45,205 nucleotides of DNA from Bryobacteraceae bacterium (GTDB lineage Bacteria; Acidobacteriota; Terriglobia; Bryobacterales; Bryobacteraceae), in the NCBI GenBank assembly GCA_025980435.1, contig JAICXK010000010.1:1-45205 (forward strand), read 5' to 3'. Both the position numbers and the translations under genes were made by a program. Position 1 is the stretch's first letter, and each line of letters begins with the position of its first letter. This document shows, one piece after another, positions 1-45,205 of the stretch. Under the pieces are notes generated by a model that worked only from the letters and a program-made list of their open reading frames with translations, did not search any database and had not been told where the DNA came from.

Positions 1-143
1 AACATGGGGCGCCGCTCCGGCTAGTGATTCCGGTGAAGTACGGTATAAAAAACATAAAGCGCATCGGGCTGATCCGGTACACGAACGAGAGGCCGGATGA
101 CTATTGGGCAGAAGAGGGATACGACTGGTTCGCCGGTCTTTGA
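1..143 (+). CDS. Molybdopterin-dependent oxidoreductase, C-terminal end (5' partial)
   Basis: Only the last 46 codons are inside the window, read in the frame that starts at base 3 and stops at TGA 141-143. The peptide contains APLRLVIPVKYGIKNIKRIG and ends with ERPDDYWAEEGYDWFAGL. This layout (PLRLV-P-KYG, then a -YW--GYDW-AGL ending) is typical of the C-terminus of sulfite-oxidase-type molybdopterin enzymes, such as the YedY/MsrP-like group. The fold assignment rests on this tail alone, so substrate and localisation cannot be given. The next gene starts three bases after the stop, so the two are probably co-transcribed. Confidence 0.7.
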   Translation, partial: HGAPLRLVIPVKYGIKNIKRIGLIRYTNERPDDYWAEEGYDWFAGL

Positions 144-146
144 CAC

Positions 147-878
147 GTGACGGACGCTCCACTCTATTGCGGGACTTCGGGCTTTGCCTACAACTCGTGG
201 AAACCTGTGTTCTATCCGGAGAAGCTTCCGAACACGAAGTTTCTGCTTCATTACGGGACGCGGCTGAACGCGGTCGAAATTAACTATACCTATAGGCGAC
301 TGGTGTCTCCAGGGACACTGGAGAAATGGATCGCGGCTACGCCCGAAGGCTTTCTGTTTCTGCCCAAGGCGCACATGAAGATCACGCATGTGCTGAAGCT
401 GGAAGGCGCGGAAGATTTTACGCGCGTATTTCTGCAATCGCTGGAGCCGCTGTGCGCGGCCAAGCGCCTGGGACCGATCTTGTTCCAATTGGCTCCTTCC
501 TTCAAGGCTGACCGGGAGCGATTAGCGGAGTTCCTGAAGATGCTGCCGAAGAATATCCAGGTGGCGTTCGAGTTCCGTAATGCCACCTGGTTTGACGAAG
601 CCACCTACCAGGTGCTGCGGGATTCGAATATTTGCCTTTGCATGGCCGAGAATGAGAACCTGGAAACTCCGCACGTGATTACAGCCGATTTCGTATACCT
701 TCGGCTGCGACGGCCGGAATATAGCGAATCGGAACTGGGCAGCATCGATTACCGCATCCGTCAATATCGTGATAACGGCTATCCGACATTCGCCATTTTC
801 AAACACGAAGATACTCCAGCCGGCGCGTTAAACGCGGAGAAACTGCTGAACGCGGAAAAGACCGGACCGCTGCTGTAG
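147..878 (+). CDS. DUF72 family protein (YecE-like)
   Basis: A 243-residue protein beginning with GTG three bases after the preceding stop. The N-terminus has the DUF72 hallmark YCGTSGFAYNSWKPVFYPEKLP. This is followed by NAVEINYTYRRLVSPGTLEKW, where EINYTYRR replaces the usual EINSTFYR, and further on FEFRNATWF and FVYLRLR, which is the family's predicted TIM-barrel core. The length fits the family (about 230-290 residues). No signal peptide or membrane segment is seen, so it should be cytoplasmic. The biochemical role of DUF72 is not established and no reaction is proposed here. It sits tightly behind the molybdoenzyme gene. Confidence 0.85.
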   Translation: MTDAPLYCGTSGFAYNSWKPVFYPEKLPNTKFLLHYGTRLNAVEINYTYRRLVSPGTLEKWIAATPEGFLFLPKAHMKITHVLKLEGAEDFTRVFLQSLEPLCAAKRLGPILFQLAPSFKADRERLAEFLKMLPKNIQVAFEFRNATWFDEATYQVLRDSNICLCMAENENLETPHVITADFVYLRLRRPEYSESELGSIDYRIRQYRDNGYPTFAIFKHEDTPAGALNAEKLLNAEKTGPLL

Positions 879-904
879 GGGGGCCGAAGTTATTTACCCG
901 GCGC

Positions 905-1873
905 TTACTGCTGCGCCTGCGGATCCACCTGCTGCGGTCCCAAAACCCCGGCTTGCACATCGTGGGTTAACTGCCCGGCCCGTTTGGAAACCTCTTTATA
1001 CGAGGCGAACTCTTTATCCCCTTCTTCTTTCTGCCCGGCCCGCCTCAACGCGATCGCTAAATGATAATGCGCGGCCGGATTGTCCGGCTGCAGTTTCACG
1101 GCGCGTTCAAGCGGCGCGATTGCGCCGGCGGGCTTTCCGCCTTCCGTCAACGAACGCCCCAAGCCGATAAGGGCGTCCGGGAAATTACCGTCAAGCTGCA
1201 CCGCTTGCCCAAAATGCCGAATGGCGTCCGGCCAGTGATCCTGCTGGCGGGCGATTTCGCCGAGCACGTACTCAGCCCCGGCATTGTTCGGATCAATCGC
1301 CAGCTCCGCCTCGAACTCCTTCTTCGCATTGTCAAAAGTGGTAACGGTTTCGGGCTTAGAGAGAATCAGACGCCCGATGCGGTAATGAATGCCGGGGAGG
1401 TCCGGAATCTTCACGAGGACCGCCCGATACTCGGACATTGCGTCGTCCCAGCGATGCTGCGCCTCCAGAGCTTCCGCGTTCAATTCGTGCACCTGGTAAG
1501 CGGACGGGTTGGTAAAAAGCAGATCCTGCGAAGCCCGAATGGAAAGGTCCGAAAAGACATGTACGCTCAGGAACTGTACTTCGGGATCGTGGGGAAGCTC
1601 GCGGCGGAGCACGCGCAAAAAATCGAGCGCGTCATCCTGCCTGTTCAGCATCATCGCGCAATGGATGCCGGCTTTGCCGACGGTCTTCTGCAGATCGGCG
1701 GTCACGCTACGCGTGTTTATTTTCTTCAACCGGGGGATCGCTTCCAGACAGTGTCCGGATTGCGCAACGCTCAAGGCCGCTTTGGCCTCAGAGTCCGGCG
1801 AGCGCGGCGTTTGCGCAAAAAGAAACGAGGCAGCCGACGCGAGAAGAACACCTAACAGGGAAATCCGATTCAT
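905..1873 (-). CDS. Secreted TPR-repeat protein
   Basis: A 322-residue protein with an N-terminal signal peptide (MNRISLLGVLLASAASFLFA followed by Q), which predicts export to the periplasm. The rest is helical, with several tetratricopeptide-like repeats. The clearest are around residues 165-305, with motifs such as AIDPNNAGAEYVLGEIARQQ, DALIGLGRSLTEGGKPAGAI and LQPDNPAAHYHLAIALRRAG, spaced about 34 residues. The N-terminal half has weaker repeats with two cysteines. TPR proteins of this kind are scaffolds for protein contacts and no catalytic motif is visible. It converges on the DUF72 gene and is followed upstream by the large receptor gene on the same strand, about 85 bases away. Confidence 0.75.
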   Translation of the reverse strand: MNRISLLGVLLASAASFLFAQTPRSPDSEAKAALSVAQSGHCLEAIPRLKKINTRSVTADLQKTVGKAGIHCAMMLNRQDDALDFLRVLRRELPHDPEVQFLSVHVFSDLSIRASQDLLFTNPSAYQVHELNAEALEAQHRWDDAMSEYRAVLVKIPDLPGIHYRIGRLILSKPETVTTFDNAKKEFEAELAIDPNNAGAEYVLGEIARQQDHWPDAIRHFGQAVQLDGNFPDALIGLGRSLTEGGKPAGAIAPLERAVKLQPDNPAAHYHLAIALRRAGQKEEGDKEFASYKEVSKRAGQLTHDVQAGVLGPQQVDPQAQQ

Positions 1874-1957
1874 GCCAGTGCTGATCTAATGATCATGGCA
1901 TGAGCGAGAAAAGGCAAACGACATGGTGCGATCGTCTGCCCCCACATGCCCCATTTT

Positions 1958-4900
1958 TCAGAAGAGGTATTTCAAAGCGAACTGGACATTGCGAGCGCCC
2001 TGAGCGTTTTGGAGCAGCCCAAGCGTACTGCCCAGACTTGCATTGGGCGAGTTTAGTATCGGTGTGTTTGTAAAGTTAGTGGATTCCGCTCTGAACTCGA
2101 TCCTCTGGCGTTCGGTAATATCGAAGAATTTTGCAAGGCTGAGGTCGAGCGTGTGTAGTCCCGGTCCACGGACTGTTCCGACGCCACAGGTCCCAAACGT
2201 GCCTGGGGCGGCCGGCGCGTAAGAGGCTGGATCGAACCACTGATAGCCCCCGGAAGGCGAGTTTTGCTCTCCCAAGACGTGCGGTGCGGCGATGCAGTTC
2301 GCGCGCGATCCGCGGGAATTCGTGCCGGAAGCATCATCAGCCGAGATGGTGAGCGGGAACCCGGTATGGAGGCTCAGAATCCCGTTGACCTGCCAATCCC
2401 CGACCACCGCGTTCACTACTTTGTTCATGTTCTTGCCGAACTTGCGGCCGCGTCCGAACGGAAGATCGTAAGTGGCGTAGCTGGTCAGAACATGCGTGGC
2501 GTCGTAGTAACACGGCCCCCATTCCGCCTTTTTGTCATATAGGTTCTGCCAATAGGGCGAGGTGGGCGTGGTTTGACCACCCCAGGAGCCGTAATAGCCG
2601 CTCGAATCAGTCATGCACTTCGAATAGGTATAAGCGACCGAGTATTCCAGGCCGTTGCCAAGGCGCTTTTGCAGCACGGCCTGCAGGGCATTATAGCTCT
2701 GGTTGCCATTGGTTGCAGTACCGGAGATCTGTCCAATTTCGTTTTGGAGGGTCGGATTTCCGGCGAGATACGGGCTCTTCGCCACGGTTCCATCCGCCAG
2801 AAGCTGGTCCTGCAGATAGGGCATCGGCACAGCCAAATGCGTAGTGCGCTGCCCCACATAGCCGACCTGCAGAGTGGTCGCGTTACCAAACTGCTGCTGA
2901 ACCGTGAAGTTCCACTGATTCGAAACGGCGGGACGAATGTTTGGGTCCCAAACGCGCAGCGTGGCCCCGGCGAACTGATTCCCCGGATTGCTGAGGAACG
3001 GTTGGAAGCCGTCGCTCAGAGTAGAACCCGGATAGCTCAATGACTGGTACGGCAGATCGTTTTCATGGGCAAAGGGTGGATTGATGGGCAGGCGCAGGTT
3101 CGTGCCCGTGCCTTCCAGGTAAGTGGAAAGGGTGTACGCGGCGCGAATTACCGTATCCCGCTTCGCGTTCCATGCGATACCGACGCGCGGCTGGTAATTC
3201 GTAATCCCGTTGTAGGAGTTGTAAAGAGCCCGGCTATTGCCGTCCTGTCCGGCGATCTCAACCGCGCCCGAGAACAGGCCGAAGTTCGCCTGCCGATTCT
3301 TTACTTCAATCCACGGTGTGTGCAACTCGTAACGGAGGCCGAGATTGAGAGTGAGCGAGGGGGTTACATGCCAATCGTCCTGGAAGAAGGCTCCAAAAAT
3401 ATTGGCGCGCTGGCCCCAGGTACCGCCGTTTACGCCGCCGCCGATTTCAGCCGGCAGACCGAGCATGAAGTCCGCTTCGGCGATTCCGCTGCCGCCGCCT
3501 GAGGTAGCAAAGGGATTGGGACCCGCGGTATAGCGGCCATCAAAAGTAAACGTACCCGCAAGGCCGTTGTTGCCGGAGTAGAACGTATTGATACGATCCC
3601 GCCAGCCCTGGAATCCGAGGTGCATCGTGTGGACGCCTTTGCTGATTGTCATGGTGTCCTCGTACTGGATCACCGTATCGGCAAACAACTGATAGACGTC
3701 CGAGTTTCCGACAGTATTGGCATTGCCTCCGTTGAAATTCATGGCAGGCAGAATGGTGGAGGGAATAGCGGGAAGCCCGACGGTCTGCGGGAAATCGCCG
3801 GTTCCGTTTACGGCTGCGCCGTTGTTCACCCGGACATAGTTCACGCCGACGCGTGCATCATTGACTACGGAAGGCGAGAGGGTCCGCACCCAGTCGAGCA
3901 CCCCATTGTGCGTAGGATATGTAGCAAACGAGTTATAGAACAACGGCATGTTATTTGTGCCGGGATTATCGACCAGGCTCTGCGAGTAGCGGCCGAATAC
4001 GCGATTCTTGTCGGAGGCATTCCAATCTATGCGGATATCGCCCTGGTCGCCGTTAATGGCGCTACGAGATGAATACAGGTAATTGTTGATCAGTCCAGGA
4101 CTAGTCGGGAGCGGATAAACAGACGAATTCACGATTTTCTGCGCTACAGGATCCAGCAAATTTGCCGGAATCCTGTTTCCCGCGAAAGGGACCCGCTGGC
4201 CGTTTACGATCGAATGCGGATTGTAAAGCTGAATGGGCTTGGGGCCTTGCAGAAGCTCAGAGAAATCTCCGGCACGTTCCTTCGCTGTAAACACGCTGGT
4301 AGCGCTGGTGCTGGTGGGGGTATCGAAGCGCTGGCCCTGATAATCGCCGAAGAAAAACAGCTTGTCGCGGATGATCCGGCCGCCCAAAGTTCCGCCAAAT
4401 TCGTTCCAGCGCAGCTTTGTCCTGGGCGAATCGGTGAAGTTGTTCGACCAGGAGTTGGCATTCAATACGTCATTGCGGAAGAACTCGAACAGATTGCCGT
4501 GAAAGGCGTTGGCCCCGGATTTGATCTGAGTGCTGACAATACCGCCCATGAAGTTGCCGAATTCCGCCGGCGCGTTCTGGGTGATTTCATTGAATTCCTG
4601 AATGGCATCGACGCTGGGCGCGTACCCGACCAAGTTATCCGAGACCTGGTTGTTGTCCATGCCGTCCAGAATGAAGTTGTTCGCCTGCTCGCGATTGCCG
4701 TTCACGTACGGGCGTCCGCTGCCGGATGTGGTTTGCCCATTTGTAAAATCTTGAGGGTTTGGATGCACGCTTCCTGGCGCGAGCAAAGTCAACTGCACGT
4801 AGTTGCGCGTCGCCAGGGGTAACGTCGTGTTCGTTCGGGAATCGATGACCTGACCAAGCTGAGTTGATTCCGTTTGCAGCACGGGGGCGGCACTCGAGAC

Positions 4901-5290
4901 CTCTACGGTGGTGGAGACGTTGCCGACCTGCAAAGCGAAATCGAGCTTGGCAATCTGATTCAACTGAAGCGTGATATGGGATTGGGTGGCCGTCTGGAAC
5001 CCGGCGTTCTCGACTTTCACGTCGTACGCGCCCACCAAGAGATTTGGAATCGAGTACCGGCCGTCGGAATTGGTGGTCCCGGTGTACTGCGTGCCGCGCT
5101 CGGTGTCTGTCGCGGTGACCTTTGCGCCGCCTATTGCGGCGCCGGAAGGATCCGTGACCGTGCCGTTAATGGTCGCTGTAACGGCTTGGGCGCGAATCAG
5201 CGCCGGATTACTTACAAAACCAAGTATTCCAAGAGCGAGCGCAACGCACACGCCCCATGAGCATTTTCTAAGTCCTGAAACTGGCCCCAT
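1958..5290 (-). CDS. Oar-like TonB-dependent outer-membrane receptor with carboxypeptidase-regulatory domain
   Basis: A 1,110-residue outer-membrane protein. The start is set at 5290 because AGGAGG lies 7 bases upstream and a signal peptide follows directly (MGPVSGLRKCSWGVCVALALG... to IRAQA); an earlier in-frame start at 5353 would precede the RBS. Domains in order: signal peptide (1 to about 35); a carboxypeptidase-regulatory beta-sandwich (about 36-115: GTVTDPSGAAIGGAKVTATD); a plug-like region with NFILDGMDNNQVSD (about 185-265); then a long beta-barrel with many aromatic, Asn-rich strands, ending in the outer-membrane signature KYLF. This architecture is common and greatly expanded in Acidobacteriota; family members import large substrates or handle proteins at the surface, but the ligand cannot be read from sequence. 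A near-consensus sigma-70 promoter drives it. Confidence 0.88.
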   Translation of the reverse strand: MGPVSGLRKCSWGVCVALALGILGFVSNPALIRAQAVTATINGTVTDPSGAAIGGAKVTATDTERGTQYTGTTNSDGRYSIPNLLVGAYDVKVENAGFQTATQSHITLQLNQIAKLDFALQVGNVSTTVEVSSAAPVLQTESTQLGQVIDSRTNTTLPLATRNYVQLTLLAPGSVHPNPQDFTNGQTTSGSGRPYVNGNREQANNFILDGMDNNQVSDNLVGYAPSVDAIQEFNEITQNAPAEFGNFMGGIVSTQIKSGANAFHGNLFEFFRNDVLNANSWSNNFTDSPRTKLRWNEFGGTLGGRIIRDKLFFFGDYQGQRFDTPTSTSATSVFTAKERAGDFSELLQGPKPIQLYNPHSIVNGQRVPFAGNRIPANLLDPVAQKIVNSSVYPLPTSPGLINNYLYSSRSAINGDQGDIRIDWNASDKNRVFGRYSQSLVDNPGTNNMPLFYNSFATYPTHNGVLDWVRTLSPSVVNDARVGVNYVRVNNGAAVNGTGDFPQTVGLPAIPSTILPAMNFNGGNANTVGNSDVYQLFADTVIQYEDTMTISKGVHTMHLGFQGWRDRINTFYSGNNGLAGTFTFDGRYTAGPNPFATSGGGSGIAEADFMLGLPAEIGGGVNGGTWGQRANIFGAFFQDDWHVTPSLTLNLGLRYELHTPWIEVKNRQANFGLFSGAVEIAGQDGNSRALYNSYNGITNYQPRVGIAWNAKRDTVIRAAYTLSTYLEGTGTNLRLPINPPFAHENDLPYQSLSYPGSTLSDGFQPFLSNPGNQFAGATLRVWDPNIRPAVSNQWNFTVQQQFGNATTLQVGYVGQRTTHLAVPMPYLQDQLLADGTVAKSPYLAGNPTLQNEIGQISGTATNGNQSYNALQAVLQKRLGNGLEYSVAYTYSKCMTDSSGYYGSWGGQTTPTSPYWQNLYDKKAEWGPCYYDATHVLTSYATYDLPFGRGRKFGKNMNKVVNAVVGDWQVNGILSLHTGFPLTISADDASGTNSRGSRANCIAAPHVLGEQNSPSGGYQWFDPASYAPAAPGTFGTCGVGTVRGPGLHTLDLSLAKFFDITERQRIEFRAESTNFTNTPILNSPNASLGSTLGLLQNAQGARNVQFALKYLF

Positions 5291-5297
5291 TGCTAAA

Positions 5298-5303
5298 CCT
5301 CCT
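5298..5303 (-). promoter_or_regulatory. Ribosome binding site of the Oar-like receptor gene
   Basis: The minus strand reads AGGAGG, followed by TTTAGCA and then ATG (5290-5288). It is a perfect Shine-Dalgarno at ideal spacing and decides the start of the receptor against the ATG 63 bases further upstream. Confidence 0.85.
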
Positions 5304-5344
5304 GCTAACCGGATTGCCCGCAGGCGGCAAGATACGGTCGGCGT

Positions 5345-5359
5345 ACTAATCAAGTTAGT
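5345..5359. promoter_or_regulatory. Inverted repeat at the predicted transcription start of the receptor gene
   Basis: ACTAA-TCAAG-TTAGT, two 5-base arms around a 5-base spacer. It covers the expected +1 of the minus-strand promoter at 5363-5391 (7 bases after the -10 box gives about 5356). Operators at this position usually act by repression. The DeoR-type repressor gene immediately upstream is a natural but unproven candidate to bind it. Arms of 5 bases can occur by chance. Confidence 0.35.
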
Positions 5360-5362
5360 GCG

Positions 5363-5391
5363 ATTGTAGGGGCGAATCGAAAAGGTGTCAA
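5363..5391 (-). promoter_or_regulatory. Sigma-70 promoter of the receptor gene
   Basis: On the minus strand TTGACA (5391-5386) is followed by exactly 17 bases and then TACAAT (5368-5363). The -35 box is perfect and the -10 box differs from TATAAT at one position. The predicted start near 5356 gives a leader of about 65 bases before the ATG at 5290. It is the best housekeeping promoter seen in the window. Confidence 0.8.
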
Positions 5392-5479
5392 GGAAAAAAA
5401 GAAAGCAGAAGAAAGCAAAGACAAGGAAAGTACCAGCATGTTAAGATCCCCCTCGATTCGGCCGGTGGACGCGCCGGTC

Positions 5480-6271
5480 TCAGGCGAGGACGACTTCGAT
5501 GCCGCGCGACCGCAGTTTCTCCACATCCTGTGCGGGCGCGTTTGTGTCGGTGATTACACGCTGAACGGATCGAAAATCCGAGATGAGAGATAAGCTGCGA
5601 TGGCCGAACTTGCTGGAGTCCGCAAGCACCGTAACCTGGGTGGCGGATTCCATCATGCGGCGGTTCAGTTGGGCCTCCATGATGTCGAGGGTAGTCAAAC
5701 CGACCTCGGCATCCAGCCCTACGGTACTCATGAAGCAGTGGTCGGCATGCAGGGAGTGCATCATCTGCTCGGCGTGCGGGCCGACGAACGCGCTGGAGGG
5801 ATGGCGGAGAAAGCCTCCCAGCATAACCAGCGAAAGCTTCGGCAGATCGGCAAGCTGTGCGGCGATATTCAGGGCGTGAGTAATTACCGTGATGCTGTCG
5901 GGGCAATTGCGCCGGATCTGGACCGCGAGCGCGGCCAGAGTGGACCCGGTGCAGAGAATGACGGTTTGCAGCGGCTGGATCAACTGCGCGGCAGCTTCGG
6001 CAATACGCACTTTTTCGTCGTGGTGCATGCCCTCGCGCACCTTGAGCGGATGTTCGGGCGTTGCGGTTAAGGGCCGAATTCCCCCGCCGTGCGAACGCAC
6101 CAGCACGCCGCTTTCGGAAAGCGCATCCAGATCGCCGCGCGCGGTGACCGCCGAAATGCCAAAACGCTTCACTAGTTCATCCACGGTGACGCGCCCGTTC
6201 TGGCCCAGTACGCCCAGGATCTCGCGGCGCCGTTCCTCGGCAAGAAGCCGGTTGGGCTTTGCTTTAGGCAT
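5480..6271 (-). CDS. DeoR/GlpR-family transcriptional regulator
   Basis: A 263-residue DNA-binding repressor. Residues about 10-65 form the DeoR winged helix: RRREILGVLGQNGRVTVDEL, then KRFGISAVTARGDLDALSESG and RSHGGGI. The family signature VS-ATIRRDL appears here as ISAVTARGDL. Residues about 80-255 form the DeoRC sensor domain related to phosphosugar isomerases, with KVRIAEAAAQLI, ILCTGSTLAALA, DHCFMSTVGLD and VLADSSKFGH. Such proteins usually sense a sugar phosphate and control carbohydrate genes. The effector is unknown here, and no sugar operon is adjacent; its neighbours are the receptor gene downstream and a divergent membrane-protein gene upstream. An inverted repeat in the divergent region may be its operator. 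Confidence 0.9.
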   Translation of the reverse strand: MPKAKPNRLLAEERRREILGVLGQNGRVTVDELVKRFGISAVTARGDLDALSESGVLVRSHGGGIRPLTATPEHPLKVREGMHHDEKVRIAEAAAQLIQPLQTVILCTGSTLAALAVQIRRNCPDSITVITHALNIAAQLADLPKLSLVMLGGFLRHPSSAFVGPHAEQMMHSLHADHCFMSTVGLDAEVGLTTLDIMEAQLNRRMMESATQVTVLADSSKFGHRSLSLISDFRSVQRVITDTNAPAQDVEKLRSRGIEVVLA

Positions 6272-6330
6272 TGTTCGCGGTCAACCTCATCGTATGGAAT
6301 AGAGAGTAAAGCTCTCGTCCGGCTGTGCAT

Positions 6331-6358
6331 ATCTTACATTAGCCTCCAGAAAAAGCAA
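6331..6358 (-). promoter_or_regulatory. Candidate promoter of the DeoR-family gene
   Basis: On the minus strand TTGCTT (6358-6353), 16 bases, then TAAGAT (6336-6331). Each box matches the sigma-70 consensus at four of six positions. The ATG of the regulator at 6271 lies about 60 bases downstream. The inverted repeat at 6358-6376 touches the -35 box, a layout that would allow autoregulation. Confidence 0.4.
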
Positions 6359-6376
6359 GTATTCTTGGCGAATACT
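6358..6376. promoter_or_regulatory. Inverted repeat in the divergent deoR / membrane-protein region
   Basis: AGTATTC-TTGGC-GAATACT: perfect 7-base arms around a 5-base spacer. It sits between a DeoR-type repressor gene and the divergent two-gene unit starting at 6469, and abuts the candidate -35 box of the repressor. Position and symmetry suit a dimeric repressor site, so it is proposed as the DeoR-family operator (inference). Confidence 0.45.
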
Positions 6377-6420
6377 ATCGTTTTCTTTCTTTTCGAAGCC
6401 GCTTGCCGGTTGCGCGCGGC

Positions 6421-6434
6421 CCGGCTTAAGCCGG
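6421..6434. repeat. Perfect 14-base palindrome upstream of the membrane-protein gene
   Basis: CCGGCTTAAGCCGG is a complete palindrome 35 bases before the ATG at 6469 and just before a TACAAT (6440-6445) that could be a -10 box. No matching -35 box is visible at the right spacing, so an activator-dependent promoter is possible. It could also act as a small hairpin. Confidence 0.35.
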
Positions 6435-6468
6435 AACATTACAATGGATCAACCCGTAAGGAGGAAAG

Positions 6469-7659
6469 ATGGCCAGTGCAACTACTTCCGGAAGCCTGCC
6501 TGCTACTCTGCGCGGTGGCTCGAAAGCCGCTGGACGAACTTCGAGCATTCCCTGGTATATCTGGTGCGCTGTGCTTGCGGTGACTTCGGCAACCATAGGC
6601 GCGCATTGGGATATCTCGTGGCATAGCTCGATCGGGCGCGATACGTTCTGGACGCCGGCTCACATGGCGATCTATCTCTGCGGGGTGCTGGCAGGCGTGG
6701 CGTTCGGCTATTTGATTCTGCATACGACCTTGTCGAAATCGTCGCCGCTGGCAGATGCGTCGGTGCATATCTGGGGCTTTCGCGCTCCGCTGGGCGCGTT
6801 TATTGCCTCGTGGGGCGGCATCGCCATGCTGACTTCCGCGCCCTTCGACAATTGGTGGCACGAAGCCTACGGCCTGGACGTGAAGATTGTGAGCCCGCCC
6901 CACATTCTGCTTTTCATCGGCGTATACGGCGTGATTCTGGGCACGTTAGTGCTGATCGCCGGGCACATGAATCGAACCGATGCCAAGAGCCAGCATGCGG
7001 CGCGGTGGTTGTTTCTGTACGGCGGCGGAATCATGCTCGTGATGGCGATGATCATTCTGATGGAGTACACGGAGCGGTCCGCTCTTCACACGTCGCTCCC
7101 CTACATATTGGTTTGCGGGTTCACGCCGATTGTGCTGGCGGTTGGTTCGCGCGCGACGGGCGCGAAATACGCGGCCACCTTCATAGCAGGCTTCTATACG
7201 GTGTTCCTGATTGCATTGGTGTTGATACTTCCGCTGTTCCCGGCTGAGCCCAAGCTCGGCCCTGTCTACCAGCACGTAACGCAATTTATCCCGCCGGAAT
7301 TTCCCATGCTATTGATTGTTCCGGCCATCGCTATGGACCTCTTGTGGCGACGGACACGAAGCTGGAACGCCTGGAAAACGGCGGCAGTAAGCGCCATTCT
7401 TTATGTCGGGGTGCTGGTTTCTGTGGAGTGGCCCTTTGCCAATTTCCTGATGTCTGCAGCGGCGCGTAACCGCTTTTTTGGAGCGATGTATCTCTGGTAC
7501 GGCTTGCCGCCAACCAGTTTTCTAGCTCGAAATCTGTTCTTGCCATTTGAAACCACAGCCCAATTCTGGCGTGGGATGGTGCTTGCTGTGCTGCTTTGCC
7601 TCGTAGCGATCCGCTGGGGTTTTTCGCGCGGAGAATGGATGCGCAGGATTGCGCGCTAA
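6469..7659 (+). CDS. Polytopic membrane protein of unknown function
   Basis: A 396-residue protein with a strong RBS (AAGGAGG at 6458-6464). I do not recognise the family. About eight to nine hydrophobic spans are visible, at roughly residues 28-48, 63-85, 105-125, 145-165, 180-200, 208-228, 236-256, 280-298, 310-330 and 365-385. The first loop carries charged and metal-prone residues next to membrane: GAHWDISWHSSIGRDTFWTP followed by AHMAIY. The second has PFDNWWHEAYGLDVKIVSPPH. These clustered His, Asp and Trp residues suggest a binding site at one membrane face. The gene is followed after 12 bases by the histidine-rich exported protein, and the two probably work together. A role in metal handling is inference only. 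Confidence 0.75.
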   Translation: MASATTSGSLPATLRGGSKAAGRTSSIPWYIWCAVLAVTSATIGAHWDISWHSSIGRDTFWTPAHMAIYLCGVLAGVAFGYLILHTTLSKSSPLADASVHIWGFRAPLGAFIASWGGIAMLTSAPFDNWWHEAYGLDVKIVSPPHILLFIGVYGVILGTLVLIAGHMNRTDAKSQHAARWLFLYGGGIMLVMAMIILMEYTERSALHTSLPYILVCGFTPIVLAVGSRATGAKYAATFIAGFYTVFLIALVLILPLFPAEPKLGPVYQHVTQFIPPEFPMLLIVPAIAMDLLWRRTRSWNAWKTAAVSAILYVGVLVSVEWPFANFLMSAAARNRFFGAMYLWYGLPPTSFLARNLFLPFETTAQFWRGMVLAVLLCLVAIRWGFSRGEWMRRIAR

Positions 7660-7671
7660 CCGGTCACGCGC

Positions 7672-9147
7672 ATGCGACTTCTGAAGGCGGCGCCTGTATT
7701 AATTGTTCTCGCCGTTGGAACTCAGGCCCACGTAGGGAGTCCCGACATATATCTCGACGGCAAAGCCGGACCGTATCAGCTTTTTGTCACTGTTCGGCCG
7801 CCTATGGTTATTCCCGGAGTAGCCGAGATCGAGGTTCGCTGTCAGACACCGGGCGTGCGCGAAATCCGCGCGGTGCCTCTTCCCTTGACTGGACCCGGCG
7901 CGAAGTTTGCACCGATAGCGGACACGCTGAAGAGGTCGCCGCAGGATGCGCAGTTTTTTACGGGCTCCTTGTGGATGATGGCGACGGGCTCATGGGAGGT
8001 ACGGTTGACAGCGGATGGAGCTTCGGGCAGAGGCGTTCTTTCCGTTCCGGTGCCATCGGCAGCGCGGGCAACCAAGAAGATGCAGTTCGGGCTGGGAGCA
8101 TTGCTGGGGCTGCTCGGTGTTTTTCTGATCGGCGGCGTAGTTGCGATGGCTGGCGCGGCCGTGCGCGAAGCGAAAGCAGCGCCGGGCGAGATTCCGAATC
8201 GGGATGCAAAGCGCGGCGGCCGGATCGCGATGTCGATTGCCCTGTTCATTGTCGTGACCTCTGTCTGGGGCGCAAATGCGTGGTGGAACAGCGAAGCAGC
8301 CGCTTACGGAAACAGAGTTTACAAACCGCTGAAGTTGAGCGCGGTACTTGGCCCGCCGGACACCCTTACCTTGGACCTGACGGATCCCGGCTGGCTCAAG
8401 CCGCTGCCGGGGCGGATCGCGCTCTTCACCCGGAAGATCGACGATTTTGTTCCGGATCACGGCCATTTAATGCACTTGTACGCTATTCGCCAGCCAGGCC
8501 TGGATGTGGTTTACCATCTTCATCCCGACCTGGTGGAAGCCGGCGTTTTTCGCCTGAAGCTGCCGGCGATGCGCCCGGGCAAGTACAAGCTCTATGCGGA
8601 CGTCGTACATGCGACCGGCTTTCCGGAAACGCTGGTTAGCAGCGCGGACATACCGGCGCTTCCCGGCCGGCCGCTTGCAGGCGACGACGCATCCGGCTCA
8701 GCGAAACCCTGGCAGGAGTCGTCCGCGAGGGGCACAAATTTCGGGTTGCCCGACGGCTATCGAATGGAGTGGATTCGTCCCGCGGAGTTGCATTCGAAAC
8801 AGGCGATGCTGTTTCGATTCCGGCTGACAGACGCAGCCGGTAGGGCTCCGCGCGACATGGCCTTATATATGGGGATGCTGGGCCATGCCGCTTTTGTGAA
8901 CACGGACGGCACCGTGTTTGCGCACGTTCACCCAACGGGCTCGGTTTCCATGGCGGCTTTCATGATGGCCCAGCAGAAAAATGACAGCGGCATGTCCGAG
9001 ATGGATCACAGCGTTCGCGGAGACGCTCTCCCGAACGAGGTCAGCTTTCCCTATGGGTTTCCAGCTTCGGGCCGCTACCGCGTCTTTGTTCAGATGAAGC
9101 ACGGTACGACCGTCGAAACCGGGATATTCGATGCCGCAGTCGAGTAA
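7672..9147 (+). CDS. Exported, membrane-anchored histidine-rich protein (predicted mature N-terminal His)
   Basis: A 491-residue protein not assigned to a named family. Residues 1-19 look like a signal peptide ending TQA, so cleavage would leave His20 as the first residue (HVGSPDIYLDG). Residues 20-130 look like an Ig-type beta domain. Two membrane spans follow (about 138-164 and 185-205), then two more beta domains. The first has DHGHLMHLY (H263, H265, H268) and YHLHPD (H282, H284). The second has MGMLGHAAF (H405), FAHVHPTG (H418, H420) and a Met/His stretch near SGMSEMDHS. An N-terminal histidine plus H-x-H motifs recalls copper proteins with a histidine brace (CopC, PmoB, LPMO), and the HxMH/HLHPD motifs recall periplasmic YtkA/FixH-like domains. 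Copper binding is inferred. Partner of the preceding membrane protein gene. Confidence 0.7.
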   Translation: MRLLKAAPVLIVLAVGTQAHVGSPDIYLDGKAGPYQLFVTVRPPMVIPGVAEIEVRCQTPGVREIRAVPLPLTGPGAKFAPIADTLKRSPQDAQFFTGSLWMMATGSWEVRLTADGASGRGVLSVPVPSAARATKKMQFGLGALLGLLGVFLIGGVVAMAGAAVREAKAAPGEIPNRDAKRGGRIAMSIALFIVVTSVWGANAWWNSEAAAYGNRVYKPLKLSAVLGPPDTLTLDLTDPGWLKPLPGRIALFTRKIDDFVPDHGHLMHLYAIRQPGLDVVYHLHPDLVEAGVFRLKLPAMRPGKYKLYADVVHATGFPETLVSSADIPALPGRPLAGDDASGSAKPWQESSARGTNFGLPDGYRMEWIRPAELHSKQAMLFRFRLTDAAGRAPRDMALYMGMLGHAAFVNTDGTVFAHVHPTGSVSMAAFMMAQQKNDSGMSEMDHSVRGDALPNEVSFPYGFPASGRYRVFVQMKHGTTVETGIFDAAVE

Positions 9148-9151
9148 CCGG

Positions 9152-10393
9152 TCACGACTCGCGCAGCAGCGCGACGACATCATCGACTGTGATTACCCCG
9201 ATCAGGCGGCCATGCTCATCTACGACCGGTAAGGTGAGGAGATTGTACTTATCGAACATCTCGGCAATGCGATCCTGCTTTTCCAACGCGTGAACGAACA
9301 GCAGGGGATCGGACGCGAGATCCTTGAGCGGGGTATCGCCCTGAGCGAACAGTAATTTCGCGAGTGGAACGCTGTAGCGAAGATGATTGTAGCCATCGAT
9401 CAGGAAGATGGTGTGCAAATTTTCGAGCGCTTCCTCATCTTTGCGGAGTTCGAGCATGGCTTCGGCAACCGTCGCTCCTTCAGGGAGAGCGAGATAACCG
9501 GTATCCATGATGCCGCCCGCGGTGTCGTCGCGGAACTCGAGCAGTTCCTCGACCTCTTCCTTGTCTTCGGGCTGCATTTCATCCAGAATCTCTTCGGAAC
9601 GTTCCTCTTCGAGTTCGTTGAGAAGATCGGCGGCCTCGGATGGCTCCATCTCTTCGAGGATTTCGGCCGCCTTATCCGCTTTGAGTGATTCGATAATACG
9701 GGTCTGGAGGTCAGGCTCGACTTCGCTCAGCAGTTCGGCCGCGGTTTCCGTATCCATTGTGTTGAAAATGGCTGCGCGATCTTCATGCCCCAGATTTTCG
9801 ACAATATCGGCAAGATCGGCCGGGTGCATATTTTCGAGAAGCTTGTTTGAGATATTCAAGCGCACGCGGCGCTGCGGATCCGCTTCGAGAATGTTGCAAA
9901 ATTCCCATCGGATGGAATGCATGGGGATGCGCTTCTGGACCGTGCGGACCGTAGCGGGAGAGACCAGGCCGCGGAGCAACCGTCTCACAATCGAACGGAC
10001 GCCGATATCGACTTCCAGAATGTGCAGGACATCGCTGCCGTTCTCAGATTCCTTCAGGAAGGTGATGTCATTGACGCGGACGACTTTCCGGCCCTGCGCA
10101 TCGATGATCTGCTGATCGAGCAAGTCGCGAACCATGCGCAGCATGTACTCATCGGAGTGATACGGAGTCAGGCGCTCATCTTTCAGATGGATGCCGTGGG
10201 TGCTAATTTGCTGGATCTGGTCATAGCGAATGCTTAACCATGCTGGGCCGGCCCCTACGAGATAGCGGTCGAGCCGGACGGGGTCGATAAGCGGTACAAG
10301 CGCGGCATCACGGAAGGTCCCAATGCGGCGGCCTTTCAGATCGTACACTTTGACGCCGAGCAGTTCCGAGAGGTAGAGAATCTCTTCCGTCAT
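9152..10393 (-). CDS. PRC-barrel / MgtE N-terminal / CBS-domain protein without a transporter part
   Basis: A 413-residue soluble protein, starting MTEEILYLSELLGVKVYDLK. An earlier GTG at 10459 is possible but adds a non-conserved stretch. Domains in order: two PRC-barrel-like units (about 5-75 and 85-165: LGVKVYDLKGRRIGTFRD, then QQIIDAQGRKVVRVNDI); an MgtE_N helical repeat domain (about 185-285, with LHP-type MHPADLADIVENLG and MEPSEAADLLNELEEERSEE); and a CBS pair (about 290-410, ending LPVVDEHGRLIGVITVDDVV). In true MgtE the CBS pair leads into five membrane helices of the Mg2+ channel; these are absent, since the stop follows the second CBS. It may sense Mg2+ or nucleotides and act on a partner. 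It converges tightly on the preceding gene (4 bases). Confidence 0.8.
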   Translation of the reverse strand: MTEEILYLSELLGVKVYDLKGRRIGTFRDAALVPLIDPVRLDRYLVGAGPAWLSIRYDQIQQISTHGIHLKDERLTPYHSDEYMLRMVRDLLDQQIIDAQGRKVVRVNDITFLKESENGSDVLHILEVDIGVRSIVRRLLRGLVSPATVRTVQKRIPMHSIRWEFCNILEADPQRRVRLNISNKLLENMHPADLADIVENLGHEDRAAIFNTMDTETAAELLSEVEPDLQTRIIESLKADKAAEILEEMEPSEAADLLNELEEERSEEILDEMQPEDKEEVEELLEFRDDTAGGIMDTGYLALPEGATVAEAMLELRKDEEALENLHTIFLIDGYNHLRYSVPLAKLLFAQGDTPLKDLASDPLLFVHALEKQDRIAEMFDKYNLLTLPVVDEHGRLIGVITVDDVVALLRES

Positions 10394-10533
10394 ACATATA
10401 GAAAGCGGCGCGTGCGGATACTGCGCCGTTGGGCCCTCTTTGAGAATAACCGGCTGCACGGCAGCACTATATGGGCGCGGGATAGCGGGCGGATGGCGAG
10501 CATACTACACTCAAAGTTCCCGCGAGCGGTTGC

Positions 10534-12501
10534 TTGAGCTTTTTTGTGGTGAATAGTGAAAGAAAGGTCGGAAAAGCCGCCCACCACCCGGCAAGGCCGA
10601 CGGTGAAGCAGTTTTTTGACCGCGGGGGCATTCTTTCCCGCGCCCATCCGAAGTATGAATATCGTCCGGGACAACTGGACATGGCCGAGGCGGTGGGTGC
10701 AGCGCTGGCGGAACGCCGTCATCTGATCGTCGAGGCCGGAACGGGTACGGGTAAAACGCTCGCATATCTGATCCCGGCGATCTTATCGGGCAAGCGGGTG
10801 GTCATTTCGACCGGCACCAAGAATCTGCAGGAACAGCTCTTTTTTAAGGATGTTCCGTTTCTGCAGAAGCTGTTCGAACGCCCGCTGTCGGTCTGCTACA
10901 TGAAGGGCCGGACAAACTATCTTTGCCGCCAAAAGGTGTACGACGCCGAAAGGGAACCCGTGCTAACCGGCATGGCGGAGAATCGCGAGTTCGAAATCAT
11001 CCGGAAATGGGAAAAGATGACGGAGACGGGCGATCGCAGCGAGTTGCGAGGGATCTCCGAGCACAGCGCGTTGTGGTGGAAGCTAGATGCGCGCAGCGAG
11101 TTTTGCGCCGGACAGAAATGCAAACAGTTCGACCGGTGCTTCATTACCGCAATGCACAGGCTCGCCGCGCAGAGCGACATCATTATCGTGAATCATCACT
11201 TATTCTTTGCGGACCTGGCGGTTCGTGACCAGGCGTTGGGCGCGATCCTTCCGGATTATTCGGCTGTGATTTTTGACGAAGCGCATGAGTTGGAGGATGT
11301 CGCAGGCCAGTACTTCGGCATAAGTATAAGCAACCTTCAGATTCAGGAACTCCTGAAGGACACCTCGAACATATCGCGCAAAAAGCTCTTTGCCAGTCCG
11401 GAACTGGATCGCGCGCTAATTCACATCGGAGACCGGGCGGAGGGTTTCTTCGCGCTGTTCCCGCAAGAGGGCCGGCAAGGGTTTCGAGATCACGAAAGTT
11501 TTCTGGTGAACCATTCTGAACTCTACCGTGAACTATTGTTTGCCCTGGAGTCGCTTTGTGGCCGGCTGGAACTGGTAGAGGGCGCGGTGGAGGATATTCT
11601 CCCGCTGGTTCGGCGTACGAAGCTCATTCAGCAAGCCCTACGCTTTTGGGTGGAGAGCGGTGAGGCCGCCTTTGTTTACTGGGTAGAGCGCAGAGGGCGC
11701 GGGCTGTATCTGCAGGCCACGCCTATCGACGTTGCACCAGCCCTGCGGAGCCGCCTCTTCGATCGCGTGGAACCGGTGATCATGACATCGGCGACGCTCG
11801 CGGTTGCGGGCAGCTTCGATTACTGCCAGGGGCGCCTGGGACTGGAGAATGCAAGAACTTTGCAGATAGAGAGTCCGTATGATTACGGCAAGCAGGTTTT
11901 GTTTTACGTCCCACCGCATCTGCCCGATCCGCGGCAGCAAGAGTTCACGCGGCGTGCCGCCGACGAGATTGAGCGGGTAATTGAAGCATCTCGCGGGCGG
12001 GCCTTCGTTCTGTTTACCAGCTATCAACAGATGAAACAGGTTTTTGAGTTACTGAAGAAACGGCTGGATTATCCCTTGCTGCTGCAAGGCGATGCCCCGC
12101 GGACTGCGCTGATCGAGACGTTCCGCTCTACTCCGGGAGCGGTGTTGTTTGGGACCTCGAGCTTCTGGCAAGGGGTGGACGTGCAAGGCGAGCAGTTAAG
12201 CTGCGTTATTGTCGACCGGTTGCCATTTGCGGTGCCAACCGATCCGGTGGTGGCGGCTAGAACGGAAGCAGTGAGGCAGAGTGGTGGAAACGCCTTTTAC
12301 GATTATCAAATTCCCCAGGCGGCTCTGTCTCTGAAGCAGGGTTTTGGAAGGCTGGTCCGTGCAACCGCGGACCGGGGCGTGCTGGTGCTGCTGGATAATA
12401 GGATTATCAAGCTGCCGTACGGCCGGGTCTTTTTTGAAAGCCTGCCCCCGTATCGCTTCACCAGGGAATTGAGGGATATTCAGAAATTCTTCGATGTTTG
12501 A
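10534..12501 (+). CDS. dinG: DinG/XPD-type Fe-S DNA helicase
   Basis: A 655-residue superfamily 2 helicase that unwinds DNA 5' to 3' with ATP. Seen in the sequence: Q-region YRPGQLDMAEAV (43-54), Walker A EAGTGTGKT (67-75), four cysteines in the Fe-S cluster position (C131, C191, C196, C202), DEAH box (248-251), and C-terminal motifs MTSATL, FTSYQQM, GTSSFWQGVD and the QGFGRLVR motif VI. These match DinG/YoaA and XPD; the short N-terminus without an exonuclease domain fits the DinG/YoaA subgroup. The start is uncertain: TTG at 10534 and GTG at 10546 or 10549 are all possible and none has a clear RBS. The stop overlaps the start of queD by eight bases. Confidence 0.88.
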   Translation: MSFFVVNSERKVGKAAHHPARPTVKQFFDRGGILSRAHPKYEYRPGQLDMAEAVGAALAERRHLIVEAGTGTGKTLAYLIPAILSGKRVVISTGTKNLQEQLFFKDVPFLQKLFERPLSVCYMKGRTNYLCRQKVYDAEREPVLTGMAENREFEIIRKWEKMTETGDRSELRGISEHSALWWKLDARSEFCAGQKCKQFDRCFITAMHRLAAQSDIIIVNHHLFFADLAVRDQALGAILPDYSAVIFDEAHELEDVAGQYFGISISNLQIQELLKDTSNISRKKLFASPELDRALIHIGDRAEGFFALFPQEGRQGFRDHESFLVNHSELYRELLFALESLCGRLELVEGAVEDILPLVRRTKLIQQALRFWVESGEAAFVYWVERRGRGLYLQATPIDVAPALRSRLFDRVEPVIMTSATLAVAGSFDYCQGRLGLENARTLQIESPYDYGKQVLFYVPPHLPDPRQQEFTRRAADEIERVIEASRGRAFVLFTSYQQMKQVFELLKKRLDYPLLLQGDAPRTALIETFRSTPGAVLFGTSSFWQGVDVQGEQLSCVIVDRLPFAVPTDPVVAARTEAVRQSGGNAFYDYQIPQAALSLKQGFGRLVRATADRGVLVLLDNRIIKLPYGRVFFESLPPYRFTRELRDIQKFFDV

Positions 12502-12856
12502 AATTTGCGTGGAACACAGCTTCGCGGCCGGGCATGCACTTCGCAATTATCGCGGCAAGTGTGAGAACGTGCACGGACACAACTATCGCGTTCAGGTTGG
12601 GGTTGCAGGGCCCGAACTGGACGCGAGCGGCTTACTGTTTGACTTCTCCGAATTGAAGCGAATGCTGCGGGCCACCAGCGAATACCTAGACCACCAGTTT
12701 ATTAACGATCTGAAGCCATTCGACCAGATCAATCCATCCGCTGAAAATATCGCAAAGTTCTTCTACGATGAACTGCAGGGCGGGTTGAAGCCGGCCGCTA
12801 TCACGTTTGTGCGCGTTTGGGAGACCGATACGTCGTATGCGGTGTACCGGCCGTAA
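12494..12856 (+). CDS. queD: 6-carboxy-5,6,7,8-tetrahydropterin synthase (QueD)
   Basis: A 120-residue protein of the 6-pyruvoyl-tetrahydropterin synthase family, which converts 7,8-dihydroneopterin triphosphate into 6-carboxytetrahydropterin in queuosine and preQ1 synthesis. Zinc ligands H14, H27 and H29 and the catalytic Cys23 are visible in HSFAAGHALRNYRGKCENVH and GHNY; the family's DHQFIND and the glutamate in VWETDTSYAVY are also present. Full length for QueD. The ATG overlaps the helicase gene by eight bases, so translation is likely coupled, although the functions are not obviously linked. The other queuosine genes are not in this window. Confidence 0.92.
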   Translation: MFEICVEHSFAAGHALRNYRGKCENVHGHNYRVQVGVAGPELDASGLLFDFSELKRMLRATSEYLDHQFINDLKPFDQINPSAENIAKFFYDELQGGLKPAAITFVRVWETDTSYAVYRP

Positions 12857-12898
12857 GGAGCCGATAAAAAACTGCTTGCTGACGCGCGCGGTTCTGGC

Positions 12899-13159
12899 TT
12901 ATCTTCCGAAGAATGCCGCGTTACGCTGGGCAAAATCGGCCCACTTATCGGGCAGATCATCGAGCGCGAAAATTGCGGAAACGGGGCAGACCGGGACACA
13001 AGCACCGCAATCGATACATTCCACCGGGTCGATATACAGCATTTCTTCGCCTTCGAATTTTTCCTCGTCTTTCTTGGGGTGAATGCAATCGACAGGGCAG
13101 GCGTCTACACAAGCAGTATCTTTGGTTCCGATGCAGGGTTCGGCAATTACGTAAGCCAT
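12899..13159 (-). CDS. 7Fe-type bacterial ferredoxin
   Basis: An 86-residue ferredoxin. The cysteines lie at positions 9, 17, 21 and 25 (C-x7-C-x3-C-x3-C, with CVDACPVDC) and 48, 51, 54 and 58 ([12 protein letters not shown]). The first spacing is that of [3Fe-4S][4Fe-4S] ferredoxins, where C9, C17 and C58 would hold the 3Fe cluster and C21 plus the second CxxCxxC the 4Fe cluster. It carries low-potential electrons in the cytoplasm; the partner enzyme is unknown. The tail [19 protein letters not shown] is typical of this group. It stands alone between convergent queD and divergent galU. Confidence 0.9.
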
Positions 13160-13318
13160 TCTATGTTCCGGTTAACAACTAAACCTTAAATTCTACGATT
13201 AGCACACCGCTCCACGGAGTGACAAAGATGGTTCAGTGAGCGGTCGCATTCCCGGTTTAAGTGCGCGAAACGTGGTGCAATCCGGAACTCGCGGGGCAGC
13301 CCGGTAGAATGGCGGGTG

Positions 13319-14206
13319 ATGATTCCAAAGGTGCGCAAGGCAGTATTTCCAGCCGCGGGGTTGGGGACCAGGTTTCTTCCGGCGACCAAGGCCCAGCCGA
13401 AGGAAATGCTTCCCATTGTGGACAAGCCTCTGATCCAGTACGGGGTGGAAGAGGCGATGCATTCGGGAATCCAGAACATCATCATTGTCACTGGCCGCGG
13501 CAAATCGTCCATCGAAGATCACTTCGATGTCAGCTTCGAGCTGGAGCAATTGCTCGAATCGAAGCAAAAGACCGAAATGCTATCGATGGTGCGGGCGATC
13601 TCGGACATGATCGACGTCTCCTACGTGCGCCAGAAGGAGGCTTTGGGGCTGGGACACGCGGTGCTGCGCGCGAAAGAACTGGTCGGAAACGAGCCGTTCA
13701 CTGTGGTGTTGTCGGACGACATCATTTCCTCCGAAGTGCCGTGCATCCGCCAACTGCTCGATGTGTATGAATATTACGGCGCGTCTGTCGTGGCGCTGGT
13801 CGAAGTGCCGAGCGATCAGATCTCAGCCTACGGGGTAGTGGATGCGGAACTGGTGAGCGATAACGGGAGCGAGGGTCGGCTGTTCCGGATTCGCAACATG
13901 GTTGAAAAGCCGAAAGCCGCGGACGCGCCCTCGAATCTGGCAATCATCGGGAGGTACGTTCTCACGCCCGAAATTTTCCAATGTATTGAATCGATTGAGC
14001 CGGGTCGCGGTGGAGAGATACAGCTTACCGATGCGCTCAAATATATGTTGCGGAACAGACCTATCTACGGGTTGAAGTTTGAAGGGACCCGCTACGATGC
14101 CGGCGACAAGCTTGGGTTTCTGAAAGCCACCGTAGAATTTGCCCTGGACCGGCACGATCTGGGCGGTCCGTTTCGCGACTATCTGAAGAATTTGTGCATC
14201 CAGTAG
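13319..14206 (+). CDS. galU: UTP-glucose-1-phosphate uridylyltransferase
   Basis: A 295-residue nucleotidyltransferase that makes UDP-glucose from UTP and glucose 1-phosphate for envelope polysaccharides. The N-terminus has the GalU signature PAAGLGTRFLPATKAQPKEM, with KPLIQYGVEEA next. Further on come VRQKEALGLGHAVLRAKEL, VVLSDDII (metal-binding Asp), VEKPKAADAPSNLAIIGRYV and the active-site region GEIQLTDALKYML. The GTG one codon before the ATG (13316) is an equally possible start. The upstream 155 bases separate it from the divergent ferredoxin gene. Its 3' end overlaps or abuts the next gene. Confidence 0.93.
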   Translation: MIPKVRKAVFPAAGLGTRFLPATKAQPKEMLPIVDKPLIQYGVEEAMHSGIQNIIIVTGRGKSSIEDHFDVSFELEQLLESKQKTEMLSMVRAISDMIDVSYVRQKEALGLGHAVLRAKELVGNEPFTVVLSDDIISSEVPCIRQLLDVYEYYGASVVALVEVPSDQISAYGVVDAELVSDNGSEGRLFRIRNMVEKPKAADAPSNLAIIGRYVLTPEIFQCIESIEPGRGGEIQLTDALKYMLRNRPIYGLKFEGTRYDAGDKLGFLKATVEFALDRHDLGGPFRDYLKNLCIQ

Positions 14207-15198
14207 TGGTGAAGCGGCTCTGCGGCCTGGCAATCCTGTTATTCGCGAGCCAATTCTTCGCGTGCGCGCAGAATCTGCCGGCGACAGATTACGGGCAGCC
14301 GGCTACGCCGAAAGTGGTTGCCTATGTCCAGATGGCGCTCCAGCAGGGCGACCTGCAGTCCGCCGAGGCGATGGTGGCGCAATACCGGAAATTGTATGGC
14401 GATACACCCGAAGCACTGGAGGCTTTTTCCTGGCTGGCGCGAGGGGAACTGATATACGGGCATTCAGATCAGGCGCTGAAGGATGCGGAAGAGATCGAGC
14501 GCATTTCCCGCGCATCGCTTGCCACGCGGAAGCTGGATGCGGAGCCCCACTTGCCGCTGGCTCTGGGGGCCGCCTACGAAGTGCAGGCCGAGATACTGCG
14601 CCGGGCGGGCAAGCGGACGGAAGCGTTACAACTTTTGCAGTCTGCCCTAAAGACCTGGCGGGGAACCTCGCTGGTCGACCGGCTGCAAAAGAACATTAAC
14701 CTGATAACGCTGCAAGGCAAGCCGATGCCGGTCTTGCGCGCTACGGAGTGGATCGGCAAGAAGCCGCAGGCCGAGACTGCTTGGCGCGGCAAAGTGCTCC
14801 TGCTGTTCTTCTGGGCACACTGGTGCGCCGACTGCAAAGCCGAGGCGCCGGTCATCGCGAAGCTGGCAGCCGAGTTTGAACCGAAGGGCTTGGTGGTGAT
14901 CGCGCCGACGCGTTTGTACGGTTACACGGCGCAGGAGGAAAACGCGCCGCCTTCGACCGAGATGCCGTTCATTGAAAAGGTGTATCAGAAATATTATTCG
15001 AACATTCCGAACGCGCAGGTGCCCGTGGATGCGAGTAATTTCCAACGCTTCGGGGCGAGCACAACACCCACCATCGTCCTGGTGGATCGCCAGGGAATCG
15101 TCCGGCTCTACAACCCGGGAGTGATGGACGAAGCAGCGCTCCGCTCGGCTATTGAGCCGCTGCTTTCGAAGCAAGCTCCGGAAAGGGCTTCCCGCTGA
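14206..15198 (+). CDS. Secreted TPR protein with TlpA-like thioredoxin domain
   Basis: About 330 residues. The GTG at 14206 shares a base with the galU stop; GTG at 14209, or 14194 inside galU, are alternatives. A signal peptide (KRLCGLAILLFASQFFACAQ) targets it to the periplasm. Residues about 25-155 are helical with TPR-like units, and residues about 165-320 form a thioredoxin fold of the TlpA/redoxin type with the active site FFWAHWCADCKAEAP (the CxxC is C207-C210 from the 14206 start), a cis-Pro region TTPTIVLV and GIVRLYNPG. It would reduce or exchange disulfides outside the cytoplasm; its client is unknown. The residue before the signal-peptide Cys is not a good lipobox, so a lipoprotein is unlikely. 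Confidence 0.82.
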   Translation: MVKRLCGLAILLFASQFFACAQNLPATDYGQPATPKVVAYVQMALQQGDLQSAEAMVAQYRKLYGDTPEALEAFSWLARGELIYGHSDQALKDAEEIERISRASLATRKLDAEPHLPLALGAAYEVQAEILRRAGKRTEALQLLQSALKTWRGTSLVDRLQKNINLITLQGKPMPVLRATEWIGKKPQAETAWRGKVLLLFFWAHWCADCKAEAPVIAKLAAEFEPKGLVVIAPTRLYGYTAQEENAPPSTEMPFIEKVYQKYYSNIPNAQVPVDASNFQRFGASTTPTIVLVDRQGIVRLYNPGVMDEAALRSAIEPLLSKQAPERASR

Positions 15199-15232
15199 GG
15201 GGTCCCCTAAGAACTAAGCGATAATCGCTAAC

Positions 15233-15637
15233 ATGCAGTCTCGCATCACACTGGCAATGGCGCTGCTCGCACTGGCCGCGCCGATGGTCGCGAAGGGCCC
15301 GGAGACCACAATCAGAGTCGTCGTTAAGAACCAGTACGATAAGCCGGTCGAAAATGCGGCCGTGATCCTGGATTTCCTTGGTTCGCACCAGATCATGAAG
15401 CTCGGTAAGCGCAAACCGATTCACTGGGAAGTGAAAACGAACCAGGAGGGCGTAGCGCACTTTCCTCCGGTGCCGGAGGGAACCGTGCAATTGCAGGTGA
15501 TCAACAGCCGCTATCAGACCTACGGCAAGAAGATGGAGGTGGCGGGTGAAGAGAAGACCGTTGAGATCACCTTGAACCCGCCGCAGAAGCAGTACAGCGC
15601 GCACCCGCCGCTGAAACCGGCGGATCCGCCGAAATAG
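15233..15637 (+). CDS. Small secreted protein with carboxypeptidase-regulatory-like fold
   Basis: A 134-residue exported protein. It has a signal peptide (MQSRITLAMALLALAAPMVA), then about 95 residues predicted as a beta-sandwich of the carboxypeptidase-regulatory type: TTIRVVVKNQYDKPVENAAV, then KTNQEGVAHFPPVPEGTVQLQV, YQTYGKKMEV and KTVEITLNPP. The tail is proline- and lysine-rich and disordered. Domains of this kind often bind surface proteins or sugars; no catalytic residue is seen. A small inverted repeat, AGCGA-TAA-TCGCT, precedes the ATG. It converges with the RidA gene six bases away. Confidence 0.7.
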   Translation: MQSRITLAMALLALAAPMVAKGPETTIRVVVKNQYDKPVENAAVILDFLGSHQIMKLGKRKPIHWEVKTNQEGVAHFPPVPEGTVQLQVINSRYQTYGKKMEVAGEEKTVEITLNPPQKQYSAHPPLKPADPPK

Positions 15638-15643
15638 CGCCAA

Positions 15644-16045
15644 TCACTTCGCGAACGGGTATTCGTGCTTCGGATCGACAGCGATGGCTTCGATTTCAAT
15701 GTGCACATCGCGTGGGAGCCGGGCGACTTCAACGGTGGTGCGCGCGGGCGGGTTCGGGCCGAACAAGCGACCGTAGGTCTCGTTCATTTTCGCGAAATCG
15801 TTCATGTTCTTTAAGAACACCGTCGTTTTGACGACATCGCTCAAAGCTAGTCCGGCGGCCTCGAGCACAAGCTTCAGATTTTCGATCACGCGCACGGTCT
15901 GATCGTGAATGGAGCCGGTAACGAGTTCACCCGTTTGCGGGTCGGCGGGAATCTGGCCGCTGAGGAAGACGAAACCGTTGATTCTAACCGCAGGCGAGTA
16001 AGGGCCGGCTGCTTTGGGCTTTTCCGGAGTGATGATTTCCTTCAT
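15644..16045 (-). CDS. ridA: RidA-family enamine/imine deaminase
   Basis: A 133-residue Rid protein (YjgF/YER057c/UK114). It hydrolyses reactive enamine or imine intermediates released by PLP enzymes, protecting them from damage. Family motifs: [20 protein letters not shown] near the N-terminus, [19 protein letters not shown], and [20 protein letters not shown] near the end, which includes the substrate-carboxylate-binding Arg. The length fits the trimeric family. It is the last gene of a minus-strand run with pyrD, a PLP-dependent decarboxylase and a DapA-like enzyme. A Rid protein beside a PLP enzyme makes functional sense, but whether it acts on that enzyme's products is inference. Confidence 0.93.
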
Positions 16046-16051
16046 ATTGCT

Positions 16052-16984
16052 CTATTGTGCACGGCAGGGTGATTTCATGTGACCCGCTAATGCACCAATG
16101 TCGGGGAGAGCGAGTTCGCTCAGGACGCCTTGCAATTGCCGCGCAATTTGCGCCGGCGCGCGCGGATCGATGAAGGTGGCGGTACCTACCTGGACGGCGG
16201 ATGCGCCCGCGATCAGAAACTCCGCGGCATCTTCTCCGCTAGCAATTCCACCAAGGCCGATTACCGGAATCTTAACCGCATGCGCCGCTTGGGCGACCAG
16301 GCGGAGCGCCAAAGGCTTGATGGCTGGACCAGAGAGCCCGCCGTATCCTGCGCCGATCCGTGGCTTGCGCGTCAACGGATCGATGGCCAACGATACGAAC
16401 GTATTCACCAGGGAAATAGCATCGGCACCCGACTGTTCGGCCGCCTGGGCGAACGGATCGATGCGGGCAACATTGGGAGAGAGCTTCACGATCAGCGGCC
16501 GGCGAGCGATGGACCGCGCTTGCGAAACCAGATCGGCGAGGAGATCGGGATCGCTCGAAAAAAAAATCCCGCCGTGCTTAGTATTCGGGCAGGACACATT
16601 GAGCTCATAGCCGGCGACGCCCTCGGCATCTTCCAACGCGCGAATTACTTCCAGGTAATCTTCGACAGCGTAACCAAACACATTGGCGAACACCGGAACG
16701 GAATACTTGTACAGCTTGGGGAGCTTCTCGCGGATAAAGGCGGAAACGCCAATGTTCTGGAGTCCGACGGAATTGATCATCCCGCCCTCCGTGTGCCAGA
16801 GGCGCGGCGCCGGATTACCAGGGATCGGCTCGCGGGAGAGGCCTTTGGTAACAATTCCGCCCAGGATATTGAGATCGACGATCTTCGCGAACTCGATACC
16901 GTAGCCAAATGTCCCGGAAGCGGCCAAAACGGGATTGCGCAGCGGTATGCCGCAGAGCGTGATCGCGAGCGGGTTGCCGGGCAT
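16052..16984 (-). CDS. pyrD: Dihydroorotate dehydrogenase, class 1B catalytic subunit
   Basis: A 310-residue FMN enzyme that oxidises dihydroorotate to orotate in pyrimidine synthesis. The start MPGNPLAITLCGIPLRNPV is chosen at 16984, where it overlaps the decarboxylase stop as TGATG on the minus strand; the longer reading would run inside that gene. Motifs: PVLAASGTFGYGIEFAKIVD, GMINSVGLQNIG, and NVSCPNTKHGG with the catalytic Cys132 that defines class 1 rather than the Ser of class 2. The C-terminal FMN phosphate motifs IPVIGLGGIASGEDA and GASAVQVGTATF are also present. Class 1B normally pairs with PyrK; no pyrK is next to it here. Translational coupling with the upstream decarboxylase is likely. 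Confidence 0.92.
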   Translation of the reverse strand: MPGNPLAITLCGIPLRNPVLAASGTFGYGIEFAKIVDLNILGGIVTKGLSREPIPGNPAPRLWHTEGGMINSVGLQNIGVSAFIREKLPKLYKYSVPVFANVFGYAVEDYLEVIRALEDAEGVAGYELNVSCPNTKHGGIFFSSDPDLLADLVSQARSIARRPLIVKLSPNVARIDPFAQAAEQSGADAISLVNTFVSLAIDPLTRKPRIGAGYGGLSGPAIKPLALRLVAQAAHAVKIPVIGLGGIASGEDAAEFLIAGASAVQVGTATFIDPRAPAQIARQLQGVLSELALPDIGALAGHMKSPCRAQ

Positions 16985-18447
16985 CAGCGGATGGCAGTCG
17001 TGGCAGGCTGCTCGTCCAACGCAACCCGATTTGCTATCTGGCGAATCAGCTCCCACGTTTCGCGCACGTCTTCTTCCGTGGTCTGGAAATTTCCAATGGC
17101 GAAGCGAAGGACGAACCTGCCGTACAGGATGGTATGCGACAGAAAAGCCCGGCCACTGGCGTTGATTTCCGCTAACAGCTGCTGATTCGCTTTGTCCGAA
17201 CTGCGATGGCGAAAGCAGACGAGCGAAAAGGGAACCGGCGCGCAGAGCTCGAAATTGCCGTCCGCCTCTATTAGCGATTTGAGCATCTGAGCCAGGCGCA
17301 GGGCTTCGCGCAAAAGGGCGATCACACCCTCGCGGCCATAGTAGCGAAAGACATACCAGAGCTTGAGGGCGCGAAAACGCCGGCCGAGCTGCACGCCGTA
17401 ATCGTTATAGTTGACCACGCGATCATCTTCCGGGGTTCGAAGGTACTCGGCGCCCAAGGCGGAAGCGCGCCGAAAGACTTCGGGAAAACGGGTGTAAAGG
17501 ACGCTGCAATCAATCGAGACGTACAGCCACTTGTGCGGATTCAGGATGAGCGAGTGCGCGCGTTCGGCGCCATCGAGAACACGCCGCATTTCCGGCACAA
17601 CGGCCGCGGACCCGCCATAAGCAGCATCGACGTGGAGCCACACGCCATATTGCTCGGCGATATCCGCAATCTCGGGGACCGGGTCAATGGCAGTGGTGGA
17701 AGTCGACCCGACCGAGGCTACGATGCAACAGGGCCGCTTGCCGGACGCGCGATCAGCATCTATCGCTTGCCGGAGCAGATCGGGCCGCATCCGGAAGCGG
17801 GAGTCGACCGGAATCTTGCGCACGTTCTCCTGTCCGAAGCCTAGAGTGATGGCGGCCTTTTCCGAAGACGAATGCGTTTGTTCGGAAACATAAACTATCA
17901 GGCCGGGACGCGTCCCCTTCAAGCGGCATTCAGGATCGATAAATTCGCGCGCCGCACCGATCGCCTGCATAACTCCAATGGATGCCGTGTCGTAGATGAT
18001 GCCGAAAAACGATTCGTTCAGATGAAGCCATTGGCGCAGCCAGCTCAAGGTCAGTTGTTCCAACTCGGTCGCCGCCGGAGCGGACTTCCAGAGCATCGCA
18101 TTCACGTTTACGGCGGCTGCCAGCAGATCCGCAAGGATGGAGGGCGGCGTAGACGAAACCGAGAAATAGGCGAAGAAGCGCGGATGGTTCCAGAGGGTGA
18201 GGGCGGGGAACACTGCGGAGCGGAAGTCGGCGAAAATAGATTCGATCGGCTCGCCTGTTTCCGGCGCCGAGCGCGGTAGCCGGGAAAGCAATTCACCCGG
18301 TTCGATTTGCGGGACGACGGGGAACTCGCGAACGTGCTCAAAATAGCGAGCGATCCACTCGGAATGCTCCCGTGAGGCGTCCGCGAACTCGGCGGGCGTC
18401 ATTTGCCGGATGCCGCTCGCTCCGGTCACGGTTGACTCTTCTGCCAC
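16984..18447 (-). CDS. PLP-dependent aromatic-amino-acid-type decarboxylase (group II)
   Basis: A 487-residue fold-type I PLP enzyme of the aromatic-L-amino-acid/glutamate decarboxylase group. Visible landmarks: HPRFFAYFSVSSTPPSILADLL (residues 88-109), WKSAPAATELE (120-130), a stacking His at 192 (SEQTHSSSEKAA), HVDAAYGGSA (272-281, with PLP-nitrogen-binding D274) and the PLP-binding lysine K306 in NPHKWL. The C-terminal part has LRFAIGNFQTTEEDV. The length matches aromatic-L-amino-acid decarboxylases; substrates in this group include Trp, Tyr, Dopa, Phe or Glu, and the exact one cannot be read. It lies in a minus-strand run with a DapA-like lyase upstream, and with pyrD and ridA downstream. 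Confidence 0.9.
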   Translation of the reverse strand: MAEESTVTGASGIRQMTPAEFADASREHSEWIARYFEHVREFPVVPQIEPGELLSRLPRSAPETGEPIESIFADFRSAVFPALTLWNHPRFFAYFSVSSTPPSILADLLAAAVNVNAMLWKSAPAATELEQLTLSWLRQWLHLNESFFGIIYDTASIGVMQAIGAAREFIDPECRLKGTRPGLIVYVSEQTHSSSEKAAITLGFGQENVRKIPVDSRFRMRPDLLRQAIDADRASGKRPCCIVASVGSTSTTAIDPVPEIADIAEQYGVWLHVDAAYGGSAAVVPEMRRVLDGAERAHSLILNPHKWLYVSIDCSVLYTRFPEVFRRASALGAEYLRTPEDDRVVNYNDYGVQLGRRFRALKLWYVFRYYGREGVIALLREALRLAQMLKSLIEADGNFELCAPVPFSLVCFRHRSSDKANQQLLAEINASGRAFLSHTILYGRFVLRFAIGNFQTTEEDVRETWELIRQIANRVALDEQPATTAIR

Positions 18448-18489
18448 AAGACCAATTTCTCATGGTCGCGAGCTGCGCTCGCAGGTGTC

Positions 18490-19440
18490 TCAGGCCTGAG
18501 AGCTTCGGACGCCCGCCAGCTCCGCACACTCGCTGAGAACGATAGGCAGCCAGCCGCGCACCCAATGGTGAAAAGCAATGATATCGGCCGACATGTCTTC
18601 ATCAAACGGGATGGCAACCTGGTTCAGCTTCCAGCCCCTTGCGACCGCTGCCTGCTTGATGGCGACCGTTGCGGGGAACTTATTGACAAATTCGAGAAAC
18701 TCATTCATCCGTGCGTTCAGGCGGCCGGCCCGATCGGTATCCGCCGAGCGAATGGCGCGCTGCAACGCGACGAGCAATTCAGGGACTGCGGCGGCTACGC
18801 CCGAAACGATACCGTCAGTACCGGACGAACTGGCTCTAAGATAAAGTTCTTCACTGCCCGCAAAAAGCTGAAAGGGGAATTGCCGACGGATACGGCTCAG
18901 GGCTTCGAGCATGTTCCAATCACCGCTCGAATCTTTGATGCCGGCAAAGCCCCCTGTCCGAAGCAGCCGTTCGGCAAGTTTCGCTGAAATGGGATTGCTG
19001 AAAGCGGGCAGATTGTAGAGATAAATTGGGATGCGGTTTTCGATTTCCTTTACAAACTGCTCATAGAACGCAAAGATCTGATCGTCTGGATAGCGGTAGA
19101 AATAAGGCGGCATCAGAAGCACGCCTGAGGCACCCGCTTTGATGGCATTTTCCGCCAGATCCACCGCCCCGGCCAGAGTGGAGTGTGAGACATTCACCAG
19201 AACCGGGATACGGCTGCGGCGAATGGCAAGGATGACCACCCGCATTCGCTCCGTAACGTCATAGTGGATGAACTCACCGGTCGACCCAAAGAGTACCAGA
19301 CCGTCAACACCGGCCTGGATAATGACATCGAGGTAGTCAAGCAGGCCGGCTGCATCGGCATCGATGGAACCTGCTCGACGGGGAGTTGCGAGCGCCGCAT
19401 AAACACCGCTCCCTAAATTGGGCTGCTTTTCTGTTGCCAT
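18490..19440 (-). CDS. DapA/NAL-family class I aldolase or lyase
   Basis: A 316-residue TIM-barrel enzyme, started at MATEKQPNLGSGVYAALATP; the region upstream to 19485 is not conserved-looking. Motifs: GLVLFGSTGEFIHY (the family's GTTGE), LYNLPAFSNP with catalytic Tyr142, and the Schiff-base lysine K169 in GGFAGIKDSSGDW. The SGxxG-type SGTDGIVSGVAAAVPELL is also seen. This superfamily includes dihydrodipicolinate synthase, N-acetylneuraminate lyase and keto-deoxy-sugar aldolases. GST instead of GTT and the divergent PPYFYRYPDDQIFAFYEQF loop argue against simple dapA. It heads the decarboxylase/pyrD/ridA run, with a gap of 42 bases. Confidence 0.85.
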   Translation of the reverse strand: MATEKQPNLGSGVYAALATPRRAGSIDADAAGLLDYLDVIIQAGVDGLVLFGSTGEFIHYDVTERMRVVILAIRRSRIPVLVNVSHSTLAGAVDLAENAIKAGASGVLLMPPYFYRYPDDQIFAFYEQFVKEIENRIPIYLYNLPAFSNPISAKLAERLLRTGGFAGIKDSSGDWNMLEALSRIRRQFPFQLFAGSEELYLRASSSGTDGIVSGVAAAVPELLVALQRAIRSADTDRAGRLNARMNEFLEFVNKFPATVAIKQAAVARGWKLNQVAIPFDEDMSADIIAFHHWVRGWLPIVLSECAELAGVRSSQA

Positions 19441-19508
19441 GCCGACAAGCGCTGCTGAAGTAGTACGGAATTCTATCCATACCACAGGATGATTAACGTT
19501 TTAAGATT

Positions 19509-19913
19509 TTATTTCGATAGAGCCGGCTCGCTAGGCTCGGGTATTCCCGGAGATTTCTGGTGGCGAATCATAGCTAGTTCCACAAGCTGGCGGGGGTCCA
19601 CAAGGTGTTGCGGCACAAAATGTTTCGTAGACCACCTGCAACCATCCTCAAGCTGAATACCGAGAAAATGGCCGCCGTCGCGAAACATGCAATACCGCAC
19701 GACGCCGACGAGCTGACCGTCGCCGTAGTGGACGGCGATATGGGTGCCGGGCAACACCGCGCACTCGATCTGCAAGCACACTCCTGATAAGGAAATATCC
19801 TCGAGATTCGCGACCCTGTGCCGCTGCGCTCCTCTGTGGTCGGTCCAAGTCGTCTCCACCAGCTCCGCGCAAAGAAGCCTGTTATCTGTTCGTCGGTCCA
19901 TTTTGTCTTGCAT
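19509..19913 (-). CDS. PilZ-domain protein
   Basis: A 134-residue protein consisting essentially of a single PilZ domain, the c-di-GMP receptor fold. The two ligand-binding motifs are present: an arginine-rich start (DRRTDNR, the RxxxR motif) and LEDISLSGVCLQ (the D/N-x-S-x-x-G motif). Later beta strands are THIAVHYGDGQLVGVVRYC and GHFLGIQLEDG. The C-terminal 40 residues carry no known domain. Such stand-alone PilZ proteins translate c-di-GMP level into motility or surface behaviour. It stands by itself, divergent from the CPBP protease gene and 7 kb from the flagellar cluster. Confidence 0.88.
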   Translation of the reverse strand: MQDKMDRRTDNRLLCAELVETTWTDHRGAQRHRVANLEDISLSGVCLQIECAVLPGTHIAVHYGDGQLVGVVRYCMFRDGGHFLGIQLEDGCRWSTKHFVPQHLVDPRQLVELAMIRHQKSPGIPEPSEPALSK

Positions 19914-20039
19914 ATCTTTCTAATCGGCGCTTCTCAATGCGGTTAGGATGAGATTGTCTCGCCTCTGGTACCGAAATGGCACCAGACAAGTACTAGAGGC
20001 CCGCCACTACCGCCGGTATACACAAGCAATTCAGTCGCC

Positions 20040-20915
20040 ATGGACCCTATTCCTGGAATTTCAACGCCGCCGACCGCCCCGGGTACCCGGCTCGGCGTCG
20101 TCTTGCGCGTGGCGTTCTTTATTGCCACCGTGGTCATCGGACTGCGCCTGATCACCGTGTCTTTGTACGCGGTTTTCGGAGTCATCATCGCGGGCACGGT
20201 CGGTTTGTGCGCAACGGGCCTGTTGGCTAATCTGCTCACGATGCGAATCTTTGATCGCCGGCCTTTCACCGATATCGGCCTGCGAGGCGGGCCGGGTTCG
20301 CTGCGCAACTTCGGATGGGGAATATTTCTGGGCGGCGGAGCGGCGGCGTTGATGCTCCTGGCCCCGCTGGTCGCCGGAACGGGTCACCTGGTGATGCGGC
20401 CAGGGCCGAATTCGGGCTGGCCGAGCCTTGTCTTTTATCTAGTTGCCATCTGGCTGGGTGCAGCCGGAGAGGAGATGATCTTTCGCGGATACGCTTTCCA
20501 GCTTTTGATAAAGAAAATAGGGCCATTTGCAACTATTCTTCCGGTTGCGGTTATTTTTGGATTCGCGCACGCTTCGAATCCCTATTCGTCGGGACTTGGC
20601 ATCCTGAATACGATCATCTGGGGTATTCTGCTCGGCTATGCTTTTCTGCGCAGCCGTGATTTATGGCTCCCCATCGGGCTGCACTACGGCTGGAATGCGG
20701 TTCTGCCGCTCTTCGGAGTGAACCTGAGCGGGCTTACAATCGATGTGACGAGGTACTTGTACAAATGGGATCTCTTGCCCCTCTGGAGCGGCGGAAAATA
20801 CGGGCCGGAGGGCGGTCTTCTGGCCACCATTTTTACGGTGGCTTTGTTTTTCGCGCTGGCAAAAGCTCCGATTTGGCCACAGAGGGCAGCGATTGCGGAC
20901 AACTTAAACGAATAG
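20040..20915 (+). CDS. CPBP-family intramembrane glutamic protease
   Basis: A 291-residue polytopic membrane protein of the CAAX-protease/bacteriocin-processing (Abi) family. The catalytic motifs are in order: EEMIFR (E144-R149), FGFAH (F173-H177) and HYGWN (H215-N219), set in hydrophobic spans; roughly seven or eight spans lie at about 20-40, 45-66, 92-112, 128-146, 160-176, 188-202, 212-230 and 262-280. Known family members cut proteins or peptides within the membrane; the client here is unknown. The ATG at 20040 gives an N-terminus typical of the family, with a proline-rich cytoplasmic tail. The end overlaps the next gene's likely start. Confidence 0.88.
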   Translation: MDPIPGISTPPTAPGTRLGVVLRVAFFIATVVIGLRLITVSLYAVFGVIIAGTVGLCATGLLANLLTMRIFDRRPFTDIGLRGGPGSLRNFGWGIFLGGGAAALMLLAPLVAGTGHLVMRPGPNSGWPSLVFYLVAIWLGAAGEEMIFRGYAFQLLIKKIGPFATILPVAVIFGFAHASNPYSSGLGILNTIIWGILLGYAFLRSRDLWLPIGLHYGWNAVLPLFGVNLSGLTIDVTRYLYKWDLLPLWSGGKYGPEGGLLATIFTVALFFALAKAPIWPQRAAIADNLNE

Positions 20916-21703
20916 CCGCGGTCGCCGTTTTGGCTGGGTTTGCTCTGGCGCTTGCCCCGAATCTCCGCGCGGACAAGCTCAGTTTTGACGAGCGGATGGA
21001 AATCGAGCGGGGTCTCACCGCTGAGTTTGCGACCTCAAAAGTGATTCTCCCGCGCGCCAAGAAGCCGCTGATCATTCACAGTGACGGCACGTATGATCGG
21101 GGCGCCTGGGAAGAAGCACTTCAGGAAGATGGGCCGGCCGCGCGCCTAGGAGATGAGATTCAGATCACGCGCGTGCAGATTGAATCGAAGCGGATCGTTC
21201 TGGAGATCAACGGGGGCACGAAGAGAGGGCATTGGTACGACCATGTTCAGGTGGGCGTCGGCGGAACCACGAGCCCGGTATCGACCAACCAGAGCGCTCA
21301 GGCGGCAAACGGATCTCATGTCGCCCTGGTATTTCCAGGCAGCGTTCCGTCGCTGAAGGCTGCCCAGATTCGGCAGATGCTATCGCCCATCTTTGATTTC
21401 GAAAAGCATTCAGCGGCCGAACAATACATAGATAAGCTGCCGCCCCCCATCCAAAAGGCAATCAAGGAGCAGCGAGCCATTCAGGGCATGGATCGCGACC
21501 AAGTGTTACTTGCGCTAGGCAAGCCGCGGAACAAGAGCCGCGAAACAAACCAGGACGGAGATGAAATAGAAGATTGGGTTTACGGCGATCCTCCCGGCAA
21601 AATGACTTTTGTGCGTTTCGATGAGGGCAAGGTAGTAAAGGTCGAAGAATCGTACGCGAACATCGGCGGAACCACCGCGCCGCCCCTGCCGTCGCCTCGC
21701 TGA
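20873..21703 (+). CDS. Exported protein with BamE/OmlA-like C-terminal domain
   Basis: About 276 residues from a TTG at 20873, the only usable start before the signal peptide (LKRIAAVAVLAGFALALAPNLRA). The reading frame also extends back inside the CPBP gene, but that part looks like its shadow. Residues about 35-195 are not recognised. The C-terminal 65 residues resemble the SmpA/OmlA (BamE) fold: IQGMDRDQVLLALGKPRNKS, then EIEDWVYGDPPGKMTFVRFD and GKVVKVEES, which in that family helps fold or attach outer-membrane proteins. No lipobox Cys is seen. A role in envelope upkeep is inferred. The start is the weak point, and a 43-base overlap with the preceding gene is implied. Confidence 0.65.
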   Translation: MATEGSDCGQLKRIAAVAVLAGFALALAPNLRADKLSFDERMEIERGLTAEFATSKVILPRAKKPLIIHSDGTYDRGAWEEALQEDGPAARLGDEIQITRVQIESKRIVLEINGGTKRGHWYDHVQVGVGGTTSPVSTNQSAQAANGSHVALVFPGSVPSLKAAQIRQMLSPIFDFEKHSAAEQYIDKLPPPIQKAIKEQRAIQGMDRDQVLLALGKPRNKSRETNQDGDEIEDWVYGDPPGKMTFVRFDEGKVVKVEESYANIGGTTAPPLPSPR

Positions 21704-21746
21704 ACCCTTCCCCGGCGCGGAATTTTTTCCTCGCTCCGTAGAATAG

Positions 21747-22760
<1,014 letters not shown>

Positions 22761-22829
22761 TTCTAGACCCGGGGCGGCCGGAGCAATCGCGCGGCGAAAC
22801 CGGCCCCTCACAGACGACGTCCACAAATC

Positions 22830-23405
22830 GTGTTTCGTCATGCAATTCTTTTCGCGCTTTTTTGCTTTGCATCCTCGAGCGCATTTGCTCAATTGCCGCT
22901 TTCAATCGGCCTGAAAGGCGGGGTAAGCCTGACCGACGCCTATAAGGACAACAATAACGGCGGCCTTCGCCAATACTCGGATGCGAAAGATTACATCATT
23001 GGACCCTTTGCAGAACTGCGGCTGCCGTTTGGCCTAGGGGCGGAAGCGGACGCTCTTTACCGGCCGCTCAGTTTTGCAGTGAGCCAACCGAACTTTAAAT
23101 CTTCCACGCGTTTCAGCACATGGGAGTTTCCGATCCTGGCCAAATACCGGTTTGGGCCTCCGATCATAAAGCCCTATATCGACGCCGGCATCTCATTCCG
23201 GTCAACCACCAGTAACACTCGCTATTTGTCTAACAAGGGTTTCACAATTGGCGCCGGTCTTGATATCAAGGCGCTAATCATACATATCTCGCCGGAACTG
23301 CGCTATACACGCTGGGGAGATGATGCGAAAGAAATCGCGAACTCGGGCGCTCCCGCTTACTCGAACGTAAACCAAGTGGAGTTTCTGGTGGGGCTGGCGT
23401 TCTGA
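22830..23405 (+). CDS. Outer-membrane beta-barrel (porin-like) protein
   Basis: A 191-residue exported protein: signal peptide from GTG 22830 (MFRHAILFALFCFASSSAFAQ), then alternating amphipathic strands of an eight-strand barrel. These include LPLSIGLKGGVSLTDAY, GPFAELRLPFGLGAEADALY, FSTWEFPILAKYRFG, IKPYIDAGISFRS, FTIGAGLDIKALIIHISPELRYTRW, and a final strand VEFLVGLAF ending in the C-terminal Phe of outer-membrane proteins. This matches the OmpW/PorT-like small-barrel group. The ligand or partner is unknown. It follows gapA by 69 bases with an inverted repeat between them but no T-run. Confidence 0.8.
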   Translation: MFRHAILFALFCFASSSAFAQLPLSIGLKGGVSLTDAYKDNNNGGLRQYSDAKDYIIGPFAELRLPFGLGAEADALYRPLSFAVSQPNFKSSTRFSTWEFPILAKYRFGPPIIKPYIDAGISFRSTTSNTRYLSNKGFTIGAGLDIKALIIHISPELRYTRWGDDAKEIANSGAPAYSNVNQVEFLVGLAF

Positions 23406-23414
23406 ACCGGCCGC

Positions 23415-23825
23415 CTACGCGCTGACCTTCCTGCGGGATATTTGATAAACCCGCTTCAGTACGGGATCCTGAATTTCATCGGCTTCATCGGCCCGTCTGC
23501 CCACCTCCTCCCCGGCGCGCGCCTCAGCCCGCTGCGGCTGGCGTCGAGGAATTCCGATGCGGAACTCGATCTCCTGGATTGCCTCACTGCCGGTAATTTT
23601 ATTCAGGCGCTGCAGGATCTGCGAAGTCAGCGGATAGAGTTGCCTTTGCCACAGCGCATCTTCGACCTCCACCACCAACGTGGTTCGCACAATCTTCAGG
23701 CGTGAGGTGTGAGCCGCGATTGCCTTCCCAACGGCGATGGGCCATATCGCACGCGCGAAATCGTCGTCGCTGAAAAATGCCTGTGAAAGTTTGTTGTTCT
23801 TTATGAGCCGGGCAGCGCGTTCCAT
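23415..23825 (-). CDS. dciA: DUF721/DciA-like protein
   Basis: A 136-residue protein matching the DUF721 family, whose DciA members help load the replicative helicase DnaB. Seen: MERAARLIKNNKLSQAFFSD, WPIAVGKAIAAHTSRLKIVRT, then TLVVEVEDALWQRQLYPLTS and QILQRLNKITGSEAIQEIEFRIG, a pattern diagnostic for the KH-like DciA fold. The C-terminus is charged. The start is put at 23825; the longer reading begins at 23882 with a poorly conserved stretch. Convergent with the barrel-protein gene, ten bases away. Confidence 0.82.
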   Translation of the reverse strand: MERAARLIKNNKLSQAFFSDDDFARAIWPIAVGKAIAAHTSRLKIVRTTLVVEVEDALWQRQLYPLTSQILQRLNKITGSEAIQEIEFRIGIPRRQPQRAEARAGEEVGRRADEADEIQDPVLKRVYQISRRKVSA

Positions 23826-23955
23826 ACACAACGAGCGGGGGAGGAAGCGATTCGGTTTTCTGAGAATAGCATGACCCTGCAATGTTTGCGATTCATTTTG
23901 AAGAAAGGGGTTGTCCGCTCATTTCCGAATAGCATCGTGAACCCCGCAGAGGTTC

Positions 23956-25311
23956 TTAGCCTGCCGCTCCCAGTTCCGCCCGGATGGCATCGGCGATGCG
24001 TCCGGTCCACTTCTCGACCTCATCGTTCGATGCAGCTTCAATCATCACGCGTGCGAGCGGTTCCGTTCCGGAAAACCGGACGACCACCCGGCCTGCGCCG
24101 TTGAAGGCCTCTTCGGCTGCTTGGATTTCCGCCTGTACCGAATCCAATTCCGCCAGAGGGCGCTTATGCTTCACCCGAACGTTGACGAGTTTCTGCGGGA
24201 AGGTCTTGATTTCATCCGATAGCGCATCCAAAGTCTGGCCGGAATCGCGAATAATCTCGAGCACGCGCAGGGCGGTGAGGAGGCCATCCCCCGTAGTTGC
24301 GAATTCAGAGAAAATTACATGACCGGATTGCTCGCCGCCCAGAACGGCCCCCCGCCTCAGCATCTCTTCGAGAACATACTTATCCCCGACAGGCGTTCGC
24401 AACATAGCGATTCCGCGAACTTCGAAGGCCTTTTCCAACCCCAGATTCGACATAACCGTTGCCACAACGAGATTGCCGGGCAATTTGCCGGCTTGTTTCA
24501 GCGCCGAGCCGGCCAGGAAGAGCACCGCATCGCCATCGACGATTTTGCCGGAGCCAGCCACAAAAAGCGCGCGATCGGCATCGCCATCGAAAGCGATTCC
24601 CAGATCCGCGCCGGTTTCCATTACTCGCTTCTGTAGGGCCCCAAGGTGGAGAGAGCCGCAATTCAGATTGATATTTCGCCCGTCCGGCGCGATCGCGATC
24701 CACTCTACACGCGCTCCCAGCCGTTCGAACAGGTTTGGAGCTACTTGAGCCGCGGACCCATTTGCACAATCAATCACCATTCGAAACGGAAAGCTTCCCG
24801 AGACGGTTTCCGCAAGGTAGTCCGTGTAGAGATTGTCCAGCCCAGGATCGGCTTGCAGAGCTTTAGGCGGAGCCTCTTCTTCCTTTTCAAGCCACTCGCG
24901 CATGAGGCGCTCCAACTCGGCTTCAACGGCATCCGCCAGCTTATAACCGGAATGGCTAATCACTTTCAGCCCGTTGTCATAGTAAGGATTGTGCGAGGCT
25001 GAAATCATCACGCCGGCAGCGAACGGTCCAGTGCGGGTCAAATAGGCGACGCCCGGGGTGGTGATCACTCCGGCAAAGCGGGCCGAAGTTCCGCTACGTG
25101 CAAGCCCTCCGGCCACCTGTTCAGCCAGCCACGGGCTGCTTTCACGGGTATCCATGCCGATGAGGACTTCAGCGCTGCCATCGCTTGCATGTGCAAAGGA
25201 ACGCGCCCACGAACCCAGCGCAACACCGAGCGCATACGCGGTCCGGGGGTCTAAGGGAGGCTCGCCGGCTACGCCGCGAATGCCGTCCGTTCCAAATAAT
25301 TGTCTGGACAA
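23956..25311 (-). CDS. glmM: Phosphoglucosamine mutase
   Basis: A 451-residue alpha-D-phosphohexomutase converting glucosamine 6-phosphate to glucosamine 1-phosphate for UDP-GlcNAc synthesis. The start is a TTG at 25311 with GGAG five bases upstream (25317-25320), giving SRQLFGTDGIRGVAG, the usual GlmM N-terminus; the longer frame to 25407 has no support. The phosphoserine loop is MISASHNPYYDNG (Ser about 106), the metal loop is AFDGDADRALFV, the sugar loop contains GGEQSGHVIFSEFATTGDG, and the phosphate site is VVRFSGTEPLARVMIEA. Length fits GlmM. It stands upstream of dciA on the same strand. Confidence 0.95.
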   Translation of the reverse strand: MSRQLFGTDGIRGVAGEPPLDPRTAYALGVALGSWARSFAHASDGSAEVLIGMDTRESSPWLAEQVAGGLARSGTSARFAGVITTPGVAYLTRTGPFAAGVMISASHNPYYDNGLKVISHSGYKLADAVEAELERLMREWLEKEEEAPPKALQADPGLDNLYTDYLAETVSGSFPFRMVIDCANGSAAQVAPNLFERLGARVEWIAIAPDGRNINLNCGSLHLGALQKRVMETGADLGIAFDGDADRALFVAGSGKIVDGDAVLFLAGSALKQAGKLPGNLVVATVMSNLGLEKAFEVRGIAMLRTPVGDKYVLEEMLRRGAVLGGEQSGHVIFSEFATTGDGLLTALRVLEIIRDSGQTLDALSDEIKTFPQKLVNVRVKHKRPLAELDSVQAEIQAAEEAFNGAGRVVVRFSGTEPLARVMIEAASNDEVEKWTGRIADAIRAELGAAG

Positions 25312-25501
25312 GATTGCTCCAAGTGAAGAGGATGCCGGCAATCCCCATGTTAATGCCACGGCCCCCGTCCTAGAGTTGCGGGGCGGGCGCTTCGGGCTGG
25401 GTCTCAATGTTTAGATCGGCCTCCAGATTAGAATCATTAGCAGAGCCCGAAATATCGCCTAGCCGGCGCGCTTGTGGGTTCCTCCTGCCCTTGGAAAACG
25501 G

Positions 25502-25939
25502 ATGAACATCTCGGTGAAGAGCGAGTACGCCCTGAAAGCAGTATTTGACCTTGCTTCTCAGTATCTGGCGGCTACCCGTGGATCGGTCATAACCCCTGTC
25601 AAGATTGCAGATATTGCTAAGCGCCAAAAAATTCCGCAGAAGTTTTTAGAGCTTATCCTGTCTGGCCTAAAGCAGAATGGCTTTGTCGATTCGCGCCGGG
25701 GAGCAGAAGGCGGCTATCTGCTGGCAAGAACGCCTGATTCTATAACCGTGGGCGAGGTCTTACGAGCCGTTGAGAATCTGAAGAGCAGTTCCCGCCCGAC
25801 CACAGATGACCCATTTGCCGACATCTGGGAACGAGTGGACAGCGCGGTTTCCGATGTGCTGGATCGGACAAGTTTTGCTGAATTAGCTCGTGAATGGCAG
25901 CAAAAGCACACAGCGTATGTTCCCAATTGGGAGATCTGA
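25502..25939 (+). CDS. Rrf2-family regulator, CymR/CysR-like
   Basis: A 145-residue winged-helix regulator. The start is the ATG of MNISVKSEYALKAVFDLASQ. The DNA-binding part includes ADIAKRQKIPQKFLELILSG, LKQNGFVDSRRGAEGGYLLA and the wing-like tail PDSITVGEVLRAVE. The three cysteines that hold an Fe-S cluster in IscR and NsrR are missing; the protein has no cysteine at all. That is typical of the CymR branch, which senses cysteine supply together with CysK. The cysK gene follows after only 12 bases, which strongly supports this reading. It probably represses sulfur or cysteine genes, including its own operon (inference). Confidence 0.9.
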   Translation: MNISVKSEYALKAVFDLASQYLAATRGSVITPVKIADIAKRQKIPQKFLELILSGLKQNGFVDSRRGAEGGYLLARTPDSITVGEVLRAVENLKSSSRPTTDDPFADIWERVDSAVSDVLDRTSFAELAREWQQKHTAYVPNWEI

Positions 25940-25951
25940 AAGGAACCGGTT

Positions 25952-26905
25952 TTGATCTATCAAGACAATTCGTTCAGCATTGGGCGGACGCCGTTGGTTA
26001 AATTGAACCGTGTTGTGGACGGAGCCAAGGCTACGGTTCTCGCGAAGATTGAAGGCCGCAACCCGGCGTTCTCCGTGAAGTGCAGGATAGGGGCATCGAT
26101 GGTTTGGGATGCCGAGGAACGCGGTCTGCTGAAACCGGGGAAGGCGATTGTGGAGCCGACCAGTGGAAATACCGGGATTGCGCTGGCCTTCGTGGGCGCG
26201 GCGCGCGGATATCCAGTTACGCTGATCATGCCGGACACTATGTCTCTGGAGAGACGTAAGGTTCTCAAAGTACTGGGAGCCAACCTGGTTCTGACAGACG
26301 GCTCGAAAGGCATGAAAGTTGCTATTTCGAAGGCAGAAGAAATCTTGGCTTCCGATCCCGAACGGTTCTTTCTGCCACAGCAGTTTAACAATCCGGCCAA
26401 TCCGCGGATTCACTTTCAAACGACAGGTCCGGAGATCTGGGAAGATACCGAAGGCACGGTCGATGTGCTGATTTCAGGGGTCGGCACTGGAGGAACCATA
26501 ACTGGGGTATCGCGATATATCAAGCAGCAGAAAGAACATCGACTGGTCTCGATTGCCGTAGAGCCAATCACGAGTCCGGTGATTGCGCAGGCGCTTCGAC
26601 ACGAAGAGTTGACTCCGGGTCCGCACTCGATTCAGGGACTTGGCGCGGGGTTTATACCCGAGAATCTAGACCTGTCGATCATCGATCGCGTGGAACCGGT
26701 CAGCAGCGAGGAATCCATTGAAATGGCTCGCCGACTGGCGCGGGAAGAAGGGATCCTTTCGGGGATCTCCTGTGGCGCGGCGGTTGCAGCGGCAGTCCGT
26801 ATTGCAAGCGAACCGGAGATGGCTGGGAAGACAATTGTGGTTATCTTGCCCGATGCCGGTGAACGGTATTTGAGCTCACCGCTTTTTGAAGGCCTCTTCG
26901 ACTAA
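25952..26905 (+). CDS. cysK: Cysteine synthase A (O-acetylserine sulfhydrylase)
   Basis: A 317-residue PLP enzyme joining O-acetylserine and sulfide to cysteine. It starts with TTG (25952) behind an AAAGGA-type RBS. Landmarks: [13 protein letters not shown], the PLP lysine K43 in [11 protein letters not shown], the substrate loop TSGNTG (70-75), the phosphate cup GVGTGGT (about 172-178), and [13 protein letters not shown] near the end. In Gram-positive bacteria CysK binds CymR to turn it into a repressor; the operon with a cysteine-free Rrf2 protein fits that model. It could also use another sulfur donor or act as CysM. Confidence 0.93.
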
Positions 26906-26939
26906 ATAAAATCACTATCCAACAAATTGAGGAATCATC

Positions 26940-27036
26940 GTAACCGCTGGGGCACCGGCATCGTTCTTTAGTTACATCCCCGTAAGACGCGGGCGCTTTA
27001 CCCCAATACCCGAAACCCCCAAGCGCCCGCACCCCC
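26940..27036. promoter_or_regulatory. Strongly folded, G-quadruplex-capable leader before flbD
   Basis: A non-coding stretch between cysK and flbD. GTAAC (26940-26944) pairs with GTTAC (26971-26975); GGGG in that loop (26949-26952) can pair with CCCC just after it (26978-26981), an H-type pseudoknot layout. Next, GCGGGCGCTT (26989-26998) is the exact complement of AAGCGCCCGC (27021-27030), a 10-bp stem with a 22-base C-rich loop. The minus strand of 27001-27036 has five G-runs of 3-5 with loops of 3, 5, 4 and 4, a canonical G4 motif. AGCGCCCG recurs at 27043-27050, offering a second partner for the first arm. No U-run follows, so a simple terminator is unlikely. Confidence 0.5.
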
Positions 27037-27084
27037 TTAGTTAGCGCCCGTTTCAGGTCGATTTTTATCCGCTGTTTATAAAGT

Positions 27085-27113
27085 GCGGCTGCGACATCCG
27101 TGTGAGTAGCCGC
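27085..27113 (+). promoter_or_regulatory. Hairpin just upstream of flbD
   Basis: GCGGCT (27085-27090) and AGCCGC (27108-27113), perfect 6-base arms with a 17-base loop, 42 bases before the flbD ATG. A weak sigma-28-like pattern (TAAA at 27079-27082, TCCG at 27097-27100) overlaps it but is not convincing. A leader hairpin or protein-binding site are both possible. Confidence 0.3.
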
Positions 27114-27155
27114 AAAGAAGTGCGGCGGCCCGGCAATTCTGCCGAAGAGAAGAAT

Positions 27156-27365
27156 ATGATTCACCTGACTCGCCTGAATCATATTCCTCTGGTAGTGAAC
27201 TCCGACCTGATTGAACATATCGAGATCACGCCGGACACCGTCATTGCGCTTACGACAGGCCAGAAGTTTCTCGTGCGCGAGACGCCGGACGAGGTTATCG
27301 AACGGGTGATACGGTTCCGGCGGGCCATCGTTGGCGGACCAAAGAGCCGTGCAGATGAGGTCTGA
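27156..27365 (+). CDS. flbD: FlbD-family small flagellar protein
   Basis: A 69-residue protein with the family hallmark MIHLTRLNHIPLVVNSDLIE, then PDTVIALTTGQKFLVRETPD and a basic helix. This FlbD (pfam FlbD) is distinct from the Caulobacter NtrC-type regulator of the same name and is a small protein regularly encoded next to motA. The start is the ATG of MIHLTRLN, preceded by GAAGAGAAG. The stop overlaps the motA ATG by 11 bases. Its function is not established. Confidence 0.9.
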   Translation: MIHLTRLNHIPLVVNSDLIEHIEITPDTVIALTTGQKFLVRETPDEVIERVIRFRRAIVGGPKSRADEV

Positions 27366-28206
27366 CGGAAACGATAGCGCACGACGGAAGTCCTCCGGAG
27401 TGGACCTTGCCACGCTAGTCGGTCTGGTCGTGGCCTTCGGGGGAATCCTGGGCGGCCTTGTGCTGGAGGGGGGTAGAGTCGCCGACGTGACACAGATCAC
27501 GGCGGCCATGATCGTGATTGGAGGGACGGCTGGGGCGGTGATGGTTACGACACCACTGCCTATTCTCATCGCCGCTGTCAAGAAATCGACGCGGGTGCTC
27601 TGGGATTCGACAGTCAGACCCGAACCGATGATCGAGCAACTTCTCCGATATGCGAAGGAGGCTCGAAAGGGCGGTCTCATATCGCTTGAATCCGAGCTAG
27701 AGAAGATACCGGACCCTTTCCTTAGAAAGGGGTTGACGCTTGCCGTTGACGGCGCCGATTTGGAAGATGTGCGTCGGATTCTGGAAGCAGAGATTGCCAC
27801 GACCGAGCAGCGAGGTGAGGCGGAGGCGAAAGTGTTTGAGGCCGCCGGGGGATATTCGCCGACGATTGGGATCATCGGGGCGGTCCTGGGCCTGATTCAG
27901 GTAATGAAGCACCTGGAGGACATAGAAAAGGTCGGGCATGGAATCGCAGTGGCTTTCGTGGCGACGGTATATGGTGTTGCGCTGGCGAACCTGGTTCTGC
28001 TTCCGATCGGAAGCAAGCTCAAGAGCCGCCTTCAGCAATTAATCCAATTGAGAGAACTGACGCTCGAAGGGCTGATGAGCATCGCGGAAGGCATGAATCC
28101 GAACGTGATGCGAAGCAAGTTGGAGGCGTATGCAAACGAAGCCGGCGGACGCAAGCGGAAATCAGAAGCGAAGATCGCGTCTGTCCCAAATTCACGAGTG
28201 GCATAG
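27355..28206 (+). CDS. motA: Flagellar stator protein MotA
   Basis: A 283-residue stator subunit forming the ion channel with MotB in the inner membrane and pushing the rotor. The ATG at 27355 overlaps flbD. Four spans are visible (about 19-39, 46-66, 158-180, 194-216), with the large cytoplasmic loop between spans 2 and 3. The loop contains AKEARKGGLISLESELEKIPDPF and RILEAEIATTEQRGEAEAKVFEAAGGYSPTIGIIGAVLGL, the region with conserved charged residues and prolines. Whether it runs on H+ or Na+ cannot be told. motB follows nine bases after the stop. Confidence 0.95.
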   Translation: MRSDGNDSARRKSSGVDLATLVGLVVAFGGILGGLVLEGGRVADVTQITAAMIVIGGTAGAVMVTTPLPILIAAVKKSTRVLWDSTVRPEPMIEQLLRYAKEARKGGLISLESELEKIPDPFLRKGLTLAVDGADLEDVRRILEAEIATTEQRGEAEAKVFEAAGGYSPTIGIIGAVLGLIQVMKHLEDIEKVGHGIAVAFVATVYGVALANLVLLPIGSKLKSRLQQLIQLRELTLEGLMSIAEGMNPNVMRSKLEAYANEAGGRKRKSEAKIASVPNSRVA

Positions 28207-28215
28207 GCCGGCAGA

Positions 28216-29055
28216 ATGCGAAGGGCGAAAAAGGCGCAACAGGAAAATCATGAACGTTGGCTGGTGTCTTACGCCGACTTCATCACGCTGCTCTTTGCCT
28301 TCTTCGTTGTGATGTTTGCATCCAGTCAAAAGGACAAGGCACGGGCGAAAGAGGTTTCGGAAGCGATCCAGGAGGCCTTACAGAAGGGCGCGGTTGCGCC
28401 TGAATTCGCCTGGATACTGGGCGGACGCAAAGAATCCGGGCCGGCCCGCTCGCATCCACCTCAAAAACTGGCGCCAAAACAGATTTCAGTTGAACGACCC
28501 GAATTGTCAGACCTTCGATCGTCGATGAAGCTATTGAGCGCGCAGCTAAGCGAAGATATCGAGCGTGGCGCGGTGCAACTGAAACTGGAGCGGAGGGGGC
28601 TTGTGATCAGTTTGAAAGCTGCGGCATTCTTTCCTTCTGGCGAAGATAACATTGATCCATCGCGCTATTCGACGATTGCGAAGGTTGCGGCTGTGTTGAA
28701 TCAGCTTCCAAATCCGCTGCGATTCGAAGGGCACACTGATTCCCTGCCAATCAGGACATCCAGATTCCGAAGCAATTGGGAGCTTTCCGCGGCGCGCAGC
28801 ATTGCCATGCTACGGCTGTTCAGCGACGAGTTTGGAGTGAAGAGGGATCGCATGGCGATTGTCGGTTATGCGGAAACGCTGGCGCTTCACTCGAACGATA
28901 CAGAAGAGGGCCGCGCCGCGAATCGCCGAGTCGACATCGTGATCCTAAGTGAATACGGGATGAGCGCCGAGCCGGCTGCGGCGAATGAGGAGCTGAGATC
29001 AGGATCGGGTAAGCCTGATGTGGAACAGGCGAGTAAAGGGCGAAGAAAAGACTAG
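28216..29055 (+). CDS. motB: Flagellar stator protein MotB
   Basis: A 279-residue stator anchor. A short cytoplasmic N-terminus leads to the transmembrane helix WLVSYADFITLLFAFFVVMF, with the ion-carrying Asp21, then a plug/linker region and an OmpA-like peptidoglycan-binding domain (about 125-250) with FEGHTDSLPI, NWELSAARSIAML and NRRVDIVI. The C-terminal 30 residues are low-complexity. It forms one transcription unit with flbD and motA. Confidence 0.95.
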   Translation: MRRAKKAQQENHERWLVSYADFITLLFAFFVVMFASSQKDKARAKEVSEAIQEALQKGAVAPEFAWILGGRKESGPARSHPPQKLAPKQISVERPELSDLRSSMKLLSAQLSEDIERGAVQLKLERRGLVISLKAAAFFPSGEDNIDPSRYSTIAKVAAVLNQLPNPLRFEGHTDSLPIRTSRFRSNWELSAARSIAMLRLFSDEFGVKRDRMAIVGYAETLALHSNDTEEGRAANRRVDIVILSEYGMSAEPAAANEELRSGSGKPDVEQASKGRRKD

Positions 29056-29059
29056 AATT

Positions 29060-29074
29060 TGGTCGAAAACGTGC
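29060..29074 (+). promoter_or_regulatory. Candidate sigma-54 promoter of the flagellin gene
   Basis: TGG-TCGAAAACGT-GC: the invariant GG and GC are exactly ten bases apart (29061-62, 29073-74), with TGG at -24, but the rest of the -24 box (TCG for CAC) is poor. A start near 29086 would give a 60-base leader that contains the hairpins at 29090-29131 and the flagellin RBS. The sigma-54 activator at the end of the cluster makes this plausible. A sigma-28 promoter, usual for flagellin, was looked for and not found. Confidence 0.4.
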
Positions 29075-29089
29075 GACATGTTGTATGGA

Positions 29090-29131
29090 GGCCGAACAAA
29101 AGCCGAGAGGCATCGGCCGTAAAGATACGGC
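29090..29131 (+). promoter_or_regulatory. Alternative hairpins in the flagellin leader
   Basis: Two stems compete. GGCCGA (29090-29095) is complementary to TCGGCC (29113-29118). GCCGTA (29116-29121) pairs with TACGGC (29126-29131) around an AAGA loop. They share bases 29116-29118, so only one can form at a time. GGA triplets at 29087-29089 and in the RBS region (AGGAAAC before the ATG) could suit a CsrA-type regulator, known from other flagellin leaders. Translational control is inference. Confidence 0.4.
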
Positions 29132-29146
29132 AATAGGAAACAGCAT

Positions 29147-30685
29147 ATGATTTCACTGCAGACAAACGTAGACTCGATGAATGCTCAGAGTAATCTGAAC
29201 ATTAACAACCGATTTCAGAGCAATACAATCCAACAGCTCACCTCCGGCTTCCGAATCAATAAGAGCGGTGATGATGCGGCTGGACTTGCCATCGCAAACG
29301 GGTATCGCGATAACATCGCGGAACTTACGCAGGGCGTAAGCAATGCGAACGATGGCATTAGCCAGCTACAGATCATCGATGGCGGCCTGAGCAACATATC
29401 AACCATTCTCGACCGTATGAAGACTCTGGCGACGCAATCGGCGTCCGGGACATTTACCGGTAGCCGCGCGACTCTGGACCAGGAATATCAGCAGTTGATG
29501 TCGGAAATTACGCGACAAGCGACCAATATCAACCTGAATAACGGCGGAACCTTCAATCAGAATCTGAGCGTATACATCGGCGGAGCCTCAACGTCTACGA
29601 ACGCTACAGTACATGTCGATCTTAGCGGCGGGGCCAATGCGGTCGATGCGACCAGCTTGGGCCTGAATGGAACGAGCGTAGCCGCTGGGGGAGGTGGACT
29701 TACCGGCAATGCGCTCAATGTTACTACGGCCGGAGCCACCTTTGTCAAAGGGGCTACGGACCAGACATTTACATTTAATTACGTGGATTCCAGCGGCACC
29801 GCGCAAAGCAAAACTGCTACGCTGACCCATAGCAGCACCGGCTATACCCTTAACCAAGCTCTGGCGAGTCTAAATCAGTCCCTATCCGGGACAGGTATTA
29901 CAGCAGGTGTTGACTCAAACGGACATCTGCAGTTCAGTAGTGCTGGTGCGTTCACAGTGAAAGACAGCAACGCGACGACGGCAGTGACGAATTCGCTTAC
30001 CGATTACAGCGCGTATGTTGCTGCAAGCGGCACGGGTGCCGGGAACGGCTTCAACAACACGAATTATAGTATCGCGAGTTCCGCCAACCCCGCCCTCACC
30101 GCCGGAACCGAGAAACTTTCATTTACAACGGCGGCTGGCGCGAACGTCAGTGTGACCCTTACGAGCACAACCGGCGATACCGCAGCGCATGCTGTGACAG
30201 CACTCAATACCGCGCTCGCGTCTTACGGTATTTACGCGCTTGCAAATGCTTCGGGCACGGGCATTTCGTTCCAGAGTGCTGGCGCATTCAGTGTCACTGA
30301 TGCCACCGATTCCAGTTTCGCCGGAACGGACGTGTTCGGTGGAACGGCGGCGAGCCAGGCCGCAACAAACGAAGCTGTAACTGCCCCGACCAGTTCAAAC
30401 GGTGGTAGCACCGCAATCGCTGCCATCAACGCAGCGATTCAAGCGCTCGGCCTTGTGCAAGGTGCAGTGGGCGCCGGTGAGAATAAGCTACAGTATGCGA
30501 TCAATCTGGCTCAGTCGCAGATTTCGAACTTCTCGACGGCGGAAAGCCAAATTCGGGATGCCGATATCGCCGCCGATGCCGCCAATCTGACCAAGGCCCA
30601 GGTGCTACAGCAGAGTTCGATCGCCGCTATGGCGCAGGCAAATGCGGAGCCGCAGGCAGTATTGAAGCTGCTCCAGAACCTGTAA
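29147..30685 (+). CDS. fliC: Flagellin
   Basis: A 512-residue filament protein, exported by the flagellar type III route, so without signal peptide. The N-terminal D0/D1 part (1 to about 145) has MISLQTNVDSMNAQSNLNIN, QLTSGFRINKSGDDAAGLAI and DGISQLQIIDGGLSNISTIL; the C-terminal part (about 425-512) has SQISNFSTAESQIRDADIAA and a final LLQNL helix. The middle (about 175-420) is Ser/Thr/Ala/Gly-rich and contains two related beta modules, the first around residues 202-280 ending LQFSSAGAFTVKDS and the second around 312-390 with ISFQSAGAFSVTDA. Cysteine-free throughout. A clear RBS (AGGAAAC) precedes the ATG. It is followed by a double hairpin. Confidence 0.96.
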   Translation: MISLQTNVDSMNAQSNLNINNRFQSNTIQQLTSGFRINKSGDDAAGLAIANGYRDNIAELTQGVSNANDGISQLQIIDGGLSNISTILDRMKTLATQSASGTFTGSRATLDQEYQQLMSEITRQATNINLNNGGTFNQNLSVYIGGASTSTNATVHVDLSGGANAVDATSLGLNGTSVAAGGGGLTGNALNVTTAGATFVKGATDQTFTFNYVDSSGTAQSKTATLTHSSTGYTLNQALASLNQSLSGTGITAGVDSNGHLQFSSAGAFTVKDSNATTAVTNSLTDYSAYVAASGTGAGNGFNNTNYSIASSANPALTAGTEKLSFTTAAGANVSVTLTSTTGDTAAHAVTALNTALASYGIYALANASGTGISFQSAGAFSVTDATDSSFAGTDVFGGTAASQAATNEAVTAPTSSNGGSTAIAAINAAIQALGLVQGAVGAGENKLQYAINLAQSQISNFSTAESQIRDADIAADAANLTKAQVLQQSSIAAMAQANAEPQAVLKLLQNL

Positions 30686-30701
30686 TAAGCATAAATACAG
30701 A

Positions 30702-30760
30702 AGGGGCGAGGTATGCCTCGCCCCTACATAGGGGTCGGGCATACCCGACCCTTGTTCTTT
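30702..30760 (+). terminator. Double hairpin with T-rich tail after flagellin (terminator; possibly a dispersed repeat)
   Basis: First stem: AGGGGCGAGG (30702-30711) and CCTCGCCCCT (30716-30725), loop TATG, 10 perfect pairs. Second stem: GGGTCGGG (30732-30739) and CCCGACCC (30744-30751), loop CATA, followed by TTGTTCTTT. The second hairpin plus T-rich tail looks like an intrinsic terminator separating fliC from fliD. The near-identical build of the two stems (GGGGCGAGG and GGGTCGGG, loops TATG and CATA) resembles a twin-hairpin intergenic repeat that could occur elsewhere in the genome. Only this copy is in the window. Confidence 0.75.
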
Positions 30761-30775
30761 TACGTGGGAGGATTT

Positions 30776-32140
30776 ATGGGAACTTCCGGAGTTTCAAGTC
30801 CGACAGGCTTTACAGGGAATAGCGCGTTTTCCTCCGATCTCGCCCAGGTGATCTCGCGCGCGGTCAGCATTGCATCCCTCCCGATGCAACAGCTTCAAGG
30901 GCTACAGAGCAAGGTAACGGGTCAGCAGACCGAACTGCAGACGTTGTCCGGGCAGTTCCAGAGCTTACAGTCCGCTATTGACGGGATTAATAACTCGGTT
31001 GGATTCGGGTTATACTCGGCGTCAGTTGGAAACAATTCAGTACTATCCGCAAATACAGGCCCCGGCGTGGCGGCCGGTACTTATACCCTTAACGTAACGA
31101 GCACAGGAACTCAAACGAATACCATCAGTGCCAACGGATTGACGACAGTAGCAGATCCCGCGACGGGGAACATCGATTCCAGCACGACGTATAGCCTGAC
31201 TGTCAACGGACAATCGTTTCAAGTAACTGATTCCGATGGATCCCTGAGCGGGCTGGCTTCAGCGATCAACGCCAGTGGGGCGAATGTCCAGGCTACGATT
31301 GTCAACGTAGGCAGTTCGTCGGCGCCGGACTATCGCCTGTCGATTCAAGGGCTCGATTACGCACCAGACAGCATTCAATTGTCCGATGGAACGAATGACC
31401 TCTTAAGCACGCTGAGCACAGGTTCTTATGTTACGTATCAGGTCGACGGGCAGCCTTCGACACCAATCAATTCCAGTTCGCGAAACCTGACCATCTCACC
31501 GGGACTGACCGTAAGCGTTCTTCAGGCGGGAGCAACGTCGGTCATGGTGTCACAAAGCGGATCGGGTGTTAGCAATGCCCTCAGCTCCTTTGCCAACACG
31601 TATAACACTCTGGTTGACGAGGTGTCTAAATCACGCGGTCAAAACGGTGGAGCGCTATCCGGGCAGAGCATCGTCTACTCATTGAGCGATGTGTTGCGCA
31701 ATATCGCGAATTACAACCCGGGGTCCGGCAGCACGGCTTCGTTAGCCGATCTCGGGTTGAGTTTCGACCAAAACGGGCACCTCCAGTTCGATTCCGGTGC
31801 TTTCGCACAGAATACTGCCACCTCTCTGAACAATGCACTGAGTCTTTTAGGATCCGAATCCGGCGGCGGATTCTTGCAAGCCGCGAATTCGCTGATTGCC
31901 AGCGTCACAGATCCAACTACGGGGCTCCTGCCGCAGGAGAATCAGGCCACATCGGACGAACTTGCATCACTCGGGCAAAAGATAAGCGCCGATCAGGATC
32001 AGATCAGCCAATTGCAGCAGAACCTGACCAAGCAAATGGCGGCGGCGGATGCACTCATCTCCTCACTGGAGCAGCAGGTAACGCAAATTACGAATCTCTT
32101 CTCTGCCATGCAGCAGGCATCGAAGTCGATAACGGGGTGA
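30776..32140 (+). CDS. fliD: Flagellar hook-associated protein 2 (filament cap)
   Basis: A 454-residue cap protein that folds flagellin at the filament tip. The ATG at 30776 follows GGAGGAT. The N-terminal FliD domain (about 10-110) has SDLAQVISRAVSIASLPMQQ and LQGLQSKVTGQQTELQTLSG. The middle (about 110-260) is Ser/Thr/Asn-rich. The C-terminal FliD domain (about 260-450) has FANTYNTLVDEVSKSRGQNG, NPGSGSTASLADLGLSFDQN and a coiled coil (SLGQKISADQDQISQLQQNL, then KQMAAADALISSLEQQVTQI). Size and build are normal. It stands downstream of the double hairpin, so it may have its own promoter, although none is obvious. Confidence 0.93.
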   Translation: MGTSGVSSPTGFTGNSAFSSDLAQVISRAVSIASLPMQQLQGLQSKVTGQQTELQTLSGQFQSLQSAIDGINNSVGFGLYSASVGNNSVLSANTGPGVAAGTYTLNVTSTGTQTNTISANGLTTVADPATGNIDSSTTYSLTVNGQSFQVTDSDGSLSGLASAINASGANVQATIVNVGSSSAPDYRLSIQGLDYAPDSIQLSDGTNDLLSTLSTGSYVTYQVDGQPSTPINSSSRNLTISPGLTVSVLQAGATSVMVSQSGSGVSNALSSFANTYNTLVDEVSKSRGQNGGALSGQSIVYSLSDVLRNIANYNPGSGSTASLADLGLSFDQNGHLQFDSGAFAQNTATSLNNALSLLGSESGGGFLQAANSLIASVTDPTTGLLPQENQATSDELASLGQKISADQDQISQLQQNLTKQMAAADALISSLEQQVTQITNLFSAMQQASKSITG

Positions 32141-32171
32141 TAGCGTGCAGAAAGAAGACGGTCGGAGCGCC

Positions 32172-32435
32172 ATGCCCGACTACCACGAATCGTTTGGGGC
32201 GTTGATTGAGGCAATTCAGGCCGAAGACTTTGACCTCGCGAAATCGTTAAGCCAGGTGTGTGGCTATCCGGCTAGTAGAGAGGCAGCGGTCGACGCGATT
32301 CACGATCTTGGCCGGGCCCTGGAACTGGCGCGTGTTGTCCGTGCTCACCTGGCAGTCCGGGCGATTTCCAACGCCAGGGAATCCGCGTACCAGTCAGCGC
32401 TCTGCGTACCCGGACGCTGGGCGCTCGAAGCGTAA
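32172..32435 (+). CDS. Small protein of unknown function after fliD (possible export chaperone)
   Basis: An 87-residue protein from the ATG at 32172, which has GGAG five bases upstream; a GTG at 32145 would give 96 residues. I do not recognise it. It is predicted all-helical and contains YHESFGALIEAIQAEDFDLA, VDAIHDLGRALELARVVRAH and AISNARESAYQSAL. Its position, right after fliD where fliS or fliT normally lies, its small size and its helical, acidic N-terminal half suggest a flagellar export chaperone. That is inference from context; the usual FliS motif is not visible. Confidence 0.55.
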   Translation: MPDYHESFGALIEAIQAEDFDLAKSLSQVCGYPASREAAVDAIHDLGRALELARVVRAHLAVRAISNARESAYQSALCVPGRWALEA

Positions 32436-32524
32436 ATGACGTGGAACTGACGTTGCGAGGAATGCAGCCGTCAACAAGTTGACGTACGTGATCACGCTAT
32501 CCTAACGCAATCAATAATTTGAAG

Positions 32525-32540
32525 TGGCTGCCAAGTTGCA
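32525..32540 (+). promoter_or_regulatory. Sigma-54 promoter upstream of flgB
   Basis: TGGCTGCCAAGTTGCA: TGGC at -24 and TTGCA at -12, with GG and GC exactly ten bases apart, close to the TGGCAC-N5-TTGC consensus. The expected start would be near 32551, so the leader before the flgB ATG at 32556 would be only about five bases, nearly leaderless. It would head the flgB-flgC-fliE-fliF-fliH-fliI-fliJ run. The activator at 37870 is its likely partner (inference). Confidence 0.7.
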
Positions 32541-32555
32541 CTCCATGCCACTGCC

Positions 32556-32897
32556 ATGCTCGACCCGATTGCCAACGAATTGGAGCGATACATGACGCTG
32601 GTGAGCGAGCGTCAGACGCTGGTCGCTTCAAATATCGCTAACGCGGATACTCCTGGGTACAAGACCAGGGATATCGATTTCCAAGCGGAATTTCAAAACG
32701 CACTGGGAAGTTTCGGCCCGATGGTGAAGGAAGTTTCCGGACTCACGTTAAAGAATGACGGAAACAATGTAGATCTGGACCGCGAGGCGCGACTTCTGGC
32801 CGACAATGCGCTGCACTTCAGCGTTGCTTCAAACCTGCTGCATTCCGAAGTCAAACGGATTCGGATGGCGATTGAGGGAGGCGGACAGTCCTCGTGA
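32556..32897 (+). CDS. flgB: Flagellar proximal rod protein FlgB
   Basis: A 113-residue rod subunit, secreted through the flagellar export gate. The first part shows the rod/hook signature ERQTLVASNIANADTPGYKT, as SERQTLVASNIANADTPGYK, followed by RDIDFQAEFQ; the C-terminal helix HFSVASNLLHSEVKRIRMAI is typical. Standard length. Its stop overlaps flgC as GTGA. Confidence 0.95.
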   Translation: MLDPIANELERYMTLVSERQTLVASNIANADTPGYKTRDIDFQAEFQNALGSFGPMVKEVSGLTLKNDGNNVDLDREARLLADNALHFSVASNLLHSEVKRIRMAIEGGGQSS

Positions 32898-33331
32898 GCT
32901 TATTTTCCACGATCTCGGTTAGCGCGTCAGGGCTCTCAGCGCAACGGGAGCGCGCGGAAGTACTGGTTGAAAACATTGCGAACGCGGACACGACGCGCAC
33001 GGCAGAAGGAGGCCCATATCGAAGGAGGGACGTCGTCTTCGAAACGCAGCGGGTCTCGTCGCCGTTTTCATCGATGATTGAATCCCAATTCGGGGATCAG
33101 GCCAATGGCGTCGGGATCAGCGATATCGCGGTAGACAATAGCGATCCGGATCGTCGCTACATGCCTGGCCATCCGGATGCGGATAAGGACGGCTATGTGT
33201 CATTTCCGCGAATCAATCCGGCCGAAGACATGGTGGATCTGCTGGGCGCATCGCGCGCTTATCAGGCAAACGTTTCCGCCATTTCCGCGATAAAAGACAT
33301 GATCCAAAAATCGATTGATCTTTTCCGATAA
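32894..33331 (+). CDS. flgC: Flagellar proximal rod protein FlgC
   Basis: A 145-residue rod subunit starting with GTG, overlapping flgB by four bases (GTGA). N-terminal FSTISVSASGLSAQRERAEV, LVENIANADTTRTAEGGPYR and the C-terminal YVSFPRINPAEDMVDLLGAS, RAYQANVSAISAIKDMIQKS are the FlgC signatures. Normal length. Confidence 0.95.
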   Translation: MSLFSTISVSASGLSAQRERAEVLVENIANADTTRTAEGGPYRRRDVVFETQRVSSPFSSMIESQFGDQANGVGISDIAVDNSDPDRRYMPGHPDADKDGYVSFPRINPAEDMVDLLGASRAYQANVSAISAIKDMIQKSIDLFR

Positions 33332-33335
33332 CCGG

Positions 33336-33635
33336 ATGCCTATACCGATTTCTTTTTCAAACCCGATCCGGCCAGTAGACCCTATTCAGGTGGCTGGGGT
33401 CCAGCAACCCGCCAGCTCGGGGTTCAAGAATATTCTCGAATCAGCTATCCGGCAGGTGAATGCGGTGAGCACGGCGGCGGATCAGAGCGTGAACACTTTC
33501 GTGTCCGGAGGCAAGCAGGAATTGCATTCAACGATTCTGGCCGTGCAGAATGCCGAACTTCAATTTGAAATGTTCCTGCAGGCGCGAAACAAGGTTGTCT
33601 CCGCATACGAAGAGATCATGCGGATGCAGGTTTGA
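33336..33635 (+). CDS. fliE: Flagellar hook-basal body protein FliE
   Basis: A 99-residue MS-ring/rod adaptor. The start is the ATG after the flgC stop (GGATG), giving MPIPISFSNPIRP; a longer reading overlaps flgC without support. The conserved C-terminal half has NAVSTAADQSVNTFVSGGKQ, ELHSTILAVQNAELQFEMFL and QARNKVVSAYEEIMRMQV, which defines FliE. It sits between flgC and fliF as in most flagellar operons. Confidence 0.95.
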   Translation: MPIPISFSNPIRPVDPIQVAGVQQPASSGFKNILESAIRQVNAVSTAADQSVNTFVSGGKQELHSTILAVQNAELQFEMFLQARNKVVSAYEEIMRMQV

Positions 33636-33651
33636 GCGCTGAAGCACGGCA

Positions 33652-35295
33652 ATGAATCAATTCAAGAGCCTGTTTAACGCTCTTTCTATTTCTCAACGAA
33701 TCGGAATTGCGGCCGTCGCTCTTGCACTCGGGGCGGGAATCATCAGCTTTGTCCATTGGAGGCACGAAGCTGGATTCCGACCGCTGTTTACGGGGATGTC
33801 GCCGGAAGACGCAGCGGCCATTGTCCAGAAGTTAAAAGAGAGCGGAGTGGAGCATCGCCTGATGGAGAATGGAACCTCAGTTCTTGTCCCAGAGGCGAAG
33901 GTTGATGAATTGCGGCTTGAGATGGCAGGGGCCGGTCTTCCCAAAACCGGACGAATTGGATTCGAACTCTTCGATAAGACGAATCTCGGTATGACCGATT
34001 TCACCGAGCATGTGAACTATCGGCGGGCCCTTGAGGGAGAGTTGGAGCGCTCGATCCGTGTGCTGAACGGTATAGAGCAGGCGCGAGTGCACATTACATT
34101 TCCGAAGGAGTCCGTTTTCCTGGACTCGCGCGAGCCCGCGAAAGCGAGCGTGCTGGTCAGTCTCCGGCCCGGATTCCGCCTTACCCAACAAAATGTACTT
34201 GCAATAACGAACCTGGTAGCCAGCGCGGTAGAAGGCCTTTCACCCGATTTTATTTCCGTGATCGACATGCAAGGGAACCTGCTCAGCCGGCCCCACAAGG
34301 CCGCTCTGGACGATGCAGACGCTCCCGATGGCGCGCTCGATTATCGGCACCAGATCGAGAAGGACCTGGCCGCCAAGGTCGAGGCGACGCTCCAGCCTCT
34401 GCTGGGCGATGGCAGATTCCGTGTGGGTGTCTCCGCCGATTGCGATTTTACGACGAGTGAACAGACTGACGAGGTCTTTGACCCAACCAAATCCGTGATG
34501 GTGAGTTCGCAGAAATCGGAAGACATGTCTGGCGCGGCGCAACCGGGTGGTGTTCCCGGGACGCCTTCCAACTTGCCGCGATCGACTGCGGTTCGGCCGG
34601 CCTCGGCAGGCTCGACTACGTCTCGAAGGACCGAGAACGTGACGTACCAGACAACGCGGACGGTAAGGCAGGTAAAGACGCCCCGGGGTGCTATCAAGCG
34701 GATTTCTGCATCATTATTGCTTGATCAGGACTTTCGTTGGGAAGGGAAGGGCGGGAAAGCCAAGCGAGTGGATGTCCCGCCCAGTCCCGAGAAGTTGAAA
34801 GCCATTCATGACATCGTGGCGGGTGTGCTTGGGCTAGATCCTGCACGGGGGGATCAGTTGGTGATCGAGAGCCTTCCTTTTGAGCAGACACGCGAAATGG
34901 ATGAGCCCGCGCCTTCCTTGCCGAAGCCTTCGAGTCCGACGCCCGGCATAAACGAGTTGATCCGAAATCGGCCAATAGTGTTAGGCGGCGCTGCCGTTTT
35001 GTTGATACTTGGCGCGCTGTTAGGCGTTCTCCTCCGACGCAAATCCAAATCGAAGCATTCGGTTCAGCAAGCGCAGGCAATAGAGAAGGGGCAATCGCGC
35101 GCGGGTCTGGAATCGGGTAAATCCGCGGAAGCGCCTAAGATAGGAGGCGAGGAAACCAAACAAAAGCTTCCGTTGCCCGCGGCGCCGAACAAAGTGGACA
35201 TATTGAGGCAGAACCTTCGCGAGACTGTGAATCGAGATCCGGCACTCGCGGCAAGCGTTATTCGCGGGTGGCTGGAGGAAGATGCGAATCGATGA
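33652..35295 (+). CDS. fliF: Flagellar MS-ring protein FliF
   Basis: A 547-residue protein with two membrane spans (about 18-36 and 440-460). Between them lie the YscJ-type ring-building domains: FRPLFTGMSPEDAAAIVQKL, EMAGAGLPKTGRIGFELFDK, then MTDFTEHVNYRRALEGELER and VHITFPKES, with a low-complexity Ser/Pro/Thr segment about 290-330. After the second span, a basic cytoplasmic tail ends in RQNLRETVNRDPALAASVIR-GWLEED, the typical FliG-binding end. The tail is normal, so no FliG fusion is present. The stop is followed directly, as ATGA, by an orphan ATG, not by fliG. Confidence 0.95.
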   Translation: MNQFKSLFNALSISQRIGIAAVALALGAGIISFVHWRHEAGFRPLFTGMSPEDAAAIVQKLKESGVEHRLMENGTSVLVPEAKVDELRLEMAGAGLPKTGRIGFELFDKTNLGMTDFTEHVNYRRALEGELERSIRVLNGIEQARVHITFPKESVFLDSREPAKASVLVSLRPGFRLTQQNVLAITNLVASAVEGLSPDFISVIDMQGNLLSRPHKAALDDADAPDGALDYRHQIEKDLAAKVEATLQPLLGDGRFRVGVSADCDFTTSEQTDEVFDPTKSVMVSSQKSEDMSGAAQPGGVPGTPSNLPRSTAVRPASAGSTTSRRTENVTYQTTRTVRQVKTPRGAIKRISASLLLDQDFRWEGKGGKAKRVDVPPSPEKLKAIHDIVAGVLGLDPARGDQLVIESLPFEQTREMDEPAPSLPKPSSPTPGINELIRNRPIVLGGAAVLLILGALLGVLLRRKSKSKHSVQQAQAIEKGQSRAGLESGKSAEAPKIGGEETKQKLPLPAAPNKVDILRQNLRETVNRDPALAASVIRGWLEEDANR

Positions 35296-35333
35296 TTCAC
35301 GTGGCTAAGATCCAGGTGCATTATGGCGTGTAG
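35292..35333 (+). other. Orphan start codon and 13-codon reading frame where fliG is expected
   Basis: An ATG overlaps the fliF stop as ATGA, the usual coupled start for the next flagellar gene, but the frame ends after 13 codons (MIHVAKIQVHYGV) at TAG 35331-35333. fliG lies here in most flagellar operons. The peptide is too short to compare with FliG. It may be a scar of a deleted fliG, a leader peptide for fliH, or chance. Confidence 0.3.
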
Positions 35334-35982
35334 GATCGCCGGTCCGTCACAAGCCGCTAGCAGCATGATGTGGGGCAGCGTCGAGTCTTTGGGGGATACC
35401 AAGGCCGGCGCGGTTTCGCATGGAAGCGCGCGAGCCGGCGACACGGATTTGGCAGAGAGACTCGCGGAAATCGAAGAACTGCGGCACGAAGAAATTGTGC
35501 AGGCGCGCCGGTCCGGATTTGACGAAGGGGTCAGGAAAGCAAAAGACGAGGCGTCCGCCGAGATCAGAGCTTCCGGAGAAAGGCTTGCACGGAATCTAAA
35601 GGAACTGGCGGCTCTAAAGCAGAGGATTCGGAATGAAGCAGAAGGCGAGGTCGTGCGGCTTTCGCTTGCAATTGCACGCCGCATCCTTCATCGCGAGCTG
35701 ACAGTCGATGCGGAGTCCATTGAGGGTGTCGTGCATGCTGCACTACGAACACTGGAACATCGTGACGTGCTGCGCGTGCGGGTCGCTCCCGATGCTATTG
35801 GCGTTATGCGGTCTGTTCTGGAGCGGGCCGCTGGAGGGCATGGAATCGAGGTTACCTCTGACCACCGGATGGGAGTTGGCGACATCGTTTTTGAAACAGC
35901 CATGGGCGAACTGGACGCGTCCATCGATACGCAGCTTCAAGAGATACAACGAGGTTTCGCCGACCGCCTGGGGGCAGGATGA
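35323..35982 (+). CDS. fliH: Flagellar export ATPase regulator FliH
   Basis: A 219-residue stator-like partner of the export ATPase FliI. A central coiled coil with many A/E/R residues (EIEELRHEEIVQARRSGFDE, then KAKDEASAEIRASGERLARN) is followed by the conserved C-terminal domain: VVRLSLAIARRILHRELTVD, HAALRTLEHRDVLRVRVAPD, EVTSDHRMGVGDIVFETAMG and ELDASIDTQLQEI. The start is taken as ATG 35323; ATG at 35365 is possible. It overlaps fliI as ATGA. Confidence 0.9.
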   Translation: MACRIAGPSQAASSMMWGSVESLGDTKAGAVSHGSARAGDTDLAERLAEIEELRHEEIVQARRSGFDEGVRKAKDEASAEIRASGERLARNLKELAALKQRIRNEAEGEVVRLSLAIARRILHRELTVDAESIEGVVHAALRTLEHRDVLRVRVAPDAIGVMRSVLERAAGGHGIEVTSDHRMGVGDIVFETAMGELDASIDTQLQEIQRGFADRLGAG

Positions 35983-37304
35983 CGGCGTCCGAAAGGATTG
36001 ACCTCAGTCCCTATGTCGCCGATCTCAAGGGGCTCGAGCTGCTGAGATGGCGCGGGGTCGTAACAAATGTGACGGGGTTCGTGATCGAATCGCAGGGACC
36101 GTCGTCCCCGGTAGGAGGGTTCTGCGAGATCCATACGTCCAGCGGCAAAATTGTTCGAACCCAGGTTGCAGGTTTCCGCAACGGACGAATTCTTTCGATG
36201 CCGCTGGAAGAAGTAGACGGCCTCGAGGCTGGGGATGCTATATACGCCCGATCTGAAGATTCGAGTGTTTCGGTGGGGCCCGGTTTGCTGGGGCGTGTTC
36301 TTGACGGTTTTGGGCGGTTTATCGACGAGGGACCACCGATGGAGACAGTTGCCCGGTACAACCTGTTCGCTGCTCCTCCCGGCCCCCTTGAGCGAGAGCA
36401 CATAGATACACCCCTCGTAACTGGAATCCGAGCGATAGACACCCTGCTTCCGTGCGGCCTCGGGCAGAGGATTGGCATCTTCGGAGGAAGCGGGGTCGGA
36501 AAGAGCACTTTGTTGGGGACAATGTCGGCTCAGAGTTCGGCCGATGTTACCGTGATCGCTCTTATCGGCGAGCGCAATCGGGAAGTACGTGGATTTCTGG
36601 AGCATGAGTTGGGACCGGAAGGGCGCAAACGGTCGGTAGTAGTCGTAGCGACGTCTGATCGTCCCGCGCCTTTGCGAGTGCGAGCTTGCTTCGTGGCGCT
36701 CGCGGTGGCGGAATACTTCCGGGATGAGGGGAAAAATGTTCTGTTGGTTATGGACTCTGTTACGAGATTGGCAATGGCGCAGCGAGAAATCGGACTCGCC
36801 GCCGGGGAACCACCCAGCCAGAAGGGATATACTCCGTCGGTCTTCGGCATTCTTCCCAAGATATTTGAACGAGCGGGCGCCTTTCAGCGCGGGAGCATTA
36901 CCGGGTTCTTTACGGTATTAGTCGAGGGAGATGACATGAACGAGCCAATCGCGGACGCGGCGCGCAGCATTCTGGACGGCCATATCGTTCTCTCGCGCCT
37001 GCTTGGCTCCTCAGGACACTATCCCGCTATCGATGTGCTCTCCTCCATATCACGAGTGGCATCCCACGTTGCGAGCCCTGAGCAACTTAAGGCGGCGTCT
37101 AAAGTGCGCGAAGCCCTTTCGTGCTATCAGGCGGCAGAAGACCTGATTTCCCTGGGCGCCTACGTCTCCGGGTCGAATCCGAAACTGGATGCGAGTATCC
37201 GGCTGCGGGACCGAACACTTTCCTTTCTGCGTCAAGGCCCGCATGAAAAAGCGGAATTGAGTGAAAGCCTGGCCGCTCTGTCGGAAATCTCCGCCGCACT
37301 TTGA
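35979..37304 (+). CDS. fliI: Flagellum-specific ATP synthase FliI
   Basis: A 441-residue AAA-like F1-type ATPase that energises the flagellar type III export. Walker A GGSGVGKST is at 169-177; Walker B follows NVLLVMDSVTRLAMAQREIG, then the FliI/YscN signature with LAAGEPPSQKGYTPSVFGIL and GSITGFFTVLVEGDDMNEPI, AARSILDGHIVLSR. N- and C-terminal domains are normal for FliI. Starts as ATGA over the fliH stop. Confidence 0.96.
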   Translation: MTASERIDLSPYVADLKGLELLRWRGVVTNVTGFVIESQGPSSPVGGFCEIHTSSGKIVRTQVAGFRNGRILSMPLEEVDGLEAGDAIYARSEDSSVSVGPGLLGRVLDGFGRFIDEGPPMETVARYNLFAAPPGPLEREHIDTPLVTGIRAIDTLLPCGLGQRIGIFGGSGVGKSTLLGTMSAQSSADVTVIALIGERNREVRGFLEHELGPEGRKRSVVVVATSDRPAPLRVRACFVALAVAEYFRDEGKNVLLVMDSVTRLAMAQREIGLAAGEPPSQKGYTPSVFGILPKIFERAGAFQRGSITGFFTVLVEGDDMNEPIADAARSILDGHIVLSRLLGSSGHYPAIDVLSSISRVASHVASPEQLKAASKVREALSCYQAAEDLISLGAYVSGSNPKLDASIRLRDRTLSFLRQGPHEKAELSESLAALSEISAAL

Positions 37305-37311
37305 ACCTCCT

Positions 37312-37743
37312 GTGAAGAATTTCCGATTTCGTTTAGATTCAGTGCTCCGCCTCAGGAAACAGCAGGTTGATGCAGAGCGGATGAGGCTGCAGCAGATATT
37401 TGGAGAGAGAGAACAGTTGACGAGATGCCTGGCATCCGCAGGGCGGGAACGCGCGGAAGCGGCGGAGTTTGTTAGAGATCTCTCCGCAGGAACTCGAGAC
37501 CTACGAGCCCTTGCCTCTTACATCATTGGGTCCCAGATGCAGGTTGCAACAGTGCAGTCAGCCCTTCGAGAGCTCGACCGAACTCTAGCGGAACAAAAGG
37601 CGCGGGTACTCCGAGCCGAGCAGAATGAGAAGCTGCTGACGACGTTGCGTGAAAAGCGAATTCGGGAGTGGACAGCGGGGTTGAACCAGCAAATCGAGAC
37701 GGATGCTCATGAGTGTTGGATCGCATCCTGGAATAAGGACTAG
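37312..37743 (+). CDS. fliJ: Flagellar export chaperone FliJ
   Basis: A 143-residue coiled-coil protein, from GTG at 37312 eight bases after the fliI stop: VKNFRFRLDSVLRLRKQQVD, the usual FliJ N-terminus (F-F-L--VL--R). A longer reading inside fliI is a shadow. Heptad-like helices continue to near the C-terminus (LRELDRTLAEQKARVLRAEQ). FliJ links FliI to the export gate. Identity rests on the N-terminal motif, coiled coil and position. The operon appears to end here. Confidence 0.85.
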   Translation: MKNFRFRLDSVLRLRKQQVDAERMRLQQIFGEREQLTRCLASAGRERAEAAEFVRDLSAGTRDLRALASYIIGSQMQVATVQSALRELDRTLAEQKARVLRAEQNEKLLTTLREKRIREWTAGLNQQIETDAHECWIASWNKD

Positions 37744-37748
37744 AGCCT

Positions 37749-37772
37749 CCTATACCGTAGGACTGATATAGG
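37749..37772. repeat. Small inverted repeat between fliJ and the sigma-54 activator gene
   Basis: CCTATA (37749-37754) and TATAGG (37767-37772), perfect 6-base arms, 12-base spacer, just after the fliJ stop. No T-run follows, so it is not a typical terminator; an operator for the following activator gene is possible. The remaining bases to 37869 show no clear promoter. Confidence 0.25.
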
Positions 37773-37869
37773 CCTGAGGAATACCCCTAGATCGCAAAGC
37801 GGGATCATCGACCCACTCTGTATTCGACAGAAAAAGCCCTGTTCGCAATGGAGGGCCGCAAACAACGAC

Positions 37870-39360
37870 ATGAGATCGTTCGATTCGTTCACGCGTGATG
37901 AGGCTCAATCAGTTGCGCAAGCCGAATCCTCGGAGGACTCCAAGAAGCCGGAACCGGCCTGGAGGCAGTATCTCATTGGAGTGAGCCGGGCCGTGCTGGA
38001 TGTTTGCGAGGTGATCGAGCTTATTGCTTCCAAGCGCTGCACGGTTCTCATAAGCGGAGAGACAGGGACAGGGAAAGAGGTTGTCGCGCGTGCGCTACAC
38101 GCGGCCAGTGATCGAGCAGCCGTTCCGATGGTTGCGGTCAACTGCACGGCGCTGCCATCAAATCTCGCCGAAACGGAGTTATTTGGCCACTCGAAGGGGG
38201 CCTTCACTGGAGCACACACCGGACGCATAGGGCGATTCGAGCAGGCCCACCGGGGGACTATCTTTCTGGATGAAATTGGCGACTTACCATTGGATGTTCA
38301 GCCGAAACTGCTCCGTGTTCTACAGGAACATGAACTACAACGGATTGGCAGCTCTGAAACCGTTCGTGTGGACGTGAGGGTGATTGCGGCTTCTAACGTA
38401 GACTTGGAAGCAGCAGTCCGGGGAAAACGGTTCCGGGAAGATCTCTATTATCGGCTGAATGTCGTTCCAATCCATCTGCCTCCCCTGCGCGAGCGAAGCG
38501 AGGACATTCCACTCCTTCTCGATCACTTTTTGACGAAGGTTCAGGCTACCGAAGGCGGCCATCTTAAGCGAATCTCGGCAGAAGCAGCGCAATTTCTGCA
38601 AACGATGGACTGGCCGGGAAACGTCCGGCAGCTCGAGCATTCGGTTCAAATGGCGGTGGCGCTCAGTGGAGACCGCACTGTGCTGGTTGCAGACGATTTC
38701 AAAACCCGGTTGTCTCCGGGTTCTCTACACATAGAGCGGAGAGTACGTACTTCTGTAACAATCCCACAGGGAGGAATAGACTTCGATGAAGTCGTCGGAA
38801 ACTTCGAGCGATCTTTGCTTCATCAGGCGCTTGCCGCCAGCGGCGGCAACAAGGCCCGCGCCGCCGACCTCCTTCGCATTAAACGGACTACTTTGCTCGC
38901 CAAACTGAAGAGCTTCGAGGAGCGAGAGAATGGGACTTCCGAAGCGGTTCTCAGCACCCCGGCACCGGCAAAAGGCGGGCTGCCCCCGGCGGCGCTGGTG
39001 GTTGAAAAAGATTCCTCCGTGCTGAGACTCATTTCGAAAACCCTCGAGGCCGAAGGATATCGGATCTTGCAGACCGAAACGATACCGGCTGCGCTGGAAC
39101 TACTTCGCTGTTGGAAGGGGCAGATACGCTTGCTTGTGTTAGACCTGAACGAAAGGGAGTGGCCAGGCTTATCTGCGAATGAGATAACGCCTGATATGCC
39201 GATACTAGAGATCTCAAACGGAAACAGAGCACCGTTTGAACTGCACCAACACCGTAAAAGAGTTCTCTTATCGCCGTTTTCACCTGAGCAACTGAGGAAT
39301 GCGTTGGCCGAATTGAAAACGAGCGATGCCTCTATTATCGCTGCCGAATGCTGCGCTTGA
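37870..39360 (+). CDS. Sigma-54 activator with inverted domain order: AAA+, Fis-type HTH, C-terminal pseudo-receiver
   Basis: A 496-residue bacterial enhancer-binding protein. Residues about 33-270 form the sigma-54 AAA+ domain: Walker A GETGTGKE (63-70), GAFTGA loop (110-115) that touches sigma-54, Walker B IFLDEIGD (131-138), DWPGNVRQLEH (247-257). A Fis-type helix-turn-helix follows (about 305-349, NKARAADLLRIKRTTLLAKL). Then, at 374-482, comes a receiver-like domain: ALVVEKDSSVLRLISKTLEA, LLVLDLN, PILEIS, LLSPFSPEQL. The acceptor-type Asp425 is kept, but the acidic pocket reads EKD (379-381) and the conserved Lys is Ser468. No N-terminal receiver exists. It probably drives the flagellar sigma-54 promoters, such as flgB's. 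Confidence 0.88.
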   Translation: MRSFDSFTRDEAQSVAQAESSEDSKKPEPAWRQYLIGVSRAVLDVCEVIELIASKRCTVLISGETGTGKEVVARALHAASDRAAVPMVAVNCTALPSNLAETELFGHSKGAFTGAHTGRIGRFEQAHRGTIFLDEIGDLPLDVQPKLLRVLQEHELQRIGSSETVRVDVRVIAASNVDLEAAVRGKRFREDLYYRLNVVPIHLPPLRERSEDIPLLLDHFLTKVQATEGGHLKRISAEAAQFLQTMDWPGNVRQLEHSVQMAVALSGDRTVLVADDFKTRLSPGSLHIERRVRTSVTIPQGGIDFDEVVGNFERSLLHQALAASGGNKARAADLLRIKRTTLLAKLKSFEERENGTSEAVLSTPAPAKGGLPPAALVVEKDSSVLRLISKTLEAEGYRILQTETIPAALELLRCWKGQIRLLVLDLNEREWPGLSANEITPDMPILEISNGNRAPFELHQHRKRVLLSPFSPEQLRNALAELKTSDASIIAAECCA

Positions 39361-39389
39361 GGCGGCCAGCGTTCGCATAATGCGCGGTT

Positions 39390-41909
39390 TCAGTGGAAGA
39401 TGCTTTTCAGCTTGTCGAAGAAGCCTTTCTTCTTTTTGGGTTGCTCCTGCGATGGATTGCCGTTGTTCACCTGGGGCTGTTGAGGAGGATTAGTTCGTGA
39501 CATGGCTTGTGTGGGCAAAGTCGCCGGCACAGAAGCCGGCACGGAGACCGGTTGGGAACTCTCCCAACCTGCAATCTCGGTTGACCCGCCCTGATGCATT
39601 AAACAGAACTGCGAAGGCTGAGTGCCAAGCAGATAATAATCCGTGACCACACGCGGGCAGGCGCTGGTGGCGAGCTGGCCAGTGTCGGCATCGATTTGGG
39701 CGCTCACAACGCCATCGGGCACTTGGAAATCGGTAACGTCGCGATAGGCGCGATGCTTATGCGCGCGTTTCATGAACTCCGTCCAGATGGGAAGCGCCGC
39801 CTTGGCCCCTTCCATTTTGATGTCCTGGTAATCGTCGAGGCCGACCCACACGATGCAGAGCAGCTTGCTGGTAAATCCGGCAAACCAGGCATCATGAGAA
39901 GTTCCGGTCTTGGCTGCGGCCGGAAGCGTAAACCCGCGAGCGCGCACACCGGCACCGGTACCGCTGCGCAAGACCTCTTCCATGAGATTCACAACCAGAA
40001 AATTCACCCTGGGATCCAGGATGCTTTTGGTTTGCGGCTCGGATGCCCAGAGCTCGGTTCCCGACTGGTCCACGATGTGCGAGATCATGCGCGGCTGGAC
40101 CATGACTCCGTTATTTGCGAATAGGGTATAGGCTCCCGCCATATCGAGCGGAGTCACATCATAGGCTCCCAGAGCCTCCGCCGGGGTAGCTCGAATATCC
40201 GCCAGTCCGGCCTTGTGGGCGAGGTCAGCCACCGCACCGTAACCGGCCTGTTCGGCAACTTCCACGGCGGGGACGTTCAGCGATTTAGCAAAGGCGTCGC
40301 GCAGGGTGATATTTCCCAACCAGTCGCCATGATGAAAATCGACCGGCTCATAGGGTTTTCCAGCGAATAAGAAGGTCTTGGGCTCATCGGGAATGATGGT
40401 AGAAGCGGTGACCGGATTCGGCTGATTCCACATTCCGGAATTGAGCGCGGCGGCATATACAAAAGGCTTGAAGATACTACCTGAAGGACGTTTGGCGGTG
40501 ACATGATCAAACTGGCTCATGCCGTAGTTCCGCCCCCCGATAAGAGCTTTTATTTCCCCGGTATGCGGATCCAGACAAATCAAGGCTACCTGCGGCACTT
40601 CCACCGGAGTTCCCTTTTTGCGGTGGCGCTTGGCGAGGATCTCGTCGACGCCGCGGATGCCATCGGCGACGGCTTCCGCCGCGTCGCGCTGCAGGTCGGG
40701 ATCCAGAGTGGTGTAGATTTTCGAGCCGGAATCGGCGAAGTCGCGGTCCTGGAACTTGTCGGTCAGGCGATCGTTCACCAGGTCTACGAAGTAGGGGGCA
40801 TCCGCGGATTCGATCCCTTGGCGGGCAATCGTCAGGGGAGTCTGCACGGCCGCCTCGTACTGGCTGCGAGTGATGTAGCGGTTGTCGAGCATCTGCTGCA
40901 GCACCACGTTGCGACGCGCCGTGGCGCGCTCCGGCCAGCGCACCGGGTTGCGGCGGCTGGGTTCCTGAATCAGGCCCGCGAGAGTAGCGCATTCGGGCAG
41001 GGTCAGCGAGCGGATATCCTTCCCGAAGTATGCCTGCGCGGCTTCACCAAAGCCGCGAATGGCAAACGAACCGCGCCGTCCCAGGTCGACCTGGTTGGCA
41101 TAGTATTCGAAGATCTTCTGTTTGGTAAGTTTGCGCTCCAGGTGGATGGTAATGAGCAACTCGTTGAATTTACGCGTCCAGGTTTTCCGGCTAGTGAGCC
41201 AGAGGTTCCGGGCGAGCTGCTGAGTAAGGGTCGAAGCGCCCTGGTCTTTACGATGTTCTTTCAAATCGACCCAAAGCGCCTTCACAATGCGGATGGGATC
41301 GAAGCCGGAGTGCTGGAAGAATCGCTTGTCTTCAATGGAGATGACGGCGTGAACCAGCACGGGCGGAATGTCGTCGTATTTGACCAAACGGCGCTTCTCG
41401 CGGCTCTTGTCGTAAAGGCTACTGAGAAGCTGCGGCTCCAGTGTGTATTCCGTCCGGGCCGTGTTGTCGCTGAGCGCGATGATGGAAGAAATCTTTCCAT
41501 CTACGAAACGAAGCACGCCTGGTTCGGAGTCGGTGGAGGACTGATCGCCCGGGAAAATTTCAATGGCATTCGGGCGGAGATGATACCAACCGGTAGGATT
41601 GGTTCGGACATCTTCACCGTAGCCGCTCTCGCGAAGGCGCGAGGCATACTGAAGCGGAGTCCCGCGATCTCCGATGCCGACCACTTCCGGAGCTGCATAG
41701 AGAAGAGAGGTATTCGGGAACGGCCCCTCGGCCAGCTTCTCATCCGTCAGGCGCGCGTATTTCGCGTAGAGAACCGAAACGACGATAACCGCGGCGAGGA
41801 CCGCGGCGGCCGCGCTGAAGAGAAGAATGTACTTTATCGGGAATTTCGCTTTGGCTGAACCTGCACGGCGCTTGGCCGCCCAGCGAGGAAGTTTAATGCG
41901 TATAGGCAA
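39390..41909 (-). CDS. Class A penicillin-binding protein (PBP1-type glycosyltransferase/transpeptidase)
   Basis: An 839-residue bifunctional peptidoglycan synthase with a TTG start (41909); no better start is in frame. Order: short cytoplasmic basic tail; one membrane span (about 28-50); a UB2H-like domain (about 65-130: GTPLQYASRLRESGYGEDVR and WYHLRPNAIEIFPG); a GT51 glycosyltransferase (about 170-350, with VISIEDKRFFQHSGFDPI, DQGASTLTQQLARNLWL, RKFNELLITIHLERKLTKQK); a transpeptidase (about 400-720, SxxK in SGSIFKP, SLN, KTGTSHDAWFAG). A Pro/Gln-rich tail with KKKKGFFDK ends it. UB2H suggests the PBP1b group. It converges on the sigma-54 activator gene. Confidence 0.93.
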   Translation of the reverse strand: MPIRIKLPRWAAKRRAGSAKAKFPIKYILLFSAAAAVLAAVIVVSVLYAKYARLTDEKLAEGPFPNTSLLYAAPEVVGIGDRGTPLQYASRLRESGYGEDVRTNPTGWYHLRPNAIEIFPGDQSSTDSEPGVLRFVDGKISSIIALSDNTARTEYTLEPQLLSSLYDKSREKRRLVKYDDIPPVLVHAVISIEDKRFFQHSGFDPIRIVKALWVDLKEHRKDQGASTLTQQLARNLWLTSRKTWTRKFNELLITIHLERKLTKQKIFEYYANQVDLGRRGSFAIRGFGEAAQAYFGKDIRSLTLPECATLAGLIQEPSRRNPVRWPERATARRNVVLQQMLDNRYITRSQYEAAVQTPLTIARQGIESADAPYFVDLVNDRLTDKFQDRDFADSGSKIYTTLDPDLQRDAAEAVADGIRGVDEILAKRHRKKGTPVEVPQVALICLDPHTGEIKALIGGRNYGMSQFDHVTAKRPSGSIFKPFVYAAALNSGMWNQPNPVTASTIIPDEPKTFLFAGKPYEPVDFHHGDWLGNITLRDAFAKSLNVPAVEVAEQAGYGAVADLAHKAGLADIRATPAEALGAYDVTPLDMAGAYTLFANNGVMVQPRMISHIVDQSGTELWASEPQTKSILDPRVNFLVVNLMEEVLRSGTGAGVRARGFTLPAAAKTGTSHDAWFAGFTSKLLCIVWVGLDDYQDIKMEGAKAALPIWTEFMKRAHKHRAYRDVTDFQVPDGVVSAQIDADTGQLATSACPRVVTDYYLLGTQPSQFCLMHQGGSTEIAGWESSQPVSVPASVPATLPTQAMSRTNPPQQPQVNNGNPSQEQPKKKKGFFDKLKSIFH

Positions 41910-41970
41910 ACGTGTAGCCCGGGAATAAAAGCGTTCTCACCCCTTGGACGCCCGGCGCTCCCCTAAGTTA

Positions 41971-42423
41971 CTATTTCCGGGCCTGATAATACGATTCTAG
42001 CTCCTTCCAGATGTCGTCGTCGTGCGGCTGCCAATCGGGAGACTGATGGCCAGTGATCTGCAACTCTTCAATGCTCAAGGTACCGTGGCCGAACGGACAA
42101 ATCCATTCGGTCTGGGGCCGCCCGGAAGTAACGATATTCCCCCACGAGCCCTTTCGCAAAGGCATAATCAGCCGGTGGAGGCAGATCCGGCAGCGGCGGC
42201 GTTGGTCCCAGAAAATAGCGAACAGCACGCCTGCACCAATCAGCCAGACTCCCAGAGTTGCGAAGGTAAACAGCATGTCGTGGAGAAAGAGCGGGGGCGG
42301 GGGACCAAATTGTGGTAAAGGCGGAGGGGGCTGCGGATAGAAAAAAATAAGGGCGGCCTGGAGACCGCACACGGCTCCGGCGCCAAGCACGAGCTTGGCA
42401 GCAAGATAGAGCCAGTACTTCAT
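41971..42423 (-). CDS. Small two-span membrane protein with paired cysteines
   Basis: A 150-residue protein not recognised as a named family. Two hydrophobic spans (about 8-28 and 50-70) are separated by a proline-rich loop (YPQPPPPLPQFGPPPP). The C-terminal soluble part has CRICLHRL and, 30 residues later, CPFGHG, a CxxC...CPxGHG pattern that resembles a zinc ribbon. The tail HDDDIWKELESYYQARK is acidic. It lies between the PBP gene and the proline dehydrogenase gene on the same strand. Zinc binding is inferred from the cysteines. Confidence 0.6.
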   Translation of the reverse strand: MKYWLYLAAKLVLGAGAVCGLQAALIFFYPQPPPPLPQFGPPPPLFLHDMLFTFATLGVWLIGAGVLFAIFWDQRRRCRICLHRLIMPLRKGSWGNIVTSGRPQTEWICPFGHGTLSIEELQITGHQSPDWQPHDDDIWKELESYYQARK

Positions 42424-42471
42424 TCCCTTATTAGACTCCTTTTATCCCGTGATCGTTCCGGCATCGGCGTA

Positions 42472-43386
42472 TCAACTCCGAACAAGGTTTCTGGCGAGAA
42501 AGAGCAAGTTAGCCGGCCGTTCCGCCAAGCGGCGCATGAAATAGGGGTACCAGGCATCTCCATAGGGCACGTACAGCCGCAGGCGAAAGCCCTGCGAAAC
42601 CAGTTCGCGCTGCAGATCTCGCCTGATTCCATAAAGCATCTGAAATTCGAAACGATCCGCGGGAATATTATGTTCCCGAATATGACGCACAGCTTCGCGA
42701 ACAATCGCCTCGTCGTGGCTGGCGACGGCGGGATAAACGCCTTGGGCCAAGAGCAGCTTCATCAATCTGACGTAATTGGCATCGACATCCGATTTTCGGG
42801 TGAAGGCGACGGAGGCGGGTTCGCGATAGGCACCCTTACAGAGCCGGATGGGGATGCTTCGCTCGGAAAGCATCCGAATATCGGCTTCACTACGGTACAA
42901 GTAGGCCTGAATCACGGCGCGAACGTGGCCGGGCAAGAGGTCCTGAAAGCCGGAGACGAACTGCAAGGTGCGCTCGGTATGGGCGCTAGATTCCATGTCG
43001 ACCTCAACCCGGGTGTTCATGGACTTGGCCCGCTGGATCAGTGCGATCACGTTTTCGCGACAGGCCGATTCGGAGAAGTCGAGGCCGAACTGAGTCAGTT
43101 TGATGGACACAGTAGCGGAGAGCTTCGCGCGGTCAATTTCAGTCAAAGCAGCCAAATAGGAATCCCTGGAACGTGCGGCGTCCGCAAGAGATGCCACGTT
43201 CTCTCCCAGGCAATCGAGGGTGCCGAGAATTCGTTCATTCAAAAGGTTTTGAAGGACCTGGATGCCATCATCGAGGGTCTGGCCGGCGATGAAACGCGAG
43301 GTCAGCCTGCGGGAAACCGATGAGTTCTCGATCCAGCGGCGCAGCCAGCCCCGTTCCGACAAATAAAGAAGCATACGGCGCAGCAT
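42472..43386 (-). CDS. Proline dehydrogenase
   Basis: A 304-residue monofunctional FAD enzyme oxidising L-proline to pyrroline-5-carboxylate. Motifs of the TIM barrel: LSATVSIKLTQFGLDFSESA, TRVEVDMESSAHTERTLQFV, AVIQAYLYRSEADIRMLSER, PIRLCKGAYREPASVAF and the proline-binding C-terminal stretch YPYFMRRLAERPANLLFLAR with the conserved Arg pair. Length fits the single-domain bacterial enzyme. Pyrroline-5-carboxylate dehydrogenase is not in the window, so the pair is split. Confidence 0.93.
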   Translation of the reverse strand: MLRRMLLYLSERGWLRRWIENSSVSRRLTSRFIAGQTLDDGIQVLQNLLNERILGTLDCLGENVASLADAARSRDSYLAALTEIDRAKLSATVSIKLTQFGLDFSESACRENVIALIQRAKSMNTRVEVDMESSAHTERTLQFVSGFQDLLPGHVRAVIQAYLYRSEADIRMLSERSIPIRLCKGAYREPASVAFTRKSDVDANYVRLMKLLLAQGVYPAVASHDEAIVREAVRHIREHNIPADRFEFQMLYGIRRDLQRELVSQGFRLRLYVPYGDAWYPYFMRRLAERPANLLFLARNLVRS

Positions 43387-43510
43387 GAAGTTTGCCGGAA
43401 GCGGTTTCCAGCGATCTTTTCACTTGGCCGTGGCGGTGCGTGGGCCAATTCCAATATAGCCGTTGATTTGGGGTGAACTATTTCTCAGGCCCGCCGTTTC
43501 GGGTTAAGAA

Positions 43511-43548
43511 GCCGGCTCGAAAGCCGACTTTGCAGGCCAGAGGCCCGC
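43511..43548. repeat. Tandem imperfect hairpins upstream of the proline dehydrogenase gene
   Basis: GCCGGCT (43511-43517)-CGAA-AGCCGAC (43522-43528), one mismatch, directly followed by GCAGGCC (43532-43538)-AGA-GGCCCGC (43542-43548), one mismatch. Two short GC-rich hairpins in tandem in a 180-base gap with no gene (43387-43568). This twin-hairpin build resembles extragenic palindromic repeats; only this copy lies in the window. Confidence 0.4.
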
Positions 43549-43568
43549 TCCAGCCGTCAAATCACTAC

Positions 43569-44105
43569 CTAGATGAAGAGAGCGTGGCTGCAAATTGCGA
43601 GACCGCTGCCAATCAGCGCTCCGGCGGCGACATCGCTGAGGAAATGCATGCCGAGCAGGATGCGCGAGGTCGCAACACTCATGGCACAAAATAGCAATGC
43701 GGGAAGGAGCGCCGGGTAGAACTCACTGAGCGCAATTGCCACGGAAAATGCGGTAATTGTATGGCCTGACGGAAAAGAGAACTGGTCAGGAGGCAGCAGA
43801 GTGGCCCAGCAGTGCGGCTCGATTTCACAAGGACGTCTGCGTCCGGAAAGCTTCTTGAGCGACAGGAACACGCCGACGCCGACCAGAGCGGCGGAACCCG
43901 CGGAAGCGATCGCCGCCAGACGATTGGCGCCGCCGAACAGCAAAACAAACAGGCCGGCGAGATACCACAGCCAACCATCTCCGGCGCGCGTAGCAGCAAT
44001 CGCCCACAAGCGGATCCATTTCGGCGCAGGCCACTTGTTTACCTTGCGCATCAGCTGGTAATCGCGCGTGGCTATGAAGTGAAACATCAGCCGGTGGGCC
44101 GTCAT
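43569..44105 (-). CDS. PAP2-family membrane phosphatase
   Basis: A 178-residue polytopic membrane phosphatase. The three PAP2 motifs are present: KKLSGRRRP (K84 to P92, KX6RP), PSGH (112-115) and SRILLGMHFLSD (147-158, SRX5HX3D), with about five hydrophobic spans. Family members remove phosphate from lipid phosphates such as phosphatidic acid or undecaprenyl pyrophosphate. Which is used here is unknown. It is divergent from the MGDG-synthase-like gene, so a link to lipid or envelope synthesis is plausible. Confidence 0.9.
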   Translation of the reverse strand: MTAHRLMFHFIATRDYQLMRKVNKWPAPKWIRLWAIAATRAGDGWLWYLAGLFVLLFGGANRLAAIASAGSAALVGVGVFLSLKKLSGRRRPCEIEPHCWATLLPPDQFSFPSGHTITAFSVAIALSEFYPALLPALLFCAMSVATSRILLGMHFLSDVAAGALIGSGLAICSHALFI

Positions 44106-44188
44106 GGAACGGCCCTTTCACCTAATAAGTTTACGAGATTGAACACGGTTCTGGTACTTGCGCACTGACAACGTGTTTAAAATCGAGT

Positions 44189-45205
44189 TTGCCTGAATCG
44201 GCGACGCTCGATTTTGTTTATTTCGATGCAGGCGGCGGCCATCGAAGCGCGGCTCTTGCCCTTCAATCCGCAATTGCGTCGAGCGGTCACGCCTGGACTG
44301 TTAGGCTGGTGAACCTTCAGGAGGTTCTGGATTCGCTGGACATCTTTCGCAAGCTGAGCGGCATACGCCTGCAGGACATCTACAACCTGATTCTGGCGAA
44401 AGGCTGGACGCTTGGATCAGCGCAACTCCTCCGATTGATGCACGGAGTGATTCGCCTCTATCATCCCGCGCAGGTTCGATTACTCACGGCGTTCTGGAAC
44501 CGGCAGCGTCCGGATCTGGTGGTTTCGCTGGTGCCGAACTTCAATCGAGCCCTCTTCCAGAGCCTGCAGAGTGCGATGCCCGGGTCCCCTTTCGTAACGA
44601 TATTGACGGACCTGGCGGATTACCCGCCGCATTTCTGGATGGAGAGGCAAGCCCAGTATCTGATCTGCGGAACGCAGCACGCGATGGATCAGGCAGCGGC
44701 ACTGAGCTACCCGAAACAGCGCGTCTTCAGGACCGGTGGAATGATCCTCCGGCCGGAGTTTTATGAAGCTCCGGATTGCAATCGGGCGGAGGAACGTATG
44801 CACCTAGGGCTCCAGGCTCACCTGCCGACCGGCCTGGTGCTATTCGGCGGCGAGGGTTCGAACGCGATGTACTCCATCGCGGAACGGTTGGGGAATAGCA
44901 CGTTGGATCTGCAACTCATTGTGATCTGCGGGCGTAATCAACGGCTGCGGCAGAAGCTGAAAGCGCTTAAGAGCAGGAATCCGATTTGGGTTGAAGGCTT
45001 CACAAAGGAAATCCCTCACTTTATGCGAATGGCCGATTTCTTCATTGGCAAGCCGGGCCCTGGGAGTATTTCCGAAGCGCTTCAGATGAAACTGCCCGTT
45101 ATCGTGGAACGGAACGCCTGGACCCTGCCGCAAGAGAGATACAACGCAGAGTGGGTCCAAGAACAGGGTGTTGGGCTGGTGGTGCGCCATTTTCGGGAGA
45201 TTGAG
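44189..45205 (+). CDS. MGDG-synthase-like glycosyltransferase (3' end outside window)
   Basis: At least 339 residues, truncated by the window edge. The frame is open from 44129; the only usual start is TTG at 44189 (PESATLDFVYFDAGGGHRSA). The N-terminal glycine loop DAGGGHRSAALALQSAI is typical of monogalactosyldiacylglycerol synthase/diglucosyldiacylglycerol synthase and MurG-type (GT28) enzymes. TDLADYPPHFWM resembles the acceptor loop. The C-terminal nucleotide-sugar site has LFGGEGSNAMYSIAERLG, LQLIVICGRNQRLRQKLKAL, and GKPGPGSISEALQMKLPVIV. A membrane glycolipid synthase is the most likely product; the acceptor is unproven. Confidence 0.82.
   Translation, partial: MPESATLDFVYFDAGGGHRSAALALQSAIASSGHAWTVRLVNLQEVLDSLDIFRKLSGIRLQDIYNLILAKGWTLGSAQLLRLMHGVIRLYHPAQVRLLTAFWNRQRPDLVVSLVPNFNRALFQSLQSAMPGSPFVTILTDLADYPPHFWMERQAQYLICGTQHAMDQAAALSYPKQRVFRTGGMILRPEFYEAPDCNRAEERMHLGLQAHLPTGLVLFGGEGSNAMYSIAERLGNSTLDLQLIVICGRNQRLRQKLKALKSRNPIWVEGFTKEIPHFMRMADFFIGKPGPGSISEALQMKLPVIVERNAWTLPQERYNAEWVQEQGVGLVVRHFREIE

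Follow-up and report, generated by a model that had tools for sequence, protein, structure and literature searches.

A FleQ-like sigma-54 activator with a C-terminal pseudo-receiver and its orthologs at a flagellar locus of Bryobacteraceae

A sigma-54 activator of 496 aa with the domain order AAA+, HTH and pseudo-receiver is encoded at 37870..39360 on the forward strand of the window, that is, the whole stretch of 45,205 nucleotides analysed here (Bryobacteraceae bacterium, GCA_025980435.1, contig JAICXK010000010.1). The gene is probably the last of a flgB-flgC-fliE-fliF-fliH-fliI-fliJ cluster, and its product is a FleQ-like activator plus a pseudo-receiver, which is new as a combination of known kinds. 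We favour, with a probability of roughly 0.6, the reading that the protein is a FleQ-like, phosphorylation-independent and perhaps abundance-driven activator of the flgB cluster, whose C-terminal tail would be a modulatory and dispensable interaction module.

The gene, which is supported by Pfam and by orthologs, is one uninterrupted open reading frame (ORF) of 496 codons. The AAA+ sigma-54 interaction domain (Sigma54_activat, Pfam E 7.6e-69) covers residues 35-202 (37972..38475) and is followed by the AAA+ lid (residues 207-282, 38488..38715, Pfam) and by a Fis-type HTH (HTH_8, residues 311-348, 38800..38913), which was found by Pfam and is also the second stretch matched by FleQ in the PDB comparison. 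The AAA+ motifs are intact, with Walker A at 63-70, GAFTGA at 110-115 and Walker B (FLDE) at 132-135, and RpoN is encoded in the organism's own genome. Behind a linker that is variable in the ortholog alignments (residues 349-373, 38914..38988) comes the C-terminal pseudo-receiver (residues 374-482, 38989..39315), and the protein ends in Cys-Ala (39352..39357). The initial annotation, made from the letters alone, had read this order of domains, which is borne out by Pfam and by five orthologs with the same order; it had also described an Ala/Pro linker behind the HTH, which does lie before the tail but is only loosely conserved in the alignment of orthologs. NtrC-type response regulators likewise combine an AAA+ domain bearing GAFTGA with a Fis HTH, whereas in the window protein the receiver is at the other end and degenerate. 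An N-terminal receiver is absent, as 34 residues precede the AAA+ domain, and the stop codon of fliJ is located 126 bp upstream, a distance too short for such a domain. A fusion of two genes by frameshift or assembly error, which had been raised as an objection, is unlikely, since five orthologs in other genomes of the genus have the same ORF order at the same locus, each after fliJ.

The receiver character of the tail is faint in the sequence and much clearer in the model. The Response_reg match in the whole protein is sub-threshold (Pfam, E 0.0095), and the tail alone gives E 8.7e-4 and 19.9 bits against a cut-off of 30.2. The AlphaFold2 model of the tail, built from a six-row alignment, has a mean pLDDT of 79.4 and a pTM of 0.74, and its elements run b1-a1-b2-a2-b3-b4-b5-a5, with five strands in receiver order and helices a3 and a4 not formed. 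In Foldseek, the best 50 PDB matches of this model (best E 1.1e-5, TM by query length 0.55-0.69) comprise 49 receivers or proteins with a receiver, judged by title or known identity, and one exception, a Rossmann-fold protein at rank 38. A phmmer search against the PDB retrieved receivers too, weakly (best E 0.0072). The receiver-like fold proposed for residues 374-482 is thus upheld by the model and its matches.

The active site is a different matter. The residues that had been singled out (EKD, Asp425 and Ser468) are numbered correctly, the window tail reading E379-K380-D381, D425, S449 and S468-P469-F470. Consequently, the acidic pair reads E379-K380, with Lys at the second acidic position, and the conserved Lys is replaced by S468. 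In the five tailed orthologs (L138, L139, L140, L141 and L142, in this order), the alignment shows S, G, S, A and S at the position of the acceptor Asp and R, T, R, C and R at that of the conserved Lys. Bourret et al. (2025, PMC12632262), in the part of the review drawn on here, define a pseudo-receiver as a receiver without at least one of five active-site residues; measured against this definition, K380 and S468 place the tail of the window protein among the pseudo-receivers, and the Asp and Lys losses do so for its tailed orthologs, judged by their aligned residues. The active site is therefore degenerate and normal phosphorylation unlikely, as the initial annotation had supposed, given that the second acidic residue and the Lys are replaced in the window. 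Its view of Asp425 as a kept acceptor does not hold up: with the acceptor Asp missing from all five tailed orthologs, Asp425 is a leftover or chance feature of the window protein alone.

Could the window receiver still be phosphorylated on Asp425 in a non-standard way, and thereby control the activator? D425 and S449 are present, but Lys380 occupies the second acidic position, Ser468 stands in for the conserved Lys, a3 and a4 are missing from the model, the acceptor Asp is kept in 0 of 5 tailed orthologs, and Pfam found no histidine kinase among the 10 window proteins scanned, so that a working switch of this kind seems highly improbable. The lack of a kinase among these 10 proteins is also a point of likeness to the pseudo-receivers of the Bourret review, as far as they are described in the part used here (PMC12632262), from which the tail differs in its position C-terminal of an AAA+-HTH activator and in the lack of a3 and a4 in the model.

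The cluster before the regulator lies on the same strand and starts with flgB (32556..32897, Pfam Flg_bb_rod), followed by flgC (32894..33331), fliE (33315..33635), fliF (33652..35295), fliH (35323..35982), fliI (35979..37304) and fliJ (37261..37743). Among them, flgC, fliE and fliH were identified by Pfam, while fliF and fliI were named by reading the sequence and have similar ORFs in related loci; fliJ was assigned by synteny and a weak Pfam FliJ match (E 0.013, below the cut-off). The gene overlaps and short gaps suggest that flgB to fliJ form one transcript, and the 126 bp between fliJ and the regulator might accommodate a further promoter. Note that fliG is absent between fliF and fliH in the window (35295-35323) and is found on another contig of the same genome (L135 3245-4285), while L106 retains it between these two genes (5071-6093).

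A sigma-54-type -24/-12 element, TGGCTGCCAAGTTGCA, is located at 32525..32540 on the forward strand, just upstream of flgB. In the 14 loci searched, a GG-N10-GC element is found at the same position in 11 of the 11 that contain flgB, starting 27-37 bp before the gene. Scored against the sigma-54 consensus, the element reaches at least 8.5 of 12 in 9 of the 11 loci, with a chance of 2.7% per locus; the window scores 9, L142 scores 8 and L133 scores 7.5. Whole-window scans (N5 spacing) gave no general excess of sigma-54 promoters, and no sigma-54-type site stood out before fliC or fliD, or before motA (window only).

In addition, a palindrome fitting the published FleQ box, GTCAACAAGTTGAC, is located at 32470..32483 on the forward strand, beginning 55 bp upstream of the sigma-54-type element. 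Word counting in the flgB upstream regions pointed to GTCAA. The pattern GTCAA-N4-TTGAC is exact in the window, L142 and L129, and occurs with no more than one mismatch in 7 of the 11 upstream regions (background 2.1%), an enrichment that is partly circular because the palindrome was first spotted by word counting in the same regions; in the other four it was not found within one mismatch. It starts 52-56 bp before the sigma-54 site in five of these seven loci (window, L106, L131, L140 and L142), and 109 and 119 bp before it in L130 and L129, respectively. The window copy is the sole exact one in its own assembly, where the control pattern, read backwards, has three matches per strand; one exact copy is therefore no excess. 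With one mismatch allowed, the window contains three matches against 1.11 expected, a number reached by 9 of 100 shuffles. The copy in L142, GTCAAAAAATTGAC, equals the proposed Pseudomonas putida FleQ consensus letter for letter. The FleQ box is quoted as GTCaNTAAAtTGAC for P. aeruginosa and GTCAaAAAAtTGAC for P. putida in a study whose ChIP-seq, in the part used here, gave no robust FleQ consensus (PMC6120874). Only the match to the published box is thus an independent part of the palindrome evidence, and that consensus is disputed (PMC6120874); the FleQ-box-like operator at a sigma-54 flagellar promoter is present by sequence alone.

FleQ is the top PDB match of the window protein over the AAA+ domain (E 4e-83), and a second stretch of this match covers the HTH. 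FleQ and FlrA are alike with it in being sigma-54 activators at flagellar genes with a FleQ-box-like site, and a degenerate N-terminal receiver, as in FleQ and FlrA, is also found in 5 of 12 orthologs. The window protein differs from them in that the receiver is at the C-terminus and absent from the N-terminus, and in that four of the six checked FleQ residues around c-di-GMP are replaced (R144 by Gln33, N186 by Ala75, E330 by His219 and R334 by Lys223). Consequently, a FleQ-type c-di-GMP site is mostly not kept. An account in which c-di-GMP controls the protein through its AAA+ domain and the tail is incidental is unlikely in view of these four replacements, even though FleQ is the nearest solved protein, the equivalents of R185 and R151 are still Arg (R74 and R40), and several orthologs have Arg at the position of R144. 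The c-di-GMP contacts reported for FleQ comprise R144, R185, R334, R151 and E330 (PMC10723142).

As a side observation, flhF (named by family) is followed directly by fliA (named by reading) in the own genome (L222 857-2795), with no flhG or fleN separating the two, and the same holds for L149-L152. In P. putida, fleN lies between flhF and fliA (PMC6424431). Six ParA/MinD-like matches elsewhere are candidates for FleN/FlhG, none of them assigned to FlhG.

How widespread is this architecture? The AAA+-HTH-tail ORF occurs in 6 of 17 genomes of the genus, the own genome included. An HTH-plus-tail profile has full-length matches in 2 of 150 family genomes, both belonging to the genus, which accounts for 4 of the 150; in the other 146, the matches listed span just one of the two parts, HTH or receiver, or are lacking altogether. 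In a phylum set of 297 genomes, the full-length match is confined to the own genome. It should be noted that the family and phylum counts rest on a profile of this tail and, for each genome, on the best 20 or 10 candidates (E 1e-15), a screen that unrelated AAA+-HTH-receiver proteins elsewhere would escape. In loci L042-L100 and L138-L217, 118 distinct ORFs with a Walker A motif of NtrC type were surveyed; six of them extend more than 345 residues past the motif, all of this group. Among the titles and abstract openings listed in a literature search, largely outside subscription journals, there was no AAA+-HTH-receiver sigma-54 activator.

The regulator is located directly after fliJ in 11 of the 13 genus loci with fliJ (the window, L101-L106, L129 and L131-L133), and the genes before it run flgC-fliE-fliF-fliH-fliI-fliJ where the contig reaches, L101 and L132 ending early. 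The initial annotation had proposed a search for the AAA+-HTH-receiver order next to flagellar genes in other Acidobacteriota; five such orthologs are found here, each after fliJ. In L130 and L134 fliJ is not followed by the regulator, yet the promoter-like site before flgB is present. In the distant relatives L149, L150, L151 and L152 the regulator stands directly before flhA-flhF-fliA-flgK-flgL, and in L144 it is away from flagellar genes.

Several further observations concern these neighbourhoods. In L144 (1-7233), the regulator ortholog has no flagellar match in 18.6 kb, whereas flagellar genes lie upstream in its close relative L145/L129. Behind the regulator gene in L144 (8648 onward) and L145 (10183 onward) there is a response regulator that stands alone and, by reading, is Rcp1-like. 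A diverged FliI-type ATPase, with 48% identity to that of the window, is present in genomes G004, G009 and G010 (L136, L137, L120 and L123), of which G009 also has the usual one; FliH- and FliF-like neighbours stand beside it in L136 and L137, possibly as another flagellar or secretion set.

Twelve orthologs, 11 from genomes of the genus plus L144, form one clade, in which the tail is present in six and absent from six, and a degenerate N-terminal receiver is present in five, two of which have both. The receiver is at the rear only in the window protein, L138, L140 and L142, at both ends in L139 and L141, at the front only in L144, L145 and L148, and absent from L143, L146 and L147. The model of the L141 front domain shows a full receiver (pLDDT 90.5), with matches including NtrX, FleR and NtrC1. 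The acceptor position is without Asp in all five front domains (alignment, by reading), and the relatives L150-L153 have a front domain too, by sequence. The initial annotation had suggested that a signal other than a kinase, or a protein partner, may control the regulator. Such control through the tail may apply, but the picture is broader: with 6 of 12 orthologs tail-less, the tail cannot be a switch on which the group as a whole depends.

In the tree of the AAA+-HTH core, the 12 are grouped (97/95) within a group of 17 (100/100), and a wider tree agrees on the groups. Tailed L138 pairs with tail-less L143 (97/97), and a single clade of the six tailed proteins is rejected (p-AU 0.00044), which fits an early gain of the tail and its repeated loss. 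Parsimony counts five changes for the tail and four for the front receiver, two of each being forced by well-supported branches. Given the likeness of the tail sequences, a single gain with several later losses would explain the pattern most simply; as the well-supported branches alone force just two tail changes, this history is tentative, and repeated gain of the tail stands as the alternative. A degenerate receiver at the N-terminus, too, was probably present in the ancestral form.

The scatter of tails also bears on whether the tail does anything. It may be vestigial: a captured domain that is decaying and plays no part in regulation, on what would act as a bare AAA+-HTH activator controlled by abundance. 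Half of the orthologs do without it and three have neither receiver, its identity to the window tail is 27-34% over the five orthologs compared with 71% for the core of the window protein and tail-less L143, and a3 and a4 are missing from the window model. However, the frame stays open in six diverged proteins, and Trp415, Ile419, Pro469 and Phe470 are among the positions invariant in the six tailed proteins, which drift would not keep. We consider a purely vestigial tail rather doubtful, though less so than control by c-di-GMP.

As to where the tail was placed, Cys-Ala ends are common to tailed and tail-less proteins, occurring in 10 of 17 (the window protein, L138, L140-L143, L148 and L150-L152, of which L143, L148 and L150-L152 are tail-less); the tail therefore seems to have been inserted behind the HTH and ahead of an older C-terminus. 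The Ala codon of this end varies and the Cys codon is TGC in 9 of 10; a degron or a redox Cys would be guesses.

As to its source, the tail profile was ranked against 168 receiver domains of the fetched loci, copies included, a pool that was partly fetched with the tail and is hence biased. The best non-orthologous matches are C-terminal receivers from L076 and L075 (72.9 and 70.4 bits). The proteins to which they belong contain HisKA and HATPase_c and are thus hybrid kinases. Stand-alone receivers in L019 and L017 come next (51.3 and 47.5 bits), followed by further C-terminal receivers of longer ORFs, and the first N-terminal receiver from an ORF of sigma-54-activator length reaches 39.2 bits (L198). 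NCBIfam, however, gives GlrR, of NtrC type, as the best match of the tail (E 7.5e-4) and CckA as the second (0.0027). In the CckA receiver, a4 is replaced by a b4-b5 linker that is disordered (PMC9981736); the tail resembles such hybrid-kinase receivers, as far as that source describes them in the part used here, in profile similarity, in the second NCBIfam match, in its C-terminal position and in a poorly formed a4, and differs from them in having no kinase domains, no phosphorylation site and, by reading, no FATGUY-type motif. The tail most likely came from outside, the likeliest source by profile similarity being a receiver of hybrid-histidine-kinase type, a lead from a biased pool.

The a2-b3 segment is longer in the tails than in two NtrC-type receivers of the own genome, which is a weak mark of a hybrid kinase because the segment is also long in stand-alone L017 and L019. 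That the tail arose as a duplicate of the N-terminal pseudo-receiver is not supported (hhalign probability 8.7%, E 0.0038). A fusion with the receiver gene that stands alone behind the regulator in L144 and L145 was considered because of its adjacency, and that receiver is absent from the best 30 of the profile ranking.

In the reading that we favour, a FleQ-like enhancer-binding protein would activate the sigma-54 promoter of the flgB-flgC-fliE-fliF-fliH-fliI-fliJ cluster and, being probably encoded by its last gene, would close a positive loop of autoregulation. The HTH is predicted to bind the FleQ-box-like palindrome about 55 bp upstream of the promoter, so that AAA+ protomers would assemble on the DNA and their GAFTGA loops would remodel the closed complex of RNA polymerase and sigma-54 using ATP, independently of receiver phosphorylation. 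A captured receiver of hybrid-kinase type may have been placed between the HTH and the old C-terminus and then have lost its phosphorylation site, to become a dispensable module for protein interaction or dimerisation next to the HTH, which might partly stand in for the N-terminal pseudo-receiver that was lost.

A bolder reading, which we put forward only tentatively, is that in one clade of Bryobacterales-type Acidobacteriota the control domain of a FleQ-type flagellar master regulator moved from the N- to the C-terminus. The ancestor would have carried a degenerate receiver at each end, with the one at the rear taken from a hybrid kinase and placed ahead of the conserved Cys-Ala. Forms with a front receiver, a rear receiver, both or none would have descended from it at a single locus, with the promoter and operator kept; in the rear-only forms, the pseudo-receiver by the HTH might control DNA binding or oligomerisation.

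The on/off switching of bacterial pseudo-receivers has been called a mystery in a 2025 review, in the part drawn on here (PMC12632262). Therein lies the interest of the series of orthologs, which is greater than that of a single odd protein. For these Acidobacteriota, we propose a flagellar hierarchy in which a sigma-54 promoter and a FleQ-like box would serve the basal-body cluster and its own regulator. In addition, orthologs of this regulator of a soil bacterium, nearly all at one locus, carry the pseudo-receiver in front, behind, at both ends or at neither, and thus constitute a natural test series, in which the effect of a pseudo-receiver could be read by swapping natural alleles at one promoter.
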